Assembly: GCF_000020985.1 (NCBI RefSeq)
Contig: NC_011296.1
Location: 496,001 to 560,000, forward strand
DNA: 64,000 bases
Reading direction: 5' to 3'
Source of the DNA: Thermodesulfovibrio yellowstonii DSM 11347
Lineage (GTDB): Bacteria; Nitrospirota; Thermodesulfovibrionia; Thermodesulfovibrionales; Thermodesulfovibrionaceae
In this document: in pieces, positions 1 through 64,000 of the stretch
Numbering within the stretch: the first letter of the stretch is position 1
How the letters are laid out: the number at the start of each line of letters is the position of its first letter
The notes under the pieces: model-generated
The model's database searches: none
The model's input: only the letters and a program-made list of their open reading frames with translations
Told to the model about the DNA's origin: nothing
Position numbers and translations under genes: made by a program

Positions 1-1
1 G

Positions 2-1045
2 ATTCCGGAAACACTTCTAATTTTTGATAATCTTAAACAATCAATCAAAATTGTGTATAATGCCTTCATAGATAAAGATGCAACTTCTATTTACCAAAAA
101 GCACAGAAAAAAATTGACAACCTCATTTCTGATTTAAAAAGTCATAGTGATGAGAGATTTAGAACCTATCTAAATGTCCCAGAAAAAGGGAGCAAAACAC
201 TGCACGGATTTCATTCTAATTTCAGCAAGGAGGAATTTCTCTCTGCGGTAAAAAAGGCAAAAGAGTATGTATTAAATGGTGATGTTGTTCAGGTTGTAAT
301 ATCACAGCGATTTGAAACTGAAACCCAAGCTCATCCCTTTGATATTTACAGAATTCTAAGAATTATAAATCCCTCTCCATATATGTTTTATATTGATACA
401 GGCGAGGGTTTTCTTGTAGGCTCTTCTCCTGAAATTCTTGTTAGACTTGAAGATGAAAGGGTTATTGTAAGACCTATTGCAGGAACTCGTCCAAGAGGAA
501 AAACAGAGGAAGAAGACCTTGCTCTTGAAAAAGAGCTACTCAGCGATGAGAAAGAAATAGCAGAACACATTATGCTTGTTGACCTTGGAAGAAATGATGT
601 GGGTAGAGTAGCAGAGATAGGTTCGGTCAATGTTACAGAATTAATGACAATTGAAAGATATAGCCATGTAATGCACATTGTAAGCAATGTAGAGGGGAAG
701 CTTAAGAAGGGACTTGATATGTTTGATGTTTTTATGTCCTGTTTCCCTGCAGGAACTGTAACAGGCGCACCAAAGGTAAGAGCAATGCAGATTATTGAAG
801 AACTTGAACCAACAAAAAGAGGTCCTTATGCAGGAGCAATAGGATATTTTGGATTCAGTGGTAATATGGATATGTGCATTGGCATAAGAATGCTAACAAT
901 CAAGGACAATCATGTATTTGTTCAGGCAGGAGCAGGAATTGTTGCAGATTCTATACCTGAAAGAGAGTATACAGAAACAGTTAATAAAGCAAAGGCTATG
1001 CTTAAAACAGTAAATTTTCTCCAATCTGGAGGACTGTCCTCATGA
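2..1045 (+). CDS. trpE: Anthranilate synthase component I (5'-truncated by window edge)
   Basis: This is the chorismate-binding subunit that makes anthranilate in tryptophan synthesis, working with the glutaminase TrpG encoded next. The reading frame is open from base 2, so the N-terminus lies outside the window; the GTG at 53 is internal. The family core is visible: GTRPRGKT, then [46 protein letters not shown] and [13 protein letters not shown]. About 347 codons are present of the usual 480-500. The stop overlaps the trpG start (ATGA), so translation is probably coupled. A PabB role is possible in principle, but trpG and trpD follow directly. Confidence 0.93.
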
Positions 1046-1605
1046 TTCTTATAATTGACAACTATGATTCATTCACATATAATCTCTATCAATATGTTGG
1101 AGAGATGGTTAAAAACGTTAAAGTTTATAGAAACGATAAAATTACAATTAAAGATATTGAAAAAATGTCTCCTGAAAAAATTATTATTTCTCCAGGTCCT
1201 TGCACTCCTACAGAAGCAGGAATTTCAATTGATGTAATAAAATATTTTGCAGGTAAAATACCAATTCTTGGAGTATGCCTTGGACATCAGGCAATTGGAG
1301 CAGCCTTTGGTGCAAAAGTTATTCGTTCTCATGAAATAATGCATGGCAAGACATCTCTCATTTATCACGATGGCAAAACAATTTTTACAGGGCTTCCAAA
1401 CCCTTTTGAGGCAACAAGATATCATTCACTTATAGTTGAAAGGGAAACTCTACCAGACTGTCTTATTGTTAGTGCATGGACATCAAATGATATAATTATG
1501 GGTATAAGGCACAGGGAATATCCTGTTGAAGGAGTGCAGTTTCATCCTGAAAGCATTCTTACAAAAACTGGCAAAGACTTATTAAAAAACTTTTTAAAAC
1601 TATGA
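1042..1605 (+). CDS. trpG: Anthranilate synthase component II (glutamine amidotransferase)
   Basis: This class I glutamine amidotransferase supplies ammonia to TrpE; in many bacteria the same subunit also serves PabB. The 187-aa length is typical. The nucleophile Cys79 lies in [10 protein letters not shown] and the His168/Glu170 pair in VQFHPES; the oxyanion segment SPGPCTP is at about 50-56. It starts with ATG inside the trpE stop codon and ends with TGA overlapping the trpD start, so trpE, trpG and trpD form one tightly coupled operon. Confidence 0.93.
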
Positions 1606-2612
1606 TAGAAGAAGCAATATACAGATTAAGCAAAAGAGAAAACCTTCCTGAGGAACTTTTAAAGGGAAGCTTTATTGAGATAATTGAAGAGAAAGCTTCT
1701 CCAGTGCAGATTTCAGCTTTTTTAATGGGATTATCAATGAAGGGAGAGACAGAGGACGAAATTCTTGCAACTGTTAAACTTTTTAGAGATTATGCAATAA
1801 AAATTAAATCTCCTCAGGGAACAATAGATATTGTTGGCACAGGAGGAGACCATTCTGGTACATTCAATGTGTCTACTGCTACAAGCTTTGTAGTAGCAGG
1901 CGCAGGTGTTCCTGTGGCAAAGCATGGCAATCGCTCTGCTTCAAGCCAATGTGGAAGCATTGATGTCCTTGAAGAATTGGGAATAAAGGTTGATATGTCT
2001 CCTCAGATAGCAGAAAAATGTCTTTTTGAATGTGGACTCACTGTGCTTTTTGCTCCACTTTATCATCCAGCAATGAAAAGAGTTGTTCCTGTTAGAAAGG
2101 AACTAAAGATAAGGACTATTTTTAATATCCTTGGTCCAATGCTTAATCCTGCAGAGGTTAAACGTATATTGATTGGTGTCTTTTCAAAGGAATACATGGA
2201 AATAATCGCCCGAGTGATGTCAAAACTCGGAGCAGAGGATGTTATGGTTGTTCATAGTGAAGAAGGACTTGATGAGATATCAATCTCTGGAAAGACGTAT
2301 ATTGTTAGAGCAAAAGATGGTAAGATTGAAACTAAGACCATTACTCCTGAAGAGGCTGGATTATCTCGTAGTTCCTTAGACCAAGTAAGAGGAGCGGATA
2401 AAAGGGAAAATGCAAGGATTGTATTAGAAATTCTCAAAGGAAATAAAGGACCGGCAACAGATATGGTCTTGTTAAATGCAGCTTCAGCCCTTCAGGTTGC
2501 AGGGAAAGCGAATAGTCTCTCTGAAGGTGTAAAGATAGCAAAACAGGCAATAGATAGCGGAAAAGCTTATAATAAATTAGAACAACTTAAAAAACTATCT
2601 CATTCAATTTAA
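1602..2612 (+). CDS. trpD: Anthranilate phosphoribosyltransferase
   Basis: Transfers phosphoribosyl from PRPP to anthranilate, the second step of the tryptophan branch. The protein has 336 aa, the normal length. The PRPP-binding loop [14 protein letters not shown] is at 79-92, followed by [13 protein letters not shown], and the anthranilate-side loop [17 protein letters not shown] is present. It overlaps trpG by four bases. No trpC or trpF follows: the next gene is unrelated, and trpB and trpA lie about 50 kb away on the other strand. Confidence 0.95.
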
Positions 2613-2614
2613 AA

Positions 2615-3226
2615 ATGGTAGAGTTAGGCAAAATACAAAGACTCAGTATAGATGAGTTCAAAGGCAAAAGAAGGCTTTTTTGTATTCCAAATCTTTTTGT
2701 TTTTGATGAAGAAGATGAAAAACTAAAAGATATAATTGAGAAATACTGGCAGGAAGCTCTTATTCATGTTGAAAAACTTGAAAAATTAGGGTTTGTTACA
2801 AAAATTTTTATTGAGACAATCTTTATTGAAGGGCAGGAAGCAATTGATGTAATAAGAGAAACCAATCCTTATTTATATCCATTTATAGAGAAAAAAGTTT
2901 CAGAAGGTGCGGTTATTATAGGGATTGAAGACCCTGAAATATTTGGAGAATTTATTGATTGGGGAAACTGTCTTAGAATTGTTAAAACCAATGCTGTAAT
3001 GCAGAAAATATTTGATTATTTTAATAAAATAAGCCAAAAAAGAATTGAGGAAATAGGAAACAAAATTTCAAGCAGTCTTCAGGAAGGAGAATCAGCAATC
3101 CTTATACTAAGAGAACAGGATAGAATTAAACTTCCTTTGCCAAAAGATATAGAAATTTTTCTTGTTGTACCATCTGCGTATGATGATGTATTGCGATATC
3201 TAAGAGATAAATTCTTTCTGCAGTAA
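2615..3226 (+). CDS. Unknown protein, 203 aa, downstream of trpD
   Basis: I do not recognise this family. The start lies two bases after the trpD stop, so the gene is probably the last in the trpEGD transcript. The protein is soluble, charged and without signal peptide or membrane segment. It contains a short acidic run (FDEEDEKLKD) near the N-terminus and a helical middle region; no catalytic motif is obvious. It ends ten bases before the promoter of the tRNA-Sec gene. The coding frame is supported by normal codon use and by the tight operon spacing, not by homology. Confidence 0.75.
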   Translation: MVELGKIQRLSIDEFKGKRRLFCIPNLFVFDEEDEKLKDIIEKYWQEALIHVEKLEKLGFVTKIFIETIFIEGQEAIDVIRETNPYLYPFIEKKVSEGAVIIGIEDPEIFGEFIDWGNCLRIVKTNAVMQKIFDYFNKISQKRIEEIGNKISSSLQEGESAILILREQDRIKLPLPKDIEIFLVVPSAYDDVLRYLRDKFFLQ

Positions 3227-3235
3227 TTTTTATCT

Positions 3236-3264
3236 TTGCAAAATTCTTCAAAATCCTGTAAAAT
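3236..3264 (+). promoter_or_regulatory. Promoter of tRNA-Sec
   Basis: TTGCAA (3236-3241), a 17-bp spacer and TAAAAT (3259-3264) form a good sigma-70-type promoter. The tRNA 5' end follows eight bases later. Confidence 0.7.
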
Positions 3265-3272
3265 TCTATATC

Positions 3273-3370
3273 GGGAGTGTATGGGGTTCTGGTGTCCCTC
3301 CTGGACTTCAAATCCAGTGTTGCCTGTGAGGAACAGGCAGGGTGGGTTCGATTCCCACACGCTCCCGCCA
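3273..3370 (+). tRNA. selC: tRNA-Sec (anticodon TCA)
   Basis: Selenocysteine tRNA that reads UGA. At 98 nt including an encoded CCA it is longer than ordinary tRNAs. The acceptor stem has eight pairs (GGGAGTGT with ACGCTCCC, including one T-G pair), the anticodon stem CTGGA/TCCAG encloses the loop CTTCAAA with anticodon TCA at 3308-3310, a long variable arm pairs GCCTGT with ACAGGC, and the T arm is GTGGG-TTCGATT-CCCAC. The 8-bp acceptor, long variable arm and TCA anticodon together identify it. SelA, which charges it with selenium, is encoded at 28743. Confidence 0.97.
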
Positions 3371-3393
3371 ACTCTTTAAAGGAGGTGCTTAAT

Positions 3394-3738
3394 ATGAAAA
3401 TAACTCATTATTCATTTGGAAAAATTGTAGTAGATGGTAATGAATATACACAAGACCTTATTGTTTTTCCTGATAAAATCTTTCCCTCCTGGTGGAGAAA
3501 AGAAGGACATTGTCTTTGCATAGAAGACCTTGCTGAAGTACTGAAAAATAATGTTAACATTCTTGTTGTAGGAACAGGTGCATATGAAAGAATGCGTGTT
3601 CCTGCAAGCTTAATAGAAGAACTCAAACAAAAAGGAATTGAAACTTTTGTCAGCAATACAGAAAAAGCAGTGGATTTATTTAATCAATTTATGGATGAAG
3701 GCAAAAACGTGGCAGGGGCTTTTCATTTAACCTGCTAA
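3394..3738 (+). CDS. Mth938-like domain protein
   Basis: A 114-aa protein of the Mth938-like (DUF498) fold, a small alpha/beta family found widely in bacteria and archaea with no firmly settled bacterial role. Family features are the N-terminal FGKIVVDGNEYTQDLIVFPD segment, the central ILVVGTGAYERMRVP, and VSNTEKAVDLFN near the C-terminus. The frame is open upstream into the tRNA, but the ATG at 3394 follows an AAAGGAGG ribosome-binding site at 3378-3385 and is the likely start. It begins 23 bases after the tRNA CCA with no separate promoter visible, so it may share the tRNA transcript. Confidence 0.85.
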   Translation: MKITHYSFGKIVVDGNEYTQDLIVFPDKIFPSWWRKEGHCLCIEDLAEVLKNNVNILVVGTGAYERMRVPASLIEELKQKGIETFVSNTEKAVDLFNQFMDEGKNVAGAFHLTC

Positions 3739-3756
3739 AAATAAAAGGAGTCAAAA

Positions 3757-3936
3757 ATGGAACAAAAAAAACCTGATCCTATGAGAGTTGCTATAGTAAA
3801 AATGCTTCCAAGAGATATTAAGGAACAATTGACAGTAGAGGAAATGAATGCTTTACTTTACGATGAAATTTTGCCTGATTCATTACTGGAGAAACTTAAG
3901 GATTATCTTGCAGACATAGATAATCCATCAGAATAA
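3757..3936 (+). CDS. Small conserved-looking protein, 59 aa
   Basis: This short reading frame lies between the Mth938-like gene and fhs. It has a clear ribosome-binding site (AAAGGAG at 3744-3750) ahead of ATG 3757 and a TAA stop at 3934. The product is hydrophilic and mildly acidic, beginning MEQKKPDPMRVAIVKMLPRD, with no transmembrane segment. No family is recognised. The same-strand spacing (18 bases after the preceding stop, 28 before fhs) supports real translation in an operon. Confidence 0.65.
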   Translation: MEQKKPDPMRVAIVKMLPRDIKEQLTVEEMNALLYDEILPDSLLEKLKDYLADIDNPSE

Positions 3937-3964
3937 AACAAAAAATAATAATTCAGGAGAGTTT

Positions 3965-5734
3965 ATGCTTCCAGAACCAGTATCATGTCCTGACTGGTTA
4001 ATTGCTCAAGAAGCTGAAAAACGAATGAAATCAATATTTCAGCTTGCTGAAGAGCTTGATATAAAAAAAGAAGAACTTATACCGTATGGGTCTTATATTG
4101 CTAAGATTGATTACAGAAAACTTTACAGTAGAATAAAAAACAATCCTAATGGCAAATATATTATCGTTACTGCTATTACTCCTACACCTTTTGGCGAAGG
4201 CAAATCAACAACAACAATTGGATTAACTCAGGGACTTGGGAAAAGAGGTAAAAAAGTAAGCTGTGCTATAAGGCAACCCTCAGCAGGTCCTCTTATGAAT
4301 ATAAAAGGCTCTGCAGCAGGGGGAGGACTTTCCCAATGCATTCCCCGAACAGAGTTTTCCTTAGGGTTTACAGGTGATATAAATGCAGTAATGAATGCCC
4401 ACAATCTTGCTATGGTTGCCCTGACATCAAGAATGCTTCATGAAGCTAATTATTCAGACGAAATTCTCAAAAAACGGGGGTTAAGAAGACTTGATATTGA
4501 CCCAAAAAGAGTTCAGATGGGATGGGTTATTGATTTTTGTGTTCAGGCATTAAGAAAAATAGTAATTGGTCTTGGTGGGAAAAAAGATGGCATTACTATG
4601 GAATCAAGATTTGACATAGCTACATCGTCTGAATTAATGGCAATTCTAAGCCTTGTAAAAGATTTGAAGGAATTAAAAAAAAGAATTAGCAGCATTGTTG
4701 TTGCGTATTCAAAAACTGGTAATCCCATAACTACTGAAGACCTTGAAGTAAGTGGAGCTATGTCTGCTCTTATGCTTCCAGCTTTCAATCCGAATTTGAT
4801 TCAAACCATTGAAGGACAACCTGTATTTGTTCATGCCGCACCGTTTGCCAATATTGCCATAGGACAATCATCAATCATTGCAGATATGGTAGGGCTCAAG
4901 TTGAATGAGTATCACGTAACAGAGTGTGGATTTGGAGCTGATATCGGCTTTGAAAAATTTTGGAATATAAAATGCAGGACATCAGGTTTGAAACCAGATG
5001 TGGCAGTTTTGGTGGCTACATTAAGGGCATTAAAATATCATGGTGCAGATAAAGATTCACCCAAAATTATACCTGGTAATCCATTACCGAAGGAATATAT
5101 TGAAAAAAATATGCAGTGGCTTGAAAGAGGAATGAAAAATCTCTTTCATCATATAAAAATAATTAAAAAATCTGGATTAAGCATTGTTGTGTGTATAAAT
5201 AAATTTCAGTCTGACACCCATGAAGAGCTTGATTTTGTTAGAAAATTCTGTGAAGAAATGGGCATTCCAGTTGCAATTTCAGAACATTGGCAAAAGGGAG
5301 GGCAGGGTGCTTTAGAACTTGCAGACTTTGTAATTGATGCTTGCAAAAACAATTCAAACTTTAACTTTCTTTATGAAAATAGTTTGCCACATATTTCACG
5401 AATAGAGTTGATTGCGAGAGAAATATACGGAGCAGACTCAGTAGAGTTCTCTCCTCTTGCTTTAGAGAAACTTCAATCAATTAATTCAAAGAAAGAATTT
5501 TCAGATTTTGCTATATGCATAGCAAAAACTCATCTAAGTCTTTCTGATAATCCGCTTTTAAGAGGAGTTCCTGAGGGCTGGCAATTATTTATCAGAGATA
5601 TATTAGTTTTTTACGGAGCAAAACTAATTGTTCCTGTTGCAGGAGAAATAAGCTTAATGCCGGGAACAGCTTCTACTCCAAACTTCAGAACAATAGATGT
5701 TGATTTACAAACAGGAAAGGTAACAGGAATATAG
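3965..5734 (+). CDS. fhs: Formate-tetrahydrofolate ligase
   Basis: Makes 10-formyl-THF from formate, ATP and THF, feeding purine synthesis and, in anaerobes, the methyl branch of the Wood-Ljungdahl pathway. The ATP loop TPTPFGEGKSTTTIG is at 72-86. The family blocks GSAAGGG, FTGDINAVMNAHN, IVIGLGGKKDGI, EGQPVFVHAAPFANIAIGQ and MPGTASTPNF are present. At 589 aa it is about 30 residues longer than common forms, mostly at the N-terminus. The usual EPSLGP segment reads RQPSAGPLMNIKG, so it belongs to a divergent branch. ATG 3965 has a GGAG ribosome-binding site. Confidence 0.95.
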   Translation: MLPEPVSCPDWLIAQEAEKRMKSIFQLAEELDIKKEELIPYGSYIAKIDYRKLYSRIKNNPNGKYIIVTAITPTPFGEGKSTTTIGLTQGLGKRGKKVSCAIRQPSAGPLMNIKGSAAGGGLSQCIPRTEFSLGFTGDINAVMNAHNLAMVALTSRMLHEANYSDEILKKRGLRRLDIDPKRVQMGWVIDFCVQALRKIVIGLGGKKDGITMESRFDIATSSELMAILSLVKDLKELKKRISSIVVAYSKTGNPITTEDLEVSGAMSALMLPAFNPNLIQTIEGQPVFVHAAPFANIAIGQSSIIADMVGLKLNEYHVTECGFGADIGFEKFWNIKCRTSGLKPDVAVLVATLRALKYHGADKDSPKIIPGNPLPKEYIEKNMQWLERGMKNLFHHIKIIKKSGLSIVVCINKFQSDTHEELDFVRKFCEEMGIPVAISEHWQKGGQGALELADFVIDACKNNSNFNFLYENSLPHISRIELIAREIYGADSVEFSPLALEKLQSINSKKEFSDFAICIAKTHLSLSDNPLLRGVPEGWQLFIRDILVFYGAKLIVPVAGEISLMPGTASTPNFRTIDVDLQTGKVTGI

Positions 5735-5868
5735 CTGATAAGAAAATCCTTTTTTATCTGACCTTATCAATTTTCTGAGATATTTCCTAAATTCCTAAAT
5801 TTTTCAAGACAATGGTCTCAATTTAAAAAAATTTAATGGGGAATTAGGTAGTTTAAAAGGTAAAATTA

Positions 5869-5964
5869 ATGTTTTCAGTAGTTGGCAATGAAGTTGTGTT
5901 AATTGACATCGGAAAAAAGAAGGAATGGATTGAAAAGGTGTGGTCATCTACTCATAGTTTTTGA
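5869..5964 (+). pseudogene. Possible truncated gene start at the island edge (31 codons)
   Basis: On the plus strand, ATG 5869 opens a 31-codon frame beginning MFSVVGNEVVLIDIGKKKEW, which looks like the first beta strands of a soluble protein. It ends at TGA 5962-5964, inside the 3' end of the convergent TPR gene. The frame may be the stub of a gene cut by arrival of the island. The last 12 codons are repeated near 10.99 kb. I cannot show that it is translated. Confidence 0.3.
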
Positions 5965-6000
5965 TAGCTTTTTCCCACCAATCAAATTCATCTGGAAACT
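5928..6000. repeat. Left copy of a 73-bp direct repeat (end of TPR gene plus flank)
   Basis: This stretch covers the last codons of the TPR gene and about 20 bases beyond. It recurs at 10992-11062 in the same orientation with roughly 80 percent identity and a one-base indel. The two copies lie about 5 kb apart and bracket both restriction-modification systems. Confidence 0.8.
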
Positions 6001-6547
6001 TTTTATAATTTCTTTCAAACCATTGCGGTAATTCATTATCATGATAACCACCTCTATCAAATCTTTTTTCGAATTTTTCCAGACTCATATTCATTCTGAT
6101 AGCCAATATATAATATCTTGCACCCACATTATCATTGGGATTCGTTTTTAAAAGATTTCTGAATAAATTTAAAGCTTCATCCATATGATTATTTTCCCAT
6201 AATGAGATAGCTTTATTTAAAATAGTTCTTATAATGTGTCTATTTTCTAACCATCCCCATTCAAGGATATCAGGCCATTTGTCATTTTTATCTGTTATTA
6301 ATTCCATTGCTTTTTTATAAGCTTCGTCAAGAACCCTCTCAGCCTCTTCAAAGTCTTTTTCATCACGTAATACTTCATAAAGTAACAAATAGGAATCTAA
6401 AAAATAAGGGTCTTTCTGAATCAAGCGAATTAATTGATTTTTTATTGATTTTGCATTTGTGCCATCATATCTATCAAATAATTTATAATATTCTCCAATT
6501 ACTTTGCTATGGTCTTTTTTGTCATAAAATGCTCTCTTTTTGCCCAT
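5948..6547 (-). CDS. TPR-like protein in the TaqI-type operon
   Basis: A 199-aa soluble protein of helical repeats. At least two TPR-like units are visible, for example DEKDFEEAERVLDEAYKKAM and HMDEALNLFRNLLKTNPND, and the C-terminal third is rich in aromatic and charged residues (QWFERNYKKFPDEFDWWEK). The ATG lies one base after the stop of the TaqI-like endonuclease, so it belongs to that operon. TPR proteins mediate contacts with partners; a role with the endonuclease or as a host-protection factor is only a guess. A decayed second copy of its 3' end lies at 10992-11062. Confidence 0.75.
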   Translation of the reverse strand: MGKKRAFYDKKDHSKVIGEYYKLFDRYDGTNAKSIKNQLIRLIQKDPYFLDSYLLLYEVLRDEKDFEEAERVLDEAYKKAMELITDKNDKWPDILEWGWLENRHIIRTILNKAISLWENNHMDEALNLFRNLLKTNPNDNVGARYYILAIRMNMSLEKFEKRFDRGGYHDNELPQWFERNYKKFPDEFDWWEKAIKNYE

Positions 6548-6548
6548 A

Positions 6549-7325
6549 TTATCCCCCTGCTAACTCCCTTGAAATTTCTTCAACTACTTTTTTCAACTTC
6601 TCAATATCACTTATATTTTCTATTATGGTTCTAAGATAATTTTCATGAAAGACAACAAAGCCGTTATTAAGCCTGATAAAATATTTTTTAAATGCTTCCA
6701 AAGAATTTTGATAACCTGTTTTATCCTTGACTCTTTTACTTCCAATTTTTCTTTCAAAATCCTCTAAATTAAAAACCGCATAAGGAATTGTGATTAAACT
6801 TTTTTTTTTACTTGCACTACGGGCTTCTTTTCTTTGAGTGATTTTAGCTATCTGAAAATTTATTTCATTTACTCTCGCATCAATTCCTTTTCTATCTAAT
6901 TCAGAGTTGCATTCAAGTTTTAAATTTTTACTCTCTTTGTCACAGATATATTCAAATAAATAGCAAAAATCCAACTGAGTAAGCACTGAAACCCAAGTTC
7001 TGTACATTCTTGCCTTAAATCCTTTTTTAAACCAGTCATTTTCTCCTAAATCGCGGTTAAAATAATATTTCTTGAAATCTTCAAGTGCTCTTTTGCTTTC
7101 TTGATTATTATTAATATGTTGCCAAAAATTCTCAAACCATTCTTCAAAATTTAAAAAATTTCTTTCCTCCCAGTAATATCTGAATATTGAACTCAGTGGG
7201 AGTATTTCTTTTGGTAGATCTTGCTCCACCCATTTAATATTTTTTAATTCTTCGCGGTATTTGTCTAAGGGTATAGAACTTAAAAAATCCCTGAATCTTT
7301 GTAAATCTTTAAGAGGCTCTTTCAT
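6549..7325 (-). CDS. TaqI-family type II restriction endonuclease
   Basis: Predicted to cleave the same short palindrome protected by the upstream methyltransferase; TaqI itself cuts TCGA. The N-terminal segment VEQDLPKEILPL and the block KGFKARMYRTWVSVLTQLDF match my recollection of the TaqI endonuclease family, and the 258-aa length is close to TaqI (263 aa). A further in-frame ATG exists at 7355, but ATG 7325 has an AAGGAGAT ribosome-binding site and overlaps the methyltransferase stop as ATGA, so I choose it. The order methylase first, endonuclease second is usual for self-protection. A remnant of a second copy of its 3' end lies at 13677-13733. Confidence 0.85.
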   Translation of the reverse strand: MKEPLKDLQRFRDFLSSIPLDKYREELKNIKWVEQDLPKEILPLSSIFRYYWEERNFLNFEEWFENFWQHINNNQESKRALEDFKKYYFNRDLGENDWFKKGFKARMYRTWVSVLTQLDFCYLFEYICDKESKNLKLECNSELDRKGIDARVNEINFQIAKITQRKEARSASKKKSLITIPYAVFNLEDFERKIGSKRVKDKTGYQNSLEAFKKYFIRLNNGFVVFHENYLRTIIENISDIEKLKKVVEEISRELAGG

Positions 7326-8731
7326 AATGATATCTCCTTTTTTATCCTTTTCCATTCTTTTTTATTAGGTAAAGGCAGGTTTTTTAATTGGGTGATACTC
7401 AAATGGTATGTAATTTCTCTATATATATCTTTTACATAACGCTTCACATAATCTGAATTTAAATATTCCACGACTTCTTGCTCAGACATGTCAAAATTTA
7501 GGTTGAATAGATTGGTTTTTCTTATAAGGTGATAAACATCTCCCATCCAAGGGTAGCATTTTTCATCATATGCTGCCGCTACTCTTCCATTTTCTCTAAA
7601 ACCAAGCCCTACTACTATGTGGGGTATATTAAAGTATCCTCTAAGCTTATTTATATCAGCTTTTTTAATCCAGTAGCCAGTAAGATTCTCATAAATAATT
7701 TCATTGCATTTTAAATTTCTACCATTTAGGAGAGGTAAATAGTTCTGTTTATTCAAAAATTCTGCTTTCACAATATAAGGATTGTTTTTAATTTCTGGAG
7801 TTCTTGGAGAGATTCTTATTTCATAAATGTCTCCTAATTTATGGGAACAGCTGTGATCTAACTTTTTTGAATAATCTGTTTCAAAAGTAATCACTTCTCC
7901 CTGCCAGTTAGAGTTTATTTTTACTGCTTTTATCTTGTTTCTGTGATATTCTAAAATCTCAACTCTGTTAACAAACTCCTTAGATTTAACAAAATCAAGT
8001 ATCACACATGAGACATCTGCTTCAGGCTTAAAAACATCTGAGCCAAGATAAATTATTGCTGTGCCGCCATTCTGAGATAAAAATTTTCTTAGCTTTTTAA
8101 ATTCATCAAGAATCATAAAGGTAGCTGGAACAATAAAAATTAACTGTCCTTCTGCCTTAAGCAGCTTGATCGATTTCTCAATGAATGCTCCATAGACATT
8201 GTATTTTCCATACCATGTTTCATATAAGGTTTTATACTTTTTCTTTATTTCAGGCTCTACTTTTATTGTATAGTGTTCAGACAGACTGGGTATTCCATAA
8301 GGTGGATTACCAATAATTAAATCAAAAGATGTATTAGCTTCCCATAAAAGGTAATCTTCTTTAATAAGTTCAATCTTACTACTAATATCAAAACTCACTA
8401 AATAATTTATAACTTCTTGATTTATCTCTATTCCGATAAGCTTTGCCCTTTCAAACAATGAAGAATGATTTCTTTTTATTCCAAACAAAAACTGTGCAAG
8501 TCCACATGCTGGCTCTAATATGGAGATGTCTTCTTTGCTGGACAATTTATCAATATCAATAAGGTTAACCATAAAATCAACGAGCCATTCAGGGGTGAAA
8601 AATATACCATAATCTTTCTTTATATTCTTTAGATTGCTATTTAATATGAACTGCTGAGTTTTATAGTCTAATGCTTGCTCTTTTATTAGGAGAGATTTTT
8701 CTTTTATTTCTGCGTATTTTAATTTTTGCAT
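7322..8731 (-). CDS. TaqI-like adenine-N6 DNA methyltransferase
   Basis: A gamma-class type II methyltransferase expected to protect the site cut by the adjacent endonuclease. At 469 aa it is somewhat longer than M.TaqI. The pre-motif GIFFTPEWLVDFM is at 42-54, the AdoMet motif I LEPACGLAQF at 72-81 and catalytic motif IV NPPYGIPS at 142-149. The C-terminal half (EIRISPRTPEIK, PLLNGRNLK, LPLPNKKEW) resembles the target-recognition domain of the family. It is followed by the endonuclease with an ATGA overlap. The 178-bp gap upstream separates it from the MjaI-like cassette. Confidence 0.88.
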   Translation of the reverse strand: MQKLKYAEIKEKSLLIKEQALDYKTQQFILNSNLKNIKKDYGIFFTPEWLVDFMVNLIDIDKLSSKEDISILEPACGLAQFLFGIKRNHSSLFERAKLIGIEINQEVINYLVSFDISSKIELIKEDYLLWEANTSFDLIIGNPPYGIPSLSEHYTIKVEPEIKKKYKTLYETWYGKYNVYGAFIEKSIKLLKAEGQLIFIVPATFMILDEFKKLRKFLSQNGGTAIIYLGSDVFKPEADVSCVILDFVKSKEFVNRVEILEYHRNKIKAVKINSNWQGEVITFETDYSKKLDHSCSHKLGDIYEIRISPRTPEIKNNPYIVKAEFLNKQNYLPLLNGRNLKCNEIIYENLTGYWIKKADINKLRGYFNIPHIVVGLGFRENGRVAAAYDEKCYPWMGDVYHLIRKTNLFNLNFDMSEQEVVEYLNSDYVKRYVKDIYREITYHLSITQLKNLPLPNKKEWKRIKKEISL

Positions 8732-8868
8732 ATTTTAACACTCCACAATTTTTATTATCATAACAAAAATTAAGATAATTAAAGATGTTTTTTAATATCA
8801 ATATTTTACGAAATAAATAACATTGAAAAATAGAGCGGGCATGTATAGAAAAATTATGTTCACAGGAC

Positions 8869-8900
8869 TTTTCAATGAAAAAGGTGGAGGTAATTGAAAA
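8869..8900. repeat. Inter-cassette inverted repeat, copy 1 (8-16-8)
   Basis: TTTTCAAT (8869-8876), a 16-base spacer and ATTGAAAA (8893-8900) form an 8-bp inverted repeat just beyond the 3' end of the MjaI-like endonuclease. A copy with identical arms and spacing lies at 10969-11000. It may act as a bidirectional terminator or mark a recombination boundary. Confidence 0.6.
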
Positions 8901-8909
8901 TATTATAGA

Positions 8910-9494
8910 TTACAATATCTCTCCGTAATCTACTTCAATTCCATCATCAATCTTTCTATAGTAAATTATTTTTATACCTATATGTTCTGGTAATTCAGGC
9001 TTTGATTTGTAGGTGTCTGGCTTTATTGATATCGGAATTTCTCCTATATAACCATCTATACCTTTTGACTCTTCCTCAGGTTCTGATATCCTGTAATTTG
9101 TCTGCTTAATTTCTGCTCCTTTTTTTAGTATTGCTTCTTGAAATCTTAAACCAATGAATGTTTTCACAATTACTAAATCTCTCACCCATTTTTCAACTGT
9201 TTCCCTGTCTATATTATCTATAGCGTTCTTAAGTTCTTTTAATTTATGAAGTATCTTTTCAGTAGCATCACTTATTGCATCAGGTTTTTTCTTTAAATAC
9301 CATTCTTCCCATTCCTTCAAAGTTTTTCCTTCAAACTCTTGGATGAGTTCACTCAACTGACCAACAACTTTTGGCACAGTTCCTTTTGCAAACCTATTTG
9401 CCAGATTAATGAGAGGTGCTACATATTTTGGGAATTCAGGATTTTCTATATCCAGATAATTCCTGATTTCTTCTATAGTAATTTTTACTTTCAT
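8910..9494 (-). CDS. MjaI-family type II restriction endonuclease
   Basis: A predicted endonuclease for the site modified by the upstream methyltransferase; the archetype MjaI cuts CTAG. The 194-aa protein carries the family blocks VPKVVGQLSELIQEFEG, DATEKILHKLKEL, VIVKTFIGLRFQEAIL and PEEESKGIDGYIGEIPISIKP, the last giving the acidic-acidic-lysine arrangement (E-x-K-G-x-D...K) expected of a PD-(D/E)XK nuclease. The gap to the methyltransferase stop is one base, so the two are co-translated. This archaeal-type system in a bacterium suggests transfer between thermophiles. Confidence 0.85.
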   Translation of the reverse strand: MKVKITIEEIRNYLDIENPEFPKYVAPLINLANRFAKGTVPKVVGQLSELIQEFEGKTLKEWEEWYLKKKPDAISDATEKILHKLKELKNAIDNIDRETVEKWVRDLVIVKTFIGLRFQEAILKKGAEIKQTNYRISEPEEESKGIDGYIGEIPISIKPDTYKSKPELPEHIGIKIIYYRKIDDGIEVDYGEIL

Positions 9495-9495
9495 T

Positions 9496-10836
9496 TCAAA
9501 CCACTCTAATTATTTCTCTTTGTAAATTTAAAAATTTAGTTTTATATTTATAATGTAAATTCGTATCCACATCAACTAAGCCATTCTTGATTAAATGAGC
9601 ATTTAAAAAAGTCTTATTCCACAAATATAGATAGCAAAGCAAAGTATTTTCCTCATCATACTTAATATTGTCAAATTTAATAAATACCTTTTGACCTTTT
9701 GTTTTCTCTCTTAAAAACTGAATCGCTTCTTCCTTTTTTTGTAGGTTCTCTCTCACTCCTAAAAGTTTGATTTTAAGCCCATTATTTAAAATCAGCATCT
9801 CAGGGGAGATTATTTCTTTTATCGTAAAATATGTTTCCCTATCATAACTTGAATTATCTATTTTTGACCCAAATCTTAATTTCTTAGGGTCAACTTTTCT
9901 CTCAAATTTAACAGGGTCTTTAAATATATATGGCAATTTTTTTATTTCTTCTTTAAAGTCCACTGTAGGCTTTTCTTGTCTCATTATTTCAAAATGAGCA
10001 TCATTTCTTTTAAACAAATTAAAAACCGCAAAATTTGCATCATGAAAAACTGAATTCTGCGTTATACCAAGTTTTTCTTTTATAATTGATAGGAAATTTT
10101 CATTTATTTCATATCCAATGGAATTTCTATTTAATTTTCTTGCTACCAGTGATGTTGTGCCGCTGCCAAGAAATGGATCAAGAACAGTTTCGCCTACAAA
10201 ACTGAACATTTTTATAAGTCTCTTCGGAAGTTCTTCGGGAAACATTGCAAGATGCTTATCCTGTTTCTCACCAGAGAAATTCCAGTGTCCTGTAAAATAC
10301 TGTTTCCATTCTTCATCTGTTAATTTTGATTTCTCTTTTATCTCTTTACTTACTTTCGGAGGATTGCCATATTTTTTAAAAATCAAGATGAATTCATAAT
10401 CAAGTTTGAGAATTCCATTTCTGGGGTAAGGATAAGAGCCCATAACTGTTGCGCCACCTGTTGTATTACAGGTAGTAACCTTTTGCCAGATTATAGCACC
10501 CATATAATCAAATCCTATAGTTTCACAAAACTTTATAATCTCGGTTCTTATTGGAATAACCTTATATCTTCCATAGTAAACAGACCGTGCAAACTGGTCT
10601 CCGATATTAATGCATAATCTACAACCTTTATGTAAAACTCTATGGCATTCCTTCCAGACTAAATTAAGATTGTTTATGTATTCTTCGTAAGTATCATTAA
10701 AACCAATTTGACTTCCATTACCATAATCTTTCAATTGCCAATATGGTGGAGAAGTTACAATAAGATGAACTGACTCATCAGCCACTTCTTTCATCCACCT
10801 TGAATCACCTATGATTATTTTATGATAGGTTTTCAT
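9496..10836 (-). CDS. MjaI-like cytosine-N4 DNA methyltransferase with SNase-like C-terminal domain
   Basis: A beta-class methyltransferase: catalytic motif IV TSPPYWQLKDYG (28-39) precedes AdoMet motif I DPFLGSGTTSL (220-230), and the SPPY form favours N4-cytosine modification. Residues about 336-443 form a separate domain with a staphylococcal-nuclease pattern: LNNGLKIKLLGVRE, then AIQFLREKTKGQKVFIKFD, CYLYLWNKTFLNAHLIKNGL. The acidic DGDT segment that binds Ca2+ in active SNases is replaced by SPEML, so this domain is probably a non-catalytic nucleic-acid binder. The 446-aa length reflects this fusion. It is encoded ahead of the MjaI-like endonuclease. Confidence 0.85.
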   Translation of the reverse strand: MKTYHKIIIGDSRWMKEVADESVHLIVTSPPYWQLKDYGNGSQIGFNDTYEEYINNLNLVWKECHRVLHKGCRLCINIGDQFARSVYYGRYKVIPIRTEIIKFCETIGFDYMGAIIWQKVTTCNTTGGATVMGSYPYPRNGILKLDYEFILIFKKYGNPPKVSKEIKEKSKLTDEEWKQYFTGHWNFSGEKQDKHLAMFPEELPKRLIKMFSFVGETVLDPFLGSGTTSLVARKLNRNSIGYEINENFLSIIKEKLGITQNSVFHDANFAVFNLFKRNDAHFEIMRQEKPTVDFKEEIKKLPYIFKDPVKFERKVDPKKLRFGSKIDNSSYDRETYFTIKEIISPEMLILNNGLKIKLLGVRENLQKKEEAIQFLREKTKGQKVFIKFDNIKYDEENTLLCYLYLWNKTFLNAHLIKNGLVDVDTNLHYKYKTKFLNLQREIIRVV

Positions 10837-10968
10837 AAATTGCCTCTATTTCTGTAAAATAATAAATTTTGTCAAAACCTGATTTGTATAAAAAAGAAAA
10901 TAATTATTCGACTCCCTGAATATCACTTTATCTATTATACAAATATGTAAAAAGTTATGCTAACATGG

Positions 10969-11000
10969 TTTTCAATGAAAAGGGAGAAGTTGATTGAAAA
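10969..11000. repeat. Inter-cassette inverted repeat, copy 2 (8-16-8)
   Basis: TTTTCAAT (10969-10976), 16 bases and ATTGAAAA (10993-11000), the same arms and spacing as at 8869-8900. The preceding 15-20 bases are also alike in the two places. It abuts the decayed TPR-gene end. Confidence 0.6.
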
Positions 11001-11062
11001 GGTGTGCTCATCTACTCATAGTTTTTAATGGCTTTTCCCCAGCCATCAAATCATACAGAAAC
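10992..11062 (-). pseudogene. Remnant of a second TPR-gene 3' end
   Basis: Read on the minus strand, this piece encodes FDGWGKAIKNYE-stop in the frame that matches FDWWEKAIKNYE-stop of the TPR gene at 5948. It also keeps about 20 bases of downstream flank. Relative to the intact copy it has a one-base deletion and several substitutions. It begins exactly at the stop codon of the DUF4209 gene, so it is a scar, not a gene. Confidence 0.75.
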
Positions 11063-12820
11063 TCATTTTACATCTCTCTTTTCCTTAACTAAAGCCAAGC
11101 ACAACAAAGCATGAAGCACTCTATCAGCAATATGTTCATTGAAAATTCCTGCATGACTTATCCCATGACAAACATTATTGCGAAGATTCCATCCTCTTGG
11201 ATCAGTAAATAAAACTCTTAAGTAGAGACTCATGTCTTCTCCGAAGACCTGCTTTATATTGTCTTCTCTTAATAATTCATCCAATGTTCTATAATTAAAT
11301 CCTCCTGAACGAGATTGTTTTAGAACAGGTAATCCAATCATTTCTGCCAAATTTCTAATTAAAGCTTCAATCTGTGGAATCAAAACATGTAAAGCAATTA
11401 AAAATTGACCGTTCAAATAAGCATCAATCCCTGTTTGAAAGAATTCTTTTCTTCTTTCATCAAAAAGAGGGGAATTATAAAGATAATCAATTATACTTGC
11501 AGAACTTATATTATACTTGCTAATAAATCTACTTATTGCTTCTCTAAGAATAAATGATGTAAGTTGCATGTTTTGTGAGATTTGAAAAACTATATGTCCA
11601 TCAATATCTTCTTCTAATGATCCGATAGCAGCAATTTCGCGCCCTGATTCATCAATTATTTTACGAGTAAAAAGAAAAGAAATTGGAGCTATTTGAGATA
11701 GATTTTTTAATTGGTTTATAATTTTATCTTTCTTAGGTAAGTAATAGATAGCAACCTTTTGAAGAACTGTTTTAATATCTCCATCAATTACATCATTAAT
11801 AAACTTTTCAAGTTCATCCTTTGGAATTTCTATTGGCACTTCAATTTGTTTCATTTCCGATGGAATATTTTTAGAAATCTCTTTTATTTTAATTAGAAGT
11901 TTATTTGCTTCATTTTTTAATCCATATTGTGAATAAATATGAAATACTCCCTCTAACCATGAAACACCTACTAAAGAAGAGGCTTGCTTTGCCACTCTTT
12001 GAACCATGTCACCATATGCAATTAATATATCTTTTGTTCGGAAAGGGTTTTCCCCTTTGTAATAATCTGCTAATAATAGTGCTGCTCTTTGAGCAGCCCA
12101 ATGATTATTTCCCTTTAATATTCTTTCAAGCCTTTCTTCTAAATTTTTGATAATCCTTTGTTCTTCTTGATTTAATTGAATTTTTTTATTTTTTATAAGT
12201 AATTCATAAGAAAAACCCCACAGTCCTGGTTTATCATCTTCTGCTATTTTTTCTTCATAATTGATAATTGTATTTTTAAGTTTTTCTATACGTTCTTTGT
12301 CATTAATGGTTAAAGCAAGAGATAAGGCACGTTTCAACTTTTCTATTACCTTTACTTCATATTTATACAAATCTTTTTCGGCAATTTCTATAATGCTATC
12401 TATAAAAATCTGAGCAATTGAATAATGTGGCTTTTGTTGAATAATTTTTTCTGAAAAATCCCAGACCAAATTGGAATATCTCTGTCTAAGAATTGGATGC
12501 TTAGATTCTTTAGCTCTTTTTTCCCAGTAAAAAAGAATTTCTGAAGTTACTCTTCGGAGACTTGGATATTCTATCACTTTCCCTTCTTTATTTGTTCCAA
12601 CAAATATAGGTCCAAAATATGTTCCCCAACCTGACTCATCATTTTGGTAATTTTCTATAAAAGCAAAAGCCATCAATTCCCAAATTAAAGCATCTGGTGG
12701 TTTTTGTTTAAATTTTTCTTCTATAAAGGTTTTTATTTTTTCAGAAATTTCATATTCTTCTATTGTTCCTGATATTGATGATTCCAGAGTATGTAAGAAC
12801 TCTCTTATTTCTTCATTCAT
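11063..12820 (-). CDS. DUF4209-domain protein with HEPN-type RNxxxH motif
   Basis: A 585-aa soluble, mostly helical protein. The C-terminal region (AYLNGQFLIALHVLIPQIEA onwards) is the DUF4209 type, with the motif LRNNVCHG near residue 547. R-x4-H with a polar residue after the Arg is the signature of HEPN ribonucleases, many of which are toxins or antiviral effectors. The large N-terminal part has no recognised domain. TTG 12832 is also open, but ATG 12820 has GGAG six bases upstream and is preferred. It lies 20 bases after the DUF6602 gene, probably in one transcript. RNase activity is inferred, not shown. Confidence 0.75.
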   Translation of the reverse strand: MNEEIREFLHTLESSISGTIEEYEISEKIKTFIEEKFKQKPPDALIWELMAFAFIENYQNDESGWGTYFGPIFVGTNKEGKVIEYPSLRRVTSEILFYWEKRAKESKHPILRQRYSNLVWDFSEKIIQQKPHYSIAQIFIDSIIEIAEKDLYKYEVKVIEKLKRALSLALTINDKERIEKLKNTIINYEEKIAEDDKPGLWGFSYELLIKNKKIQLNQEEQRIIKNLEERLERILKGNNHWAAQRAALLLADYYKGENPFRTKDILIAYGDMVQRVAKQASSLVGVSWLEGVFHIYSQYGLKNEANKLLIKIKEISKNIPSEMKQIEVPIEIPKDELEKFINDVIDGDIKTVLQKVAIYYLPKKDKIINQLKNLSQIAPISFLFTRKIIDESGREIAAIGSLEEDIDGHIVFQISQNMQLTSFILREAISRFISKYNISSASIIDYLYNSPLFDERRKEFFQTGIDAYLNGQFLIALHVLIPQIEALIRNLAEMIGLPVLKQSRSGGFNYRTLDELLREDNIKQVFGEDMSLYLRVLFTDPRGWNLRNNVCHGISHAGIFNEHIADRVLHALLCLALVKEKRDVK

Positions 12821-12839
12821 GCTCAACTCCAACTAATTC

Positions 12840-13595
12840 TTAAAGACATATTATCCTTTTCCTGTAATTTTCCTTTGTTCCTTCAATGGGGAATAAAAAC
12901 CACCATCTATCATCAATCTTTTTGTCACATGTCATATTTATCAAATTTGATATGAAATAGGAAAATGATAAACCTTCAAGTTTATAAATGTTGTAAAAGT
13001 CAGCTTCACAATCATTAATAGGCGGACTCAAACGGTTTCTATCCACATTTCTCCAAAATTTGATAAAGATATCCTTTCCAAGTGAGAGATGATTAACATA
13101 ACCCTCTGTATTTTTTAAGGCGTTATCTATGCTATCTGATTCTATGCCATCATTATACTCATAGCTAAAAATTCCATTGAATATCTCTTTCTTAATAAGC
13201 TTTCCATTTTCTTTTGATTTATTAATACTCTCATGTAAATCGTGATTACTTATTTTGGTCTTAACCTCAATTATTGCCTTTACATTTTTATATGTTGTGA
13301 TGACAAAGTTTCCTTCTGAAAATAAAACAGGAATGGTATTATCATATACGATGATATCTATCTGACGGGAAATTTTCGTATCCTGATTATTTTTTCTGAT
13401 TATGAAGCCAGTTCCAAGCGATAGATAGGATGGTAAAAATCTCCTTATTACATTCCTTAAAATAGCTTCTTTATATCTACCTTCTTCTGCCCAATTAGAA
13501 CTTCCTATCAAGTTTCTTACTCTATTTTTAACTATATCAAGCTCATTTGTAATTGATTTTTGAAATTCTTCAGGTTCTATCTCATTTCTGTTCAT
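12840..13595 (-). CDS. DUF6602-like predicted PD-(D/E)XK nuclease
   Basis: A 251-aa protein of the DUF6602 pattern. EEGRYKEAILRNVIRRFLP (about 37-55) is followed by SLGTGFII, then RQIDIIVYDNTIPVLF with Asp80, and NVKAIIEVKTKI with Glu110 and Lys112. E...D...ExK spacing of this kind defines PD-(D/E)XK nucleases. The ATG is preceded by AAGGAGAG. It lies just upstream of the HEPN-type DUF4209 gene, so the pair may form a two-gene defence unit. The cleavage target is unknown. Confidence 0.75.
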   Translation of the reverse strand: MNRNEIEPEEFQKSITNELDIVKNRVRNLIGSSNWAEEGRYKEAILRNVIRRFLPSYLSLGTGFIIRKNNQDTKISRQIDIIVYDNTIPVLFSEGNFVITTYKNVKAIIEVKTKISNHDLHESINKSKENGKLIKKEIFNGIFSYEYNDGIESDSIDNALKNTEGYVNHLSLGKDIFIKFWRNVDRNRLSPPINDCEADFYNIYKLEGLSFSYFISNLINMTCDKKIDDRWWFLFPIEGTKENYRKRIICL

Positions 13596-13640
13596 TTTGT
13601 ATCTCTCCTTTTTAATTATAGTTTTTTTGATGTCCTTTAA

Positions 13641-13676
13641 ATTCTATCCCAAATTATATTACATCTCATCTGATAT
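13641..13676 (-). promoter_or_regulatory. Upstream block shared by the DUF6602 and AbiJ-like genes
   Basis: Read on the minus strand, this block holds AGATGAGATG, TATAAT and GGGATAGAAT. A related block (ATGAGATGAGAC ... GGGATAGAAT) lies at 14590-14632, ahead of the AbiJ-like gene. The TATAAT could be the -10 box of the DUF6602-DUF4209 pair. Confidence 0.4.
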
Positions 13677-13733
13677 ACCCCTCCTAACTATCTTGAATTT
13701 ACCTCAACCACCTTTTTCAACTTTTTTTCTAAC
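13677..13733 (-). pseudogene. Remnant of a second TaqI-like endonuclease 3' end
   Basis: On the minus strand this stretch encodes EKKLKKVVEVNSR-stop-LGG, which aligns with the intact C-terminus EKLKKVVEEISRELAGG of the TaqI-like endonuclease (nucleotide identity roughly 80 percent over 50 bases). It begins right after the AbiJ-like stop codon and carries an internal stop. It is a fragment left by recombination. Confidence 0.75.
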
Positions 13734-14579
13734 TCAAATTTTTATCCCTGCTTTTTGTGCTTTATTTATAAGGTAATTAATAAATGCTGAACATGAAACT
13801 AACATAAATTTTGCATCTTCAAAACTTAAATTAGGTTCGTTAAGTAAAGCATGGCGAATGCCTTCAGCATTACTTGTATATCCATATAAATTGTCAAATG
13901 CTTTTTTTAAAGCAGAATGTAAAGGCAACTTGTCATCTATTTTCTTCAATGCTTCTGATAAAGTCGCCTTTTCATCTTTTACAATTAATTTACAAATAGC
14001 TTCTACAGCACTTATAGATTCCTTTATTGAATTTCTGTAATCAGGAGATTTTCTGTCAGATAGTAAATCTAGTGCACTTTTTAAATGAATATTAACAGCT
14101 TTAAAGGGTGATGTAACTTCTAATGCCTCTTCTATTTGTGAGATCTCTACTTCTGAGGTTATCTGTGTAATCTTACCTCCTACAAACCTATATGCAGATA
14201 ATTCTTTTTCCAAAATTGAATTGCAAAAATCCATAAATTTTTGATTAGTACGTTCTTCAGGATAATTATTAGCTATAAATTCTATAAAATCATAAACTTC
14301 ATACCATGGACAGTTAAAGAAATATTTTCTTATTTCTTCATAAGTATATTCCCAATAATTTTTTATAGTGTCAATGGGTTTTTTAAAATAATCAAGCCAT
14401 AAGATTTTCAATAATAAATTAACATTTGTATAGTTAGGAAGCCAGTCTCCTTTTACTTGATCCCAATAAAAAATAACCAAGGAGTTCCATAAACCATTTC
14501 TTAAATCACTATCCATAGAGTCAATCTGCATCACACTCTTAACTGGCTTAAGCCCTTTTCTTTGAGAAAATAATTTCAT
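13734..14579 (-). CDS. AbiJ-like HEPN abortive-infection protein
   Basis: A 281-aa protein with the layout of AbiJ-type abortive infection proteins. The N-terminus (FSQRKGLKPVKSVMQIDSMD then LRNGLWNSL) matches the AbiJ N-terminal domain pattern. The C-terminus (from about 150) is HEPN-like, with DYRNSIKESISAVEA at 180-194 and AEGIRHALL at 238-246. Such proteins are thought to act as toxic RNases upon phage infection. There is no clear ribosome-binding site; a TAGAAT box lies nine bases before the ATG. The gene is flanked by a TaqI-endonuclease scar immediately after its stop. Confidence 0.75.
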   Translation of the reverse strand: MKLFSQRKGLKPVKSVMQIDSMDSDLRNGLWNSLVIFYWDQVKGDWLPNYTNVNLLLKILWLDYFKKPIDTIKNYWEYTYEEIRKYFFNCPWYEVYDFIEFIANNYPEERTNQKFMDFCNSILEKELSAYRFVGGKITQITSEVEISQIEEALEVTSPFKAVNIHLKSALDLLSDRKSPDYRNSIKESISAVEAICKLIVKDEKATLSEALKKIDDKLPLHSALKKAFDNLYGYTSNAEGIRHALLNEPNLSFEDAKFMLVSCSAFINYLINKAQKAGIKI

Positions 14580-14618
14580 AGATTTATTATTCTATCCCAG
14601 TTAAACATTTGTCTCATC

Positions 14619-15092
14619 TCATATTACCATTGATATTGCCTTAGAAATAGAGACGCCACATTTCATAGTTAAGATATTGTATTTTTTCCCTCTAATTATA
14701 ATTTTTTTATTAGTTATTACTTTGTGCTCAGAAGAATCCCATCTTTTCCCCAACACAATGTGACAAAAATAAAATTTCATGTGATTATTGCTACATTTTT
14801 TTAAAATATCTAACGCAATTTCTGAGCCATGAGTAAGTTTTTTTATAATGTCATTCGCATGGATAGTTTTGTTTTTTAATTCTACAATTCCAATAATGAT
14901 AGTGTTATTTTCTCCTATAAAAATAATACAATCACACATTTTGCGATCTTTACAAATCTTTTCACCTTTTAATATAACGTAGTTACTCAAATTATTAATT
15001 CTCAACTCACAACCCATGTCCTCACAACATTTTACTAAGGGATTATTAAATTTATTTTCCATGATGCTCTTTATGCACTTGACAACAGACAT
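14619..15092 (-). CDS. Small Cys-rich predicted PD-(D/E)XK nuclease, partner of the ATPase
   Basis: A 157-aa protein of no family I recognise. The segment CDCIIFIGENNTIIIGIVELK gives Asp54 in one strand and Glu71-x-Lys73 in the next, the pattern of a PD-(D/E)XK nuclease core. It is unusually rich in cysteine: Cys22, 23 and 28, then Cys47, 53 and 55 surround the core and could bind a metal or Fe-S cluster. It starts 16 bases after the stop of the upstream ATPase gene with an AAGGA ribosome-binding site, so the two are probably co-expressed. Nuclease function is inferred from the motif only. Confidence 0.65.
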   Translation of the reverse strand: MSVVKCIKSIMENKFNNPLVKCCEDMGCELRINNLSNYVILKGEKICKDRKMCDCIIFIGENNTIIIGIVELKNKTIHANDIIKKLTHGSEIALDILKKCSNNHMKFYFCHIVLGKRWDSSEHKVITNKKIIIRGKKYNILTMKCGVSISKAISMVI

Positions 15093-15108
15093 AATGAATC
15101 CTTAAAAC

Positions 15109-16629
15109 TTAGTCTTTATTGTTTAGACTTTTTCGAATCCTAAATGCCTCTTCATAAAGAGCCTCATGGATTTTAAGGAATTCTTCTTGTGAAATACCGT
15201 CTTCCTCCGTTATGTCAATTTCTGCTATGTTATTCCCTGCACCACTTTGATCATATTCAAATACATAGGCAGCAACCTCCTCGGGTTTTAAGAAATCTTC
15301 TTCAGTATATTCATATAACTCTTTACGATCTTTAGGCTTAATTTTACTGAGCAAGATGAAAGTATTTAGCTGTTCTAATAAATATTCACTATGTGTAGTA
15401 ATAATTATATTAAGACCATTTCGTATCATCTTAACTAAAAATTTTGCTAAAATTCTCTGATTTTGTGGGTGTAAGTGAGCTTCGGGCTCTTCAATAATTA
15501 AAATACTATCTTTATCAATGGTATATTTTAAATAGAGAAATAGTGGTGCTAATTCAGAAACTGTTGAAGAAGCCCTGTGTAATGGAATCTCTGTATCCAT
15601 AAATCTATATTTAATCTCCGGACCAAGATATTCATCCAAAGGTCGAACTAAAATTTCCCCTTTAATCAATTCTTTTTCAAAATCTTTAGCAAGCTCATAA
15701 AACGGACTTTTCTCTTCAGGTAAAGTGAGAATAGAAGATATGAAATCAGATACAACTCCTGAGAACTTAGGAATTTCAGGAAGTCTTTCTATACCTACAT
15801 ATGGGGCTTTCCTCACAATACTTGCAGCAAGCGCCCTATGCCCTTGAAGTATTCCAGACCTTGCAGCAGGTAAATAATAACATGGCTTTGCTATGTCTTT
15901 GAATATATGAGAAACACACACTTCCGAAATTATATCCATTATTTGCAAATGATGGAATTTCGAACTTTCTCTTTCTCTCCATAACCTGCTTAATTCAATT
16001 AAAATTTCATTTTTACTCTCTTGCACATTAATTATAGGACGGTACGATTCAACTATTTTGAATTTTATCTTGATATCTACCCTGGGATATTTTTTAATCT
16101 TTACTCCATTTTTCTGATATACTAAAAGAGTATGGTAAGAATTAAAGTTAATACCTAATTCGAAGGTTTTTTTACCAACTCTGACTAATTCATTTAAAGG
16201 ACAAGCATAAGAACGAATAATTTCTTCACTTAATCTTTTTTCATATATTTCCTCAAAAATCTTTTTGATTATTTTTTTTATGAAATTTTTTGGAATATCT
16301 ATCTCTTTATTTTCTTTTATATTACCGATTATCCCTTTCAGTTCAGATAATTGCTGAAGAGAGAAATCTCTATCAAGATATCCAGCAAAAAAATGTCTTC
16401 TCATAAATCTGGGTAAATCCGTAGGGAATGTTGGCACATAAGACTCAAGTATAGAATGAATCAACATTGATGCATAGGATTTCCCAGAGTTATTAGGTCC
16501 TATAAATAATGTAAGAGGTTTAAGTTTTATTTTACCACTACTTATCGGTCCGAAGTCTTTTACATCAATTTTCAAATCAAAAATTTTTTCTTTCTTTTTT
16601 CTTTTAAATTTTTCTTTTATAATGGACAT
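15109..16629 (-). CDS. AAA/ABC-type ATPase (RecF/OLD-like) of a defence pair
   Basis: A 506-aa ATPase of the SMC/RecF/OLD-like type. Walker A GPNNSGKS is at 44-51, the ABC-type signature region SSTVSELAPLF near 350, Walker B with D-loop ILIIEEPEAHLHP at 376-388 and the switch TTHSEY at 411-416. It has no TOPRIM nuclease domain such as OLD proteins carry; the small downstream protein may supply the nuclease in trans. The coiled middle region is charged and divergent. ATG 16629 has a GGAG site. It is the first gene of the minus-strand island, divergent from the universal-stress gene. Confidence 0.8.
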   Translation of the reverse strand: MSIIKEKFKRKKKEKIFDLKIDVKDFGPISSGKIKLKPLTLFIGPNNSGKSYASMLIHSILESYVPTFPTDLPRFMRRHFFAGYLDRDFSLQQLSELKGIIGNIKENKEIDIPKNFIKKIIKKIFEEIYEKRLSEEIIRSYACPLNELVRVGKKTFELGINFNSYHTLLVYQKNGVKIKKYPRVDIKIKFKIVESYRPIINVQESKNEILIELSRLWRERESSKFHHLQIMDIISEVCVSHIFKDIAKPCYYLPAARSGILQGHRALAASIVRKAPYVGIERLPEIPKFSGVVSDFISSILTLPEEKSPFYELAKDFEKELIKGEILVRPLDEYLGPEIKYRFMDTEIPLHRASSTVSELAPLFLYLKYTIDKDSILIIEEPEAHLHPQNQRILAKFLVKMIRNGLNIIITTHSEYLLEQLNTFILLSKIKPKDRKELYEYTEEDFLKPEEVAAYVFEYDQSGAGNNIAEIDITEEDGISQEEFLKIHEALYEEAFRIRKSLNNKD

Positions 16630-16751
16630 GTTTTCTTGCTCCTTTATTTTTTATATTTATTATACAAAATTATCCAAAATATCTATCAAAACAAAAAGAA
16701 GCATTAAAAATGATGAAAAAAAGATAAAAAATTATTTTCGACATTTTCATG

Positions 16752-16757
16752 TAAAAT
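16752..16757 (+). promoter_or_regulatory. -10 box adjoining the UspA start
   Basis: TAAAAT lies five bases before ATG 16763 and no ribosome-binding site is present, which suggests a leaderless mRNA. No convincing -35 was seen. Confidence 0.45.
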
Positions 16758-16762
16758 AAATC

Positions 16763-17488
16763 ATGTATAAAAAAATTCTGGCAGAGGTGGATGAGAGGCT
16801 CACATCGGAGAGTGTTGCAAGGTATGCTTTGAAGTTTGCAAAAATAGGCAATGCTTCACTTTATCTTTGTTTCATTCATAAAAAGGAAGCAAAGTTTGAA
16901 AAGGCTGAAGCTACATTAAAAAGAGTTTTTCTTGAGGCAGAAAAAAGCAATCTTAAAGTTGAATGCATCATAAAAGAAGGTGAGAGGCTTGAAGAACTAA
17001 GAGAGATTATAAAAAAAGAAAAAATAGACATCGCCTTTGTGCCCTCGGATGATTTTAAACAAATTTCAAAGCTTCCTTGTTCAATTGCTATGGTAAAGAT
17101 AATTAATATGGGGAAACTGTCTCCTAAGAGGATTCTTTTTATTCTGAAAGGCAAGGTAAACTATCTTAAAGAAAAGGCTATTTTTATAGAAAATCTTTCA
17201 AAAATTTTCCATGCAAGAGTGTATATCAACTATTTTGGAAAGGATGAAAACATTGAGAAGCTCTTTTCAATTTTAAAAAAGCATGAGATAAAGATAGAAA
17301 GCAAGGTTTTTCATAAATTCTCTCTAAAAACAGTAATGTTTCAGGCTCTTTCCAAAAAAATTGAACTTCTTGTAATGGAACAGGAAAAAAGCGGATTTTT
17401 AGGGATTATAAAGCCTGACTCTATGAGTAAACTGATTGAAAATCCACCATGCAATTTAATTATTTTTAAGCCCTATCATAAAGAATGA
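16763..17488 (+). CDS. Universal-stress-protein-like protein (two UspA-like halves)
   Basis: A 241-aa protein whose halves both resemble UspA. The N-terminal half has YKKILAEVDERLTSESVARYALKFAK and the C-terminal half SPKRILFILKGKVNYLKEKAIF, ending LLVMEQEK...LIENPPCNLIIFKP. The glycine-rich ATP-binding motif of some Usp proteins is not evident. Its stop overlaps the start of a P-type ATPase gene by four bases (ATGA), so the pair is co-translated; a role in regulating or supporting ion transport is inferred from this link only. Confidence 0.75.
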   Translation: MYKKILAEVDERLTSESVARYALKFAKIGNASLYLCFIHKKEAKFEKAEATLKRVFLEAEKSNLKVECIIKEGERLEELREIIKKEKIDIAFVPSDDFKQISKLPCSIAMVKIINMGKLSPKRILFILKGKVNYLKEKAIFIENLSKIFHARVYINYFGKDENIEKLFSILKKHEIKIESKVFHKFSLKTVMFQALSKKIELLVMEQEKSGFLGIIKPDSMSKLIENPPCNLIIFKPYHKE

Positions 17489-20088
17489 AAATAACAGAGG
17501 CTACTAAAGAAGAACTCTTTAAACTTCTTGATACATCTGAGGCAGGACTTGCAGAAGAGGAGTCAAAAAGAAGGCTTTCTCATTTTGGTTTCAATGAAAT
17601 TAAAGAGGCGCGCAGGTCTCCCTTAATTTTAAAATTTTTAAATCAATTCACCCACTTTCTTGCAATAATTCTTTGGCTTGCAGCAGCCCTTGCTTTTATT
17701 TCTGATTGGATTCATCCAGGTGAAGGAATGCGTCATCTTGGTTTTGCAATTATAGGAGTTATTTTTATAAATGCAATCTTTGCCTTTGTGCAGGAATACA
17801 GAGCAGAAAAGGCAATTGAAAAACTTAAACTCATGCTACCTTTTTATGTAAAAGTTATAAGAGATGGAGCTGAAAAACAAATTCTTGCAAGAGAACTCGT
17901 TCCCGGAGACCTAATCATTCTTTCAGAAGGAGATAAAGTTCCTGCTGATGCAAGGGTGATTGAGTCAAACTCCCTTACAGTTAATAATGCTCCACTTACA
18001 GGAGAGTCTGTCCCTGTTGTTTTAACTCATGAATCTGAATCAGGAGATTTAATTCCAAGCAAAAACATTGCCTTTGCAGGTTCAACAGTTGTCTCAGGCA
18101 ATGGAAAGGCAGTTGTTTTTGCAACAGGAATGAGCACAGAGTTTGGAAGAATTGCCCATCTTACACAAACTGTTCATATTCAGCCAACTCCACTTCAAAG
18201 AGAAATTGCAAGGACTTCAAGATTTATTGCCCTTGTTGCAACTTTGATTGGATTAACATTTTTCATAATAGGACACACAATTGGAAGAAGTTTCTGGGAA
18301 AACTTTATCTTTGCCATTGGTGTTATTGTTGCCCTTGTTCCTGAAGGGATGCTTCCAACTGTCACACTTTCCCTTGCTCTTGGAAGCCAGAGAATGCTTA
18401 AAAGAAATGCACTTGTCAAAAAACTCACATCTGTTGAAGCTCTTGGCTCAATTACAGTTATATGCACTGATAAAACAGGAACAATCACCCACAACAAAAT
18501 GGAAGTTAAAAGGTTATGGATGTTAAATCAAAATCCAGAAACATTAAAGATGCTTTTAAAAATTGCCTATCTCTGCAATAATGCGAAGTTTGTTGAAGGA
18601 CAATACAGAGGAGACCCAACAGAGGTTGCACTTTTAAGGTATGCAAGGGAAAACATCGGAGATTTAGTATCAGAGAGAGTCTCTGAAATCCCCTTTGATT
18701 TTGAAAGAAAACGAATGACAACAGTGAATGTTATTGATGGAGTTAAGCTTTCACTTACAAAAGGAGCTACAGAAACAGTTTTACCCCTTTGTAAATTTGC
18801 TTTGATAAATGGAGAAAAAGTTGAAATAAACGAAGAGATAAAAGAGAAAATAAATAATGCCTACTATTCATTGATGGATGAGGGATTAAGAGTTCTCTGC
18901 TTTGCCTATTCAGAGGACGAGCCAGAGAAAGATATGCTCTTTGTTGGACTCATTGGACTTGAAGACCCACCAAGACCTGAAGTAAAAGAAGCAATTAATA
19001 AATGCCATGAGGCAGGAGTAAGAATAATTCTTATAACAGGAGATGCGAGCAGGACAGCCCTTGCAATTGCAAAAGAAACAGGGCTTGTAAAGGATGCTCC
19101 GGTTATCATTGAGGCAGAAGAGTTTCATAGAATGACTGACTCTGAACTTAGGGAAAAACTTAAAGAAAAGGAAATTCTTTTTACAAGAATGACACCAAAG
19201 GATAAATTAAGAATTGTTACACTTCTTCAGGAATCTGGTCAGATAGTTGCAGTGACAGGAGATGGAGTAAATGATGCACCTGCTCTTAAGAAAGCAGACA
19301 TAGGAGTTGCCATGGGAAGCGGAACAGATGTGGCAAAGGAGTCTGCGGAGTTAATTCTGCTTGATGATAACTTTACAACAATAGTTAATGCCATTGAAGA
19401 AGGAAGAGCAATCTATGAAAATATACGAAAATTCATATCATACTTTCTCACCTCCAATGTAGCTGAGCTTGTTCCATATATTGCTTATGCTATTTTCAGA
19501 ATTCCTCTACCTCTTACAATTATGCAGATTCTTGCAATTGACCTTGGAACAGACATCCTTCCAGGACTTGCTCTTGGAGCAGAAAAACCAACAAAAGAGG
19601 TAATGAAACAACCTCCAAGAAGCCATAAAGAAAGGCTTTTAAACCTAAAGCTTCTTTTAAGGGTATTTTTAATTTTAGGACCTATTGAAGCTGCGGCAGG
19701 GCTTTTTGGATATTTTTATGTTTTAAAAACAGGAGAATGGCAATGGGGACAAGCCTTAGCTTCAAACAACATTCTTTATATGCAGGCAACAACAGCATGC
19801 CTTACAGGAATAGTTCTCACACAGATTGCAAATGGCTTTGTATCCCGCTCCTTCAGAGAATCAGTTTTCAGCCTTGGTTTGTTCTCAAATAAGCTTCTTT
19901 TAGCGGGGATACTTGTTGAAATCATCCTGCAGATTTTCATTGTATATCATCCAGTGGGAAATAACATATTTTCAACCTATCCCATTCCTTTAAATGTCTG
20001 GCTTGTTTTAATTCCTTTTGCTTTGCTTTTGTTTGCTATAGAAGAGGTAAGAAAAAAATTCTTTAATTTTAGATTAAAATTTCTGTAA
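17485..20088 (+). CDS. Class II cation-transporting P-type ATPase
   Basis: An ion pump of the inner membrane with 867 aa. The cation ATPase N-terminal domain is at 1-70, the actuator loop LTGES at 171-175, the M4 motif VPEGMLPTVT at 285-294, the phosphorylation site DKTGT at 329-333, then KGATE, TGDGVNDAP and the long C-terminal membrane bundle (ILAIDLGTDILPGLALGAEKP). The M4 sequence differs from the classical Ca2+-pump PEGLPAVVT and is nearer to monovalent-cation pumps, so the ion cannot be assigned. A palindromic element follows the stop. A second P-type ATPase lies at the right edge of the window. Confidence 0.92.
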   Translation: MKITEATKEELFKLLDTSEAGLAEEESKRRLSHFGFNEIKEARRSPLILKFLNQFTHFLAIILWLAAALAFISDWIHPGEGMRHLGFAIIGVIFINAIFAFVQEYRAEKAIEKLKLMLPFYVKVIRDGAEKQILARELVPGDLIILSEGDKVPADARVIESNSLTVNNAPLTGESVPVVLTHESESGDLIPSKNIAFAGSTVVSGNGKAVVFATGMSTEFGRIAHLTQTVHIQPTPLQREIARTSRFIALVATLIGLTFFIIGHTIGRSFWENFIFAIGVIVALVPEGMLPTVTLSLALGSQRMLKRNALVKKLTSVEALGSITVICTDKTGTITHNKMEVKRLWMLNQNPETLKMLLKIAYLCNNAKFVEGQYRGDPTEVALLRYARENIGDLVSERVSEIPFDFERKRMTTVNVIDGVKLSLTKGATETVLPLCKFALINGEKVEINEEIKEKINNAYYSLMDEGLRVLCFAYSEDEPEKDMLFVGLIGLEDPPRPEVKEAINKCHEAGVRIILITGDASRTALAIAKETGLVKDAPVIIEAEEFHRMTDSELREKLKEKEILFTRMTPKDKLRIVTLLQESGQIVAVTGDGVNDAPALKKADIGVAMGSGTDVAKESAELILLDDNFTTIVNAIEEGRAIYENIRKFISYFLTSNVAELVPYIAYAIFRIPLPLTIMQILAIDLGTDILPGLALGAEKPTKEVMKQPPRSHKERLLNLKLLLRVFLILGPIEAAAGLFGYFYVLKTGEWQWGQALASNNILYMQATTACLTGIVLTQIANGFVSRSFRESVFSLGLFSNKLLLAGILVEIILQIFIVYHPVGNNIFSTYPIPLNVWLVLIPFALLLFAIEEVRKKFFNFRLKFL

Positions 20089-20095
20089 TAAAGAA

Positions 20096-20150
20096 ACTGG
20101 ATTGAGCGAGTTTAGAAATGTCCAAAAATATCTGAGGAGCGAAAGCCAGT
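20096..20150. repeat. Palindromic element, copy A (short form)
   Basis: Outer arms ACTGGATT (20096-20103) and AAGCCAGT (20143-20150) pair in seven of eight positions. The inside (GAGCGAGTTTAGAAATGTCC ... GAGCGA) matches the right half of copy C at 41.1 kb. It lies eight bases after the P-type ATPase stop and may also serve as a terminator. Confidence 0.7.
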
Positions 20151-20198
20151 GCTTCTATTAAGAATTTTAAATTTTAAACTAAAATAATTAAAGAGACC

Positions 20199-20744
20199 AT
20201 GAAAAAATTTAAAATATTTCTTTTTCTTCTATGTGAGATTAATAATAAATATCTTGCGGAATTAAAAAATCATCTTCAAAATCTATTTGGCTTGGATGTA
20301 GAATTGACATCACACTCAGTGGATTTAAGTTTTGCTTACAATGAAAGAAGGAGACAGTACTCAGGAGAAGAAATTCTCAGAAAAGCCGAAAAAAATAAAA
20401 GAAATGCTAATGAAAAATGGCTTCTTATTGTAGATGTTGACCTTTATTCAAGCGGACTTAATTTTATCTTTGGACTTGCAAATCCCTATTCAGGCACATC
20501 AATAATATCCCTTACAAGATTAAGACAGCAGTTTTATGGTAAGCCTGAAAATGAAAAATTTTTTATCGAGAGATTAAAGAAAGAAGCAACCCACGAACTG
20601 GGGCATCTTTTTTATTTAAGTCATTGTTCAGATAAAAAATGCGTAATGCATTTTTCCAATTCTCTTTATGATACCGATGTAAAATCAGCTTACTTTTGTG
20701 AAAGATGTAAGAAATTACTTTTTAATATAAAAAAAGGAGAATAA
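20199..20744 (+). CDS. amzA: Archaemetzincin-type zinc metalloprotease
   Basis: A 181-aa cytoplasmic protein of the archaemetzincin family of metzincin peptidases. The active-site motif HELGHLFYLSHC is at 132-143 (zinc ligands His132, His136, His142; general base Glu133). It is followed by CVM (148-150), giving the Met-turn, and by a second pair Cys167/Cys170 in FCERC. The HELGH-x5-HC-x4-CVM-CxxC pattern is diagnostic. Physiological substrates are unknown for the family. It is followed by DUF1284 at a distance of four bases. Confidence 0.92.
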   Translation: MKKFKIFLFLLCEINNKYLAELKNHLQNLFGLDVELTSHSVDLSFAYNERRRQYSGEEILRKAEKNKRNANEKWLLIVDVDLYSSGLNFIFGLANPYSGTSIISLTRLRQQFYGKPENEKFFIERLKKEATHELGHLFYLSHCSDKKCVMHFSNSLYDTDVKSAYFCERCKKLLFNIKKGE

Positions 20745-20748
20745 GAAA

Positions 20749-21141
20749 TTGATTTACCTACGTGGGCATCATCTTATATGTTTGCATTTCTTTACAGGTG
20801 AGGGATACAGCGAAGAGTTTGTTGAAAACCTTCATGCAGTCATTGGAAGAGCAAAAAATGAAGGTATTTTTGTTGTAGAAGGAGCTGATGACGTATGCAA
20901 AAAATGTCCTTTTTTGGTAAAAAGGACATGTAAAGACGAAAAAGAAATAGCAGAGATGGATAAAATCGCTCTGGGGTTACTGAATCTCAAAATAATGGAT
21001 ACCGTTTCATGGGATAAAATAAAAGAAAAACTTCCTGAAATCTTCAATCGCTGGTATAGTCTTTATTGCATTCCTTGCATTTATCTCAATGTTTGTTCAA
21101 AAACTGCTTTACTTAACTCTCTTAGGAATATCTCTTCCTGA
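20749..21141 (+). CDS. DUF1284 protein
   Basis: A 130-aa protein of the DUF1284 family, recognised by the opening LRGHHLICLHFFTGEGYS and the motif DDVCKKCPFL. Cys pairs (CKKC, and CIPC ... C near the C-terminus) suggest iron-sulfur or zinc binding. It starts with TTG, preceded by AAAAAGGAG, four bases after the archaemetzincin stop. The last 33 bases overlap the convergent gene on the other strand. The function is unknown. Confidence 0.85.
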   Translation: MIYLRGHHLICLHFFTGEGYSEEFVENLHAVIGRAKNEGIFVVEGADDVCKKCPFLVKRTCKDEKEIAEMDKIALGLLNLKIMDTVSWDKIKEKLPEIFNRWYSLYCIPCIYLNVCSKTALLNSLRNISS

Positions 21142-21432
21142 TAGACCTCTCTTTGAATCTATCCTTTCTTTATAAAGTTTTATTGAATCCTCTACATCCT
21201 TAAGCCCTTCAGCATATATATATCTTAAATATCCTTCTGTTCTGTATGATGTAATAGTTCTCAGCCTCTCCTTGAGGGTTAAAAAATAACAATAATAAAA
21301 AAGGTCTTCGTCAGGAGTATAACCATCTTTATAAACAGCTTCATTTACTTTATTTAAGAAATAATACTGCTCTGAAGGAGATAACTCCTTTAAAAACTTT
21401 TTCGCAATTTCTTTGTTAAAAACTTCTGTCAT
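21109..21432 (-). CDS. Unknown protein, 107 aa
   Basis: A small hydrophilic, mostly helical protein with aromatic-rich segments (EDLFYYCYFLTLKERL, TEGYLRYIYAEG). No family is recognised. Its ATG overlaps the stop of the M28 peptidase gene by four bases, so it is translated with it. The C-terminal 33 bases overlap the 3' end of DUF1284 tail to tail. Confidence 0.7.
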   Translation of the reverse strand: MTEVFNKEIAKKFLKELSPSEQYYFLNKVNEAVYKDGYTPDEDLFYYCYFLTLKERLRTITSYRTEGYLRYIYAEGLKDVEDSIKLYKERIDSKRGLSGRDIPKRVK

Positions 21433-22328
21433 GCTGGACTTATCAAAACAGCAACCAATAGTGCTTTAGTGACATCTTCCATAAAGGGAAAATTTAGCTT
21501 ATCAGGTGTATCCTGAGATGTATGGTAATAGGGATTTCTGAACATAGCTGTATCAGTAAGCATAACTGCCTGAAATCCCGCATCCCAAAACGGTGCATGG
21601 TCACTAAATCTTGTTTCAAGAGCAAGCCATCCATTCATTGGCGCTTTGTAAGTAATGAGATTTATAGAAGGAACATATTCCTTTACTTTCTCAAAAAGCT
21701 CCAAAAGAGTATTGGATTTCCCATTTCCTACAACGCCAAGAAAATTTCCTACATCAGGTCCTTTTGTAAATGCAGGAAGTTTTTGTGAGCCCTTAACATC
21801 TGAGTAGTAACCCACTGACTCAAGTATCAGGGCTTTGTATCTGTGCCCAAGCTTTTTGAATTTCTTTACAAACTGGCTACTTCCGATTATGAATTTAAGG
21901 TCAAAAGCCTGGGGTTCTTCAAGGGTAAAGGCAACAAATTTTATTCTTTCAGCAATTGGGCTCTTTCTAATGATTCTTGCCACTTCAAGCATTACAGCTA
22001 TACCACTTGCATTATCATCAGCACCAGGAGAACCAATAGCAGAGTCATAGTGAGCACCAATCAATAACCAGTCTTTGTTTGAGTTAATGCCTTTTAGAGT
22101 GGCTATGATATTTTTATACTCTTTGCCATTATAGGAAAATTCGTTAATTTCAACGATATAGCCGTATTCTCTAAACTTTTCTTCAACAAAGTTTGCTACT
22201 GATGAGAGGACTTCATAGTTATACCAGCCGTGTCTTGGAATGGATATTGATTGAACAATATTTTTAAGGTTATTCTGTTCTACTTCTTGTATAAATTTTT
22301 CAATATCCATTTTATCTTTCAAATTCAA
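21429..22328 (-). CDS. M28-family zinc aminopeptidase
   Basis: A 299-aa peptidase of family M28. The motifs LIGAHYDSAIGSPGADDNASG (two zinc ligands His and Asp) and FTLEEPQ (catalytic Glu and ligand) are clear, followed by SDHAPFWDAG and the final His in PYYHTSQDTPDKL. No signal peptide is seen, so it may act in the cytoplasm. It overlaps the DUF488 gene by 17 bases and the 107-aa gene by four bases. Confidence 0.88.
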   Translation of the reverse strand: MNLKDKMDIEKFIQEVEQNNLKNIVQSISIPRHGWYNYEVLSSVANFVEEKFREYGYIVEINEFSYNGKEYKNIIATLKGINSNKDWLLIGAHYDSAIGSPGADDNASGIAVMLEVARIIRKSPIAERIKFVAFTLEEPQAFDLKFIIGSSQFVKKFKKLGHRYKALILESVGYYSDVKGSQKLPAFTKGPDVGNFLGVVGNGKSNTLLELFEKVKEYVPSINLITYKAPMNGWLALETRFSDHAPFWDAGFQAVMLTDTAMFRNPYYHTSQDTPDKLNFPFMEDVTKALLVAVLISPA

Positions 22329-22782
22329 TGGATTTTTGCTCTAAAACTGCTTTTTTATGCTCATAGATTCTTTCTTTTTCAACTATATGCAAGACTTTCC
22401 ACCCTCTTTCTGAAAACACTTCTGCGATAAATCTTCTATGACAGCGAAAGAAAAGCTTTTCAGCACAGAAAAAAACAGATAAACTATTCTCTGCGATTTC
22501 TTCAAGTTTTTCAATTCCTTTTTCAAATTCTTCTGTTTTAGTATAATTCTCATAGCCGCCTTTTCTGAAGCCACCGAGTTCCTTCCCGAGATAAAAATAA
22601 CCAATACCATCTTTTTCTAAAGCTTCTCTGAGATTTTCTTGATTAAAATGGGGAAAATTTTTTGATTTTGGAAAACTTCTTACATCTATGGCTGTTTTTA
22701 TCTGGTATTTTTTTAAAATTTCTATGAATTCTTCTATTGAACGATTACTTGTGCCAATTGTATAAATTAGTTTCTCAGACAA
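22312..22782 (-). CDS. DUF488 protein
   Basis: A 156-aa DUF488 protein. It opens YTIGTSNRSIEEFIEILKKY with the family IDVRSFPKS block, GYFYLGKELGGFR, and the C-terminal FFCAEKLFFRCHRRFIAE. The likely start is TTG 22782, because the frame is not open to a better codon upstream. The TTG overlaps the stop of an 18-codon reading frame (22775-22831), so its translation may depend on that leader. The function is unknown. Confidence 0.85.
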   Translation of the reverse strand: MSEKLIYTIGTSNRSIEEFIEILKKYQIKTAIDVRSFPKSKNFPHFNQENLREALEKDGIGYFYLGKELGGFRKGGYENYTKTEEFEKGIEKLEEIAENSLSVFFCAEKLFFRCHRRFIAEVFSERGWKVLHIVEKERIYEHKKAVLEQKSIEFER

Positions 22783-22831
22783 TTTTTATTATTGCTTCAT
22801 CAAGATTTTTTATTCCAAAAATTTCTTTCAT
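22775..22831 (-). CDS. 18-codon leader reading frame ahead of DUF488
   Basis: ATG 22831 opens MKEIFGIKNLDEAIIKIV, stopping at TGA 22775-22777, five bases inside the DUF488 frame. A TATAAT box lies six bases before this ATG, so ribosomes on a leaderless mRNA would start here and could re-initiate at the DUF488 TTG. Existence as a peptide is unproven. Confidence 0.4.
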   Translation of the reverse strand: MKEIFGIKNLDEAIIKIV

Positions 22832-22837
22832 GGAAAA

Positions 22838-22843
22838 ATTATA
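22838..22843 (-). promoter_or_regulatory. -10 box before the DUF488 leader ORF
   Basis: TATAAT on the minus strand, six bases before ATG 22831, with no ribosome-binding site between. Confidence 0.5.
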
Positions 22844-22892
22844 GCACAATTGAAGTCAATGGAGAGAGTCTTTAACATATAGACAATTATGG

Positions 22893-22898
22893 TAAAAT
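22893..22898 (+). promoter_or_regulatory. -10 box adjoining pgpA start
   Basis: TAAAAT lies six bases before ATG 22905, without a Shine-Dalgarno sequence. Confidence 0.45.
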
Positions 22899-22904
22899 TA
22901 TCAG

Positions 22905-23342
22905 ATGTTTTATAAAATAATTGCAACAGTTTTATTTATAGGTTATTTCCCATTTGCACCAGGCACAGTCTGTTCTGCTGTTACTATGATTTTTTTGGAT
23001 TTATTTAAACCCTCTTATATGGCTGTTTTAACTATTTTGATTGTTTCTATTGTTACCGGTATAATAGCTTCTGAAAGGATTGAAAAGGCTTCAAATAAAA
23101 AAGATCCCTCTTATATTGTTATAGATGAATTTGCAGGATATTTAACTTCAATTCTTTTTATCCCGATAAACTGGCAAAATCTTTTAATTGCCTTTATTTT
23201 GTTTCGTATTTTTGACATAATAAAGCCACCACCCATAAGGCAGATTGAAAAGAAATTAAAAGGAGGATTAAGTATAATGATGGATGATATAATTGCTGGA
23301 TTAATTACTAATGTTTTAATAAGGATTTTTTTAATGTTATGA
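22905..23342 (+). CDS. pgpA: Phosphatidylglycerophosphatase A
   Basis: Removes the terminal phosphate of phosphatidylglycerophosphate to give phosphatidylglycerol. This 145-aa membrane protein has the family motifs GYFPFAPGTVCSA, then DPSYIVIDEFAGY, FRIFDIIKPPPI and GGLSIMMDDIIAGL, with hydrophobic spans between. It is the first gene of a long plus-strand run and probably has its own promoter with a leaderless start. Confidence 0.92.
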   Translation: MFYKIIATVLFIGYFPFAPGTVCSAVTMIFLDLFKPSYMAVLTILIVSIVTGIIASERIEKASNKKDPSYIVIDEFAGYLTSILFIPINWQNLLIAFILFRIFDIIKPPPIRQIEKKLKGGLSIMMDDIIAGLITNVLIRIFLML

Positions 23343-23349
23343 TAATTTT

Positions 23350-23910
23350 ATGCGACTTTTTATAGCCATAGAAATACCTGATGAGATAAAGGAATTTCTG
23401 TATCAACTCATATATTTAAAAACATCACTTGACGGAGTAAGTATTGTTCAAAAAGGAAATTTCCACATCACATTGAAATTTCTTGGAGAAGTCAACGAAG
23501 GTCTTATCCCTGATATAACTAATACTCTAAGGAAAATTTCAAATGGGTTTTCTCCTTTTACGCTGAAGATAACACATCCAGGAGTTTTTCCAGATAAATT
23601 TAAACCAAGAGTTATATGGATAGGCACAGAAAACACGGATAGTCTTAAAGAAATGGCAAAGAGAATTGATGAAGAGATGGAATCATTGGGATTTAAGAGA
23701 GAAGATAAAAATTTTAAATCTCACATAACTGTTGCGAGGGTAAAGAATTTCCATAATGGAAAATATTTGTTTGAAAAAATTTTAAAAAAATTTTCTGGAG
23801 AATCTTCTCAATTAAAATTTCAAGTGGAAGAGTTTGTTTTAATGAAAAGCACTCTTACTCCAAAAGGTTCAATTTATGATGTTTTACAAAGGTTTCCTTT
23901 GGTCAAATAG
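23350..23910 (+). CDS. thpR: RNA 2',3'-cyclic phosphodiesterase (LigT/ThpR family)
   Basis: A 186-aa 2H phosphoesterase. The two catalytic HxTx motifs are HITLKFLGE and HITVARVKN, placed in the two lobes as expected. The family opens cyclic phosphates of RNA and can ligate tRNA halves in vitro. It begins seven bases after the pgpA stop. The start codon ATG 23350 is followed directly by RLFIAIEIP, the normal N-terminus. Confidence 0.9.
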   Translation: MRLFIAIEIPDEIKEFLYQLIYLKTSLDGVSIVQKGNFHITLKFLGEVNEGLIPDITNTLRKISNGFSPFTLKITHPGVFPDKFKPRVIWIGTENTDSLKEMAKRIDEEMESLGFKREDKNFKSHITVARVKNFHNGKYLFEKILKKFSGESSQLKFQVEEFVLMKSTLTPKGSIYDVLQRFPLVK

Positions 23911-23948
23911 ATAAATGGTATAATAAAAAAAAGCCTAAGAGGTGATTT

Positions 23949-24977
23949 ATGAATAAGGATAAGTTAAAGGCATTGGAAATTGCCATATCCCAGATTGAAA
24001 AAAATTTTGGAAAAGGCGCTATAATGCGTCTTGGCACTAAAGCTCATGCAGAAGGAATAGGAGTAATTCCTACAGGTTCTATTTCTCTTGATATAGCAAC
24101 TGGTATTGGAGGATATCCAAGAGGAAGAGTTATAGAGATTTTTGGTCCGGAGTCTTCGGGTAAAACCACCCTTGCACTTCACGCAATTGCAGAGGCTCAG
24201 AGACATGGCGGAGTTGCTGCTTTTATAGATGCAGAGCATGCTCTTGATGTTAATTATGCTTCAAAATTAGGCGTTGACGTTGAAAATTTACTGATCAGCC
24301 AGCCAGACACAGGTGAACAGGCTTTGGAGGTAACAGAGACACTTGTCCGTAGCGGAGCTGTAGATATTATTGTCATTGATTCTGTTGCAGCATTGGTTCC
24401 TAAAGCAGAGATAGAAGGAGAAATGGGAGATAGTCTTCCAGGGCTTCAGGCAAGGCTTATGAGTCAGGCATTGAGAAAACTTACAGCTGCTATATCAAAG
24501 TCTCAGACCGCTGTTATCTTTATTAACCAGATAAGGCAAAAAATAGGAGTAATGTTCGGAAATCCAGAGACAACACCGGGTGGAACTGCTTTAAAGTTTT
24601 ATGCATCTATGAGGCTTGACATAAGAAAGATAGATACACTTAAAGAAGGGCAAGAGACAACAGGCGGTAGAGTAAGAGTGAAAATTGTTAAAAATAAGGT
24701 AGCTCCACCATTCAAACAAGCTGAATTTGACATCTACTTCAATGAGGGGATATCAAAGACAGGTGAGATTCTTGACCTTGCAGTAGAAAAGGGAATCATT
24801 GAAAAGTCAGGTGCATGGTATAATTACAATGGTTCAAGACTTGCACAAGGTAGAGAAAATGCTAAGGAATACTTAAAAACTCATCCTGAAATTTTTAATG
24901 AAATATATTCTAAAGTTCTTGATGTATATGGATTAAAACAACCAAAGGTTTCGGAAGGTGAAAACAAAACAGAATAA
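23949..24977 (+). CDS. recA: Recombinase RecA
   Basis: Strand-exchange and SOS-signalling ATPase, 342 aa. Walker A GPESSGKT is at 66-73, Walker [11 protein letters not shown] near 140, loop L1 EGEMGD and the L2 region with [20 protein letters not shown] are intact. An AGGTG ribosome-binding site precedes ATG 23949. A TATAAT is found at 23919-23924, so recA could also be transcribed on its own. No clear LexA operator was seen. RecX follows with an overlap. Confidence 0.98.
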
Positions 24978-25458
24978 GGCATTAACTGTTGCATTGAGAT
25001 TAATTACTAAGAGAGATAGAACAGAGGCAGAATTACAAGACAGGCTTCAAAAAAAAGGTTTTTCTGAAAAGGATATAACCGAAACTATCCAATATTTAAA
25101 ACAGAAAGGCTTTATAGATGATTCAAAGTTTATTGAGAAAGCAGAAAAAATTGCTGAAGACAGGTTTTTAGGGACAATGGGACTAAAAAATTATTTGATG
25201 AGAAAGGGCATAGATAAGAATTTAATTCAGCATATTCCTGAAATTGATGAATTCTCAATAGCTCAGAAGCTCATTCAGAGGAAAAAGCATTTTTTAAGGG
25301 ATATTCAACCAGATAAGAAAAAAGCAAAAATTGCAGGATTTCTTCTTCGCAGAGGATTTTCATGGGATACAGTAAATAAATGCTTAAAATTAAATGATAA
25401 TTTTTTCGGGGATATTAAATCCCCTCAGAATGACATTTTAAGGGAGGATAGAAAATGA
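24958..25458 (+). CDS. recX: Regulatory protein RecX
   Basis: A 166-aa modulator of RecA filaments. It shows the three-helix RecX repeats, with [26 protein letters not shown] and [17 protein letters not shown] typical of the family. The GTG at 24958 overlaps the end of recA by 20 bases, which suggests coupled translation in low amounts. Its stop overlaps the following lipoprotein gene. Confidence 0.88.
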
Positions 25459-25790
25459 GAATTTTGATTGCTTTATTGATTGCTGTTTTTATTTTTGGAT
25501 GCGCATCGCAAGGTGTCAGATATACCTATGATGAAATTAAAAACTATCCACCTGATGTTCAGGAAAGAATTGCTAAAGGTGAAATAGCACTTGGGATGAC
25601 AAAAGAGCAGGTAAGATATGCATGGGGTCCTCCTTCCACTACAAGAATTCTTACTCCTGAGAAAGGAAAACAAAGAGAAGAGTGGGTGTATTCTTCCTCT
25701 CTTGGGCTTTTAAAATCAAGACTTATTTTTGTTGATGGAAAACTGACATACATAATCAGTAATGAACAAAGAATTGTAAATGAGGAATAA
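25455..25790 (+). CDS. BamE/SmpA-like lipoprotein
   Basis: A 111-aa lipoprotein. The signal peptide ends in the lipobox IFGC (Cys16). The mature part has KGEIALGMTKEQVRYAWGPP, the pattern of BamE/SmpA-type small outer-membrane proteins, followed by EEWVYSSSLGLLKSRLIFVDGKL. It overlaps recX by four bases and sits three bases before alaS. A role in the outer membrane is inferred from the family. Confidence 0.78.
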   Translation: MRILIALLIAVFIFGCASQGVRYTYDEIKNYPPDVQERIAKGEIALGMTKEQVRYAWGPPSTTRILTPEKGKQREEWVYSSSLGLLKSRLIFVDGKLTYIISNEQRIVNEE

Positions 25791-25793
25791 TTA

Positions 25794-28421
25794 ATGCAAA
25801 GTTCTGAAATAAGAAAGCTTTTTCTGGATTACTTTGTATCAAAGGGACATGAATTAGTTAAAAGTTCTCCGCTTATTCCTAAGGATGACCCGAGCCTTCT
25901 TTTCACAAATGCAGGAATGGTTCAGTTTAAAAGGGTTTTTCTTGGCGAAGAACAAAGACCTTATAGCAGGGCTACTACCTGTCAGAAATGCATTCGCGCA
26001 GGTGGAAAGCATAGTGATCTTGAAAACGTTGGATTTACTGCAAGACATCATACTTTCTTTGAAATGCTTGGCAATTTCTCTTTTGGCGATTACTTTAAAA
26101 GAGATGCAATCCTTTTCGCATGGGAGCTTCTTACTGAACATTTTAAACTTCCAAAGGAAAAGCTCTGGGTTTCTATTTACAAAGATGACGATGAAGCTGC
26201 AGAGATATGGGAAGAAGAAATAGGAATTCCTTCAGAGAGAATTGTCCGATTAGGTGAAAAGGATAATTTCTGGCAGATGGGAGATACAGGTCCATGTGGT
26301 CCATGCTCCGAGATAATAATTGATCAGGGAGAAGACTTTGGATGTGGACAGCCTGACTGTTCAGTTGGATGCGATTGCGATAGATTTCTTGAACTGTGGA
26401 ATCTTGTTTTTATGCAGTATAACAGAGATGAGGAAGGAAAACTAACTCCTCTTCCAAAGCCGAGCATTGATACTGGAATGGGGCTTGAGAGGATTACAGC
26501 AGTTAAACAGGGCAAACGGACAAATTTTGATACAGACCTTTTTGAGCCGATTATTTCTGAAATATGTTCAACTCTTAATGTTAAGTATGGTAAAGATAGA
26601 AAAACAGATATTTCAATAAAAGTCATAGCAGACCACATAAGAGCTGCCACATTTTTAGTAGCTGAAGGACTAATCCCTTCAAATGAAGGCAGGGGATATG
26701 TTTTAAGAAGAATAATAAGAAGAGCTGGAAGACATATTAAACTTCTTGAATATGATAAAACAGCCTTTTACAGATTTGTAGAACCTGTTGTTTACAAACT
26801 TGGAGAAGTTTATCCTGAGATTGTTTCAGAAAGAGAAAGAATTGAAAAGATAATAAAAATAGAAGAAGAAAGATTTCTGAGAAGCCTTGAAAAGGCTCAG
26901 CAGATTTTTGATGATATTATTAACAATCTTAAGAAGACTGATTCAAAATTAATTCCTGGACATGAAATTTTTAAACTCTATGATACATTTGGTTTGCCTT
27001 TTGACTTGATAAAAGAAATGGCTCAAGATTCTGAGTTACAAATTGATGAGATAGGATTTCAGCAAGAGCTTAATAAACAGCGTGAACGTGCAAGGGCAGC
27101 ACAAAAGTCCGAAGAAGTAGGAATAGGTGAAGTTTATAAACAGCTAAGACCTCAGTCGGAGAATTTAAGATTTATAGGATATACGGATTACGAAACAGAG
27201 ACAGACATATATGCTATTGTGAAAAATAGTGAAAGAGTAAACGAACTTAATAAAGATGAAGAAGGTGAGATTTTTCTTTTTAAAACACCTTTTTATGCTG
27301 AGTCAGGAGGGCAGGTAGGCGATACAGGTATGATTATTTCAAATTCTGGTAAAGCAGAGGTTTATGATACAAAGAAAATTTCAGGATTACATTGTCATAA
27401 AGTCAGGGTTATTGAAGGAACTATTAAAGAAGGTGATAAAGTTTTTGCAAAAATTGATCTTGAAAGAAGAAAGGCTATAAAAAGAAACCACACTGCAACT
27501 CATTTACTTCATGCTGCATTAAGAACCGTGCTTGGAGAACATGTAAAACAAGCAGGTTCTTTGGTTGCACCTGATAGATTACGATTTGATTTTACTCATT
27601 TTGAAGCTGTGAATGATGAGGAGTTAAGAGAGATTGAAAGAATTGTAAATGAAAAAATACTGGAAAATCTTCCAGTTAAAATAGAAATTAAATCACTTGA
27701 TGAAGCTTTAAATGAGGGAGTTACAGCACTTTTTGAAGACAAATATGAAGACACAGTTAGAGTAGTAAAAATTGTTGGTTTCAGTAAGGAACTCTGCGGA
27801 GGAACTCATTGTGACAGTACAGGTGAAATAGGAAGTTTTTATATAGTTTCGGAAGGCTCTGTCGCATCAGGAATCAGGAGAATTGAAGCTGTTACAGGGA
27901 TTGAGGCATTCAAATATTCAAATATTAACAGAGAACAACTTAAAGCCATTTCCTCAATTCTTAAATCAGCTGAACCTGTTAAAGCTGTTGAAAGACTTGT
28001 AGCAGAACTTAAAGAAAAACAACAAGAAATAGAAGTTCTTAAAAACAAACTAATAAGTCAGAATATTGAAGAGATTGTAAAGCAGGCAAAGGAGATAGAT
28101 GGGGTAAAAGCTCTTGCAGTAAAACTTGATGGTGTTGATCTAAAAAGTCTTAGAACACTTTCTGATAAACTTAAAGAAAAACTCCATCCTGCTATAATTT
28201 TACTTATATCAAAGGCAGATGGACAGGGCATATTGCTTCTTTCTGTAACCAAAGACATAACAAATAAATACGATGCTGGAAAACTTATGAGAAATATAGT
28301 CCAGGCTGTTGGTGGCAAAGGTGGTGGAAGGCAGGAAACTGCTCAGGGTGGATGTCCTGATGGAGAGTCTCTTGAGAAGGTATCGGAGATATTCTACAGT
28401 TTGATTGAAAAACAATCATGA
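25794..28421 (+). CDS. alaS: Alanyl-tRNA synthetase
   Basis: Charges tRNA-Ala; 875 aa, the normal bacterial length. Class II motifs are at the N-terminus (KSSPLIPKDDPSLLFTNAGM, RHHTFFEMLGNFSFGDYF), the editing domain carries the zinc-binding HTATHLLH and CGGTHCDSTGE, and the C-terminal C-Ala domain ends GGKGGGRQETAQGG. A CxxC/CxC cluster (CGQPDCSVGCDCD) near 183-195 is a Cys-rich insert seen in some AlaS proteins. Confidence 0.97.
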   Translation: MQSSEIRKLFLDYFVSKGHELVKSSPLIPKDDPSLLFTNAGMVQFKRVFLGEEQRPYSRATTCQKCIRAGGKHSDLENVGFTARHHTFFEMLGNFSFGDYFKRDAILFAWELLTEHFKLPKEKLWVSIYKDDDEAAEIWEEEIGIPSERIVRLGEKDNFWQMGDTGPCGPCSEIIIDQGEDFGCGQPDCSVGCDCDRFLELWNLVFMQYNRDEEGKLTPLPKPSIDTGMGLERITAVKQGKRTNFDTDLFEPIISEICSTLNVKYGKDRKTDISIKVIADHIRAATFLVAEGLIPSNEGRGYVLRRIIRRAGRHIKLLEYDKTAFYRFVEPVVYKLGEVYPEIVSERERIEKIIKIEEERFLRSLEKAQQIFDDIINNLKKTDSKLIPGHEIFKLYDTFGLPFDLIKEMAQDSELQIDEIGFQQELNKQRERARAAQKSEEVGIGEVYKQLRPQSENLRFIGYTDYETETDIYAIVKNSERVNELNKDEEGEIFLFKTPFYAESGGQVGDTGMIISNSGKAEVYDTKKISGLHCHKVRVIEGTIKEGDKVFAKIDLERRKAIKRNHTATHLLHAALRTVLGEHVKQAGSLVAPDRLRFDFTHFEAVNDEELREIERIVNEKILENLPVKIEIKSLDEALNEGVTALFEDKYEDTVRVVKIVGFSKELCGGTHCDSTGEIGSFYIVSEGSVASGIRRIEAVTGIEAFKYSNINREQLKAISSILKSAEPVKAVERLVAELKEKQQEIEVLKNKLISQNIEEIVKQAKEIDGVKALAVKLDGVDLKSLRTLSDKLKEKLHPAIILLISKADGQGILLLSVTKDITNKYDAGKLMRNIVQAVGGKGGGRQETAQGGCPDGESLEKVSEIFYSLIEKQS

Positions 28422-28431
28422 AGGAGGTAGC

Positions 28432-28743
28432 ATGGCATTACAGGATTTATTTAAAAATATGCTTTTTGCATGCTTGGGAATGCAGGAAATGCTCAGAGAA
28501 TTTCTTGAGGATCTTGTGAAACGGGGTAAGATGAGCGAATCAGAGGCAGCAAAGATAATTAATGAGTTTATATCAAAATCAGAAGAGGCAAAGGAGAGTT
28601 TCAAGGACAACTTCAAAGAAATGGTTCAAAAAACATTACAGGGAATGAATCTGGTAACAAAAGATGAGATTGAGAATTTGAAATCATTGATAAATGATAT
28701 AAACTTAAGAATTACAAAGATTGAGGAAAAATTAAAGGATTAA
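28432..28743 (+). CDS. Phasin-like coiled-coil protein
   Basis: A 103-aa helical protein with heptad-like charged repeats, resembling the phasin/PhaF-type granule-associated family. It starts MALQDLFKNMLFACLGMQEM and ends with a coiled coil around LKSLINDINLRITKIEEKL. ATG 28432 has an excellent AAGGAGG site at 28421-28427; an upstream start within alaS is less likely. No polyhydroxyalkanoate gene is in this window. Its stop shares one base with the selA start. Confidence 0.7.
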   Translation: MALQDLFKNMLFACLGMQEMLREFLEDLVKRGKMSESEAAKIINEFISKSEEAKESFKDNFKEMVQKTLQGMNLVTKDEIENLKSLINDINLRITKIEEKLKD

Positions 28744-30116
28744 TGAATCTGGATAAGACCAAACTCTTAAGAAATATTCCTGCTGTTGATAGGATTTTAA
28801 AAAATGAAAGAATAGAAACTCTTCTAAGTAACTATTCTTATTCATTAGTTCGTGAATGCACAAGAAAAGTTCTTAACAGATTAAGAGATAAAATACTTAA
28901 AGGTTATGTTTCTCAGATTGATGAAGATAAAATAGTTGAAGAAATAGAAAAATCTTTAAACCAGAGATATTCACTCAGACCTGTGATAAATGCTACAGGA
29001 GTTGTGATTCACACAAATCTTGGGAGAGCAATACTCCCAGATGAGGCAATAAAACATGTGATTGAAATTGCTACAAGCTATTCAAATCTTGAGTATGACT
29101 TAGAAAAAGGGCAAAGAGGCAAGAGATATGTTCATATTGTTGATGCTATAAAAAAGATTGCTGATGTTTCTGGAGCAGTGGTTGTAAATAATAATGCAGG
29201 TGCAGTTTTCCTATGCCTTAATACTCTTGCTCGTGGCAAAGAAGTAATTGTCTCTCGTGGAGAACTTGTTGAAATAGGTGGTTCTTTCAGAATTCCTGAT
29301 GTAATGACTCAATCAGGAGCAATTTTAAAGGAAGTTGGCACAACAAACAAAACACGATTAAGTGATTATGAAAATGCAATAAATGAAAATACAGCTTTTT
29401 TACTTAAAGTGCACAGGTCAAATTTTAAAATTGTAGGCTTTACAGAAGAGGTTTCAATTAGGGAACTTTCAAATCTTGGTAAACAAAAAGGTATTCCAGT
29501 CATGGTTGATCTTGGAAGCGGATGTTTTATTGATTTAAAAAGATATGGATTTTTTACTGAACCATCGGTTCAGGAAGTTGTTAGAGAAGGAGCAGATATT
29601 GTTACATTTAGTGGAGATAAACTTCTTGGAGGAGCACAGGCTGGATTTATAATTGGACGGGACGATTTAATTGAACAGATATCAAAAAATCCTCTCATGC
29701 GTGCTTTGAGAGTTGATAAAATGACTCTTGCAGCACTGGAAGCAACTTTGATGCTTTATCTTGATGAAAAAGAAGCTATTGAAAAAATTCCTACATTAAG
29801 AATGATTGTTGAATCTCCTGAGAAGATTAAGAATAGAGCATTAAAGATATTGAGGATGTTTAAAAAAGAAGGAATTGATGCTACTCTGAAAGAAGATGTG
29901 TCAATGCCTGGAGGCGGATCTCTTCCTGAAAATGGCATTAAAACATATGTTGTAGCAATTAAAACAACTCAGACTGAAGAATTTATAAAAAAATTAAGAA
30001 AAACAGAACCTCCTGTAATTGCAAGAATAAAGGAAGATTTTGTTATTTTTGATGTAAGGACATTACAGGAAAAAGAGATTCCTTTGCTTGTTAAAGCTAT
30101 AAAACAAGTTTTATGA
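28743..30116 (+). CDS. selA: L-seryl-tRNA(Sec) selenium transferase
   Basis: PLP enzyme that converts Ser-tRNA(Sec) to Sec-tRNA(Sec) using selenophosphate. The 457-aa protein has the family N-terminal domain ([12 protein letters not shown]), then [16 protein letters not shown], a PLP lysine in [14 protein letters not shown], and SMPGGGSLP near the C-terminus. Together with tRNA-Sec at 3273 it shows that the organism decodes UGA as selenocysteine; selB and selD are not in the window. Confidence 0.95.
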
Positions 30117-31132
30117 ACATCAGAGAACGATATCAGGAAATAGAAAAAAGTTTTTTACATCCCAAGTCCTGTCTGAGTTCACAAACAAAAGGAAGATTAA
30201 AGCCTGAACCAGAAGATGATATAAGAACTCCTTTTCAGCGTGACAGAGACAGAATTATTCATAGTAAAGCTTTTCGCAGGCTCAAACATAAAACACAGGT
30301 TTTTTTCTCTCCTCAAGGTGATCACTACAGGACTCGTCTTACTCATGTTTTTGAAGTATCTCAGATATCAAGAACAATCGCAAGAGCATTAAGGCTTAAT
30401 GAGGATCTTACAGAAGCTATAGCACTTGGACATGATCTCGGACACACTCCTTTCGGACATGCTGGTGAAGCAATACTAAGAGAGCTTCATCCTGGAGGGT
30501 TTGAACATTATGAGCAAAGCCTTAGAGTTGTTGATATTCTTGAGAAAAATGGTAAGGGTCTTAATCTTACATTTGAAGTAAGGGATGGAATACTTAAACA
30601 CTCAAAGGGTCGTGGAAAAATTTTAAGTGATGAGCCTTTCACATTAGAGGGGCAAATTGTGAGAGTAGGAGATGTTATCGCATATATTAACCATGATATA
30701 GATGATGCAATAAGAGCAGGAATTATCAAAAAAAATGATATTCCACAACAGTTTTTAAAATTTTTTGGCGATAGGCACTCAAAAAGAATAGATAAAATGG
30801 TTAGAGATGTTATTTTTACAACCATAAAAGAAGATTATGAAAAAATCTCCATGTCTCCTGAGATGGAAGAAATGGTTCACAGTTTTAGAGATTTTCTTTT
30901 TGAGAAAGTTTACTATAATGAACGCATTATAGAAGAGTTTAAAAAAGCTAAGAGAATGCTTGAGAGTCTTTATAACTATTATCTTGACAATCCTCATATA
31001 ATAGATGCTCAGGAACTTGAAGAAAAAGAACTTCATAGAAAAATATGTGATTTCATTGCAGGAATGACAGATAGATATGCTCTTTACACATTTGAGAAAA
31101 TATTTATTCCTAAAAGCTGGGCAGTTCCATGA
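30113..31132 (+). CDS. dGTPase-like HD-domain triphosphohydrolase
   Basis: A 339-aa HD-superfamily protein of the deoxyguanosinetriphosphate triphosphohydrolase-like type. Motifs: [20 protein letters not shown], then [19 protein letters not shown] (metal His), [14 protein letters not shown] (HD pair) and [14 protein letters not shown] (last Asp). It overlaps selA by four bases and acpS by four. Expected to hydrolyse dNTPs to nucleosides and triphosphate. Confidence 0.9.
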
Positions 31133-31470
31133 TTGAAGGAGTTGGTGTTGATATTGTAGCAGTTGAAAGAATAAAAAAAATTTATGAAAAATGTGGAGAA
31201 AAATTTTTAAACAAAGTTTTTACCGAAGGAGAAATTTCTTATAGTTTCAGCCATGCAAATCCTTTTCCTCATCTCGCAGCTCGCTTTGCAGTCAAAGAAG
31301 CAGTGATTAAAGCATTAAAAAAACAGAAAGGATTAACCTTAAAAAATATTGAAGTCAGAAACAACTCTGACGGTTCACCAGAAGTTAAAATACCAGGCTT
31401 TAATAAAAAAATTTTCATATCTATTTCCCACGAAAAAAATTATGCTGTAGCATTTGTCGTAATCACATAG
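31129..31470 (+). CDS. acpS: Holo-[acyl-carrier-protein] synthase
   Basis: Transfers phosphopantetheine from CoA to apo-ACP. The 113-aa size is typical. Mg-binding [12 protein letters not shown] is at about 4-15 and [11 protein letters not shown] lies near 57-67, followed by the terminal [14 protein letters not shown]. It starts inside the stop of the dGTPase-like gene. Confidence 0.93.
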
Positions 31471-31534
31471 CTTTACTGAAATTTCAAAATTCTGCTAAAT
31501 TAAATAATATAATTTTCATTCAAAGGAGGATAAG

Positions 31535-32011
31535 TTGACTGACAGGATTCCCATGACCCCTGAAGGTTATGAAAAGCTGAAGGAAGAGCTGGACAGATTG
31601 ATAAAAATTGAACGTCCAGCAATAATAAAAGCAATCGCAGAAGCACGTGCTCACGGAGATTTATCAGAAAATGCTGAGTATCACGCAGCAAGAGAAAAGC
31701 AGTCTTTTATTGAAGGAAGAATTCAGGAACTTCAGGCTAAACTCGCCCGTGCCTATGTAATTGATCCATCAAAAATCAATCAAAATAAAGTTGCCTTTGG
31801 TGCAAAAGTTAGAGTTATTGATATTGATACAGAGGAAGAGAAAGAGTTTCATCTTGTTGGTCCTGATGAAGCAGACGTAAAAAATGGAAAAATATCCATT
31901 ACTTCTCCTGTGGGTAAAGCTTTAATTGGTAAGGAAGTTGGTGAGCAGGTTACTATAAAAGCTCCTGCTAAAACATTTAATTACGAAATTATCTCTATAA
32001 GCTTTGAATAA
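31535..32011 (+). CDS. greA: Transcription elongation factor GreA
   Basis: Stimulates transcript cleavage in backtracked RNA polymerase. The 158-aa protein has the N-terminal coiled coil ([17 protein letters not shown], then [20 protein letters not shown] with the acidic tip) and the C-terminal FKBP-like domain ending [16 protein letters not shown]. It starts with TTG 31535 after AAAGGAGG. A TATAAT at 31508-31513 may give it its own promoter. Confidence 0.95.
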
Positions 32012-32750
32012 GCTATTTAAATCAAAAGTAATAAGCAATGAAGCACTAACAGAAGAGATTTATTTAATTTCCCTTGAGATTTCTGATGATGTTGAAACCA
32101 AGCCAGGACAGTTCTGTATTCTAAGAGTTAATCAGAGGCTTGATCCTCTTTTGGGAAGACCCTTTAGCATTTTTGAGCATGAAAAGGGAGAGATTAAGTT
32201 TTTATACAGACTAAAAGGCAAGGGAACAAATATCCTTACTAAACTTAAAAAAGGTGATTCTATAACTCTTACAGGTCCATTTGGAAGATGGTATCCTTTC
32301 CCAGAGGGAGATTTTATAGTAATTGCAGGAGGAATTGGACTTGCATCAGTTTATTATCTGATTAAAAAATTTCCTCAAAGAGCCTATCTTTTTTATGGTG
32401 TAAGAAATGAAAAAGAAATACTTTTTTATGAAGAACTAAAAAGGCTTTCAAAACAACTTTATATCTCAACTGAGAAAGAAACTTCCTATGCCTATAAAGG
32501 AGTTATTACAGAGCTTTTTAGAGAAAAAAGCATACAACTTCCTTTCCCTATTTATGCCTGTGGACCTATGATGATGTTAAAAGAGCTTAAAAAAATTGTT
32601 AATGAAAACAGACCCTGTTATGTAGCAACAGAGGAGAGAATGGCTTGTGGAGTTGGAGCATGTCTTGGATGTGTAATAAAAACAAGGGAAGATTTCAAAA
32701 GAGTTTGCACTGAAGGTCCTGTTTTTGAGCTTAAGGAGCTTGTATTATGA
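32004..32750 (+). CDS. pyrK: Dihydroorotate dehydrogenase electron-transfer subunit
   Basis: A 248-aa FAD/[2Fe-2S] protein that lets PyrD class 1B use NAD+. The flavin-binding [16 protein letters not shown]-binding [16 protein letters not shown] and the C-terminal cluster motif CGVGACLGC with a fourth Cys in RVCTEGPVF are present. It overlaps greA by eight bases and pyrD by four. Confidence 0.93.
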
Positions 32751-33661
32751 TGCCTGTCTTGGAGGTTAAAATAGGTAATCTTAGTTTTAAAAATCCTGTG
32801 CTTACTGCATCTGGCACATTTGGCTACGGACTTGAGTATTCTCAGTTTGTTGATCTTAATATTTTAGGTGGCATTGTTGTAAAGGGGCTTTCATTAAAAC
32901 CAAAACAAGGGAATCCTCCTCCGAGAATTTATGAAACTCCCTGTGGAATGATTAACTCAATTGGATTGCAAAATATAGGATTAGAGGCATTTAAAAAAGA
33001 AAAGCTTCCATTTTTGAAAAAGTTTAACACTAACATAATAGTAAACTTTTTTGGTGAAAATCTTGATGAATATATAGAAGTAGCAAAACTTCTTGATGAA
33101 ACTGAGGGAGTTCATGCTCTTGAGATGAATGTTTCATGCCCGAATAAGACAAGTGAATGGAGAAAAATGGGATTAGAGCCAGAACTTTTACGGGAAGCTA
33201 TAAAAAGGGTTAGACTTCATATTAAAAAGCCATTGATAGTTAAACTTGCTCCTCAGGTTACCGAGATTGCTTTAATGGCAAGAATTTGTGAGGAAGAAGG
33301 CGCAGATGCTGTCTCTTTGATTAATACAATTCCAGCAATGGTGATTGATATAAAAACTCGTAAAAGTATGATAGGAACTCTTACCGGAGGTCTTTCAGGA
33401 CCTGCGATAAGACCAGTAGCTTTAAGAGCAGTGTGGGAAGTTGCCCAAGCTGTTAAAATTCCTGTAATTGGAGTTGGAGGAATTGTTAGTGCAGAAGATG
33501 CTTTGCAGTTTTTAATTGCTGGAGCAAAGGCTATTCAAGTAGGAACAGCTAATTTTATAAACCCTATTGCAACAGTTGAGATAATTGAAGGCATTAAGCA
33601 GTTTTTAATTGAAGAAAACATAAAAGACATAAATGAGATCATTGGCAGCTTCAAAGAATAG
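32747..33661 (+). CDS. pyrD: Dihydroorotate dehydrogenase, catalytic subunit (class 1B)
   Basis: Oxidises dihydroorotate to orotate in pyrimidine synthesis, as a complex with PyrK. It is a 304-aa FMN barrel with NPVLTASGTFGYG, the catalytic Cys in NVSCPNKTSEW, KLAPQV, and the FMN phosphate site GVGGIVSAEDALQFLIAGA. The Cys base (class 1B) fits the adjacent pyrK. Confidence 0.95.
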   Translation: MMPVLEVKIGNLSFKNPVLTASGTFGYGLEYSQFVDLNILGGIVVKGLSLKPKQGNPPPRIYETPCGMINSIGLQNIGLEAFKKEKLPFLKKFNTNIIVNFFGENLDEYIEVAKLLDETEGVHALEMNVSCPNKTSEWRKMGLEPELLREAIKRVRLHIKKPLIVKLAPQVTEIALMARICEEEGADAVSLINTIPAMVIDIKTRKSMIGTLTGGLSGPAIRPVALRAVWEVAQAVKIPVIGVGGIVSAEDALQFLIAGAKAIQVGTANFINPIATVEIIEGIKQFLIEENIKDINEIIGSFKE

Positions 33662-34415
33662 GATAATTACACTTTTAACTGATTTTGGTTATGATGACCC
33701 TTTTGTTGGGCAGATGAAAGGAGTAATTTTAAAAATAAATCCAAATGTAAAAATCATTGATATCACACATGGTATTAAACCTCAGACAGTGGAGGATGCT
33801 GCTTTTGTTTTATGGCAAAGCTTTAAATACTTTCCTAAGGGAACTATTCATCTCAGCATTGTTGACCCTGGGGTTGGTTCTCAGAGAAAAGCTTTGATAG
33901 TTAAATCTCAGGGACATTACTTTATCGCTCCTGACAATGGACTTCTTAGCTATGTTATAAAAGAACCCTTTGTATGCATATCAATTGAAAATCCTAAATA
34001 TTTTCTACAAAAGGAAAGTCCTACTTTTCAGGGAAGAGATGTTTTCGCACCTGCTGCAGCATGGCTTTCAACAGGAGTTTCAATAAGTGAATTTGGCAAA
34101 CCATTAAAAGAGATTTTTTTACTGGAGTATTTAAATCCTGTAAATTTGAATGATAAAATAGTTGGGAAAATAGTTTATATTGATAGATTTGGTAATGCAA
34201 TAACCAATATAAAACCAGAAGAGAGAAAAATTAAAGAAATAAGAGTTGGAGAAACAATCCTTCCAATTGTGAACTTTTATTCTCAGTCTCCAAATAAACC
34301 TGCAGCACTTATAAATAGTGACGGATTTATAGAGATATTCATTTATATGGGCAATGCTGTAAAAACTATGGGGTTAGAGAAAAAACAGATTGTGGAGGCT
34401 TTATTAGATGGATGA
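33633..34415 (+). CDS. SAM hydroxide adenosyltransferase-like protein (DUF62)
   Basis: A 260-aa protein of the DUF62 family, relatives of chlorinases and fluorinases that use hydroxide to hydrolyse S-adenosylmethionine. It has ITLLTDFGYDDPFVGQMKG near the N-terminus, then HLSIVDPGVGSQRKAL, APDNGLLS, and YIDRFGNAITNI. The start overlaps pyrD by 29 bases; ATG 33633 is the first codon and a slightly later start is possible. Confidence 0.87.
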   Translation: MRSLAASKNRIITLLTDFGYDDPFVGQMKGVILKINPNVKIIDITHGIKPQTVEDAAFVLWQSFKYFPKGTIHLSIVDPGVGSQRKALIVKSQGHYFIAPDNGLLSYVIKEPFVCISIENPKYFLQKESPTFQGRDVFAPAAAWLSTGVSISEFGKPLKEIFLLEYLNPVNLNDKIVGKIVYIDRFGNAITNIKPEERKIKEIRVGETILPIVNFYSQSPNKPAALINSDGFIEIFIYMGNAVKTMGLEKKQIVEALLDG

Positions 34416-35271
34416 GGTTGTAAAAGGATTAATAAAGAATGAGCATGTTCTTGTTGTAGCAACAATTTGCACAGAAACAGTTGAGTATGCAAGAAAGATT
34501 CACGATACATGGCCTACTGCTACAGCAGCAATGGGAAGAGTTATTGCTGGAAGCGTTCTTCTCGCATCAACATTAAAGGATAGGCAGAAGATAATGGTTC
34601 AGATAAAGGGTGATGGACCTTTAAATGAAGTTGTAGCTGAAGCAGATTCTTTTTATAGAGTTCGTGCATATGTAAAAAGACCACATATCTATATGGGATT
34701 GAAGAATGAGAAAATTGATGTGGGAAGAGGAGTGGGCAAAGGTTTTTTAAATGTGATAAGAGATTTGGGATTAAGAGAATACTATCAAAGTAGCGTGGAA
34801 CTTCAAACAGGTGAGATTGCCCGAGACCTTGCTTACTATTTAAATGTTTCTGAACAGATTCCTTCAGCAGTCTCACTTGGAGTTTATGTTGAACCAGATA
34901 ACTCAGTTAAAGCAGCAGGTGGTTTTATGATTCAGACCATGCCTGAAACAAGAACTGAAATAGTTGAGTTCCTTGAAAGAAAACTTTCTGAAACTCAATC
35001 AACTTCATCAATGATACTTCAAGGAATGGATTCTCTACAAATACTTGAAGAAGTAGTAGGATTACCAATTGAGGTTTTGCACAGAGGCACTGTTACATAC
35101 TTCTGCCCATGCACAAAAGATAGAGTTATCAATGCAATTGTTACACTTGGAAGAGAAGAAATTCAGAAAATGATTGAAGAAGGAAAAACAGTTGATGTTG
35201 AATGCTATTTCTGCAAGAAGAAATATGAGGTAACAGTGGAAGAGTTAAAAATTCTGCTCAGGGAAATTTAA
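34408..35271 (+). CDS. hslO: Redox-regulated chaperone Hsp33
   Basis: Holdase activated by oxidation. The 287-aa protein has the N-terminal substrate domain (TATAAMGRVIAGSVLLAS, GDGPL) and the zinc switch CPCTKDRV ... CYFCKKKYEV at the C-terminus (CxC plus CxxC). It ends the plus-strand run; its last 14 bases overlap the convergent phosphoesterase gene. Confidence 0.95.
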   Translation: MDEVVKGLIKNEHVLVVATICTETVEYARKIHDTWPTATAAMGRVIAGSVLLASTLKDRQKIMVQIKGDGPLNEVVAEADSFYRVRAYVKRPHIYMGLKNEKIDVGRGVGKGFLNVIRDLGLREYYQSSVELQTGEIARDLAYYLNVSEQIPSAVSLGVYVEPDNSVKAAGGFMIQTMPETRTEIVEFLERKLSETQSTSSMILQGMDSLQILEEVVGLPIEVLHRGTVTYFCPCTKDRVINAIVTLGREEIQKMIEEGKTVDVECYFCKKKYEVTVEELKILLREI

Positions 35272-35674
35272 GTTTTAGCTTAAAGTTATAGTCTGCAAAT
35301 TTATCTTTTTTCTTGATAAAAAGCCATTCATCAGATTTCCCCTTAAGTTTCACTAAAACAAAGTTTCCTTTTAATATTTCTCCTTCCATAAAAATTTCCC
35401 ACTGTCCTTCTTCAGGAGAGCCTTTCACTGTGCTATATTGCCCTTTATCCCAGATATAAACTTTACCTGCACCATACTGTCCTTCAGGAATAATACCTTC
35501 AAAGTTACCATACTCTAAAGCATGATCTTCAACCTGAATTGCAAGACGCTTATCTTGAGGATTCATTGAAGGACCTTTGGGAATTGCCCAAGATTTGAGC
35601 ACTCCATCCTTTTCTAGTCTGAGGTCAAAATGAAGCTTTTTTGCATGATGTTCGTGCACAACAAAGTAAGGCAT
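35258..35674 (-). CDS. Stand-alone LigD-type 3'-phosphoesterase domain protein
   Basis: A 138-aa protein equal to the N-terminal 3'-phosphoesterase domain of bacterial ligase D. Motifs: VVHEHHAKKLHFDLRLE (His and Asp metal ligands), SWAIPKGPS, VEDHALEYGNFEG and GQYGAGKVYIWD. Such domains trim 3'-phosphates at DNA ends; here it is not fused to a ligase or polymerase. Ku or LigD are not in the window. It overlaps hslO tail to tail. Confidence 0.88.
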   Translation of the reverse strand: MPYFVVHEHHAKKLHFDLRLEKDGVLKSWAIPKGPSMNPQDKRLAIQVEDHALEYGNFEGIIPEGQYGAGKVYIWDKGQYSTVKGSPEEGQWEIFMEGEILKGNFVLVKLKGKSDEWLFIKKKDKFADYNFKLKLKFP

Positions 35675-35682
35675 TGTTCCTC

Positions 35683-36855
35683 CTATTTTTTTGCAAAGAT
35701 TCTTTTAATAAGCATTGTTGCATAGGAACCTCTTGGAAGAATAAAACCAAGAGTAAGCTTTATTTTACCTTCATAAACTTCATCATCTTCAATTTTATGC
35801 AGAATATTAGGGATGACAAGGACTTGTCTTGGAACAGATTTAAAAAATGACTGTCTTATTTTTTTCAAATTAAACTGAGAAGGTTTTATTTGTCTTTCAA
35901 AAAAAATCTCATTATATATTTTTTCAATAATGTCCTGGGGCATTTTTGCGTTTGAAGAAGGTGTAGGAATCTCTAAACTCTTAAGATACTCAAAATTTTT
36001 TTCATCAATTTCATCAAAGAAGATATACTCTCCTGCAACTCCTTTATGAATAAGCAAATTTTCAACGGGGAATAAAGTTTTAAGGAGTCTTTTAACAGTT
36101 TCATTCCATATAAAACTCTGATAGGCTGAAAAAAACATGGACATTTCTTCTTTTGGAATTTTTTGAAGCAGTGATATGTAATCCTTTTGATGCTCTAAAA
36201 GATGGCTGAATGCAAATTTTTCAAATTTAGTTTTAGCAAAATTTAAACAACTGTTCCAGTCACCCCAGTTTTCAGAAATTTTTCTTTTTCTTTCTTTTGC
36301 CTTTTTTTTATCTTCAGGATATATATGGGTAAAGTAAATTTTAAGTGCTCCATTATAATGCCCTTTTATTATTTTTTCAGCAATAAATCCTTGGTTTGGA
36401 TCAAAGCTTCCAAATCTCTGATCATCAAAATAGTTTATGAATCCGTAATTTTTAACTTTTTCAATATGATATATGATAGAATCAATGGCATTTGGAGAAA
36501 TAGCTCTTACAGTTACTTTGAAAACATTGTTCTCAATGAATTGTGGCTTCATTGGTTCATCTGAAAAACCAATATGTTTGAGTTCAAATTTATCTTTTTT
36601 TATATTAAATTTGAAAGGAGGATTTTTTATTGTTATGAACTGCTCAGTAATACCGTGTCTGTCTTTTTTCCCACCGTATGAGATGCTATCAAAGGGAATT
36701 CTCAATTTTTGGGCAATCTTTTTTAACAAGTCAATCGTATTCCACTTTTTTTTCTTTAGAATAAAAACTCCAAAAGGTCCCTTTTCCTTTAAGGGAATTG
36801 AACTTATCTCTTTTACAATGAAATCTTCTGGCTTTACTTTAATTTTATATGACAT
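35683..36855 (-). CDS. truD: tRNA pseudouridine synthase D
   Basis: Modifies U13 of certain tRNAs. The 390-aa protein carries DFIVKEI at the N-terminus, the catalytic Asp in YGGKKDRHGITEQFI, GFINYFDDQRFGS and the C-terminal block TLGFILPRGSYATMLIKRI. The inserted TRUD domain lies between. ATG 36855 has no ribosome-binding site; TATAAT is six bases upstream. The gene is divergent from ridA with only 17 bases between. Confidence 0.93.
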   Translation of the reverse strand: MSYKIKVKPEDFIVKEISSIPLKEKGPFGVFILKKKKWNTIDLLKKIAQKLRIPFDSISYGGKKDRHGITEQFITIKNPPFKFNIKKDKFELKHIGFSDEPMKPQFIENNVFKVTVRAISPNAIDSIIYHIEKVKNYGFINYFDDQRFGSFDPNQGFIAEKIIKGHYNGALKIYFTHIYPEDKKKAKERKRKISENWGDWNSCLNFAKTKFEKFAFSHLLEHQKDYISLLQKIPKEEMSMFFSAYQSFIWNETVKRLLKTLFPVENLLIHKGVAGEYIFFDEIDEKNFEYLKSLEIPTPSSNAKMPQDIIEKIYNEIFFERQIKPSQFNLKKIRQSFFKSVPRQVLVIPNILHKIEDDEVYEGKIKLTLGFILPRGSYATMLIKRIFAKK

Positions 36856-36857
36856 GT

Positions 36858-36867
36858 TAAAATTATA
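36858..36867. promoter_or_regulatory. Overlapping divergent -10 boxes of truD and ridA
   Basis: Within the 17-bp gap, TAAAAT (36858-36863, +) serves ridA at nine bases and TATAAT (36862-36867, -) serves truD at six bases. The two boxes share two base pairs, so firing in the two directions should be mutually exclusive. Confidence 0.5.
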
Positions 36868-36872
36868 CCATT

Positions 36873-37331
36873 ATGATAGAGGAAAAGTTGAAAGAGTTAG
36901 GGATAACACTTCCAGAGCCTCTAAAACCTGTTGGTGCTTATACAACCGCTTTAAAAGTAGGAAATCTTTTATTTTTAAGCGGAATTCTTCCTTTTAGAGA
37001 AGGAAAGCTTTTAAGGAAAGGCAAGGTTGATAAGAATGTATCTATTAAAGAGGCTTCTGAAGAGGCATTACAGGTTGTTTTAAATGCACTGGCAATTGTA
37101 AAAGATTATATAGGTAATCTTGATAAAATAAGACAATGTGTAAAAGTAACCGGATATATTGCTTCTTCAGAAAGTTTTACGGAACACCCTAAGGTTCTTA
37201 ATCCAGCATCAGAACTTCTGATGAAAATATTCGGTGAAAATGGGAAACATTGTAGAGTAGCTGTAGGAGTATATAGCCTCCCACTTGATGCTGTAGTAGA
37301 AATGGATTTTATTTTTGAATTGAAAAAATAA
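36873..37331 (+). CDS. RidA-family protein (long form)
   Basis: A 152-aa member of the YjgF/RidA family, longer at the N-terminus than the 125-130-aa RidA deaminases. It has PEPLKPVGAYTTALKVGNLLFLSG, EASEEALQVVLNAL and HCRVAVGVYSLPLDAVVEMDF near the C-terminus. RidA hydrolyses reactive enamines and imines; for this longer subgroup the activity is unconfirmed. It has no ribosome-binding site and probably a leaderless start. Confidence 0.83.
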   Translation: MIEEKLKELGITLPEPLKPVGAYTTALKVGNLLFLSGILPFREGKLLRKGKVDKNVSIKEASEEALQVVLNALAIVKDYIGNLDKIRQCVKVTGYIASSESFTEHPKVLNPASELLMKIFGENGKHCRVAVGVYSLPLDAVVEMDFIFELKK

Positions 37332-37350
37332 AATTATCTAACGAAGATTA

Positions 37351-38064
37351 TTATTTATTTCTTCTTAATTTTTCTATTTCTTCCTTTGTCAATGGTCTAA
37401 GTTGACCTGGTTTCAGGTCTCCCAATTTGACGCCATCAATAGCTATTCTAATAAGCCTGATAACAGGATGCCCGACGCGTTCAAGCATTTTACGAATCTG
37501 TCTTTTTCTACCTTCATGAAGAGTAATCTTTATCCAAGAATTAGCTTTAAGTTTTTTTACGAGATGAACACTTACAGGTACAGCAAGTTTGCCTTCAATT
37601 TTTATCCCTTTCCTAAGTTTTTCAATTGTTTCAGGTTCAACGATACCATCAACCTTTACCATGTAAGTTTTTTCTATCTGGGAACTTGGGTGCATAACTT
37701 TGTAAGCTAATTCTCCATCATTAGTAAGAAGAAGCAACCCTTCAGAATCAAAATCAAGCCTGCCTACAGGGTAAATGCGGAATTTTATTCCCTTTATAAA
37801 ATCTCTTATAGTAGGTCTTCCTTGAGGGTCTAAAAGTGCTGTGATTACCTTTCGGGGCTTATAAAAAGCATAGTACACCTTAGGTTCTGGTTTAATGAGA
37901 AGTTTTCCATCAACTTTTATGTAGTCTTTTTCAGGGTCTGCTTTTTGTCCTATTACCGCAATCTGTCCGTTTACAGTTACTCGTCCTTCTTTTATTAATT
38001 CTTCAGCGTGTCTCCTTGATGCAATTCCGTAATCAGATAGTATTTTCTGTAATCTTTCAAGCAT
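37351..38064 (-). CDS. rRNA pseudouridine synthase of the RsuA/RluB family
   Basis: A 237-aa protein with an N-terminal S4 domain (LQKILSDYGIASRRHAEELI) and a catalytic domain with the Asp in GRLDFDSEGLLLLTNDG, followed by GRKRQIRKMLERVGHPV. RluB (23S U2605) is the more likely assignment by length, but RluE/RluF or RsuA cannot be excluded. It follows the SurA-like gene with a three-base gap. Confidence 0.88.
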   Translation of the reverse strand: MLERLQKILSDYGIASRRHAEELIKEGRVTVNGQIAVIGQKADPEKDYIKVDGKLLIKPEPKVYYAFYKPRKVITALLDPQGRPTIRDFIKGIKFRIYPVGRLDFDSEGLLLLTNDGELAYKVMHPSSQIEKTYMVKVDGIVEPETIEKLRKGIKIEGKLAVPVSVHLVKKLKANSWIKITLHEGRKRQIRKMLERVGHPVIRLIRIAIDGVKLGDLKPGQLRPLTKEEIEKLRRNK

Positions 38065-38067
38065 TTT

Positions 38068-39093
38068 TTAATCCATAATCTCAATATAAGCTCTCTGACG
38101 TAAACCTCTTGTCCAGAGCTTGTAATCTTTTTTAAACTTTTCATCTTCTAAAAGACTTCTCACGTAGTTTACAAGCTGTTCAGAACCTTTTTTAAAACAA
38201 ACTCCATCAAGCCTGAAAATAAAAATACCATGTTCAGTCATCATAGGTTCACTTACTTGTCCTATATTCATTTTTGAGAATAAATTTGATAGTTCAGAGG
38301 CAATTTCTTTCTTTTTAAGAAGTCCAATTGCTCCTCCTGTTTTTGCTGTTACGTCCTCACTCATCTGAGATGCTACTTTACTGAAAGGCTCACCTTGAAT
38401 GAGTCTTTTGAAAACTTCATTTATTTTTGCTTTTAGTTCTTCTTGATTTTCTCTTTTTTTCAAAAATATCTGGCTTACATAATAACCCTCATCATCACAT
38501 GAAAGCTCTGGATGAGCTGCAATATAGTTATTTATCTCAGCATCAGTAATAATAATTTTGCTTTTTACTAATGTGTTTAATGCTCTACCAATTATTATCT
38601 GTTCTTTAAGCATTTTTTTATAGTCATTAATGCTCATGCCTTCTTTTTTAAGGGTTTCCAGAAAAGCTTGTTCTGTAAGAGCATATTTTTTCTTTATATC
38701 ATTTATTGCTCCTTCTATCTCAGAATCGGTAACAAAAATTCCATATTTTTCAGCTTCTTCAATCTGAAGTTTTGTATCAATTAGTCTCTCAAGAAACTCT
38801 TCTTCATGAGCTTTAAAGTATTTGAATTTTTCATCTGGATTTAATGCCTTAATCTCATCCTTCGCAGTAAATTCCATATATTTGTATAGTTCGCTCCAGG
38901 TTATTACATCTCTGTTTACAACAGCGATTACTTTATCAACGAAGAATTTGTTTTCTTCTGCATTAAGTTTGAAAATTAAAAGCTGAGTGCAGAAAAAAAC
39001 AATCATCAGAAAAAAGACAAACTTGATTGAGCAATTTAGATATTTTTGATTAATCACTCTTGGTGAAATCAAGCGATTTTTAAACTTTCTCAT
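38068..39093 (-). CDS. SurA-like periplasmic peptidyl-prolyl isomerase
   Basis: A 341-aa exported chaperone. After the signal region it has the SurA N-terminal segment VDKVIAVVNRDVITWSELYK and a parvulin domain (YYVSQIFLKK, FSKVASQMSEDVTAKTGGAIGLLKKKEI, GIFIFRLDG). ATG 39093 has AAAGGAG seven bases upstream and is preferred to ATG 39111. The N-terminal part of the signal peptide (residues 7-24) is encoded by palindromic element copy B, after which KFVFFLMIVFFCTQ forms the hydrophobic core. It is transcribed after hypE. Confidence 0.87.
   Translation of the reverse strand: MRKFKNRLISPRVINQKYLNCSIKFVFFLMIVFFCTQLLIFKLNAEENKFFVDKVIAVVNRDVITWSELYKYMEFTAKDEIKALNPDEKFKYFKAHEEEFLERLIDTKLQIEEAEKYGIFVTDSEIEGAINDIKKKYALTEQAFLETLKKEGMSINDYKKMLKEQIIIGRALNTLVKSKIIITDAEINNYIAAHPELSCDDEGYYVSQIFLKKRENQEELKAKINEVFKRLIQGEPFSKVASQMSEDVTAKTGGAIGLLKKKEIASELSNLFSKMNIGQVSEPMMTEHGIFIFRLDGVCFKKGSEQLVNYVRSLLEDEKFKKDYKLWTRGLRQRAYIEIMD
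39022..39073. repeat. Palindromic element, copy B, inside the SurA-like signal region
   Basis: Outer arms CTTGATT (39022-39028) and AATCAAG (39067-39073) pair perfectly. The interior GAGCAATTTAGATATTTTTG matches the left half of copy C. It encodes residues 7-24 of the SurA-like protein. Confidence 0.65.
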
Positions 39094-39104
39094 ATCTAAC
39101 TCCT

Positions 39105-40106
39105 TTAACATATTCTTGGCAACTGTTCTCCAGGAAGCATATCAACTATTCTGGTACCCCCAATGAATGTTTTAAGTAAAACTTTTCCTCCCTTGCCAGT
39201 TACTTCCCCAATTATAGCAGATTCTTCTCCAAAAGGGTGCGATTTCATTAATTGTAAGATTTTCTCTGCTACATCTGCTTTAACAATTGCAACGAAAATT
39301 CCCTCATTCGCCACATAAAGTGGGTCAAGTCCAAGAAGTTCACAAGCACCTTTTACTGTGTCATGAAGAGGGATAGCACTTTCATAAATTAAAATATCTT
39401 TCAATGATTCTAATGCAAGTTCTTTAAGTGTTGTGGCTAATCCTCCACGAGTAGGGTCTCTCATTACTTTTACGAATGGTGTAAATTCCTTCATTATCTG
39501 GTCAATTAAGCCATTTAATGCCCTTGTATCACTTAAGACAGGTGGCTCAAAGGTAAAGCCGTTTCTCTCGCTCATAACAGCAATACCATGATTCCCTATA
39601 GAGCCACTTATGAGGATTTTGTCGCCCATTTCAATTTTCAGAGGGGAAAGCTCTACTCCTTCGGGAATTACTCCTATTCCAGAGGTATTTATAAAAATTC
39701 CATCTCCCTTTCCTTTGTCTACAACTTTAGTATCTCCTGCAACAATTTTTACTCCTGCTTTTTTAGCTGAGGAGGAGATGCTACTGAGTATTTTTTCAAA
39801 ATCAGACAGAGGAAAACCTTCTTCAAGAATAAAGCCAACAGTAAGATAAAGGGGAACTGCACCGACCACTGCCAGGTCGTTCACAGTTCCATTAATTGCA
39901 AGGTCTCCAATATCGCCACCTGGGAAAAAGATAGGAGAAACAGTATAAGAATCAGTTGTTATTGCTATTTTTCCTGAATGATTAAGAGAAACTATCGCAG
40001 AATCCATAAGAGAAGGGAGTTCAAAAATAGGTGCAATATATTTTTTAATAAGCTCATACATGAGCTTGCCGCCACTTCCGTGTCCCAGAAGAATTTTATC
40101 CATCAT
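39105..40106 (-). CDS. hypE: Hydrogenase maturation protein HypE
   Basis: Dehydrates the thiocarbamate on its own C-terminal Cys to thiocyanate, providing the cyanide ligand of [NiFe] hydrogenases. The 333-aa AIR-synthase-fold protein has GHGSGGKLMYELI, DSAIV, TTDSYTVSPIFFPGGDIG, RDPTRGGLATTLKE and ends in the diagnostic PRIC. The other hyp genes are not nearby. The ATG is preceded by GTGGAGGTGC within the upstream lipoprotein gene. Confidence 0.95.
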   Translation of the reverse strand: MMDKILLGHGSGGKLMYELIKKYIAPIFELPSLMDSAIVSLNHSGKIAITTDSYTVSPIFFPGGDIGDLAINGTVNDLAVVGAVPLYLTVGFILEEGFPLSDFEKILSSISSSAKKAGVKIVAGDTKVVDKGKGDGIFINTSGIGVIPEGVELSPLKIEMGDKILISGSIGNHGIAVMSERNGFTFEPPVLSDTRALNGLIDQIMKEFTPFVKVMRDPTRGGLATTLKELALESLKDILIYESAIPLHDTVKGACELLGLDPLYVANEGIFVAIVKADVAEKILQLMKSHPFGEESAIIGEVTGKGGKVLLKTFIGGTRIVDMLPGEQLPRIC

Positions 40107-41217
40107 GCACCTCCACTTTTATTTCTACTGCTTCACTCTCTTTTAAAGGAGCTTCCGAAGTGATTTTATAATAAACCGGCGATTTTATGTTAGTGATATT
40201 ATACTTGGCGTCAAAGAATAGAGGAATCATTGTTTCACCTACAAGCTCATAACTCTTTTCATCTGCTGTTTTTCTATATATTCTGTAACCTTTTATCCAT
40301 CTTTCTTTGGTTTCTTTCCATGAAATATAAACTCCTTGCTCATTAACTGACCAGAAAACTTCCTTAGGCTTTGTCGGAATAAAAGATTCAATTGAAACTT
40401 TTGTTTCAATGCCTTTGCTCTCCAGATATGCTGATTCATAGGATTTAGAAGTAGTAATAACATAGGGAATTTCCGATTGAGAGTTTTCTTTGTAACTGCT
40501 TATGCTTCCGTAAAGAAGTTCGTCTAAAAAGAATTTTTTATCTGTTGAGCCAATCTTTACTCTCTCACCCTTTTGATTTATCCTGTACACGTTATAAGTC
40601 AATGAATTCTGTGCATCCCATGAAAGCATTACGCCTTCAGGATTAATTTTATAAGTAATATTTTCCACCTCAGGTAATTTTTGAGGAGTAATCGTAGCTT
40701 CTGTTGGTTTGCTGTATATACCTTTTGGTCTTATGGCAAAGATACGATATCTGTAAGTTTCTCCGAAGGTAAAATCTTTGTCCTCAAGGGAGGTAGTTTC
40801 TTTATTGTAGTAACCAAGAGTTTTTTTCTCTCCTTTGCTTTCTCTCTCTATGAGGAAGCTTTCTATTTTAGTTTTTTCTTTTTCAGGATAACTCCAGGAA
40901 ATTAATATTTTGTCATAAGTAGCTGAAAGCGTTAAACTCGCAACGGGCTCGGGCTGAAGATAGTCATCAAGATTTGGGTCAAGCTTTCTGCCACAGGCTG
41001 TGAGAAGGAATAGTAAAATAAAAATTGTTAAACAAGTAAATACTGGTGTGAGCGATTTTAGATATCTTTGGGTAACAGTTCTTAACGAAGTGTAGCGTAA
41101 AACAGTTGCAACTGTCTGAAACCCGAAGGGTTGAGTTTTGCAACTGTAGCGAAACGAGTTTAGAACTGTCCAAAGATATCTCATGAGCGAACACCAGTAA
41201 AACTTGCCTTTCTTCAT
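40096..41217 (-). CDS. Lipoprotein with fibronectin-III-like domains, carrying an inserted palindromic element
   Basis: The 373-aa product is a lipoprotein (lipobox LLTAC, Cys75) with two or three fibronectin-III-like beta domains (LILISWSYPEKE-type, EGVMLSWDAQNS, GVYISWKETKERW). Its signal peptide is odd: the frame starts MKKGKF at the argH stop (ATGA overlap), then residues 7-59 are encoded by a 159-bp palindromic repeat, and only then comes the hydrophobic core FTCLTIFILLFLLTAC. No other start codon exists before the lipobox. Deleting the 53 codons leaves a normal lipoprotein signal peptide. It is co-transcribed with hypE downstream. Confidence 0.8.
   Translation of the reverse strand: MKKGKFYWCSLMRYLWTVLNSFRYSCKTQPFGFQTVATVLRYTSLRTVTQRYLKSLTPVFTCLTIFILLFLLTACGRKLDPNLDDYLQPEPVASLTLSATYDKILISWSYPEKEKTKIESFLIERESKGEKKTLGYYNKETTSLEDKDFTFGETYRYRIFAIRPKGIYSKPTEATITPQKLPEVENITYKINPEGVMLSWDAQNSLTYNVYRINQKGERVKIGSTDKKFFLDELLYGSISSYKENSQSEIPYVITTSKSYESAYLESKGIETKVSIESFIPTKPKEVFWSVNEQGVYISWKETKERWIKGYRIYRKTADEKSYELVGETMIPLFFDAKYNITNIKSPVYYKITSEAPLKESEAVEIKVEVHDG
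41041..41199. repeat. Palindromic element, copy C (159 bp), in the lipoprotein N-terminus
   Basis: Outer arms TACTGGTGT (41041-41049) and ACACCAGTA (41191-41199) pair perfectly. Inside, GATATCTTTGG...ACAGTTCT (41061-) pairs with AGAACTGTCCAAAGATATC (41162-41180), and the centre holds a smaller hairpin around AACCCGAAGGGTT. Its length is 53 codons. Confidence 0.85.
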
Positions 41218-42590
41218 TCCTTCAACCTCTTCCTCAACATTCTTATCTGTTCCTTTACACTCTTTTTTGAAGTGCTTCCGTAGGAGCTTTTTGAATCAAT
41301 TGAACCTTCAGGAGTAAGTATGGCATAGAGGTCTTTTTCAATTTTTGACGAGAACTTCCTTAATTCCTTTATGCTTAATTCGTTGAGATTTTTACCCTTT
41401 TCAATACAGTAAAGCACAATCTTGCCTGTTATCTCATGGGCATTTCTAAAGGGAACTCCCTTCTTTACAAGATACTCTGCAATGTCTGTAGCTGTAATGT
41501 AGCCACTTCCGCAAGCCTCTTTCATTCTCTCTTTGTTGAATTTTATCTCCGGAAGCATTTCTGTAATTACTCTAAGGCTCATGATTACTGTGTCAATCGT
41601 ATCAAAGACAGGCTCTTTGTCCTCCTGCATGTCTCTATTATAGGTAAGGGGAAGTCCTTTCATAGTTGTAAGCATGCTAAGCAGATTTCCGTAAACTCTG
41701 CCTGTTTTCCCTCTAATTAACTCTGCCGGGTCTGGATTTTTTTTCTGAGGCATCATGCTTGAGCCAGTGGAGAATTTATCAGGCAGCTCAATAAATCTGA
41801 ATTCATCTGTTGCCCAAAGGATTATCTCTTCAGCAAGCCTGCTTAGATGCATCATGAGCATAGCACCACAGTATAAAACATCAAGGACAAAATCTCTGTC
41901 TGAGACCGCATCCATGCTGTTTGGAATTGGTTCTTCAAAACCAAGCTCCTTTGCTGTGTAATGCCTGTCAATTGGAAGGCTGCTTCCTGCAAGGGCACCT
42001 GCACCAAGAGGGCATAGATTGAGCCTTTTTAGTGCCTCTTTCAGCCGCTCCCTGTCTCTTTCAAGCATCCATGCATAAGCAAGTAGATGATGAGCAAGAA
42101 GCACTGGCTGGGCTTTCTGTAGATGAGTATATCCGGGCATGATTGTATCAATGTTTTTTTCGGCAACATTAACAAGGGTTTTCTCAAGCTTTTCTGTTAA
42201 CTCTATTAATTCATTCACTCTTTTTCTCAAATAAAGTCTTAAGTCAGTGGCAACCTGGTCGTTTCTTGACCGGGCTGTATGAATCTTTGCACCAGCAGAG
42301 CCTGTTTTTTCAATCAAAGCTCTCTCAATGTTCATGTGTATATCCTCAAGCTCTTCTTTGAACTGAAACTTTCCCTCTTTGATTTCTCTTTCAATTTCAG
42401 CAAGTCCCTTTAAAATCTGCTTTAGCTCCTCTTCAGTGATAATGCCCTGTTTGCAGAGCATCTTTGCATGGGCACGGCTTCCTTCAATATCTTCCTGCCA
42501 GAGCCTTCTGTCAAAAGAGATTGACTGTGAGAACTCCTCCAGTGTCTTAGCAGTTCCTTCCTTAAATCTTCCACCCCACGGTTTTTTCAT
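41214..42590 (-). CDS. argH: Argininosuccinate lyase
   Basis: Last step of arginine synthesis. The 458-aa fumarase-superfamily enzyme has EDIHMNIERAL, HTARSRNDQVATDLRLYLR, the GYTHLQKAQPV block and the signature GSSMMPQKKNPDPAELIRGK. It opens the transcription unit that continues into the FN3 lipoprotein, hypE and the SurA-like gene. Confidence 0.96.
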   Translation of the reverse strand: MKKPWGGRFKEGTAKTLEEFSQSISFDRRLWQEDIEGSRAHAKMLCKQGIITEEELKQILKGLAEIEREIKEGKFQFKEELEDIHMNIERALIEKTGSAGAKIHTARSRNDQVATDLRLYLRKRVNELIELTEKLEKTLVNVAEKNIDTIMPGYTHLQKAQPVLLAHHLLAYAWMLERDRERLKEALKRLNLCPLGAGALAGSSLPIDRHYTAKELGFEEPIPNSMDAVSDRDFVLDVLYCGAMLMMHLSRLAEEIILWATDEFRFIELPDKFSTGSSMMPQKKNPDPAELIRGKTGRVYGNLLSMLTTMKGLPLTYNRDMQEDKEPVFDTIDTVIMSLRVITEMLPEIKFNKERMKEACGSGYITATDIAEYLVKKGVPFRNAHEITGKIVLYCIEKGKNLNELSIKELRKFSSKIEKDLYAILTPEGSIDSKSSYGSTSKKSVKEQIRMLRKRLKE

Positions 42591-42646
42591 CTATGCTTAC
42601 TTCCTCCCTCGTATGTCATTTCAAGAAGCGTAAACCTCCCTCATCT

Positions 42647-42816
42647 GTCATTCCGAACGGAGCAAAGCAAAGTGAGGAATCTCTTTCGATTGTAAAAATT
42701 TTGTCTGCACTATTTCTTGTAACCTGAGTAACATATAAATTAGGCGACCCTTCGGCTAAAGCCTCAGGGTGACCCATAAGGGTCACTTCGGGGTCATTGA
42801 GCCCCCTCGGAATGAC
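42647..42816. repeat. TCATTCCGA-type long hairpin repeat
   Basis: GTCATTCCGA (42647-42656) pairs with TCGGAATGAC (42807-42816). A small perfect hairpin, GTGACCC/GGGTCAC (42769-42786), lies inside. Similar repeats are common in intergenic regions of several bacterial phyla. Confidence 0.7.
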
Positions 42817-42888
42817 CTTTTGTAATTGAACATACCCTAATTTTTTAAGTTTATTATTCCTACAAAACATATTCATACTTTCAGAAAA

Positions 42889-42933
42889 TAGATGCTTTAA
42901 TAAGCGATTTATAAATCTTCTGGTAACAATTTT
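42889..42933. repeat. Partial palindromic element (left arm only), copy E
   Basis: GCTTTAATAAGCGATTTATA and the following TGGTAACAATTTTTA align with the left arm of copy D, which begins 60 bases further on. No right arm was found, so it is a truncated copy. Confidence 0.55.
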
Positions 42934-42948
42934 TATCAAACAAATAAT

Positions 42949-43104
42949 TGCTGTATTGAGCGACTTTTAAAATTTTTGGGTAACAATTCTTAGCGAAGCA
43001 GAACGTCCACAGCCAAAACTGTTTGAGCCTGAAAAGCAAGTTTTTTGGCTGTAGTGGAGTAAGCTTAGAATTGTCCAAGAATTTTGCAAAAGCGAAATAC
43101 AGCA
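42949..43104. repeat. Palindromic element, copy D (156 bp)
   Basis: Outer arms TGCTGTATT (42949-42957) and AATACAGCA (43096-43104) pair perfectly; the inner arms AAAATTTTTGGGTAACAATTCT and AGAATTGTCC...AATTTT pair, and CCACAGCCAAAACT pairs with AGTTTTTTGGCTGTAGTGG. The layout equals copy C but the stem sequences differ with compensating changes. Confidence 0.85.
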
Positions 43105-43114
43105 TCTGTTTACT

Positions 43115-45211
43115 TCACTCCTCTGCCTTTGCCTGACGTTCTTTTTGCCTCTGCTCAATTATTTTCTGGGCAATATGAGAGGGCACTTCCTCATAATGGG
43201 AAAACTCCATTGAGTAAATTCCTCTTCCCGATGTCATACTGTGAAGCTGATTGGCATAGGTAAGCATCTCTGCCATTGGCACAAGGGCTGTTATCTTTTG
43301 ATTTCCTCCAGCCTGTGGGTCAACGCCCTGAACCTTGCCTCTACGGGAGTTAAGGTCTCCAATGATTGTTCCCAGTGTTTCATCAGGCACGATTATTTCA
43401 GCTTTCATGATTGGTTCAAGCAATACGGGTTTTGCATCCATAAAGGCTTTTTTAAGAGCAAGAGCACCAGCTATTTTGAAAGCCATTTCAGAGGAATCTA
43501 CAGGATGATAAGAACCATCATAGAGAGTTACTTTTATGTCAATTATTGGATAGTATGCAAGTATTCCTTCTTTCATCGTCTCAATTATGCCTTTCTCAAC
43601 AGCAGGGCGATACTGTTGCGGAATAACACCTCCTACGATTTTATCAACAAACTCATAGCCGCCTCCTCTTGGAAGAGGTTCTATCTGAATCCAGCAGTCT
43701 CCATACTGGCCTCTTCCACCAGACTGCTTTTTATATTTGCCCTGGGCAGAAGCAGAGGCTCTGATTGTCTCTCTGTATGGAACTTTTGGTGCCATTAGGT
43801 TAACTTCAACACCAAATTTTCTTTTAAGTTTTTCCAGAGCAACTTCTATATGAACCTGTCCCATTCCACTTAGAATCATATCCTTAGACTCTTCATCCCT
43901 TGAAAACTTAAGAGTAGGGTCTTCCTCAAGAAGTTTATGTAACCCTGCGCTGACCTTTTCCTCATCACCCCTTGTTTTTGGTGCAATTGCATAGGAGATA
44001 ATAGGCTCGGAGAATCTTACCTCTGGAAGCAGAATCGGATTATTTTCATCGCAAAGAGTGTGTCCTGTGAGAGTATCCTTTAGTTTTACTGTAGCTACAA
44101 TCTCACCATGTCCTGCTTTCTGGCAGGGATTTTGTGTTTTGCCGAGTATGTAGTAAATCTGGCCAATCCTTTCCTTTGTGCCTGTGTTGGGATTAAGAAC
44201 TGTAGAGTCAGCCTTAAGCACACCTGAGAAAACTCTTATGTATGATATTTTGCCTGCAAAAGGGTCTATGGTGGTTTTGAAAACATAAGCAGCAAGCGGA
44301 GCTGTTTCGGAGGGTTCTCTTTTTGCTTCGCTGCCATCTTTTGGATTAATGCCTTTTATAGGATATATATTTGCTCTTTCCTGTGGGTCTGGAAGAGCGA
44401 GAATTATGCTATCAAGTAAAGCATCAACTCCTATGCCCAGCAAGGCTGAACCAGCAAGGACAGGGATGAATCTGCGGGCAATTGAGGCATCATGAAGCCC
44501 TTTTCTTAATTCCTCCTCGGTGAGCTCTCCTCCTTCAAGATACTTTTCGAGCAGGCTATCATCAAGCTCCGCAATTTTCTCTACGAATTTTTTTCTGTAT
44601 TCCTCAACTTTTGATGAAAGCTCGGAAGGGATAGGCACTTCTTTTACTGATTTTCCATCCTGCTCGTAGGCTTTAAGTGATATAAGGTCTACTATCCCTC
44701 TTAAGCCAGGACCTTCGCCAATGGGCAGGGTAAGAGGGATTGCCTCCTGACCAAAAACCTTTTCAATCTCTGCAACTGCTCTGTCAAAGGATGCGTTTTC
44801 CTTGTCAAGCTTGTTTACGAAAACTACTCTTGGAAGGTCGTAGTCATCGCAGTATTTCCATATTCTTTCAGTTTCAGCTTTAACACCCGAAAGGGCACTG
44901 ACAATGACAACAGCGCCGTCGGAAACTCGAAGGGCATTCTTTGTATCTTCAAGAAAGTTAACAAAGCCAGGTGTATCTATAATGTTAATTCTGTGCTCTT
45001 TGTAATCACAGTAAGCAACTTTGCAACTCAGTGTCATATTTCTTGCAAGCTCTTCAGGTTCATAATCAATTACTTTGCCTGTTGTCTCGCCTGTAGTTAC
45101 TCTGTCAATTTGCCCTGTTTTAAAAAGTATCTGCTCTGCAAGTTTGGTATTCCCTGCACCTGCATGGGCTACAATTGCTACATTTCTAATTTTTGTAATG
45201 TCTCTACTCAT
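43115..45211 (-). CDS. Elongation factor G paralogue (EF-G2 type) with altered P-loop
   Basis: A 698-aa translational GTPase with all five EF-G domains. G3 is DTPGFVNF, G4 is VNKLDKE, and domain IV/V blocks VPYRETI, GGRGQYGDCWI, EPIMKAEIIVPDETLG and LNSRRGKVQG are present. The P-loop reads AHAGAGNTKLAEQ (15-27): the GKT lysine is Asn21. The adjacent Lys23 might substitute, or the protein may hydrolyse GTP poorly. EF-G2-type proteins are usually dispensable paralogues; the main EF-G is not in this window. The start has a GAGGAGGGGG site. Confidence 0.88.
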   Translation of the reverse strand: MSRDITKIRNVAIVAHAGAGNTKLAEQILFKTGQIDRVTTGETTGKVIDYEPEELARNMTLSCKVAYCDYKEHRINIIDTPGFVNFLEDTKNALRVSDGAVVIVSALSGVKAETERIWKYCDDYDLPRVVFVNKLDKENASFDRAVAEIEKVFGQEAIPLTLPIGEGPGLRGIVDLISLKAYEQDGKSVKEVPIPSELSSKVEEYRKKFVEKIAELDDSLLEKYLEGGELTEEELRKGLHDASIARRFIPVLAGSALLGIGVDALLDSIILALPDPQERANIYPIKGINPKDGSEAKREPSETAPLAAYVFKTTIDPFAGKISYIRVFSGVLKADSTVLNPNTGTKERIGQIYYILGKTQNPCQKAGHGEIVATVKLKDTLTGHTLCDENNPILLPEVRFSEPIISYAIAPKTRGDEEKVSAGLHKLLEEDPTLKFSRDEESKDMILSGMGQVHIEVALEKLKRKFGVEVNLMAPKVPYRETIRASASAQGKYKKQSGGRGQYGDCWIQIEPLPRGGGYEFVDKIVGGVIPQQYRPAVEKGIIETMKEGILAYYPIIDIKVTLYDGSYHPVDSSEMAFKIAGALALKKAFMDAKPVLLEPIMKAEIIVPDETLGTIIGDLNSRRGKVQGVDPQAGGNQKITALVPMAEMLTYANQLHSMTSGRGIYSMEFSHYEEVPSHIAQKIIEQRQKERQAKAEE

Positions 45212-45240
45212 AAAACCCCCTCCTCGTATTTTTCAAATTT

Positions 45241-46533
45241 CTATCCAAACACTCTCCTGTAAATATGGTCTATGTTTCTTGTGTAATAGTTTAGCTCAAA
45301 AATGTTTTTTATTTCATCTTCATTGAGATACTTCCTCACTTCTTCGTCCTTAAGAAGAAGCTCCATGAATGGTATGCCTTCTTTCCAGCTCCGCATAGCA
45401 TTGGACTGGACAATTTTGTATGATTCCTCACGGGTAAGCCCCTTCTCTACAAGAGCAAGTAATACCCGCTGAGAGTTGTATAGACCAAAGCTAAGTTCAA
45501 TGTTTTTAAGCATCCGTTCTGGATAAACCCTCAAGTCTTTGATTATTCCGTAGAGTCTATTAAGCATATAGTCAACAAGGATGCAGTTGTCGGGAATTAT
45601 TACTCTCTCAACAGATGAGTGGGATATGTCCCTGTCATGCCAGAGTGCAATGTTTTCATAGGCTGTAAAGGCATTGCTTCTGACAAGGCGGGCAAGTCCA
45701 CTTAGGTTTTCGCAGCCCACAGGGTTTCTCTTATGAGGCATGGCAGAGGAGCCTTTCTGTCCTTCTGTAAATGGTTCTTCTGCCTCTAAAACTTCGGTTC
45801 TCTGTAAATGCCTTATCTCAACAGCAATCTTTTCAATCATGGCAGCAATAAGGGCAAGCACACTTAAAAACTCTGCATGTCTATCCCTTTGCACAACCTG
45901 AGTTGCCACAGGCTCAGGCTTAAGCCCGAGTTTCTTAAGGGCAATCTCTTCAATCTCTGGTGGCATGTTTGAGAATGTCCCAACAGCACCTGAGATTTTA
46001 CCGACTGAAATTCTATCAATTGCTGAAGCGAGTCTATCAATATTTCTTCCTGCTTCCTCATACCATAGAGCAAATCTCAAACCAAAACTTGTAGGCTCTG
46101 CGTGAACTCCGTGACTTCTTCCCATGCATATTGTATCTTTGTATTGAAATGCCTTATCTTTAAATAATTCCTTAATCCTTTTCAAATCCTCCATTATCAA
46201 CTCTCCAGCCTCTTTCATAAGCAATGCCTGGGCAGTATCAACGACATCAGAAGATGTCAGTCCCATGTGAATATATCTGGATACAGTCCCAACTTTTTCA
46301 GCCACAGCAGTCAAAAAAGCTATCACATCGTGCTTGACAGTTGCTTCAATCTCATCAATCCTTTTAAGGTCAAAGTCTGCCTTTTCTTTTATCTCCCGTA
46401 AAGCTTCCTCAGGAATCTTTCCAAGCTCAGCCCATGCCTCACATACAGCAATCTCAACAAGAAGCCATTTCCTGAACTTGTTCTCATCGCTCCAGATGTT
46501 TCCCATCTCTTTTCTTGTGTATCTCTGTATCAT
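45241..46533 (-). CDS. purB: Adenylosuccinate lyase
   Basis: Works twice in purine synthesis (SAICAR and adenylosuccinate cleavage). The 430-aa protein begins MIQRYTRKEMGNIWSDENKF and carries HDVIAFLTAVAE, the TSSDVVDTA block and the signature SSAMPHKRNPVGCENLSGLA. ATG 46533 follows GGAGGAGG at the correct distance and is preferred to TTG 46539. It overlaps the truB stop region. Confidence 0.95.
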   Translation of the reverse strand: MIQRYTRKEMGNIWSDENKFRKWLLVEIAVCEAWAELGKIPEEALREIKEKADFDLKRIDEIEATVKHDVIAFLTAVAEKVGTVSRYIHMGLTSSDVVDTAQALLMKEAGELIMEDLKRIKELFKDKAFQYKDTICMGRSHGVHAEPTSFGLRFALWYEEAGRNIDRLASAIDRISVGKISGAVGTFSNMPPEIEEIALKKLGLKPEPVATQVVQRDRHAEFLSVLALIAAMIEKIAVEIRHLQRTEVLEAEEPFTEGQKGSSAMPHKRNPVGCENLSGLARLVRSNAFTAYENIALWHDRDISHSSVERVIIPDNCILVDYMLNRLYGIIKDLRVYPERMLKNIELSFGLYNSQRVLLALVEKGLTREESYKIVQSNAMRSWKEGIPFMELLLKDEEVRKYLNEDEIKNIFELNYYTRNIDHIYRRVFG

Positions 46534-46535
46534 TA

Positions 46536-47444
46536 TCAAACCTCCTCCCAGATAATTCTTTCAGGTTTTATAATTACGCCATTGCCATAGCCTATTCCAA
46601 GAATTTTACCCCTGGTGTCTTTTACTTTAACCCAGCCTGCTGGAACTATTCCAGAGGGTATTTTCACTGGATTGCCGTTAAGAAATCTCGGAATGATATA
46701 ATCCTGCATTGTAACAGATGGCAGAAAATATAAAGCTTGGTCTATGGAGAAAATACCCTTCTTAGGCTGAAAGCTGAAGGCTGAAGAGTCAAGATTATTT
46801 GAGATTAAACTCTTTAACTCCTCTAACTCTATTGACTCCTCCACTCTAAACTCTCCAATCCTTGTTCTTGTGAGCTCTACTATATGCGCTCCTATACGGA
46901 GTTTCTCTCCTATATCGTGACAGAGAGACCTCACATATGTTCCCTTGCTGCATACTACTCTGAATGTCACAAAGGGTGGTTCAAAACTTTCTATTTTAAT
47001 TGAATGGATAATCACCTTCTTTGGTTTTCTCTCTATTTCAACACCCTTTCTTGCAAGTTCATGAAGGGGTTTGCCTCCTACCTTTACTGCCGAATACATA
47101 GGTGGTATCTGCATTATCTCTCCAGTGAACTCCTCAAGGATGCTCTCAACTTGCTCTCTTTCAAGCTTAAAATCCTCAACCACTCTCACAATTTTCCCCT
47201 CAGCATCATAGGTATCTGTTGAAATTCCAAATTTTGCCTTAAAGACATACTCCTTCTCAAGTTCCATCAAAAAAGGTGTAATCTTGGTCGCTTCATTTAT
47301 ACATACAATCAAAATCCCTGTTGCCATAGGATCAAGTGTTCCTGCATGCCCTGCTTTTTTGACTTTTAAAATCTTTTTTACCTTAGTAACAGTATCTTGG
47401 CTTGTAAAACCTTTTGGTTTATTAAGAACTACCACTGCGTTCAT
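46536..47444 (-). CDS. truB: tRNA pseudouridine(55) synthase
   Basis: Forms pseudouridine 55 in the T loop. The 302-aa protein has VVLNKPKGFTSQDTV, the catalytic Asp in AGHAGTLDPMATGIL, and IPPMYSAVKVGGKPLHELAR. A C-terminal PUA-like domain follows (IIPRFLNGNPV, GWVKVKDTRGKILGIGYG). It overlaps the lptD stop by 23 bases. Confidence 0.95.
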   Translation of the reverse strand: MNAVVVLNKPKGFTSQDTVTKVKKILKVKKAGHAGTLDPMATGILIVCINEATKITPFLMELEKEYVFKAKFGISTDTYDAEGKIVRVVEDFKLEREQVESILEEFTGEIMQIPPMYSAVKVGGKPLHELARKGVEIERKPKKVIIHSIKIESFEPPFVTFRVVCSKGTYVRSLCHDIGEKLRIGAHIVELTRTRIGEFRVEESIELEELKSLISNNLDSSAFSFQPKKGIFSIDQALYFLPSVTMQDYIIPRFLNGNPVKIPSGIVPAGWVKVKDTRGKILGIGYGNGVIIKPERIIWEEV

Positions 47445-49521
47445 AAACTCTTATTGGACCTAATCCTTTCAATTCAAAAATTACAAGAAAACTAAACTCA
47501 GAGGTTTTTCTTCCTTGTATTTCAACAGGTCTTCTTGTGATTGCAATATTTGTTGCCCAGCAAGATTGAGTATATTTTATGTTTAATGAGCTATCTCTTA
47601 ATCCAGGACCTTTAGCATCATAGTTTAAATTTGCTGTAAATGACCACTTTTCTGAAAGTTTTTTGGCTATTGCTAAGGCGTATGTCTTAACTCCCCCTTC
47701 TTTTTCCTGTGAGTTATACTGGTCTCTTAATGTAGGAGACCAGAGATAAGCAGGAGAAAGTGCACCGTCTTTGGTATATCGTTCACTTAATGAGAAAGAT
47801 GTTGTTTCATCTGGAGAAAAACTTATATCACTGTTAAATCTTTCCATTCTTTTTTTTGCTATATTCTGATATGTATCAAATCCGAAACTTATTTTCCATA
47901 AGGATATTCTTCCTTCAAATAAAATCGGATATAACTTATCCCATTCATTTTTTGCTCTGAAATCATATACTTGGGCAATTCTTGCTTGGATATTAAAACT
48001 TTTAAAGTTTAATTTGTTATACACACCAGCTCTTAAAAGTGCTGTGTCATCAATTGCTTCAGTATCTTTTAAAATCGGAGGCTTACCATTAACTCCTATA
48101 AAAACTCCTTCCACAAATGGCTCAACCAGATGAGTGAAATTTTCTCCTCTTTTATAAAACCTCATAAAACTTTTTGCATTATATTGAATCATTTCTCTAT
48201 GAGAAGTATCCTCATAAGGAGATGTGTTTTCAAGATTATAAAAAGTTTCTTTTAATCCTAAGCTCTGTGTTAGTTTAACACTATCTCCCATACTATGACT
48301 TATTTGAGGGCTTATCTCAAATCTTTGCCCTTTAAGTCCGTCTTCTTTATAAAACTCAGCCAGATTAGTATTGAAATTTATATTGAATTGTCCAAGTTTA
48401 TATGGATAAACAACATATCCAAGTTCTGCTTTTCCCGGAGGACTTATACCTCCTTCTTTTAAATCCTTCCACCCTTGTCCAAGCAAATAAAATCTTGATT
48501 GAACCCCTGGTATAGAAAGCTCCAGAGAAGACTGCAAGAATCTATCATATCTTGCAGCAAGGTCTTTCCCATATTCTTTAAAAAGAAATGTATTTGAAGC
48601 TGAACGAACATCTCCGTATTCCCTGTAAAAATCATTCTTATTGACATAGTTTAAATCTGCCAGCAAGTCAACTCCCTTAAATTTCTGAAGATGAATTCCT
48701 CGTAATTCAATATATTCTTTATTAAGTTTCCTGTCCTTGATCTGATATCCATACCACATCCCCTTTGTATCAAAATCCATGTATCTGTATTCAATTCCTT
48801 TACCAAGTCCTATTTTTGAAAAATAGTCAAGATAAAATGTGGCATCTTTATTACTATCAATCACAAGATAATAGGCAGGGCTTAAACGAACTCCGCGAGT
48901 ATTTGAATTTCCAAATTTAAATGGTAAAAATCCGGATTTTTTTGTGCTTCCACCAGGACCCCAGAACACAGGAGAAAAAAGAATAGGCACATCTTTGACT
49001 TTAAAAGTAGTAATTTTTGATGTTAATGTATCATCAACCACAAGGTCAACAAACTCCCCTGTAAAACACCATGGTTGTGCAGTATCTGGCTCTGGTTCAC
49101 AAGTTGAAAAAGTTGCTTTTTTAGCTTTGTATTTAATCTCGCTCAGCCTTTCAATCTCAGATGCTTTTATCCACATATCCTGCTTTTTTATATGAAGAAG
49201 AGCATTTTTTAAAAGACCTGTTTTTTTATCCCTGTTAAGTTTTCCTTCTTCAGCCCATGCAGTAATTTCGTCATCGTCATAGTAAAGGTCTCCATAGGCT
49301 TCTATATCACCTGTATTTTCATAATAAATTACTTTTTGTGCTTTAAGATCAAAGGTTATATCGCTCATATAGACATCACCAATTGCAATAATTTTTTTTT
49401 CTTCGTCAAAGTATTCTAATGTTTCAGAGATTATCTCTGTAGCAAAGGAAATACGAGCAATAAAAAAAAGAAACAGTATTATACAAAACAAAAGAAAATG
49501 CCTGGAGATAATAATTTTCAT
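47422..49521 (-). CDS. lptD: LPS-assembly protein LptD
   Basis: Outer-membrane barrel that inserts lipopolysaccharide. The 699-aa protein has a signal peptide (LLFCIILFLFFIARISFA), an OstA/LptA-like N-terminal beta-jellyroll (IAIGDVYMSDITFDLKAQKV), and the LptD barrel domain (FSPVFWGPGGSTKKSGFLP, GNSNTRGVRLSPAYYL). Its presence shows a Gram-negative (diderm) envelope. It overlaps folC by four bases and truB by 23. Confidence 0.92.
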   Translation of the reverse strand: MKIIISRHFLLFCIILFLFFIARISFATEIISETLEYFDEEKKIIAIGDVYMSDITFDLKAQKVIYYENTGDIEAYGDLYYDDDEITAWAEEGKLNRDKKTGLLKNALLHIKKQDMWIKASEIERLSEIKYKAKKATFSTCEPEPDTAQPWCFTGEFVDLVVDDTLTSKITTFKVKDVPILFSPVFWGPGGSTKKSGFLPFKFGNSNTRGVRLSPAYYLVIDSNKDATFYLDYFSKIGLGKGIEYRYMDFDTKGMWYGYQIKDRKLNKEYIELRGIHLQKFKGVDLLADLNYVNKNDFYREYGDVRSASNTFLFKEYGKDLAARYDRFLQSSLELSIPGVQSRFYLLGQGWKDLKEGGISPPGKAELGYVVYPYKLGQFNINFNTNLAEFYKEDGLKGQRFEISPQISHSMGDSVKLTQSLGLKETFYNLENTSPYEDTSHREMIQYNAKSFMRFYKRGENFTHLVEPFVEGVFIGVNGKPPILKDTEAIDDTALLRAGVYNKLNFKSFNIQARIAQVYDFRAKNEWDKLYPILFEGRISLWKISFGFDTYQNIAKKRMERFNSDISFSPDETTSFSLSERYTKDGALSPAYLWSPTLRDQYNSQEKEGGVKTYALAIAKKLSEKWSFTANLNYDAKGPGLRDSSLNIKYTQSCWATNIAITRRPVEIQGRKTSEFSFLVIFELKGLGPIRVYERSGSS

Positions 49522-50834
49522 AAAATTTCTCCAAGACTTCTATGCAATGTTTTTTCTCCAAGACGCTCTTTTATTTCACCAACCAGATATGCTGAGCCTG
49601 TGCAGAGGACATATATGTCTGAATTATTCTTACAAAGTGAAATGGCATTTCTAAATGCTTCCAAAGGTTCAGGAACAAAATCTATTTTTTTATCATTTAG
49701 TCTTTTCAGTAATTCTTTATATGTCAGAGCTCTTTCATAATTAGGGACTGTAAAAATCATTTTATATGCATAATTTTCAAAACATTTTATAAATTCATTT
49801 ACATTTTTATCTCGCATCATTGCAAAAACTACTACAGGTTTTTTATCTGTAAGAGTTTTTAATGATTTTATCAAAACCTCCGCAGCATCAGGATTATGTG
49901 CTATATCAAAGACAGCAAGAGGTTTATCATAGATTATTTCAAGTCTGCCTGGTATTTTTACATTTTTTAATCCTTCTTTGATTGCATTTTCATTATACAT
50001 GGGATATATGTTAATAAAAGCCTTTAATGCTACAGAGACATTTTCAAGTTGATGAAAGCCTGTAAGAGGCAAGAATAAGTTAGACTGAAGGCTTGAGGTT
50101 GAAGGCTGAAAACTAAAGGGATAAAAATCAAAGACAATTCCCTCAAGGCTCATTGACTTTAATACACCTATGAAATCTCTGTCGTAAATAAATAATGGTG
50201 ACTCCATCTCTTCTGCTTTTTTTATAATCACTTTCTCTACTTCTTTTTTCTGAGATGAAGATACTACTGGTATCCCGTTTTTTATGATTCCTGCTTTTTC
50301 TTTTGCAATAGAGGCTAAATCAGCACCTAAAAACTCCTGATGGTCAAGTCCTATGTTTGTTATTACAGATATCAGAGGATTTACCACATTTGTGGCATCA
50401 AGCCTTCCTCCCATACCTGTTTCAATCACTGCATATTCAATACCTTTTTCTTTAAAATATTGAAGTGCCATTACTGTTACATACTCAAAAAAGGTAAGTT
50501 CATCTGAAAAAGGTTTTATTTTTTCAATAAGATGTTCAACTTCTTCTTCAGAGATTTCAATATCATTGACAATTATTCTTTCTGTAAATCTTGTAAGATG
50601 AGGAGAGGTGAAAAGTCCAACACTCAGTCCTTGAGCTCTTATAAGACAATATATGATTTTAGAAACAGAACCCTTACCATTTGTTCCTGCAATATGAATT
50701 GATTTGAAGGAATGATGAGGGTTGCCAAGTTTTTCAAGTACTGAAATAACTCTATTAAGTCCAAGTTTTATGCCATTTGTTCTTTTTTTATAAAGCTCAT
50801 TTATCAACTCTTTATATTTCATCCTCTTTGTCAT
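49518..50834 (-). CDS. folC: Folylpolyglutamate/dihydrofolate synthase
   Basis: A 438-aa Mur-ligase-fold enzyme that adds glutamate to folates. The ATP loop IAGTNGKGSVSKIIYCL lies near 46-62, the metal/ATP region IETGMGGRLDATNVV near 138, and TNIGLDHQEFLGADLASIAKEKAGI follows. It overlaps accD by four bases (ATGA) and lptD by four. Confidence 0.93.
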   Translation of the reverse strand: MTKRMKYKELINELYKKRTNGIKLGLNRVISVLEKLGNPHHSFKSIHIAGTNGKGSVSKIIYCLIRAQGLSVGLFTSPHLTRFTERIIVNDIEISEEEVEHLIEKIKPFSDELTFFEYVTVMALQYFKEKGIEYAVIETGMGGRLDATNVVNPLISVITNIGLDHQEFLGADLASIAKEKAGIIKNGIPVVSSSQKKEVEKVIIKKAEEMESPLFIYDRDFIGVLKSMSLEGIVFDFYPFSFQPSTSSLQSNLFLPLTGFHQLENVSVALKAFINIYPMYNENAIKEGLKNVKIPGRLEIIYDKPLAVFDIAHNPDAAEVLIKSLKTLTDKKPVVVFAMMRDKNVNEFIKCFENYAYKMIFTVPNYERALTYKELLKRLNDKKIDFVPEPLEAFRNAISLCKNNSDIYVLCTGSAYLVGEIKERLGEKTLHRSLGEIL

Positions 50835-51805
50835 TTAGAGTCTGAATTGGACGAAGAAGAATTTTTACCTGTATGCTGTTCAGTATTCTTGTTTTCTTGA
50901 ATAACATTAAAGGACGATTCAGGGTCATGGATGTTTTTAAGATTTTGGCTGTTGCTGTTATATGAAGTTGATACAGGCATAAGAATCTCAATAAGTCTAT
51001 GAATTGTATTTTTTAATTCTTTTCTTTCTACAATGATATCAACCATTCCGTGTTCAAGTAAAAATTCTGCCCTCTGAAATCCTTCAGGTAGCTGCTGTTT
51101 GATTGTTTCCTGAATAACTCTCGGACCTGCAAAACCTATAAGACTTTTGGGTTCTGCAATGATTATATCGCCAAGCATTGCAAAGGATGCTGTAACTCCA
51201 CCAAATGTCGGGTCTGCTAAGACAGAAATATACAGAAGTCCTGCTTCTTTAACTCTTCCAATTGCCTGAGATGTTTTCGCCATCTGCATGAGAGAAAACA
51301 TGCCTTCCTGCATTCTCGCACCACCTGATGATGAGATTATTATTAAAGGAAGTTGTCGCTCAACTGCTCTTTCTGCTGCTCGTGTTACTTTTTCTCCAAC
51401 AACTGTTCCCATGCTTCCACCCATAAAGGAAAAATCAAGAACAGCGATTACTACATCTCTTCCATTGATTTTTGCATCTCCATATATTGCTGCCTCTTTA
51501 AGTCCTGTCTTTTTTTCGTTTTCCTGTAATCGGTCATTATAAGGCATTGTATCTTTAAATTCAAGAGGATCAGGGCTTCTAATATCAGAGTCAAGTTCTG
51601 TAAAACTTCCGGTATCTGTTATAAGAGAAATTCTTTCTTTTGCTGAAATTCTGAAATGATACTGACATTTTGGGCAAACTTTAAGATTATTTTCAAGTTC
51701 TTTTCTATAAATTATTTCTTTACAATTTTCACATTTCACCCATAATCCTTCAGGAATTTTTACTTTTTTGTCTATTTTAGGCTCTTTTCTTTTAAACCAT
51801 GCCAT
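50831..51805 (-). CDS. accD: Acetyl-CoA carboxylase carboxyltransferase, beta subunit
   Basis: Half of the carboxyltransferase that makes malonyl-CoA with AccA. The 324-aa protein begins with a Cys4 zinc ribbon (CENCKEIIYRKELENNLKVCPKC), followed by the crotonase-like core (SSSGGARMQEGMFSLMQMAKT, FAGPRVIQETIKQQLPEGFQ). The last 45 residues are a low-complexity Ser/Asn tail not typical of the family. It overlaps trpA by one base (TAATG). Confidence 0.94.
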   Translation of the reverse strand: MAWFKRKEPKIDKKVKIPEGLWVKCENCKEIIYRKELENNLKVCPKCQYHFRISAKERISLITDTGSFTELDSDIRSPDPLEFKDTMPYNDRLQENEKKTGLKEAAIYGDAKINGRDVVIAVLDFSFMGGSMGTVVGEKVTRAAERAVERQLPLIIISSSGGARMQEGMFSLMQMAKTSQAIGRVKEAGLLYISVLADPTFGGVTASFAMLGDIIIAEPKSLIGFAGPRVIQETIKQQLPEGFQRAEFLLEHGMVDIIVERKELKNTIHRLIEILMPVSTSYNSNSQNLKNIHDPESSFNVIQENKNTEQHTGKNSSSSNSDSK

Positions 51806-52584
51806 TATATTGCCTCTCTGAGAGATTTAATGAATTCAGAAGCCTTTTCAGGTTTTTCATGAAAAATTTTTACAATTGCACTTCCCACAATTACTCCATC
51901 AGCAATTCGAGAAATATATTTTGCTTCTTCTGGTTTACTGACTCCAAAGCCTACACAAACAGGTTTTCCAAAACTTTTTACAAAATTTATATGGTCATTG
52001 AAAGATTTATCAAGGCTAAGTGTAGTGCCTGTTATTCCTGTTATTGAAACATAGTAAACAAAACCTGTTGAGGCTTTTACAATTTTCTTTACTCTCTCAG
52101 GAGTTGATGTTGGTGCTACAAGAAATATTGTATCAATACCGTATTTCTTCGCAAATGTTCTGTAATACTTAGACTCTTCAACTGTTAGATCAGGAAAAAT
52201 AACTCCACCAACATTTACTCCCTTTGCATCATGAAAAAATCTTTCAATTCCGTAACAGAAAACAGGATTTAAATAAGTCATAAGAATTATGGGTGTATTA
52301 ATACTTTTTTTAAAATCCTCAAGAAAATTCAATATCTTACGTAAGGTTGTTCCAGAGTTTAATGCTCTTTCTGCTGCTTTTTGTATTGTCGGTCCATCAG
52401 CAAGAGGATCTGAAAAGGGAACGCCAAGCTCTATTAGGTCTGCTCCTGCCTGTTCAAGTATTTTTAGTCTCTTTGCAGTTTCCTCAAGATTTGGGTCTCC
52501 TGCCATAATATATGGAATAAAGGCTTTTTTACCCTGATTTTTTATCTCTTCAATTTTTTTTCTAACTGCGAATCCTTGTTTCAT
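51805..52584 (-). CDS. trpA: Tryptophan synthase alpha subunit
   Basis: Cleaves indole-3-glycerol phosphate to indole, which tunnels to TrpB. The 259-aa TIM barrel has [20 protein letters not shown] (with the catalytic Asp), the Glu-bearing [12 protein letters not shown] segment, and [10 protein letters not shown]. It overlaps trpB by four bases. No trpC or trpF is adjacent. Confidence 0.96.
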
Positions 52585-53780
52585 ATTTTTGTTTTTCCAT
52601 CTCCTCCTTTGATTCTCGCCACCTCTTGCACATCCTTGTCACCTCTACCTGAGAGGTTTACAATTATTATTGAATCCTTTGACATTTTTGGTGCTATCTT
52701 TATTGCTTCAGCTACAGCATGGGCTGACTCAAGAGCTGGAATAATTCCTTCAAGTCTGCTTAAAAGTTCAAAGGCTTCTAAAGCCTCCTCATCATTAGCA
52801 TAGGTGTATTTTACTCTTCCTGTATCTTTCAGATAGGCATGTTCAGGACCAACAGAGGCATAATCAAGCCCAGCAGAGACAGAATGTGTTTGAAGGATAT
52901 TACCATCTTCATTTTCCAAAACATAGCTAAGACATCCTTGAAAAATTCCCTTTGCTCCTCCTGCAAATCTGGCTGCATGAAGCCCTGTTTCTATACCCTT
53001 TCCACCTGCTTCAACACCAATCATCTTTACATCTTTATCATGTAAAAAAGCACTGAAAAGTCCAATTGAGTTACTTCCACCACCAACACAGGCAATAAGA
53101 ACATCTGGAAGCCTGCCTTCTTTATTTAATAGCTGTTTTTTTGCCTCTTTTCCTATAACACTCTGAAAAAATCTGACAAGTAATGGATATGGATGAGGAC
53201 CAAAAACAGTTCCCAAAACATAATGTGTTGTTCTTACATTGGTTGTCCAGTCTCTTAATGCTTCATTTATAGCATCTTTAAGTGTCCTTGAGCCTGTATC
53301 AACAGGGATAACCCTTGCACCAAGAAGGTTCATTCTGAAAACATTAAGTGACTGTCTGCGAATATCCTCTGTTCCCATGTATATGTCACAACTAAGTCCT
53401 ACAAGTGCAGCACCTGTAGCAGTTGCAACTCCATGCTGACCTGCTCCTGTTTCAGCGATAATTCTATCCTTTTTCATGAGTTTGCTTGCAAGTAGAGCTT
53501 GTCCAAGAGCGTTATTTATTTTATGTGCACCTGTATGGGCAAGGTCTTCTCTTTTTAGATAAATTTTTGCACCACCCAGGTGTTCACTTAGCCTTTTTGC
53601 AAAATAAAGAGGGGTAGGGCGACCAACATAGTCTTTAAGAAGAGATTCAAATTCGTTAATAAAATTTTTATCTTTTCTGGCTATGTTGAAAACCTTGTCA
53701 AGTTCTTCAAGAGCGGGCATTAAAGTTTCAGGAACAAAACGGCCCCCGTATAGACCAAAATATCCCTTTTTAATACTCAT
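52581..53780 (-). CDS. trpB: Tryptophan synthase beta subunit
   Basis: PLP enzyme condensing indole and serine. The 399-aa protein has [16 protein letters not shown], the PLP lysine in [17 protein letters not shown], and the phosphate loop [12 protein letters not shown]. It is the first gene of trpB-trpA-accD-folC. The start ATG 53780 lies only seven bases after a TATAAT box without a ribosome-binding site. Confidence 0.96.
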
Positions 53781-53787
53781 GAAAAGT

Positions 53788-53793
53788 ATTATA
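53788..53793 (-). promoter_or_regulatory. -10 box adjoining trpB start
   Basis: TATAAT on the minus strand, seven bases before ATG 53780; no Shine-Dalgarno sequence between. Confidence 0.5.
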
Positions 53794-53847
53794 GCATGAA
53801 GATTTTAAGTTTTGCATTGGATAATTTCTGGCTTTATTTTCTTGTGT

Positions 53848-53853
53848 TATAAT
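53848..53853 (+). promoter_or_regulatory. -10 box before the UbiB-like gene
   Basis: TATAAT lies eleven bases before ATG 53865; no ribosome-binding site is visible. Short leader or leaderless. Confidence 0.45.
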
Positions 53854-53864
53854 AGTTTCAGCGA

Positions 53865-55562
53865 ATGGATATTTTAAGAATAAAAAAAACGTATTTTTCA
53901 GCAAAGAGACTACAAGAAATAATCAATGTGTTTTTAAAACACGGATTTGGACAAATAATTGATCAGATTCATCTTGGTAGATTTATTGGTCTAAAGAAAA
54001 GGATTAGAAGTTTCGGAAGATGGCCATATTATAAAGTCCCCACCATTGCTGAAAGGCTTAGAATAGCATTTGAAGAACTCGGACCTACATTTATAAAACT
54101 TGGTCAACTTCTCGCATCACGTCCTGACATGGTCACGCTAAATTATGCGAAGGAGTTTAAAAAACTTCAAGACAGAGTCCCTCCTTTTAAAGTGGAAGTT
54201 GTTTACGAAATTATAGAAAAAGAACTGGGTATTTCAATTGAAAAGGTTTTTCAAAGTTTTAATCCAGAGCCAATAGGTTCTGCATCAATTGCACAGGTTC
54301 ATGAAGCTACATTGATGAATGGAGAAAGGGTTATTGTGAAGGTTAGACGTCCTGGTATTAAAGAACAGATTATGCTTGATCTTTCAATACTTCAAACTCT
54401 TGCTAAACTTGTTGAAAAATATATTTCAGAAAGTAAGCTATTTGACCCTGTCGGAATTGTGGATGAATTTTCAAAATCTATTACAAAAGAGCTTGATTTT
54501 AGAAGAGAAGCAAGAAATGCAATAATTTTTAAGGAAAAATTTAAAAATGAGGAAAAAGTTTATATTCCTCACGTTTTCAGAGAGTTTACTACTGAAAAAA
54601 TTCTTGTTATGGAAAAAGTAGATGGAATAAGAATTGATGACAAGGAGTCAATTAAAGAGAAAGGACTTAATATAGAAACTCTTTTAAATACGCTGATTGA
54701 TATATATTTTAAACAAATTTTTGATTATGGCTTTTTTCATGGTGATCCCCATCCTGGGAATATCCTTGTCAGAGATGATGGAAGAATAGCTCTTGTTGAT
54801 TTTGGTATAGTCCAAAGAATTGATGAAGAATTCAAAGAGGCTTATGCAAATGTCGCACTGGCAATAATAAACCAGAATACTGAACAGTTAATTACAGAGT
54901 ATCTTAAACTTGGAATAATTCCAGAGGATATTGATAGAGAAAAAATCAAAAAAGAATTAAAGGAAGATATAGAAGAGCTTCTTTTCCCAATTTATACGTA
55001 CAGAATTGAGGAAATCAAAATATCAGAACTGATTGAATCAATTATGAGAGTATGTTTAAAACATAGACTTAGATTCCTTCCTGAACTTCTTTTAATTGAC
55101 AAGGTTTTGATAATGCTTGAAGGATTAACAAGAGAACTTTGTCCAAAGATATCTATCATTGAGTTACTAAAACCTTATGCGAGAAAAATTATATCAAAAA
55201 GATTGCATCCAGAGTTTTACTTGAACAAAACTTTTAAAGCACTGCGTGAATTCAGGGATGCTCTTGAGCATATTCCATTTCAGTTTAAAACGCTTCTTAA
55301 AAAGGCTGTTAGAGATGAGATAACTGTGAGAATGTATCATGTTAATCTTCCAGAGTTTATTAAAGATATTGATAAAGCGAGCAATAAAATTGCATTCAGT
55401 CTTATTGTAAGTGCCATGATACTGAGTTCTGCAATAATGCATGCAAACCAGGTAAAACCTTTGATATATGGAATTTCCCTTTTTGGTTTAATTACAGGAG
55501 TTTTTGCATTTTTTCTCGGTTTATGGTTGATAATCTCAATAATAAGGTCAGGGAAGTTGTAA
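53865..55562 (+). CDS. UbiB/ABC1-family atypical kinase
   Basis: A 565-aa membrane-associated protein of the UbiB/ADCK family. Blocks: GPTFIKLGQLLASRPDM, then PIGSASIAQVHEATL (Ala-rich loop with Lys further on), EKVDGIRI, FFHGDPHPGNILV and VDFGIVQRI. Two transmembrane helices are found at the C-terminus (LIVSAMILSSAI, LITGVFAFFLGLWLI). In proteobacteria it supports quinone synthesis; in an anaerobe with menaquinone the exact role is unclear. Confidence 0.9.
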   Translation: MDILRIKKTYFSAKRLQEIINVFLKHGFGQIIDQIHLGRFIGLKKRIRSFGRWPYYKVPTIAERLRIAFEELGPTFIKLGQLLASRPDMVTLNYAKEFKKLQDRVPPFKVEVVYEIIEKELGISIEKVFQSFNPEPIGSASIAQVHEATLMNGERVIVKVRRPGIKEQIMLDLSILQTLAKLVEKYISESKLFDPVGIVDEFSKSITKELDFRREARNAIIFKEKFKNEEKVYIPHVFREFTTEKILVMEKVDGIRIDDKESIKEKGLNIETLLNTLIDIYFKQIFDYGFFHGDPHPGNILVRDDGRIALVDFGIVQRIDEEFKEAYANVALAIINQNTEQLITEYLKLGIIPEDIDREKIKKELKEDIEELLFPIYTYRIEEIKISELIESIMRVCLKHRLRFLPELLLIDKVLIMLEGLTRELCPKISIIELLKPYARKIISKRLHPEFYLNKTFKALREFRDALEHIPFQFKTLLKKAVRDEITVRMYHVNLPEFIKDIDKASNKIAFSLIVSAMILSSAIMHANQVKPLIYGISLFGLITGVFAFFLGLWLIISIIRSGKL

Positions 55563-55581
55563 GAAAATTCTTTCATTTTGA

Positions 55582-55587
55582 TATAAT
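55582..55587 (+). promoter_or_regulatory. -10 box adjoining the lytic transglycosylase start
   Basis: TATAAT, five bases before ATG 55593. An in-frame TTG at 55587 overlaps this box and is unlikely to be the start. Confidence 0.5.
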
Positions 55588-55592
55588 TGGAT

Positions 55593-56282
55593 ATGTATAA
55601 ATGGTTGACAATAATAGCAGTATTTTTTGTATTTTTCAACAACAATCTATGGGCAGATAGAATTTGTGTTAAAACAATAGATGGTGAAAGGGTTTATACA
55701 AACTTTTGTGAAGAAAAAATTAAAAAAGTATCAACAAAAAAATTAGGTAGGGTCCAAAAAATATCAACATCTCAATCAGTTTCTTATTCATCCAGACATG
55801 AGCTTGAGAAAATTGTAGATGAAAAATCCAGGTTTTATGGAGTTGACTCTAAGCTTATAAAAGAAATGATAAAAGAAGAAAGTGGCTGGAATCCAAATGC
55901 TGTTTCTCCAAAGGGTGCAATGGGAATTATGCAGCTAATGCCTCAAACAGCAATTCTCATGGGAGTAAAAGACCCATTTGATCCTGTGCAAAACATAGAT
56001 GGTGGAATAAAATACATGAAATATCTTCTTGACAGGTTCAATGGCAACTTTAAGCTTGCTTTGGCTGCATATAATGCAGGACCCAATCTTGTTGAAAGTC
56101 TTGGTAGAATTCCTAAGATTCTTGAAACACAAAATTATGTTAGAAAAATATCTCTAAGGTATGCAGGAGATTCTGGACAATACAGGATCAAAAAAATGCC
56201 TATTAAAGCGATTATTCTATCTGATGGCTCTGTTGTATATACAAACAGGGAGGATTTGTATATATGGTCAACAGGACAGTAG
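55593..56282 (+). CDS. Lytic transglycosylase
   Basis: A 229-aa exported SLT-type enzyme cleaving peptidoglycan glycan strands. It has a signal peptide (MYKWLTIIAVFFVFFNNNLWA), a linker with basic residues, and the SLT domain: KEMIKEESGWNPNAVSPKGA (catalytic Glu), MGIMQLMPQTA and ALAAYNAGPNLVE. ATG 55593 is chosen over TTG 55587 because of the TATAAT just upstream. It overlaps nadA by 19 bases. Confidence 0.9.
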   Translation: MYKWLTIIAVFFVFFNNNLWADRICVKTIDGERVYTNFCEEKIKKVSTKKLGRVQKISTSQSVSYSSRHELEKIVDEKSRFYGVDSKLIKEMIKEESGWNPNAVSPKGAMGIMQLMPQTAILMGVKDPFDPVQNIDGGIKYMKYLLDRFNGNFKLALAAYNAGPNLVESLGRIPKILETQNYVRKISLRYAGDSGQYRIKKMPIKAIILSDGSVVYTNREDLYIWSTGQ

Positions 56283-57175
56283 AAGAAATTCTTGCTCTTA
56301 AAAAACAAAGGAATGCTATAATTCTTGCTCACAACTATCAGAGAGAAGAAGTTCAAGAGATTGCTGACTTTGTTGGAGATTCTCTTGAATTAAGCAGGCA
56401 GGCGACAAAGGTTGACTGCGATGTTATTGTTTTTTGCGGAGTTCATTTTATGGCTGAAACTGCTGCTATTCTCAATCCTGATAAAACAGTGCTTCTTCCT
56501 GAGATTGATGCTGGTTGTCCTATGGCAGATACTGTAGATGTTGAGGAACTTAAGAGATGGATAGATAGATATCCTTATGCACCTATTGTGTCATATGTTA
56601 ACACCACTGCAGAGGTTAAGGCATTAAGTTATGCTTGTTGCACCTCTGCCAATGCTCCTCAGATTGTAAAAGCGGTTCCGTTTAGCTCAATTATATTTGT
56701 GCCTGATAAAAATCTTGCAGACTGGGTTAAAAAGCATGTTCCTGAAAAAGATATTATTGCGTGGAATGGTTTCTGTCCAACTCATCATATGATAAAAAAA
56801 GAGGATATTATTCGGGCGAAAAAGGCTCATCCAGATGCATTGGTTGTTGTTCATCCTGAGTGCCGTCCTGAAGTAATAGAACTTGCTGACCATGTTGCAT
56901 CCACATCTGGAATGGTAAGATTTGCTCGAGCAGCATCACAAAAAGAGTTTATAATTGGCACAGAAGTCGGGCTTCTTTACAGGCTTAAAAAAGAAAATCC
57001 TGATAAGGTTTTCTATCCTATCAAAAAAACCATGATATGCCCCAATATGAAGATTACAACACTTGAAAGCATTCTTACTGCCTTAAAAGAAAATCAATAT
57101 GTAATTAAAGTCCCTGAAGATATAAGAATCAAAGCCTATGAAGCTGTCCAAAGAATGTTAACTCTCATTTCCTAA
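56264..57175 (+). CDS. nadA: Quinolinate synthase
   Basis: Makes quinolinate for NAD from iminoaspartate and DHAP with an oxygen-sensitive [4Fe-4S] cluster. The 303-aa protein has AHNYQREEVQEIADFVGDSL, GVHFMAETAAILNPDKTVLLP, the first cluster Cys around YACCTSANAP, HPECRPEV (second) and ICPNMKITTLE (third). nadB and nadC are not nearby. Confidence 0.95.
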   Translation: MVNRTVEEILALKKQRNAIILAHNYQREEVQEIADFVGDSLELSRQATKVDCDVIVFCGVHFMAETAAILNPDKTVLLPEIDAGCPMADTVDVEELKRWIDRYPYAPIVSYVNTTAEVKALSYACCTSANAPQIVKAVPFSSIIFVPDKNLADWVKKHVPEKDIIAWNGFCPTHHMIKKEDIIRAKKAHPDALVVVHPECRPEVIELADHVASTSGMVRFARAASQKEFIIGTEVGLLYRLKKENPDKVFYPIKKTMICPNMKITTLESILTALKENQYVIKVPEDIRIKAYEAVQRMLTLIS

Positions 57176-57181
57176 AAAGCC

Positions 57182-58228
57182 GTGCTTAAAGAAATAATCA
57201 TTAAAAAAATCAAAAAACATGGTGCAATTCCATTTGATGAGTTTATGGAAATGGCTCTTTATTATCCAGAGCTTGGTTATTACACTAAACCAGATGCAAA
57301 AATTGGAAGACAGGGAGACTTTTTTACAGCATCTCATCTTGGTTCAGTTTTTGGATTTTTTTTAGCAAGACAAATAGAGATTTTTTATCAAAAGCTCAAT
57401 TGTCCCAAAAATTTTACCGTAACTGAGATAGGACCAGGCATGGGATTTCTTGCTAAGGATATTCTTGATAATATTGACTCTTCGGCCTCTATAAAATATA
57501 ATCTCGTAGAAATAAATCCTGCTTTCAAAAAAGTTCAAAGAGAAAGGTTAAAAGAACATGAAGATAAAATTTTTTGGTATAGCTCAATTGAACAATTAGA
57601 GTCATTTAGCGGATTAATTATTTGCAACGAAGTCTTTGATGCCCTTCCTGTAAGAATATTTGAAGTGAATGACTCAGGTCAGATTATGGAAGTTTATGTA
57701 GACATTGGAGAGCAAGAACAGTTAATTGAAATATTTTTGCCTTGCAGAACAGACACATTAGAGTATTTACAGGAATTCGCACCATGGGTTTTGAAAATGA
57801 AAAAATATCGCTCAGAGGTAAATCTTGCAATGAAATCATTAATTGAAAGCTTGAGCAAAAAATTAAAAAAAGGCTATATTTTAATCTTTGATTATGGCTA
57901 TACCTCAGAAGAATACTATCATCCAGACAGGAATAAAGGCACTTTACTCTGTTATTATAAACACAATATTAATGAAAATCCCTATATAAACATCGGACAT
58001 CAGGATATGACTGCTCATGTAAATTTTACAGCAGTTGAAAAATTAGCAACTATGGCTGGACTTAAATTTGAAGGATATTTTTCTCAGGGTAGTTATCTTA
58101 TTTCGCTCTGTGATGAGAAAATATTTCAAAAAATTTATCAAAAGAATTTAAAAGAGCATTTTAAAAGACTTGTGCTCCCCCAAGGAATGGGGGAGTCACA
58201 CAGAGTTATGATTTTATCTAAGGATTAA
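57182..58228 (+). CDS. MidA/NDUFAF7-like SAM-dependent methyltransferase
   Basis: A 348-aa protein of the DUF185/COG1565 family. It starts with GTG 57182 and has the family blocks PFDEFMEMALYYPELGYYT, GDFFTASHLGSVFG, the AdoMet loop EIGPGMGFLAKDIL and NEVFDALPVRIFE. The human homologue methylates an Arg of complex I; the bacterial target is unknown. Its stop overlaps the convergent CAP-domain gene by four bases. Confidence 0.88.
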   Translation: MLKEIIIKKIKKHGAIPFDEFMEMALYYPELGYYTKPDAKIGRQGDFFTASHLGSVFGFFLARQIEIFYQKLNCPKNFTVTEIGPGMGFLAKDILDNIDSSASIKYNLVEINPAFKKVQRERLKEHEDKIFWYSSIEQLESFSGLIICNEVFDALPVRIFEVNDSGQIMEVYVDIGEQEQLIEIFLPCRTDTLEYLQEFAPWVLKMKKYRSEVNLAMKSLIESLSKKLKKGYILIFDYGYTSEEYYHPDRNKGTLLCYYKHNINENPYINIGHQDMTAHVNFTAVEKLATMAGLKFEGYFSQGSYLISLCDEKIFQKIYQKNLKEHFKRLVLPQGMGESHRVMILSKD

Positions 58229-58773
58229 TAAGGCTTCTTACCTTTGATATTACCTGCAGGATTGTAATTACAAACCCAGATTTCCTCTCCTCCCTGACAT
58301 AGAGCCCTGCCACAGCCTATTTCTCTTGTATCTTTCCAAACAATCTGCGTATAATGCCCACATACTTTACCTGGTTTACAACTGTCAGATAAATAATCAT
58401 AGTTAAATCTTTCCTCTGCCCAATAATCAACCACATACTTTGCTGTAACAGGATAATTTGCCCAGAATATATTTTCTCCATAATTACTACTTCGGTGCAT
58501 CATTCTACAACCATATGTTCTACTTAATTTATATGCCCAGTCTATTGCAAGTTTTTCCATTTCATAAGACCATTTTAAAGCTGAAACACCTACCTTAGCC
58601 CTCCATTTATTATGCTCTGCAAGTAGTTCTTCTTTTTCACTTGCTGAAAGTTCTGCATAATATCGTTTAGTAGCATTTTTATATTGATAATTTGAGCAAT
58701 TCGTTAGAAAGACTAATAAAAAAAACATTATGAACAGGACTCTATTTTTTATAAAAATTTTAGTGTATTTCAT
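58225..58773 (-). CDS. CAP/SCP-domain lipoprotein
   Basis: A 182-aa exported protein of the CAP (SCP/PR-1) superfamily. The signal peptide ends in a lipobox (VFLTNC, Cys26). The domain has EHNKWRAKVGVSALKWS, YGENIFWA, CGHYTQIVWKDTREIGCGRA and VCNYNPAGN, the usual CAP signatures. Several Cys may form disulfides. It starts one base after the acyl-CoA dehydrogenase stop region. Confidence 0.9.
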   Translation of the reverse strand: MKYTKIFIKNRVLFIMFFLLVFLTNCSNYQYKNATKRYYAELSASEKEELLAEHNKWRAKVGVSALKWSYEMEKLAIDWAYKLSRTYGCRMMHRSSNYGENIFWANYPVTAKYVVDYWAEERFNYDYLSDSCKPGKVCGHYTQIVWKDTREIGCGRALCQGGEEIWVCNYNPAGNIKGKKPY

Positions 58774-59933
58774 TAAATACCTGATTTTGTTAATTCCTTT
58801 ATAATTGCCTGTCCTATGACATTCCTCTGAATCTGATTTGTTCCTTCATATATCTGAAGAATTTTTGCATCTCTCATCATTTTTTCAACAGGATAGTCCT
58901 TCATATATCCTGAACCACCCATGACCTGTACTGCATCAACTGTTACTTTCATTGCTACATCTGTTGCAAATGTTTTTGCCATTGCTGAAGCCTTTGTAAT
59001 ATCTTTTGCTCCGCTGTCAATATATCTTGCAACAGAATAAATAAGTGCTCTTGCAGCTTCAATCTGAATTGCCATATCAGCAAGCATGTGCTGGACTGCT
59101 TGGAAACTTATTACAGGCTGTCCAAATTGAACTCTCTGCTTAGCAAATTTTGCTGCTTCTTCAAAAGCTCCCTGAGCAACTCCAAGTCCCTGAGCTCCGA
59201 CACCAACACGACTCTGATCAAGTGTTTTCATAGCGACAATAAAACCCATGCCTTCTCTGCCGAGCATATTTTCTTTTGGAATTTTACAGTCTTCAAATAT
59301 TAATTCTCTGGTGGCAGAAGCTCTTATACCCATTTTATTTTCTTTTTTACCAAAGCTAAAGCCAGGAGTTCCTTTCTCAACAATAAAAGCAGATGCACCC
59401 CTTGCTCCCTTGCTTTTATCAGTCAAAGCAATAACTGTATAAATCTCAGCTTCTCCACCGTTTGTTATCCATTGCTTTCTTCCATTAAGAATGTAATAAT
59501 CTCCATCTTTTGTAGCAGTTGTTTGAATTCCTCCTGCATCACTTCCTGCATTTGGTTCGGTGAGTGCAAAAGCAACAAGACGTTTCCCATCTGCTATATC
59601 AGGTAAGTATTTTTTCTTTTGCTCCTCTGTTCCAAAAAGAAGAATTGGGTATGTCCCAAGTGCGTTTGCAGCATAGGTAGTTGAAACTCCAAGACAAACT
59701 CTTGATAACTCTTCCACAACAAGACAAAGTTCAAGGGCACCTGTTCCAAGTCCTCCATATTCACTTGGAATGAATACTCTGAACATATCTGCCTGGGCAA
59801 GAATTTTCATGATATCCCATGGGAATTCTCCTGTTTCATCAAGCTCTGCCCGGACAGGAAGAACATGTTCTTCTGCAATCTGCCTTGCTAAGTCTTTTAT
59901 CATCCTTTGTTCTTCAGTTAAAAAGTAATCCAC
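58773..59933 (-). CDS. Acyl-CoA dehydrogenase
   Basis: A 386-aa FAD enzyme. Typical blocks: AFALTEPNAGSDAGGIQT, WITNGGEA, RVGVGAQGLGVAQGAFEEA, QAVQHMLADMA and the C-terminal QIYEGTNQIQRNVIG with the catalytic Glu in YEGT. Length and signature suit a short- or medium-chain enzyme. The substrate is not determined. No electron-transfer flavoprotein genes are in the window. It follows the TldD/PmbA gene after 12 bases. Confidence 0.92.
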   Translation of the reverse strand: MDYFLTEEQRMIKDLARQIAEEHVLPVRAELDETGEFPWDIMKILAQADMFRVFIPSEYGGLGTGALELCLVVEELSRVCLGVSTTYAANALGTYPILLFGTEEQKKKYLPDIADGKRLVAFALTEPNAGSDAGGIQTTATKDGDYYILNGRKQWITNGGEAEIYTVIALTDKSKGARGASAFIVEKGTPGFSFGKKENKMGIRASATRELIFEDCKIPKENMLGREGMGFIVAMKTLDQSRVGVGAQGLGVAQGAFEEAAKFAKQRVQFGQPVISFQAVQHMLADMAIQIEAARALIYSVARYIDSGAKDITKASAMAKTFATDVAMKVTVDAVQVMGGSGYMKDYPVEKMMRDAKILQIYEGTNQIQRNVIGQAIIKELTKSGI

Positions 59934-59945
59934 GGCAATCCTCCT

Positions 59946-61271
59946 TTAACCAGATATATCTGCACCTTCTACAAGAAGGGTTGGTGAACCAGTGTTTCCA
60001 AAAAATTTTAAATCATTAGCTAATGCTCGTATATTTTTGAATAATTCTATCACATTGCCAGAGTATATTACTTCCTTTACAGGATGTTTTAATTCTCCGT
60101 TTTCTATATAAATTCCTGAAACTCCCACTGAGAAATCTCCACTAACAGGATTTGCTGTATGCATACCCATAACTTCAACAACATAGATTCCTTTGTCAAC
60201 TTGTTTTATTAAATCCTCTGGAGAAGGCTTTTCCCCTTCATTATCAATATATAGATTTGTTGGACCTACGGATAGTCCTCTATCTGTTCTAATTGCATTT
60301 CCTGTAGATAATGTTCCTGCCCTGTTTGCTGTATAGGTGTTATGTAAAAGAGATGTTAAAATCCCATTTTTAATTAAAACTTTTTTTGATGCTGGAACAC
60401 CTTCAGCATCAAATGGTGTTGAACCAAACTTTTCTGGAGACAGTGCATCATCAATGATATTTAATTTTTCGTTTATAACAATTTGTCCGATTTTGCCTGA
60501 AAAAAGAGATTTACCCATTTGATAGTTTTCTGCAGAAATAGATTGAGCTATAAGTTCAAGAAATTCACATGCAACATAGGGAGATAAAATTGTAATTCCT
60601 TTAAATGGTTTAATTTTTCTGGGAGAAAGAAGCATTAAAGCTTTTTTACCTGCTTCTAATGCAACATCTTCAAAGTTGATATTTTTTAAAAATCTTTCAG
60701 TTCTGTAAGCCCATCCCATCTGAGAATCTCTTTCTTCAGCAATTGCAATTATATGAACCATAATGCTTGTAAAAGGTTGATAAAGAGAGATGCCTTTTGA
60801 GTTTATTATGCCTTTTTCATCAATTGTAAAGCTTATTTCTGCATTTCTGAGTTTTTTAATTCTTCTATCAAAAAGAGCTGATTTTTGCATATTTATCAAT
60901 ATTTCAGGCAGTGATTCTTCCTTGTTGATTAATTGTTCATCAAAAACTTCCACTTTTTTTATTTGTTCTGGACATGGAAGAGCTAAAAATTCATCTTGGT
61001 CAGATATTTGAGCAAGCGTAGTTGCTAACTGAAAAGCCTCAGGAATTTTATTTATTTCGCTACAAATTGAAAATCCAGCTTTTTTATCTTTTATTACTCT
61101 TATTGAAAAAAATTCTCTTGTAGCATCCTTTTTTTTATCAAGTTTTAAATCTTTACCTTCTACTGAATGAGTTTTTCTTCTTAGAAAATAAATTTCCCAA
61201 TCAGCATGAATATCTGGTATTTTTTTTAAAACTGAATCTAAATATTCATTCCATGTATGTTGCAGATGCAT
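59946..61271 (-). CDS. TldD/PmbA-family metalloprotease
   Basis: A 441-aa protein of the TldD/PmbA family, which in E. coli processes microcin B17 and CcdA. Recognised by KPFKGITILSPYVACEFLELIAQ, DDALSPEKFGSTPFDAEGVPASKK, NGILTSLLHNTYTANRAGTLSTGNAIR and GDFSVGVSGIYIENGE. ATG 61271 with GGGAG upstream is preferred to 61295. It overlaps queD. A partner TldD is not present here, and the metal-binding HExxxH of TldD is absent, as in PmbA. Confidence 0.85.
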   Translation of the reverse strand: MHLQHTWNEYLDSVLKKIPDIHADWEIYFLRRKTHSVEGKDLKLDKKKDATREFFSIRVIKDKKAGFSICSEINKIPEAFQLATTLAQISDQDEFLALPCPEQIKKVEVFDEQLINKEESLPEILINMQKSALFDRRIKKLRNAEISFTIDEKGIINSKGISLYQPFTSIMVHIIAIAEERDSQMGWAYRTERFLKNINFEDVALEAGKKALMLLSPRKIKPFKGITILSPYVACEFLELIAQSISAENYQMGKSLFSGKIGQIVINEKLNIIDDALSPEKFGSTPFDAEGVPASKKVLIKNGILTSLLHNTYTANRAGTLSTGNAIRTDRGLSVGPTNLYIDNEGEKPSPEDLIKQVDKGIYVVEVMGMHTANPVSGDFSVGVSGIYIENGELKHPVKEVIYSGNVIELFKNIRALANDLKFFGNTGSPTLLVEGADISG

Positions 61272-61614
61272 AATCAGACTCCCAGACAGTAACACTATAA
61301 AGTCTTACAAGCGTTGTATTGAACTTATCTTTCAGAGACATATATATCCATCTTGCTATGTTTTCGCTTGAAGGGTTTAATTGTGTAAACGGTGGAATTT
61401 GGTTTATAAAGGTATGGTCAAGCTGGGATACTACTTCATCAACATTTTTTTTTAATTCTTTAAAATCAAGAGCAATTCCGATTTCATTAAGTTTCTCTGA
61501 AATTACTTCTACTTCCACTTTCCAGTTGTGTCCATGAATATTTTCACATTTTCCTTTATAACCTTTTAGTTGATGAGCAGCATCAAATCCTGTAATAATT
61601 TTCAACTTATACAT
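61246..61614 (-). CDS. queD: 6-pyruvoyl-tetrahydropterin synthase/QueD family
   Basis: A 122-aa enzyme, in most bacteria 6-carboxy-tetrahydropterin synthase for queuosine. Zinc His ligands are in FDAAHQL and NIHGHNW, with Cys in GKCENIHGH, and the C-terminal Glu in VTVWES. Its start shares one base with the hpt stop (TAATG), so it is coupled to hpt. Confidence 0.9.
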   Translation of the reverse strand: MYKLKIITGFDAAHQLKGYKGKCENIHGHNWKVEVEVISEKLNEIGIALDFKELKKNVDEVVSQLDHTFINQIPPFTQLNPSSENIARWIYMSLKDKFNTTLVRLYSVTVWESDYASATYME

Positions 61615-62138
61615 TATTTCACTTCTTTCTTGAAGACTGTGATATAAGGGAGATTTCTGAACATTTCATGATAATCAAGCCCGTAGCCAACAACAAATTT
61701 ATTAGGAATTTTAAAGCCAGTATAGTTAACAGGAACATCAACAACTCTTCTTTCTGTTTTATCAAGGAAAACACAAATTTTAAGAGAAGATGGATTCATT
61801 GAAAGAATTTTTTCTCTTATGACTTTTAAAGAAATTCCTGTATCAATAATATCATCCACAAGAAGCACATCTTTGCCTTGAATTTCCTCTCTCGGAAAAT
61901 AATGAATTTTTACTTCTCCAGAGGATGAGTCTTTTATGTAACTGGATGCAATAATAAAATCAACTTTTAAAGGAGTCTGAATATACCTTATGAGATCTGA
62001 GAAAAACATAAATGAGCCTTTGAGAACCCCGATTACAAGTAAGTCCTTGTTTGCATAGTCTGCAGATATTTTGTATGCCAGTTCCTTAACTTTCTTTTGA
62101 ATCTGGTCTTCTGAAATAAGCGGTGTTCCAATAAACAT
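61614..62138 (-). CDS. hpt: Hypoxanthine phosphoribosyltransferase
   Basis: Purine salvage, 174 aa. PRPP motif VLLVDDIIDTGISLKVI, the N-terminal VIGVLKGSFMFFSDLIRYI and C-terminal YGLDYHEMFRNLPYI are typical. ATG 62138 is preferred to TTG 62147, because TATAAT lies at 62147-62152, eight bases upstream of the ATG. Confidence 0.93.
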   Translation of the reverse strand: MFIGTPLISEDQIQKKVKELAYKISADYANKDLLVIGVLKGSFMFFSDLIRYIQTPLKVDFIIASSYIKDSSSGEVKIHYFPREEIQGKDVLLVDDIIDTGISLKVIREKILSMNPSSLKICVFLDKTERRVVDVPVNYTGFKIPNKFVVGYGLDYHEMFRNLPYITVFKKEVK

Positions 62139-62146
62139 AGTTAACA

Positions 62147-62152
62147 ATTATA
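62147..62152 (-). promoter_or_regulatory. -10 box adjoining hpt start
   Basis: TATAAT on the minus strand, eight bases before ATG 62138 with no ribosome-binding site. Confidence 0.5.
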
Positions 62153-62334
62153 ACAGAATAAAGATTATTTTTGCGAGAGTCTTTAGATTCCTATAAAGGA
62201 ATATGGAATATGTTTTAAAATGGTTCCTTTTTGTCTTTCCAACATATACATAGTAACCTGAATAGAAATAATAGTTTCCCATCTGTATGATATTGATTAA
62301 ATTCAGGCTCATTCAGGTTAGCTGTACTCAACTG
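62153..62334. other. Intergenic region with CCTGAAT/ATTCAGG inverted repeat
   Basis: Between hpt and the M50 gene. AACCTGAAT is followed about 50 bases on by ATTCAGG, then a second TTCAGG a few bases later. No gene or tRNA is seen. It could be a terminator or operator. Confidence 0.35.
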
Positions 62335-63465
62335 TCATTCATTTATTTTAGTTATAAATTTTTTTATTTCCAGATATCTAGCAATTCCATTTCTTGTTAT
62401 CATGCCTGTAATTTTCCCATCTTCTAAAATTACAAGTCTTCCTACATCTTCTCTGAGCATCTTTTCAAGAGCATTTAATGCATTATCTTGAGGAGATATC
62501 TCCCATTGAGGTTTGTGCCTACCATAAAATTCAGATACCTCTCTTAGTGGTCTGTCTTCTTCAGGAATACTTTTTATATCCCTTAGTGCCAAAATACCCA
62601 GATATTTGCCTTCAGAGATTACGGGAAATCCTGTATAACCATACTTAAGAAAATAATTATTAATCACCTCTTGAATGCTCATTGATGGAGAAACAGTAAC
62701 TAAATCTTTTACCATCAAATCCTTTACTTTAACATTATGTAACAGTGCCTCAAGTGTTGATTGTTGATAACTTCCATAGGCTGCGGAATAGAGAAACCAT
62801 CCAATTAAAATGAGCCAGAGACCTGTGGGAATCCCCATAAAAAGAGAGAATACACCAAATATCATGAAGAATATTGCTATATTCTGTCCGATTTTTGATG
62901 CTTTCTGGGTAGCATATAGGTAATCTTTCTTTTTGCTCCATAAATACGCTCTTAGAACCCTGCCACCATCCATAGGAAACCCCGGTATAAGGTTGAAAAA
63001 ACCAAGGATTAGGTTGAGCTGGTAAACATAGGAAAAAAGAGACTTGAAACCGATATTTGTTGTTTTCAGACTAAACAAAAAGAAAAAAGCCGCTAAAAAA
63101 AAGCTTGTTAGGGGACCGGCAATGGCTATTCTAAACTCAGCCTTCGCACTTGGAGGTTCTCCTTTCATCTGAGCAACTCCACCAAAAATAAAAAGCGTGA
63201 TACTTTCAATTGTAAGCTTATATCTCTTAGCTACAAGTGAATGGGCAAGTTCATGTATTGCTACAGAGAAAAATAGCAAAAACGCAGCCACTACTCCATT
63301 AATCCAGTAAGAAGCTACTGGTAACTGTGGCGCAACTTTCGGAAAATAAAATGTTGAAAGTGACCATGTGATGAGTCCGAAAACAATAAGCCAAGTGTAG
63401 TGTATTCTTATGGGAATTCCGAAAACTTTTCCAATCTGCCATGCTCCCTGAAAAAATCCATTCAT
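62335..63465 (-). CDS. Site-2-type zinc metalloprotease with CBS domains
   Basis: A 376-aa integral membrane protease of the M50 family (SpoIVFB-like). The active site HELAH is at 71-75 and the second motif [16 protein letters not shown] lies in a later helix. Two CBS domains at the C-terminus ([18 protein letters not shown], and [15 protein letters not shown]) may sense nucleotides. ATG 63465 has AGAAGGAG nine bases upstream and overlaps the P-type ATPase stop (ATGA); the longer frame from 63489 is less likely. Confidence 0.9.
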
Positions 63466-64000
63466 TTTCTCCATCTCCTTCTGAGCCATTTGTCAATTTC
63501 AACAACTATAATAACTGAAAGAGCTACAAGAAGAATATTCTGCCAGTCTTTGATTGAAATCGGTTCTGTTCTGAATATCCACTGAAGTGTTGGAACATAA
63601 ATAAAAGCAAGCTGGGCAATAGTTGCTGCTATTAGGCTTAAAAACAAAAATGGATTACTTAATAAGCTGATTTTAAATATGGATTCATACTCAGAACGGC
63701 TGTTCCATGCCTGAAAAAACTGAAAAAATACCATTGTGGTTACCGCCACTGTTCTTGCTCTCTCAAGGGATGCATCACTTTCTAAGGCATTGATAAAGTT
63801 AAAAACTATTCCTGCCGAGATTAACGCACCCACAATGATTGTTCTTTCAATTAAAAGCCGCGACATTATTCCCTCTTTCGGATCTCTCGGAGGACTTGTT
63901 AGCACACCCTTTTCTCCAGGTTCAAAGGCAAGAGCAATATCCTGAAGAGCATTTGTTACAAGATTTATCCATAAAATCTGTGCAGGAACATAGGGAATGG
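63462..64000 (-). CDS. P-type cation ATPase, C-terminal part (cut by window edge)
   Basis: The frame is open on the minus strand from the window edge to TGA 63462-63464. It encodes the last six or so membrane helices of a class II P-type ATPase, recognised by the M6 sequence [20 protein letters not shown] and the following [17 protein letters not shown]. It has no typical stop-short features; it ends WLRRRWRK. The ATP-binding and phosphorylation parts are outside the window. The gene is co-translated with the M50 protease. Confidence 0.85.

Follow-up and report, generated by a model that had tools for sequence, protein, structure and literature searches.

The palindromic element described here lies at the junction of two overlapping genes in a window of 64,000 nucleotides of Thermodesulfovibrio yellowstonii, which corresponds to positions 496001-560000 of the single contig (2,003,803 bp) that makes up this genome, labelled G000 in the genome comparison. 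Both genes are located on the minus strand: argH (41214-42590), which has adjacent orthologues in related genomes, and a gene of the ORF list (40096-41217) that encodes an argH-linked, insert-bearing lipoprotein of 373 amino acids whose mature part is conserved across the genus. The start codon of the lipoprotein gene and the stop codon of argH share the four nucleotides ATGA (41214-41217, minus strand), and this overlap is identical in 12 of the 13 orthologues of the genus. The product reads MKKGKF...FTCLTIFILLFLLTAC and contains the hydrophobic core FTCLTIFILLFLLTA (40996-41040, minus strand; from the translation and the hydropathy of the following residues), which is placed immediately 3' of the element and whose first residues may be element-derived. 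The lipobox Cys codon (40993-40995, minus strand) provides residue 1 of the mature lipoprotein and is the conserved first position of the mature alignment. Elsewhere in the window, a selenocysteine tRNA is found at 3273-3366 on the plus strand (Rfam RF01852, 72.6 bits).

The core of the element (copy C, 41041-41199, minus strand) has 159 nucleotides, which represent 53 codons in the host frame without any stop, and it is bounded by an outer stem of 9 bp formed by TACTGGTGT (41041-41049) and ACACCAGTA (41191-41199). These coordinates, the stem, the length and the open frame had been given in a preliminary description of the locus and were all confirmed on re-examination. Copy C scored 169 bits with the covariance model of the family, and a 179-nt strand folded at -68.3 kcal/mol (z = -8.9 versus shuffles). 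In the 123 copies analyzed with their flanks, complementarity runs about 10 nt past the ends of the core, where the sequence itself is variable. Since the outer stem of the family reaches this far, the true insert is probably closer to 165-180 bp, and part of both MKKGKF and FTCL is probably element-derived; the probable full insert including the outer stem has been placed at 41031-41208 (minus strand) from this extended complementarity and from the outer pairing in the fold, with approximate rather than base-exact ends. The earlier figure of 53 codons is valid for the core, the real net gain being about 55-60 codons.

The repetitive nature of copy C, already noted, was corroborated by a BLAST search of the T. 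yellowstonii genome, which returned one further copy (81% identity) together with partial matches, and by the covariance model, which identified a second full copy (42949-43104, 166.5 bits) and a fragment (20095-20151, E = 1.5e-5), both on the minus strand. The second full copy lies between argH and an elongation-factor-like gene located upstream, whose stop codon it follows at a distance of about 10 nt. The 3' end of a further copy (42887-42931, minus strand) is 91% identical to a stretch of duplicated copies in genome G004, where two full copies lie in tandem upstream of argH. In T. yellowstonii, argH is consequently flanked on both sides, by a full copy and a fragment upstream (42887-43104 region, minus strand) and by copy C after its own stop codon. 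A REP-like palindromic stretch of a different type (42616-42850, minus strand, GGTCATTCCGAGG...CGGAATGACAGATGAG) is found between the upstream element copies and argH. At another site of this genome (L002 1493-1648; G000:C1:926324-926479), the reverse strand of the element contributes the upstream portion of the open frame of a nucleotidyltransferase-like gene with no obvious nearby ATG of its own.

The covariance model was built from 16 copies and has a length of 156 positions. With this model, the family was found in at least 87 of the 176 genomes and at least 43 of the 85 genera sampled in the order, about half of the genomes, with copy counts that are lower bounds because part of the candidates per genome was scored; full copies per genome are few in the genus. 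Matches were also obtained in some other members of the phylum Nitrospirota. The family is absent from Rfam and therefore new to it: no Rfam 15 covariance model matched within 40900-43200 at E values up to 1. A search of the element against plasmids gave no match. Double changes that compensate for each other were present in 26 of 40 pairs of the 16 copies, so that the element shares with Rickettsia palindromic elements (RPEs) the long hairpin with terminal inverted repeats. In a larger alignment of 104 copies (A2), 497 cells showed a Watson-Crick pair other than the commonest one, and stem mismatches on the plus strand were C-A in 179 cases versus G-T in 44, with the C-A excess spread over many pairs. 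Such a bias would be expected if the opposite strand tolerated wobble pairs. Like a MITE (miniature inverted-repeat transposable element), the family is short, does not code for a transposase, has terminal inverted repeats and occurs in multiple dispersed copies. Its distribution suggests that it is mobile. The thiC-thiE junctions of G000 and G004, whose flanks are only about 79% alike, are too diverged and gave no clear target-site duplication, and a comparison of the element ends in L104 and L265 was confounded by much other extra sequence that G004 carries there.

The number of residues preceding the lipobox Cys separates the orthologues of the genus into several groups. It is 15-18 in G013, G011, G001 and G005, four species with an empty site, 28-36 in G006, G014 and G009, 73-77 in the element-bearing G000, G004, G003 and G015 (74 in T. 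yellowstonii), 82 in G012 and 113 in G007. Beyond the genus, a length of 15-31 residues before the Cys is seen in many orthologues. Given the short forms inside the genus and the many outside it, the sequences indicate that the short n-region is the common state and that the long forms are to be read as gains of about 55-60 codons. The insertion of the element, previously deduced from copy C itself, is borne out by these orthologues with and without it. As for RPEs, the insertion is in frame within a conserved protein gene for which empty-site orthologues exist.

The same n-region carries different inserts in different genomes. Those of G000 and G015 belong to one subfamily and are read in the same frame (RYLWTVL...LRTVTQRYLK), and those of G004 and G003 belong to another subfamily read in the second frame (LFLDSSKL...FVKNCYPKIAK). 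Between G000 and G015, the inserts share 96% identity over 159 nt, while the mature lipoproteins have a dS of about 1.6, near synonymous saturation, and 68% amino acid identity; likewise, the G004 and G003 inserts resemble each other far more than do the synonymous sites of their hosts, which are saturated. Different inserts are found in the two most closely related hosts, G000 and G004, whose mature lipoprotein DNA is 92% identical. An unrelated type of repeat occupies the same place in G012, G009 and G007, with 109 matches to the G012 insert within that genome. Inspection by eye revealed an unrelated CCCTC-type palindrome at this place in G027 and short repeats in G039 and G019. From these sequence comparisons we conclude that several independent events hit the lipoprotein n-region, with a possible contribution of recombination, since the G000/G015 and G004/G003 pairings could partly reflect exchange between lineages instead of fresh insertions.

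The element prefers a site about 22 nt past a stop codon, in one orientation. By crude ORF-based gene calls on the 123 flanked copies, 85 have the end of a long plus-strand ORF no more than 120 nt away on their 5' side (median 22 nt), whereas the stop of a minus-strand ORF is found on the other side, by the same criterion, in 43; copies between two plus-oriented genes number 51, versus 11 between two minus-oriented ones. At the argH locus the distance from the argH stop to the element is 12-29 nt, and this usual address falls within the lipoprotein only because the two genes overlap. In a separate case (L053 1083-1283), the element fills a 66-codon ORF with 4-nt overlaps with the upstream stop and the downstream start, as if bridging two operon genes by translation.

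This preference in position and orientation, together with the strong fold and the extensive pairing-preserving double changes, would also fit a hairpin retained because it acts on the mRNA, stabilizing or attenuating the transcript at the argH 3' end, as proposed for ERIC and YPAL, with the lipoprotein coding being incidental; we regard this explanation as improbable, because sister species have at the same place no element or unrelated repeats, and because the deficit of G-T relative to C-A intermediates on the plus strand is contrary to what pairing of a plus-strand RNA predicts. The mismatch pattern leads us to infer that complementarity may be maintained in the DNA itself, or in the opposite strand.

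A second alternative is that the lipoprotein is translated from a start inside or downstream of the element, most of the insert being an untranslated leader. Some copies elsewhere do have an ATG near their 3' end (a trpS-linked gene and the lipoprotein L157), but in G000, G015, G004 and G003 no ATG, GTG or TTG occurs in frame between the element and the Cys, the last one being 59-73 codons upstream of the Cys, so that most of the element stays coding; the nearest in-frame start of T. yellowstonii, an ATG, precedes the Cys by 63 codons and falls in the 5' part of the element. The downstream start lacking the 53 codons that the preliminary description had considered was thus not found. Furthermore, the frame from the ATG that overlaps argH is open in all insert-bearing orthologues of the genus, and a later start seems very unlikely to us. 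Synthesis of the protein from any canonical start would require translation of most of the element; among gene families whose orthologues were compared thoroughly, that of the argH-linked lipoprotein is the only one that imposes this requirement. Destruction of the gene by the insertion, or an error of assembly, is hardly credible and already largely refuted: many of the comparison genomes are metagenome bins, but that of T. yellowstonii is complete, other assemblies made independently show the same pattern, and the mature lipoprotein is under purifying selection between two insert-bearing genomes (dN/dS = 0.17, G000 versus G004).

The consensus of the family has two open frames on the plus strand and none on the minus strand. 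At least one open frame is present in 109 of the 123 copies, with 142 open frames on the plus strand versus 9 on the minus strand, and the peptides of the open plus-strand frames have a mean net charge of +5.9, with 99% at +2 or above. The four lipoprotein n-regions have net charges of +6 to +11, and a basic n-region before a hydrophobic core suits Sec export. A family-wide selection for read-through is not claimed: a naive permutation null gave 1.18 versus 0.55 open plus-strand frames per copy but ignored column conservation, and in a column-conditioned test the observed/expected ratio was 0.49, 0.84 and 1.06 in the three plus-strand frames, driven by few columns.

We consider it likely that a mobile palindrome is tolerated in a cleaved n-region through insertion next to a stop codon and two basic open frames. 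With a length of roughly 160-180 bp, the element would be a non-autonomous mobile palindrome and would lodge by preference about 20 nt past the stop codon of a gene, in one orientation. Downstream of argH this preferred position would be inside the lipoprotein gene, as its ATG overlaps the argH TGA, and the element would join the n-region of the signal peptide. Its persistence there could be explained by a plus strand with two reading frames that are often stop-free, by the basic peptides that both frames encode, usable as an n-region, and by the removal of all sequence before the lipobox Cys. Lipoprotein signal peptidase cleaves before the Cys, so the mature protein should be unaffected by the insert and the element may be nearly neutral for its host gene. 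The n-region would then be a safe harbour where several unrelated repeats have landed.

Cases beyond the argH locus were found while looking and had not been predicted beforehand. A TPM-domain protein of G145 has the element in frame just before the hydrophobic core, with no later start. In a trpS-linked exported protein (G028, G137, G145 and G136), the element is in frame ahead of an export-type hydrophobic core, with 47, 47, 57 and 26 codons, respectively, separating the upstream ATG from an internal one, which indicates that length changes kept the frame; because of the internal ATG, translation of the whole insert is not forced in this gene. The trpS-linked gene has short ordinary signal peptides in G130, G131 and G132. 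A DUF1460 label for its product was unsupported by Pfam or NCBIfam. Orthologues of both genes carry other repeats in the same stretch. Of two further candidates, an RlpA-like protein (L158) was set aside, as its translation could begin at a GTG located 3' of the element, and the lipoprotein L157 is ambiguous because of an ATG directly 3' of the element. The sequences of these genes suggest that insertion ahead of export-type cores may be a general rule. In several TPM-protein orthologues (L203-L212), the same n-region is filled by another palindrome-like repeat that is unrelated to the first (GYSI.AHSRPDK...); its translation may begin at a TTG immediately past the upstream stop.

In-frame hairpin repeats in proteins are already known from Rickettsia, Wolbachia and enterobacteria (PMC2229807, PMC2759123, PMC10969869). 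RPEs occupy intergenic sites and also lie in frame in protein-coding genes, whose products are retained (PMC2229807, PMC10969869), and for gmk the host protein was shown to be translated and functional. The element resembles RPEs, as previously noted, in being a hairpin of comparable size with terminal inverted repeats that occurs both between genes and in frame; the likeness is one of behaviour, and family membership is not claimed. Described RPEs have 105-146 bp and reside in many metabolic genes of another phylum, whereas the in-frame cases described here are at N-termini before export-type cores. The enterobacterial RU-1/ERIC and RU-2/YPAL are also hairpin repeats of intergenic regions whose open frames are fused to other ORFs, but in YPO1552 the repeat itself forms part of the predicted signal peptide, whereas the present element precedes a pre-existing core, with empty-site orthologues and unrelated repeats at the same site. 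REP/REPIN sequences are likewise dispersed extragenic palindromes, and T. yellowstonii was included in a REP survey (PMC12306157), but REP units are of 20-40 bp (PMC3733652), compared with at least 156 positions and few full copies per genome in the genus for this family. The distinguishing aspects are the repeat family, its stop-adjacent preference, its placement in a disposable n-region before an existing core, and the recurrence of unrelated repeats with empty sites.

Stop-adjacent preference, overlapping genes and a discarded protein segment would together provide a survival route for insertions in coding DNA, and where repeats can enter genes becomes testable across genomes. Long odd N-termini on predicted exported proteins of the order may be repeat-derived and not annotation errors. 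More tentatively, it is possible that cleavable n-regions at tight gene junctions generally serve as safe harbours for repeats in bacteria, and that this palindrome family is adapted to them by a two-frame strand whose products are both basic, resulting in a working n-region and not a broken gene.
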